From positions 1 to 8,464 of the forward strand of contig PUNU01000280.1 of the NCBI GenBank assembly GCA_003551865.1: 8,464 nt of DNA, given 5' to 3'. The notes beneath the pieces are model-generated. The model did no database searches and had not been told where the DNA came from. It was given only the letters and a program-made list of their open reading frames with translations. Numbering within the stretch: position 1 is the first letter of the stretch; each line of letters starts with the position of its first letter. Origin of the DNA: Syntrophomonadaceae bacterium (GTDB lineage Bacteria; Bacillota_D; Dethiobacteria; DTU022). The translations under genes were made by a program, and so were the position numbers. This document shows, one piece after another, positions 1-8,464 of this stretch.

Positions 1-924
1 AGACCTTCTTGGTTCACCCTTTTGCTTTTTGCACAGGGCAACACCCAGGTCCACCAAAACTTCCGGGTCATCTTTGTCGGCATGTTTCGACAATACATCA
101 ATGGCCTTTTGCCATTCTCCCAGGGTCATAGCCAGTCTGGCAATTTGGCAGGCCAATTTGGGGTTATCCGGATCATGCTCCATGACAATTTCCAGCGATC
201 TGATTTTGTCCCGCATCTGTTCCTCGTTCATGTAGGCACCGTAGCTCGATGCGTAAGCACTTAAGCCCTCTTTGAGCCGCGAGAAGGTTTTATCCACACT
301 TTCCAGCATGGCCGCCACTCCTGCAAATTCCCTTTCAAATTTTGCAGGCACCTTAAAAGGACTTTTATAAACCAGCTGGTGGCCCACATCAGCCCAGGCA
401 TGCTCCAGTATGGTCCTGACCTGGATTTCCGCCCGGCGGTTGGGAAAGTTCTTGTCATCGTAAAGTTCGGGAGGCACTTCGACATCCACATCTTCGGTGG
501 GGAAAACCCCGGGCTTGAAACTGACAATATAGTGAATTGAACGGTAGCCAAATTCGGTTGGCTTAAGCCGCTGGCTTACATCTATTGAATTCTCCCGGTC
601 GATCTCGAAATGCTTTTCAATAAAATCGGAAATATCGTTTACCTGTTCCACAGTATGGACAATGATTCTTCCGCCGCAAAGGTCGGTAAACTGGTTAACC
701 GGATCGTCACTCTTATCTTTTTTACGCTGGCACTTTTCGGCAAAATTGCTGATACCCTTGGGCCGGGTTTGCACAATGGCCAGGGGGGCATACTTCTTTG
801 CCGCTTTTTTTAGGATCTTTTCCATTACTTGCCCAAAGAGAACATACTTGGGGAAACGCTTTGTATATTCCTCGACCTGTAAACGGGTCCATTCTACACT
901 GCCAGTTTCTTCTCCCCCGGACAT
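1..924 (-). CDS. RelA/SpoT-domain nucleotide (alarmone-type) synthetase with TPR-like tail, partial at left edge
   Basis: Predicted pyrophosphokinase that would transfer pyrophosphate from ATP to a nucleotide, as (p)ppGpp synthetases do; acts in the cytoplasm. The frame is open for 308 codons and runs off the window. Synthetase motifs appear in order: R54-P-K56 with F61 and K64 (the RxK...SI..K region), QFTDLCGGRII at 79-88 with the Mg-binding-type Asp D81, GYRSIH at 126-131, and EIQVRT at 166-171 with the catalytic-type Glu E166, followed by HAWADVGHQLVYK. Residues about 245-308 look like TPR helices (DPDNPKLACQIARLAMTLGEWQKAI). There is no HD hydrolase domain before the synthetase, so it is not a full-length bifunctional Rel. 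The start is set by GGGAGGTGG (929-937), close before the ATG. It lies 111 bp after the RyR-channel gene on the same strand, so co-transcription is possible. The product (ppGpp, pApp or another nucleotide) cannot be told from sequence. Family assignment is firm; the role is inferred. Confidence 0.92.
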   Translation of the reverse strand, partial: MSGGEETGSVEWTRLQVEEYTKRFPKYVLFGQVMEKILKKAAKKYAPLAIVQTRPKGISNFAEKCQRKKDKSDDPVNQFTDLCGGRIIVHTVEQVNDISDFIEKHFEIDRENSIDVSQRLKPTEFGYRSIHYIVSFKPGVFPTEDVDVEVPPELYDDKNFPNRRAEIQVRTILEHAWADVGHQLVYKSPFKVPAKFEREFAGVAAMLESVDKTFSRLKEGLSAYASSYGAYMNEEQMRDKIRSLEIVMEHDPDNPKLACQIARLAMTLGEWQKAIDVLSKHADKDDPEVLVDLGVALCKKQKGEPRRS

Positions 925-928
925 AAAA

Positions 929-937
929 CCACCTCCC
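929..937 (-). promoter_or_regulatory. Strong ribosome binding site for the RelA/SpoT-domain gene
   Basis: The minus strand reads GGGAGGTGG ending four bases before the ATG at 924. The GGAGG core sits seven bases from the start codon. This fixes the start of the synthetase gene. Confidence 0.8.
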
Positions 938-973
938 GGTTTAATTTTCGTAAAATCCCGGCATTAAACAGTT

Positions 974-991
974 AGAGCTTTTACAAGCTCT
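974..991. other. Perfect 7-bp hairpin in the gap between the RyR-channel and RelA-like genes
   Basis: AGAGCTT and AAGCTCT form a perfect stem around a 4-base loop (981-984) in the 111-bp intergenic gap. No T-run follows on either strand, so a classical intrinsic terminator is unlikely. It may be an RNA processing or attenuation structure that sets a different level for the downstream synthetase, or chance. Confidence 0.4.
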
Positions 992-1035
992 GTATCAACC
1001 AACAGGCCCGGCCGCTGCCGAACAAACTCAACCCT

Positions 1036-2847
1036 TCAGGTTCTTCTGTATATTTGATACCCCACCCGGGCAAGGTACAAGGGCAGATTGCGGGCTGTAT
1101 TAATATTATATACCCTTGCTTCCTCGGGAAGTTTGTCCCAGGGAAGCAGGTAAGGGCTGGTTTTCTTTTTTAAATTTTTCGGATCGGGATGATATCTCCA
1201 ACCCTGGCGTTTCCTTTCATTAATCCAGCGCTCATGCTCCATCTTTGCCAGCTGTTCAAGTTCTTCCGGGCTGAACTCAAAGTGGGCCAGTTCCCAATCG
1301 GTCAAAGGTTGGAGTCCGCAGCCGACAGCCTTAAGCTTGTCTTCGATGCTGGCAGCTTGACTGCGGTTTGATTCCTTCAAAGATTCGGGCAGATCTTCCC
1401 AACCCACCACGGACGGGTTTTCTTCCACGGCAACCCCCTGCTCCCGCTGCTGCCATACATAGTCTTCATGAATAGCCCGGGCCAGGATTTCCTGGCTGCC
1501 TCCCAGCAGTGCATCCAGGCTGCAGGTTTTGTTGAGCAGGCTAAACACGTGGATTTGCCCAAAATCGAGAGTTTCGTGATCTTCTTTGAGCACGGAAGCC
1601 AGGCCGGCATCCCGACTCATGCGGACCACCAGCGGCACTTTGTATTCTTTGATTTTGTGATGCAGGGTAAGCGCCTTGACCAGGGCACTTGAATCATCAG
1701 CGAAACAAATATAAACTGCACTGAGATCACAGTTACCTCCGGCATCATAGAGGAAGTTGCCCTTTTCAAACCAAGGTGAATCGTCGCTCATCTGCCAGGA
1801 CTCTATCCGGCAGGCCTTGTCCAGGCGGGGATACTGCAGGCGTAAAAGTTCGAGCTTGCTCTCCGCTTCACTGTCAATCACTGCGATACGCAGGCGTCTA
1901 CTGCTGCTGCCATTTTTCAACCACCAGTTTCGCGCCGCCTGCACGAGCAGGCTTTTTCCCAACCTGCCGAGGCCGACAATCAGAAAGCGGGGGGAGCTGT
2001 CCTCCCGCCCGGCAGGCTCTGTAAAAGGTGGGTAAGCCTTTAAAATAAGCCGCGCTCCTCTTTCAAGGACATTAAAAAATTCCAACCTGTATAGATCGGT
2101 TTCGGTTGCGGCAAAGCACCAACCGCTGAGCAAGTTGCACAGCTCCAGATCGACGACATGTACATAAGCGGTAAGGGGCCCTCCCCTGCGGAGCAGGGCC
2201 AGGTCGCGTGCATGGAGGGCTATTTCGGCATTTGTCCCGTCATCGGCGCAAACAGCAAAAAGATAGCGGGCCCGGTGCAGCCTGGTTTTACGAAGCAGGC
2301 TTGCATCGGTGGCATCACCGGTTAAGACTACCGCACCCTGGTCGCAGATCTGGCTGATATTGGAATTATCTTCGGCTCCTTCGATTGCCACCACCCGGTA
2401 ACCATTATCCAGGAATTCTTTTGCGATCTGCATTCCCCTTTCACCGAGACCGCAAATCACAGCATGATTCCTGGCAAAGCGAATCATTAGCTGCTGCCAT
2501 TGCTCGCGAAAAACTGCGAGCAGGGCCTGGATAGCGGCATAGGCGGCCAGTATGGGCAGCAGGTAGCGGGCCATATTCAGCTGCCAGGGGACAAAACCTT
2601 CCACATCCCCCGACTGCATCACGATCAACTGCATGGCCCGGTAAAAAATATCCAGTATGGTACTTTCCTGCCCGGTAACCAGTGAATACCTGTAGAAACC
2701 GATATAGCCAAGTATTAGGGCAAAAGCCCAGGTCCCACCGATCAACGGCCATCTGACACTTAGCCAGAACGGATTAAGCCGCTTTCGCTTAAAAGCCCGC
2801 AGCCGCTTGCGCCAGTCTTTTTTCATTACATGGTTTTTTGCCCCCAT
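1036..2847 (-). CDS. Two-TM, double TrkA-N (RCK-like) membrane protein with C-terminal RyR domain
   Basis: A 603-residue, channel-like membrane protein. A very basic N-terminus (residues 10-24) precedes TM1 (about 30-52). A re-entrant-like stretch (65-84) and TM2 (about 93-113) follow. Two Rossmann/TrkA-N units come next, with GLGERG at 133-138 and GLGRLG at 292-297, both of the NAD(H)/nucleotide-binding GxGxxG type. The C-terminus (about 525-603) matches the ryanodine-receptor RyR domain: MEHERWINERKRQGW, then PYLLPWDKLPEEARVYN and a last helix ending YQIYRR. Two TMs plus a tandem RCK module resemble prokaryotic K+ channels, but no TVGYG selectivity filter is present; the equivalent stretch reads IVMQSGDVEG. 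Ion transport is therefore inferred, not shown. The first ATG has GGGAG six bases upstream; Met8 (position 2826) is an alternative start. The gene sits between the TIR and RelA-like genes on the same strand. A plausible role is a nucleotide-gated membrane effector or sensor. Confidence 0.87.
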   Translation of the reverse strand: MGAKNHVMKKDWRKRLRAFKRKRLNPFWLSVRWPLIGGTWAFALILGYIGFYRYSLVTGQESTILDIFYRAMQLIVMQSGDVEGFVPWQLNMARYLLPILAAYAAIQALLAVFREQWQQLMIRFARNHAVICGLGERGMQIAKEFLDNGYRVVAIEGAEDNSNISQICDQGAVVLTGDATDASLLRKTRLHRARYLFAVCADDGTNAEIALHARDLALLRRGGPLTAYVHVVDLELCNLLSGWCFAATETDLYRLEFFNVLERGARLILKAYPPFTEPAGREDSSPRFLIVGLGRLGKSLLVQAARNWWLKNGSSSRRLRIAVIDSEAESKLELLRLQYPRLDKACRIESWQMSDDSPWFEKGNFLYDAGGNCDLSAVYICFADDSSALVKALTLHHKIKEYKVPLVVRMSRDAGLASVLKEDHETLDFGQIHVFSLLNKTCSLDALLGGSQEILARAIHEDYVWQQREQGVAVEENPSVVGWEDLPESLKESNRSQAASIEDKLKAVGCGLQPLTDWELAHFEFSPEELEQLAKMEHERWINERKRQGWRYHPDPKNLKKKTSPYLLPWDKLPEEARVYNINTARNLPLYLARVGYQIYRRT

Positions 2848-2862
2848 CGCCCTCTCCCGGCC

Positions 2863-2891
2863 AGTATAATTTTATAGGGAATTATCATCAA
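2863..2891 (-). promoter_or_regulatory. Candidate sigma-A promoter directly upstream of the RyR-channel gene
   Basis: On the minus strand TTGATG (2891-2886), a 17-base spacer and TATACT (2868-2863) give a good -35/-10 pair. The -10 ends only 15 bases before the first ATG, so the transcript would have a leader of only about 9 bases and the GGGAG site would be at its very 5' end. If this promoter is used, Met8 at 2826 could be the true start. The spacing is good but the short leader lowers confidence. Confidence 0.4.
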
Positions 2892-3000
2892 TCCGCCCGT
2901 GTTAAGATTGCCATATATTTTTATATTATGAATAAATTTCGACGTGAATTAGATCAACCCTTTTTATTTGTTGCCAATTAACCTTTGGCCATTTTGCCTG

Positions 3001-3041
3001 TTGCGAACCGGGCGGTGTCGCGCCGGGATAAGAGGACGCAA
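3001..3041. other. Imperfect GC-rich hairpin in the gap between TIR and RyR-channel genes
   Basis: Inner arms CCGG(G)CG (3008-3014, one bulged G) and CGCCGG (3021-3026) pair. Outer arms TTGCG (3001-3005) and CGCAA (3037-3041) could extend the structure across an uneven internal loop. No T-tract follows on the minus strand, so it is a poor intrinsic terminator for the TIR gene. The rest of the 237-bp gap (2848-3084) is AT-rich, and apart from the candidate promoter at its left end I see no gene or RNA in it. Confidence 0.3.
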
Positions 3042-3084
3042 AAAACTTTTGGAGTCATATGCGGTTATGTGCGTAGATATTTAA

Positions 3085-4767
3085 TCACCTGGTAGCAGGT
3101 GCGGAAAATTCGCTGGTGTTGCCGTCAGGGTCGGTTGCGGTAGCGGTAATATTGGGCCCGCTTAAGGGATATGCTGCTGAAAATGAGAAGTTTCCGTTTT
3201 CATCTGCCTCCGCAGAGCCTTCATAGGTTTCCCCACCACTGCAGCTGCCGGTAAAGATCTCTATCGTGCATCCCGCAGTGGCTGTGCCCTTAACAGTTCC
3301 GCCTTCCAGGTCAAACTCAGTGATTTTGGGGGCGGGCAATTGAAGATTGCCTCCATCATCGAGTAAAATGGATTTATAGAAATTATCATATATACTATTA
3401 CGAGTTACTGTATTGCCAGTTGTTCCCCAGTCTTCCTCTATATTTCCGATCACCACAGCCCAGTAGTTAAAAGCTATGACATTACCCGGGCCAATAATGT
3501 TGTCGAAGGCTCCAAAGTCGACTATAAGGGCAAACTCATTTCCAAAGTGGTTGTAGGGATTGTTTCCGCTTGCATCTGTACCGATGAGGTTGCCAGTAAT
3601 GACATTATTGGAAGCTTCTTCAGTTATATCGATTCCCACATCGTTACCGCTCAACAGGTTTCCCTGGCCGATCGGGCCGGCCCCTACTGTGCGGTCACCG
3701 CCAATGATGTTATCCTGTGCTGAAGGGCCTATAAGCAAGATGCCGGCACCCATAAATTCGTCAAATAATCTGAAATTGACAATCTGCAGGCCCATAACCA
3801 CATTATCAGGCGATTCAATCCACAGGCCTTCCAAGAAGTTGTCTTTTTCTTTAGCGCGAGAGCCGTCCAAAATAACTCCCGCATTGCTGGCATCAATCGT
3901 AATGTTACCCTGGTAAATGGGAGGAAGGTTACTTTCCACGTAAATGGTGGCCGGATCATTGGGCGGGAAAACCCAGGGGTCGAAAGTGATGACATCGCCG
4001 GGCCTGGCTTCCTGTAAAGCCCGGCGCAGAGTGCCTTCTCCGCTGTCTTTTGTGCTCGTAACAATAATGTCCCCTTCTAGCGGGACAACATCATTAGCTT
4101 TAATCTCTTCAACTTTTTCAGCTTCTACCTCCTCAACTTTTTCGGCTTCTACCTCTTCAAACTCAGCTTCATCTTTGTCATCAGGCAGGACCCCTGAAAA
4201 ATAAAGAATACCAAAAAGCAGCAGTGCTGCGGCCAGTATTGAACCTATCACCAGGCCTTCTTTTTTCTCTCCGGCAGGAGGGATCCCGGTTTTGCCCACC
4301 TGCCCGGCAGGCTTAAGTGCGGCAGCAGCCCTGTCATATTCCGAGGTTGGCGGAAGCGCTTCTTTGTCGCCAAGGATGTACTTGACCGTCTCCACCAGGT
4401 TATAGATCTGCTTTTCTGTCGGCGGATTTATGGCATCAAGCCAGTGAGTATCGGAGAGGTAATACTCCATTACCCCGCTGGGAAGTATGTCATCTATTTT
4501 AAAGGGAACAACGATCGTTTCCGAATTTACGGCCAGGGTCAGCTCCTTGGCAACCTGCTTTGATTGGTTGGAGCTTTCAGTAAAGATCAGGACCATCACG
4601 CGGCTGGCTTTAATAGCCCTGGTTATAGACTCGACCCAGTTTTCTCCGGAGTGAATATCACGCGGCGCAATCCAGCACCTTATTTTAGCCGCCTCCAGGG
4701 CGGCACACGCGGCATCCGCTATCGCCTTGTCTTTAGAAGCATAGGATATAAAAACATCGTGCACCAT
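3085..4767 (-). CDS. TIR-domain membrane protein with predicted outside beta-helix and Ig-like region
   Basis: 560 residues with an unusual order of parts. Residues 3-133 are a TIR domain: HDVFISYASKD first strand, WIAPRDIHSGENW BB-loop region (32-44), and SNQSKQVAKELTLAV with E75 at the place of the catalytic Glu of NAD-cleaving TIRs. A proline/alanine linker with Lys-rich end (EKKEG, 167-171) precedes one TM segment (about 172-193). Then come an acidic, repeated linker (197-222), a parallel beta-helix-like region (about 231-475, many NxI/GN turns such as SNNVITGNLIGTD and NVIAFNYW), and an Ig-like end with TATATDPDGNTSEFS. Positive charge before and acid after the TM predicts TIR inside, solenoid outside. 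AGAGGAGGA (4772-4780) sets the start. It is first in the three-gene cluster and has its own strong promoter. Known TIR enzymes hydrolyse NAD or make cyclic-ADPR signals; here activity is inferred. It could instead be only a signalling adaptor. Confidence 0.9.
   Translation of the reverse strand: MVHDVFISYASKDKAIADAACAALEAAKIRCWIAPRDIHSGENWVESITRAIKASRVMVLIFTESSNQSKQVAKELTLAVNSETIVVPFKIDDILPSGVMEYYLSDTHWLDAINPPTEKQIYNLVETVKYILGDKEALPPTSEYDRAAAALKPAGQVGKTGIPPAGEKKEGLVIGSILAAALLLFGILYFSGVLPDDKDEAEFEEVEAEKVEEVEAEKVEEIKANDVVPLEGDIIVTSTKDSGEGTLRRALQEARPGDVITFDPWVFPPNDPATIYVESNLPPIYQGNITIDASNAGVILDGSRAKEKDNFLEGLWIESPDNVVMGLQIVNFRLFDEFMGAGILLIGPSAQDNIIGGDRTVGAGPIGQGNLLSGNDVGIDITEEASNNVITGNLIGTDASGNNPYNHFGNEFALIVDFGAFDNIIGPGNVIAFNYWAVVIGNIEEDWGTTGNTVTRNSIYDNFYKSILLDDGGNLQLPAPKITEFDLEGGTVKGTATAGCTIEIFTGSCSGGETYEGSAEADENGNFSFSAAYPLSGPNITATATDPDGNTSEFSAPATR
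4105..4160 (-). repeat. 24-bp in-frame tandem repeat coding an acidic EVEAEKVE linker
   Basis: Two 24-base units (4105-4128 and 4129-4152) differ at two positions, and the first eight bases of a third unit follow. They encode two copies of the octapeptide EVEAEKVE at residues 205-220 of the TIR protein, just outside the membrane. The charged repeat could be a helical spacer or stalk and may vary in copy number between strains. Confidence 0.75.
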
Positions 4768-4771
4768 GGGG

Positions 4772-4780
4772 TCCTCCTCT
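4772..4780 (-). promoter_or_regulatory. Ribosome binding site for the TIR gene
   Basis: The minus strand reads AGAGGAGGA with the GGAGG core five bases before the ATG at 4767. It supports this start, which also places the first TIR strand (HDVFISY) right at the N-terminus as usual for the family. Confidence 0.8.
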
Positions 4781-4889
4781 CAGCAGTTAAAAGGTGGCCG
4801 TGAAATCCTGTCTATAAAAATGGAATTTAAAAAATGTAAAAAGCCCTGGTGCAAAGTCGAGGATATTGGAAATTGTTTTTAGTTAAATG

Positions 4890-4919
4890 ATTATAGCAAT
4901 ATTCTGTATTGCATGTCAA
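4890..4919 (-). promoter_or_regulatory. Consensus extended -10 promoter of the TIR gene (cluster promoter)
   Basis: The minus strand has a perfect TTGACA (4919-4914), an 18-base spacer and a perfect TATAAT (4895-4890) preceded by TGC, the extended -10. The start of transcription would be near 4883, giving a leader of about 115 bases before the TIR start codon. Such a full-consensus promoter would be strong unless held down by a regulator. Confidence 0.8.
4896..4912. promoter_or_regulatory. Inverted repeat inside the promoter spacer, candidate operator
   Basis: GCAATA (4896-4901) and TATTGC (4907-4912) are perfect inverted arms around a 5-base centre. They fill nearly the whole interval between -35 and -10. 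A dimeric repressor bound here would block RNA polymerase; MerR-type regulators also bind between these boxes, though usually with a 19-20 base spacer. No regulator gene is visible nearby. Confidence 0.55.
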
Positions 4920-4925
4920 CCAGCC

Positions 4926-4955
4926 AAGTTTACTCGAAACCTACCTAAAGTTTAC
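4926..4955. repeat. 8-bp direct repeat, 22 bp apart, just upstream of the -35 box
   Basis: AAGTTTAC occurs at 4926-4933 and 4948-4955 (GTAAACTT on the minus strand). The copies are 22 bp apart, about two helical turns, and begin seven bases upstream of the -35 element. This is the placing expected for a class II activator site with direct-repeat half-sites, as for OmpR/PhoB-type regulators. The bound protein is unknown. Confidence 0.45.
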
Positions 4956-5022
4956 ACTACCTTCCCGGTCATGCCTACTCTGGCGGAAACAAATATTTTT
5001 TACTTTCTTGAAAATCCAAGTC

Positions 5023-5424
5023 CTAGCTGAGTTCCAGGTACGCTTCGAGCTGTTCTTTTACCGCTTTGCTAAGCGGGTATTCGCTGTATTTTGCGGGTTC
5101 AATCCAGGCATAATCTTCATGTTCTGGACTTAAAACCACGGTGCCGCCCGTATAATCGCAGAGAAAGGTGATACCCGTTACCCAGAACGGCTCCTTGTAA
5201 AAATGCCAGGTTTTAAAAGGCCTTCCCACCTTGATCTGCAGGCCTACTTCTTCTTCTACTTCTCTTTTTAAGGCCTCCAAAAGGTCTTCCCCGTAGTCCA
5301 GTTTGCCGCCCGGCAGCTCCCATAAGCCGGGGTCAAAACTGTCATTCAACGAACGCTGCAGCAAAAGTATTTTGCCTTCTTTGCTTATTACCGCTTTCCC
5401 GGATACGCCCAAAGGCTTTTCCAT
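5023..5424 (-). CDS. Nudix hydrolase (MutT-like)
   Basis: A 133-residue single-domain Nudix protein, normal length for small MutT-like enzymes that hydrolyse nucleoside diphosphates linked to another group and release a nucleotide. The full Nudix box GX5EX7REUXEEXGU is present: G40, E46, R54-E55-V56, E58-E59, G61-L62, so the metal-binding Glu residues are intact. WELPGG precedes the box as usual. GGGAGGAG (5431-5438) lies six bases before the ATG. It follows the CCA-type nucleotidyltransferase gene by 57 bp on the same strand, with a REP-like hairpin in the gap, and is probably co-transcribed with it. The substrate cannot be told; NTP or oxidised-nucleotide clean-up is a default guess. It lies next to the TIR/RyR/RelA-like cluster, but the cluster promoter separates it from that group. 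No clear terminator is visible after its stop. Confidence 0.94.
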   Translation of the reverse strand: MEKPLGVSGKAVISKEGKILLLQRSLNDSFDPGLWELPGGKLDYGEDLLEALKREVEEEVGLQIKVGRPFKTWHFYKEPFWVTGITFLCDYTGGTVVLSPEHEDYAWIEPAKYSEYPLSKAVKEQLEAYLELS

Positions 5425-5442
5425 GCTAAACTCCTCCCAATC

Positions 5443-5473
5443 ACAACACAGGGGGACGGTTCTTTTGTGTTGT
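5443..5473. repeat. REP-like hairpin copy 1 (between cca-type and Nudix genes)
   Basis: ACAACACA (5443-5450) and TGTGTTGT (5466-5473) form a perfect 8-bp stem around a 15-base loop holding GGGGACGGTTCT. The hairpin begins nine bases after the stop codon of the cca-type gene and ends five bases before the Nudix RBS. The plus strand continues with four more T's, so it could also act as a weak terminator against plus-strand transcripts. Confidence 0.85.
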
Positions 5474-5481
5474 TTTTCATC

Positions 5482-6627
5482 TTAGGTGTTGCTGTGCAGC
5501 AAATCTTCCAACCATTTTTTCCTAAGTTCCAACAGCTTTCTGCCCACCTCAACCCCGGTAAATCCACATTTTTCTTTAACATAGCTGCCGTCGTAAGGGG
5601 GCACATGCTCGAGCAATCCTAAAAATTTTTCCACGTCTTCATTTTTATATTTCAACAGGCGAATAATATCATCAACATTCACCTCGTAATGATGGTAATC
5701 CAGCAAATAGTCCAGGAGTTTCCTGTTTTTATTCTTGTTCTTAACCAGGTATGCCAAAGAAAGCTTTTCTTTTTTGGATAATACCAGCTGCCTGGAAACT
5801 GCTTCTACCTCTGCGTGACCAATTTGCGAAGCAAACGAGGCAATTAAATCAATTCTTAGCTTATCGAGGAAAACTTCCCGGTTGGTGATAAAGAAACCGC
5901 ATTTTTCCAAAACACCATTTTCTATCATTAGCTTAAATATTTGCCTGGCATTGTGGGCCGATGCAATTTTAAACAACTCTTCTCTTATTCTTTCCCTGCT
6001 AATATTGGCCAAACCATCCAGGTTGTTGACATCCGTTGCCGCGCAAAATGAATCCTCATCGAAATTTGCCTTGGAAAAAACTGTAGCAAACCTGAAGAAC
6101 CGCAATATTCTCAGGTAGTCCTCTTTGATTCGGCTTTGCGGATCTCCAACGAATTTGACCACTTGTTTTTCCAGATCCTCAACTCCCCCATGATAGTCAA
6201 TAATATTCTTATCGAAATCGAGGTAAAGAGAGTTTATGGTGAAGTCCCTGCGCAGGGAGTCTTCATACAAACTGTCAACAAATTCTACCTGCGCCCACCT
6301 CCCATCACAGTGGACATCCTTGCGAAATGTGGTTGCTTCGTAAAACTCTTTTCCCTTGTAGAAACCCACAGTTCCGTGTTCTCTGCCAATATCAACCGTG
6401 CTGTACCCCTTGCTTTTAACAATCCGTTCGACCAATTCAACAGGAGCAGAGGTAGTCAAGTCATAATCCTTTGGTTTGACTCCCAGCAAGGCATCCCTGA
6501 CGCAGCCACCGACAAAATACAGGGAATGATTATACTTTTCCAGCTCATCTTTTAAAAACAGGAGTTTTTCAGCCTTTTGCTTAAAAAAGGCACTGTGTAA
6601 ATTGCTCGGGATTTTTTGCCTGGTCAT
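5482..6627 (-). CDS. cca: Class II CCA tRNA nucleotidyltransferase / poly(A) polymerase family protein
   Basis: A 381-residue template-independent nucleotidyltransferase, probably adding or repairing the 3' CCA (or its A) of tRNA in the cytoplasm. The head domain shows GGCVRDALLG (40-49) with the metal-binding pair D54/D56 in KDYDLTT, then RRDFTINSL (127-135), and the nucleotide-selecting motif RIKEDYLRILRFFRFA (166-181). The C-terminal part is helical, as in bacterial class II enzymes, and no HD phosphohydrolase domain is evident. The ATG at 6627 is the only reasonable start: an in-frame stop lies five codons upstream. The nearest good RBS, AAAGGAG, is about 16 bases upstream, farther than usual, so translation may be weak. 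The gene is more AT-rich than the M42 and RyR genes. Some Firmicutes split CCA- and A-adding tasks between paralogues, so it may be the A-adding or CC-adding type. Confidence 0.92.
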   Translation of the reverse strand: MTRQKIPSNLHSAFFKQKAEKLLFLKDELEKYNHSLYFVGGCVRDALLGVKPKDYDLTTSAPVELVERIVKSKGYSTVDIGREHGTVGFYKGKEFYEATTFRKDVHCDGRWAQVEFVDSLYEDSLRRDFTINSLYLDFDKNIIDYHGGVEDLEKQVVKFVGDPQSRIKEDYLRILRFFRFATVFSKANFDEDSFCAATDVNNLDGLANISRERIREELFKIASAHNARQIFKLMIENGVLEKCGFFITNREVFLDKLRIDLIASFASQIGHAEVEAVSRQLVLSKKEKLSLAYLVKNKNKNRKLLDYLLDYHHYEVNVDDIIRLLKYKNEDVEKFLGLLEHVPPYDGSYVKEKCGFTGVEVGRKLLELRKKWLEDLLHSNT

Positions 6628-6650
6628 GTCCGGGTCAGTTTAACTCCTTT

Positions 6651-6687
6651 ACAACACACACACAAGGGGACGGTTCTTTTGTGTTGT
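6651..6687. repeat. REP-like hairpin copy 2 (between transposase and cca-type genes)
   Basis: Same element and orientation as copy 1. It has GGGGACGGTTCTTTT and right arm TGTGTTGT (6680-6687), with the left arm ACAACACA at 6651-6658. The left side carries extra CA dinucleotides, so the loop is longer, or the stem can re-register using 6660-6665. It begins three bases upstream of the AAAGGAG motif (6642-6648) before the cca-type gene and lies between that gene and the transposase. Confidence 0.82.
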
Positions 6688-6714
6688 TGATGAAACAAAA
6701 ATCAGCCCGCCTGC

Positions 6715-7473
6715 TTATAACTCTCTTATTACAGCAAAGCTTACACCGGTCAACCTTTCAATCTGCCTGATCGACATACCATTTTCTCTTAGCTTCTTAA
6801 TAATAACATTCCTTTTTTGTTTTCCTAGATCTTTAATTTCTTCGGGTTTTTTTACTCCGCCAATGCTTGCAATCAAATCTACTGCTTCAGAATCATTTAA
6901 TCTTCTTGCATTGTCGTATTCCAAACATTTTTCATTTGTAGTTTCATGGTTGAATCTCACCCATAATTTAAGTGCTTCCTCTGTATCCTTAGAAAACATC
7001 TTAAGAGCAAACCCGGTGTCGCATAAAGCCGGCTTTCCTGTATATTCCCGGTAACTGCTCCAGGGATAGGTCTGAACCTCATCTACCATTCCGGCTTTGA
7101 CAGGATTTTGGTGGATATATCGCATCACGGTCAAAAAGTAGTCGTCTGTCTCCACAGTCTCGCTTCTATAGCGATCCTGGAAAAGGTGACCTATCCTGTC
7201 ATATTTCCAGTTATACCAGTACACATAGCTTGCTCCGATTCTTCGAAAAGCTGTGCCTAAACTTTCATTTCCTTCTTTCATTAAAAGGTGAATATGATTG
7301 TTCATCAAGCAGTAAGCATAAATCTCATACGCGCCGTTTTTTTTGTAAGCGAGGAGTTTCATAAGAAAAACGCGGTTATCTTCATCGTCAATAAATATTG
7401 GTTGCTTGTTAATACCCCTGAGAACAATGTGATAAATCCCTGTGCTGCTTTTTTTTCTGGCACTTCTTGGCAT
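6715..7473 (-). CDS. REP-associated tyrosine transposase (RAYT, Y1/HUH)
   Basis: A 252-residue single-strand DNA transposase-type enzyme of the TnpA_REP/Y1 family, thought to move or copy REP hairpins by making a tyrosine-DNA bond. It starts with the family-typical MPRSARKKSSTGIYHIVLRG. The metal-binding HUH motif is NNHIHLL (58-64), and the likely catalytic tyrosine lies among Y83-Y91 in ASYVYWYNWKY. GHLFQDRY and MRYIHQNPVKAG follow, then a C-terminal helix-turn-helix-like end (MSIRQIERLTGVS). I chose the ATG at 7473 rather than 7491 because GAGGGTG lies five bases upstream and the family begins there. REP-like hairpins lie on both sides in opposite orientation, as expected for an active or recently active RAYT. 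No frameshift is seen, so it appears intact. Confidence 0.94.
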   Translation of the reverse strand: MPRSARKKSSTGIYHIVLRGINKQPIFIDDEDNRVFLMKLLAYKKNGAYEIYAYCLMNNHIHLLMKEGNESLGTAFRRIGASYVYWYNWKYDRIGHLFQDRYRSETVETDDYFLTVMRYIHQNPVKAGMVDEVQTYPWSSYREYTGKPALCDTGFALKMFSKDTEEALKLWVRFNHETTNEKCLEYDNARRLNDSEAVDLIASIGGVKKPEEIKDLGKQKRNVIIKKLRENGMSIRQIERLTGVSFAVIREL

Positions 7474-7489
7474 ATGATCACCCTCTAAC

Positions 7490-7518
7490 ATAATAGCAGA
7501 ACAAGAAAAATATTACAA
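7490..7518 (-). promoter_or_regulatory. Candidate transposase promoter with its -35 inside a REP copy
   Basis: The minus strand has TTGTAA (7518-7513), a 17-base spacer and TATTAT (7495-7490) preceded by TGC, an extended -10. Four bases of the -35 overlap the end of REP copy 3. The leader would be about 10 bases long, which is short and lowers confidence. Confidence 0.35.
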
Positions 7519-7543
7519 CACAAGAGAACCGTCCCCCTGTGTT
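7515..7543. repeat. REP-like hairpin copy 3, inverted relative to copies 1 and 2
   Basis: Arms AACACA (7517-7522) and TGTGTT (7538-7543) flank a loop with AGAACCGTCCCCC, the reverse complement of the core in copies 1 and 2. It is directly joined to copy 4 with a 29-bp period and lies upstream of the transposase gene. Confidence 0.85.
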
Positions 7544-7574
7544 ACAACACAAGAGAACCGTCCCTCTGTGTTGT
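7544..7574. repeat. REP-like hairpin copy 4, tandem with copy 3
   Basis: ACAACACA (7544-7551) and TGTGTTGT (7567-7574) form a perfect 8-bp stem around a 15-base loop. The first 29 bases differ from copy 3 at one position (7565). Four T's follow on the plus strand. The pair separates the transposase from the divergently read M42 peptidase gene. Confidence 0.85.
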
Positions 7575-7576
7575 TT

Positions 7577-7605
7577 TTGCATGAGAAGCGGTTATCAAAT
7601 ATACT
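7577..7605 (+). promoter_or_regulatory. Weak candidate promoter for the M42 peptidase gene
   Basis: TTGCAT (7577-7582), a 17-base spacer and TATACT (7600-7605) lie about 48 bases before the GTG start. The -10 is good but the -35 matches the consensus poorly. The site starts just after REP copy 4. Confidence 0.3.
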
Positions 7606-7636
7606 GGATTAAAATAAGCTGTTATCTATTATTTTA

Positions 7637-7644
7637 AAAGGAGG
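7637..7644 (+). promoter_or_regulatory. Strong ribosome binding site deciding the GTG start of the M42 gene
   Basis: AAAGGAGG ends eight bases before GTG at 7653. No in-frame ATG lies between it and the conserved N-terminal sequence, so GTG is the start. Confidence 0.85.
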
Positions 7645-7652
7645 CGGCATCA

Positions 7653-8464
7653 GTGGAACTGCTGGTAAAGCTTACCCAGACCCCCGGAGTAGCGGGAAGA
7701 GAAGAAAGAATCAGGGAAGTGGTCAAACAAGAGCTGGAAGAAATCTGCGAAGAGGTCCGATCCGACAACCTGGGCAACCTGATCGGTTTGAAAAAGGGAT
7801 CCGGCAGCGGCAAGATTATGCTTGCCGCCCATATGGACGAGATCGGCTTTCTGGTCAAATATATCGATGACAAGGGGTTTATCCGGCTGCAGCCGGTCGG
7901 CGGCTTCGACACCCGTACCCTGATGGGCCGGAGAGTAGTGGTCCACGGAAAAGAAGACCTGGTCGGCAACCTAAACCCAGCCACCAAACCGATCCATATC
8001 CTCACCGAAGAAGAAAAGAAAAAGCAGCTCCAGATCAAGGATTTTTTCGTTGACCTCGGTCTTCCAGCCGAGCGTGTCAAGGAGACAGTTGAAATAGGCG
8101 ACCCGGTCACCCTCAGGCAGAAGTTTGCCCGGATCGGAGACGCTTACAGCTCCAAAGCCATGGACGACCGGGTTGGAGTTTTTGTCATGCTGGAAGCAAT
8201 AAAGAAGCTTGAAGGGCATTATGCCGATATCTACCCGGTGGCCACAGTACAGGAAGAAGTCGGCCTGCGGGGAGCTTTAACTTCCGCGTACGGCATTGTT
8301 CCCAACCTGGGCCTGGCCCTGGATGTAACCCTGGCGGCGGATTTCCCCGGCGGTGAAGAGGCCGAATACGTAACCCGAATGAATGAAGGGGTGGCCATAA
8401 AAATCATGGACTCCGCTTCTATCTCAGACCACCGGCTGGTGGAAAGCCTTAAAGAAATTGCCCG
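7653..8464 (+). CDS. M42-family metallo-aminopeptidase (glutamyl aminopeptidase/endoglucanase-type), partial at right edge
   Basis: A cytoplasmic, two-metal, usually large-oligomer aminopeptidase that trims peptides released by proteases. 270 codons are present; the family is about 340-360 residues long, so roughly the last quarter is missing. Visible motifs are TPGVAGRE (10-17), SDNLGN (37-42), AAHMDEIGF with metal ligand H60 (58-66), KAMDDRVG with the bridging Asp (168-175), VQEEVGLRGA with catalytic E201 and metal ligand E202 (199-208), and ALDVT with D224. The usual GVIG.KPPH loop of the family is altered here to LVGNLNPATKPIHIL, keeping the His. The start is GTG with a strong RBS. It is GC-richer than the neighbouring transposase and cca-type genes. 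It reads away from the minus-strand genes and has no evident tie to them. M42 proteins are often mis-annotated as cellulases. Confidence 0.94.
   Translation, partial: MELLVKLTQTPGVAGREERIREVVKQELEEICEEVRSDNLGNLIGLKKGSGSGKIMLAAHMDEIGFLVKYIDDKGFIRLQPVGGFDTRTLMGRRVVVHGKEDLVGNLNPATKPIHILTEEEKKKQLQIKDFFVDLGLPAERVKETVEIGDPVTLRQKFARIGDAYSSKAMDDRVGVFVMLEAIKKLEGHYADIYPVATVQEEVGLRGALTSAYGIVPNLGLALDVTLAADFPGGEEAEYVTRMNEGVAIKIMDSASISDHRLVESLKEIA

What the first reader, a model, noticed from the sequence alone, without database searches (positions are those of the whole stretch)
1..4919. Candidate nucleotide-signalling cassette: TIR-TM-solenoid, RyR channel-like protein and RelA-like synthetase
Three consecutive same-strand genes pair a RelA/SpoT-type nucleotide synthetase (possible signal maker), a TrkA-N/RyR membrane protein (possible signal-gated channel) and a TIR protein (possible NAD-consuming effector or sensor). 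The domains are read from sequence. TIR domains as NADases in phage defence and RelA-like enzymes as toxins or defence proteins are established; I recall that prokaryotic RyR domains have been placed in nucleotide-centred conflict networks but cannot check this. That the three act together is inference. The 237-bp and 111-bp gaps and a possible internal promoter weaken the single-operon view.
Basis: partly seen in the sequence, partly recalled or inferred. Interest (0 to 1): 0.8.

Follow-up and report, generated by a model that had tools for sequence, protein, structure and literature searches.

The report
Bacterial cassette sharing calcium-channel sensor domains
Neighbouring bacterial genes encode a likely NAD-cutting receptor, an ion-channel-like protein, an alarmone-making enzyme and a nucleotide-cleaning enzyme; the channel and the close relatives of the alarmone enzyme carry a sensor domain also found in animal calcium-release channels, which suggests a small-molecule alarm circuit, possibly against viruses.

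Summary
On the minus strand lie TIR-TM-beta-helix (4767-3085), a channel-like protein with TrkA_N and RyR domains (2847-1036), and a RelA/SpoT-type synthetase (924-1) cut off by the window edge. Two things were missed. The synthetase is 79% identical over its 308 residues to an 863-aa synthetase-TPR-SLOG-RyR protein, so the missing part very probably carries a SLOG and a second RyR domain. A NUDIX gene (5424-5023) accompanies this synthetase type in 8 of 9 loci. The association is conserved: TIR within 10 kb of the channel at 19 of 64 anchors (0.87 expected), synthetase-RyR beside it in 8 of 49 genomes (0.36 expected), across several phyla. Best reading: the TIR protein makes an NAD-derived signal; SLOG/RyR modules sense it and switch on the alarmone synthetase and the channel; NUDIX damps it. 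A 2026 preprint shows that phage RyR proteins bind, and one cleaves, cADPR immune signals, which makes this direction likelier than 'synthetase makes the signal'. Ligand, enzyme activities and an anti-phage role are untested; 45 of 64 anchors showed no TIR nearby. New variant of TIR/nucleotide-signal systems.

The parts
5023..5424 (-). NUDIX hydrolase (133 aa), exact Nudix box at residues 40-62
   Evidence: Pfam NUDIX E 4.8e-21; Nudix box by pattern; NUDIX within 10 kb in 8 of 9 synthetase-bearing loci, window included, against 5 of 58 without (profile partly built from these loci)
4890..4919 (-). promoter-like site TTGACA-18-TATAAT with TG before the -10, upstream of the TIR gene
   Evidence: 12 of 12 matches, consensus scan only; scan total 12 found, mean 7.3 in shuffles
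3085..4767 (-). TIR-TM-beta-helix-Big_6 protein, 560 aa; TIR 5-114 with E75, TM 169-196, Big_6 479-553
   Evidence: Pfam, hydropathy, alignments A2 and A5, PDB profile matches of the TIR part to Cat1, SARM1 and other TIRs
1036..2847 (-). channel-like protein: 2TM pore region, two RCK-type domains (TrkA_N is the first), C-terminal RyR (Repeat12-like) domain, 603 aa
   Evidence: Pfam TrkA_N and RyR; AF2 model pLDDT 86; best PDB match GsuK E 5e-10, human RyR3 Repeat12 E 4.9e-07
1..924 (-). RelA/SpoT-type synthetase plus start of TPRs, first 308 aa only, cut by the window end; the closest full-length homologue continues with TPR-SLOG-RyR to 863 aa
   Evidence: Pfam RelA_SpoT; 79% identity to L001 protein; 120 of 120 listed homologues of the L001 protein (itself included; 606 passed, search limited to 0.55-1.75 of its length) carry RelA_SpoT and RyR; AF2 model and PDB matches of L001 protein

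Best explanation
The genes form a conserved nucleotide-signalling cassette that works like Thoeris but with different effectors. (1) The membrane-anchored TIR protein, with a variable outer or repeat part, is triggered and converts NAD+ into an ADP-ribose-type signal (inferred; E75 conserved). (2) RyR domains, and the SLOG domain in the synthetase, bind that signal (inferred from the phage RyR preprint and from the likeness to TRPM2). (3) Binding switches on two effectors: the alarmone synthetase, which stops growth, and the 2TM/RCK/RyR channel, which changes ion flux; its RCK domains may also sense NAD+/ADP, as GsuK's do (inferred). (4) NUDIX removes the signal or the alarmone; in other loci a stand-alone RyDEP-like RyR gene may fill the same role (inferred). 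Shown here: domains, predicted folds, conserved linkage, patchy cross-phylum distribution. Not shown: activities, ligand, trigger, anti-phage effect.
Against: TIR was not found near 45 of 64 anchors (many contigs are short). L055/G021 has channel, NUDIX and synthetase-RyR but no TIR_2 match in its held assembly, so TIR is unlikely to be the only trigger. The RyDEP H100 position is S in 28 of 36 channel and at least 90% of 37 synthetase RyR domains, and D117 is N in the window's own channel, so ligand specificity may differ. Only phage RyR proteins were tested for cADPR in the preprint. The SLOG Pfam match in the L001 protein is just under its cut-off (24.5 against 25.4 bits), and its best fold match is TM1055, not TRPM2. 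PADLOC gives only weak ThsB matches for the TIR protein (E 0.001-0.002; better ones to SAVED-TIR, PDC-S66 and Aga TIR models) and nothing for the channel. RyR domains of neighbouring genes are not more alike than those of different loci (0.407 against 0.397). Window gaps of 237-255 bp and variable gene order leave co-transcription open.
Confidence: 0.5

Rival explanations
1. One reading: the RelA-like enzyme makes the signal (an alarmone), the RyR channel senses it, and the TIR protein is a parallel NAD-consuming effector or sensor.
For: Synthetase residues R54, K56, D81 and E166 are invariant; NUDIX, a plausible alarmone remover, co-occurs with the synthetase type and sits next to it in L002, L006, L027, L046, L055, L058. 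Solved RyR3 Repeat12 structures hold AMP-PCP, ADP or ATP (entry titles), so RyR is not limited to cADPR. G021 has synthetase and channel but no TIR_2.
Against: The synthetase homologues carry SLOG and RyR modules at the C-terminus, the layout of a gated effector. Channel genes also pair with RyR proteins that have no synthetase but weak AAA/STAND matches, most of them under Pfam's cut-offs.
Confidence: 0.22
2. A cell-surface or NAD/energy-stress sensing circuit unrelated to phage: the TIR-TM-beta-helix is a surface receptor, and the channel adjusts membrane potential or ion content.
For: Partner TIR proteins carry surface-type or repeat parts: beta-helix and Big_6, InlB-like repeats plus a solute-binding domain, WD40 or beta-propellers, TPR, LRR. 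GsuK, the best fold match, is activated by ADP and NAD+ and inhibited by Ca2+ (abstract of PMC3510474).
Against: Patchy presence (RyR in 10 of 400, 14 of 396, 10 of 398 and 20 of 392 genomes of four phyla, centres included), spread over bacteria and archaea; some TIR partners are TIR-STAND/NACHT proteins (L061, L066), typical of conflict systems (recalled).
Confidence: 0.2
3. Unrelated conflict genes gathered in the same genomic islands without working together.
For: Gene order and strand vary; TIR is not found at most anchors; a transposase gene lies upstream in the window; RyR domains of neighbours are not specially alike.
Against: RyR domain shared between neighbouring genes, NUDIX following the synthetase type (8 of 9 against 5 of 58) and correlated divergence are not expected from loose clustering.
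Confidence: 0.08

Closest known systems
Thoeris (TIR ThsB plus cADPR-sensing effector)
   Same: TIR protein beside proteins with predicted ADP-ribose-signal sensors and a likely toxic output
   Different: No ThsA match; effectors here are a synthetase and a channel; weak ThsB matches only
Small alarmone synthetases (SAS1/RelP type)
   Different: C-terminal TPR-SLOG-RyR in the homologues; activity untested
GsuK-type RCK-gated K+ channels
   Same: 2TM pore region plus two RCK-type domains; best PDB match
   Different: RyR domain added at the C-terminus; TVGYG absent in 36 of 36, loop about LESGxVxG, so K+ selectivity is doubtful
Phage RyDEP / RyR-domain anti-Thoeris proteins (PMC13232231)
   Same: Same Pfam family PF02026; H, W and D positions conserved with equal spacing in synthetase-RyR
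   Different: Cellular, fused to other domains, H100 position mostly S; predicted sensors rather than erasers
Animal TRPM2 and ryanodine receptors
   Different: In these bacteria the two modules sit together on an alarmone synthetase, and RyR sits on a GsuK-like channel

Membership tests
Thoeris | TIR protein with conserved catalytic Glu | tested here: met
   E75 invariant in 19 and 11 sequences; in the printed PDB alignments it faces a Glu of Cat1 and of TIR-STING. That this Glu is catalytic is recalled
Thoeris | ThsA or another known Thoeris effector gene beside it | tested here: not met
   PADLOC scan of 4 window and 4 related proteins: no ThsA; only weak ThsB matches, E 0.001-0.002. The rest of the window's genome is not held
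Thoeris | Signal made by TIR activates the partner | not testable with these tools
   needs biochemistry
RelA/SpoT small alarmone synthetase family | RelA_SpoT domain with synthetase motifs | tested here: met
   Pfam E 1.3e-19; alignment to 3l9d and YjbM/SAS1 with shared RxK, D, GYRSxH and EIQxRT
RelA/SpoT small alarmone synthetase family | (p)ppGpp or (p)ppApp synthesis | not tested
   no assay
RCK-gated K+ channel (GsuK/MthK) | 2TM pore with RCK domains | tested here: met
   Foldseek to GsuK E 5.0e-10 on a model of pLDDT 86; predicted, not measured
RCK-gated K+ channel (GsuK/MthK) | TVGYG-type selectivity filter | tested here: not met
   0 of 36 aligned family members match T[VIL]G[YF]G
RyR (PF02026) domain family | sequence and Repeat12 fold | tested here: met
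   E 7.2e-14; RyR3 Repeat12 in fold searches
RyDEP-type cADPR hydrolase | H75, W78, H100, D117 | tested here: not met
   Window channel: H538 and W541 kept, S564 at the H100 and N581 at the D117 position (mapped through the PDB alignment; columns); RyDEP's own sequence was not seen

The most novel reading that the evidence does not exclude
A widespread but rare prokaryotic immune circuit in which a TIR receptor's ADP-ribose-type signal is read by SLOG and RyR modules, the kinds of ligand-binding module also found in TRPM2 and ryanodine receptors, to gate both an alarmone synthetase and an ion channel, with NUDIX or stand-alone RyR proteins as the off-switch. It would be a bacterial counterpart of cADPR-gated channel signalling.
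Probability: 0.35. Interest if true: 0.9.

Novelty: new variant of a known kind. Interest (0 to 1): 0.68.

Why it matters
Whether RyR domains of cellular channels respond to cADPR-type signals is open; the 2026 preprint raises it from phage proteins. A bacterial channel-like protein with a RyR domain, encoded beside a TIR protein, makes that directly testable. It would also link NAD-based and alarmone-based signalling through one sensor domain.

Tried and rejected
Viral scan with the channel alignment: 21 pattern matches, none a relative. The window's own genome is not held, so the host and the rest of the synthetase gene could not be read; its SLOG-RyR part is inferred from homologues. The homologue search started from the full-length L001 protein and takes only proteins of 0.55-1.75 times its length, so it cannot show how many short synthetases lack RyR; the 8 RelA_SpoT genes by the channel are an independent sample, and all 8 are fusions. 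TIR-beta-helix as a fixed partner: rejected; TIR partners vary in their other part, and contig-length matching of the TIR list with the channel list gave one coincidence (2,973 bp) besides the window. Co-adapted neighbouring RyR domains: rejected, 0.407 in the same locus against 0.397 between loci. phmmer of the TIR protein against PDB found nothing at 1e-3; the TIR-only profile did.

Caveats on counts. My NUDIX profile was built from six of the loci it then counted, so 8 of 9 against 5 of 58 leans that way; Pfam independently names NUDIX in the window, L001, L002, L006, L027, L046, L055; L058 was not put to Pfam, and L047 has none. The 64 anchors come from 66 loci: L041 and L053 were dropped because no RyR anchor could be placed; L024 and L030 share a genome; anchors of L058 and L061 were set by hand and those of L050 and L064 on the adjoining stand-alone RyR hit; L033, L037, L041, L050, L051 and L058 have partial or split channel genes. 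L067-L080 were dropped because they match only the TrkA_N part. The 170 TIR_2 matches include some below the cut-off or in pieces. I first searched 23 genomes chosen for long flanks or hits; the other 42 were added before counting. RelA_SpoT was searched in 49 of the 65 genomes. My first Fisher test (6 of 8 against 13 of 56) mixed two distance measures; one search redoes it each way (p 0.006 and 0.044), and both values are given. In the phylum samples only hits that were given loci were examined, with 1.5 kb on each side; two of the seven TIR-bearing genomes (G1150, G1234) have near-identical hits and may be close kin; no TIR frame was seen beside RyR in the samples. In one search the pattern run on whole alignments A1 and A4 was loose; I use the columns. 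Two further loci with a short RyR frame (L021, L035) were not examined.

Papers. Burroughs et al. 2015 (NAR), expected to hold the earliest prediction of such systems, is not held; what I say of it is recalled. PMC13232231: abstract, start of the main text, sections 4-5 and passages; PMC7159879 and PMC9503650: passages; PMC3510474: abstract; others: search listings. Searches that listed no paper on a RyR/TrkA_N/TIR/RelA cassette: (open-licence PMC only, judged from listings; two searches showed 15 of 94 and 12 of 1,415).
Full report
What is there. The window holds, on the minus strand and in reading order, a Y1 (IS200-like) transposase (7491-6715), a poly(A) polymerase-like nucleotidyltransferase (6627-5482), a NUDIX hydrolase (5424-5023), TIR-TM-beta-helix-Big_6 (4767-3085), a membrane protein with TrkA_N and RyR domains (2847-1036) and a RelA_SpoT-type synthetase (924 to the window edge); on the plus strand an M42 peptidase. 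A consensus-perfect promoter-like site lies at 4919-4890 before the TIR gene.

The channel. The AF2 model (pLDDT 86.0) has the full-length GsuK channel as best solved match, with human RyR3 Repeat12 for the C-terminus. GsuK is activated by ADP and NAD+ (abstract of PMC3510474). The K+ filter is absent in 36 of 36 relatives; the loop reads about LESGxVxG.

Is the linkage real? From one genome scan with the channel alignment I kept L001-L066, from Chloroflexi, Bacteroidales, Syntrophomonadaceae, Acidobacteria, Planctomycetes, Actinobacteria, Methanoperedens archaea and others. Genome-wide searches found 170 TIR_2 matches in 65 genomes; 19 of 64 anchors have one within 10 kb where 0.87 is expected, 13 within 5 kb where 0.44 is expected. 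In 49 genomes 53 RelA_SpoT matches were found; in 8 genomes one lies by the channel gene, 0.36 expected, and all 8 of these are RyR fusions. TIR is commoner at these 8 loci: 6 of 8 against 13 of 58 other loci by gene-edge distance (p 0.006), 5 of 8 against 14 of 56 by Pfam point distance (p 0.044). A sample chosen by RyR alone in four phyla (400, 396, 398, 392 genomes) gave RyR in 10, 14, 10 and 20; leaving out the four centres, 7 of 50 have a TIR frame within 1.5 kb of an examined RyR hit, 3 in the first and 4 in the third sample, none in the other two; 2 of the 7 RyR hits are channels. In the protein lists 12 contig lengths are shared exactly between channel and synthetase-RyR, 1 in each of two control pairs.

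Modules swap together. NUDIX accompanies the synthetase-RyR type in 8 of 9 loci (window included) and 5 of 58 others, with the caveat that the profile was built from six of these. Other loci have RyR proteins with weak AAA/STAND matches instead of a synthetase, or LSDAT-RyR (L007). Some have a stand-alone RyR gene by the channel (L004, L013, L025, L050, L061, L064); 6 of 6 keep all four RyDEP residues, as do 11 of 14 stand-alone RyR proteins examined. I read these as candidate cellular RyDEP-like erasers. Channel, synthetase and NUDIX diverge in step (Mantel r 0.90 channel-synthetase over 8 loci; 0.66 channel-NUDIX and 0.74 synthetase-NUDIX over 7; L058 not included), across phyla, as if passed on together.

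Mechanism. Six of eight tested phage RyR homologues bind 2'/3'cADPR, two measured at nanomolar affinity, and RyDEP cleaves both (PMC13232231). The residues named there (H75, W78, D117) fall with the same spacing on invariant H799, W802 and D841 of the synthetase-RyR family, and on H538 (35 of 36), W541 (33 of 36) and D581 (31 of 36) of the channel family, but the window's channel has N581, and the H100 position is mostly S in both. I therefore favour TIR product to RyR/SLOG to synthetase and channel, at 0.5. Against this, L055's genome has no TIR_2 match and 45 of 64 anchors show no TIR nearby.

Known or new. In PADLOC the channel and the three non-synthetase RyR proteins tested match nothing; the synthetases match the candidate model PDC-S33 and the NUDIX PDC-S07; the TIR protein has matches to several TIR models, ThsB weakest. 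Prokaryotic SLOG/TIR conflict networks were predicted by Burroughs et al. 2015 (recalled, not held), so the kind is known; the combination of synthetase-TPR-SLOG-RyR, GsuK-like RyR channel, NUDIX and TIR did not appear in the searches named under Tried and rejected. I call it a new variant of a known kind.

Noticed in passing
window 5446-5474, 6660-6688, 7513-7575: Four copies of a 29-nt REP-like repeat (core GGGGACGGTTC; 4 found with up to 1 mismatch, 0.14 expected), in both orientations, around a Y1 (IS200-like) transposase gene at 7491-6715: looks like a REP/RAYT pair (the RAYT label is recalled).
   Followed up: partly
L004:2112-2393, L013:11893-12204, L025:5776-6057, L050:2441-2815, L061:11820-12068, L064:9812-10219: Stand-alone RyR genes within 0.3 kb of the channel gene keep all four RyDEP ligand residues: candidate cellular cADPR-signal hydrolases or sponges.
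   Followed up: partly
L010:2101-2682, L015:7596-8240, L019:2268-2960, L034:7208-7786, L130:9981-10529: A 183-231 aa protein without any Pfam match sits between a double-RyR protein and the channel gene in five loci, the place that NUDIX takes in L002 and L055.
   Followed up: no
L127:515-4638: Three TIR genes in tandem on one small contig of the genome that holds L001.
   Followed up: no
L024, L030: Two channel-RyR genes in one Candidatus Methanoperedens (archaeal) genome, with no TIR_2 match on either contig.
   Followed up: no
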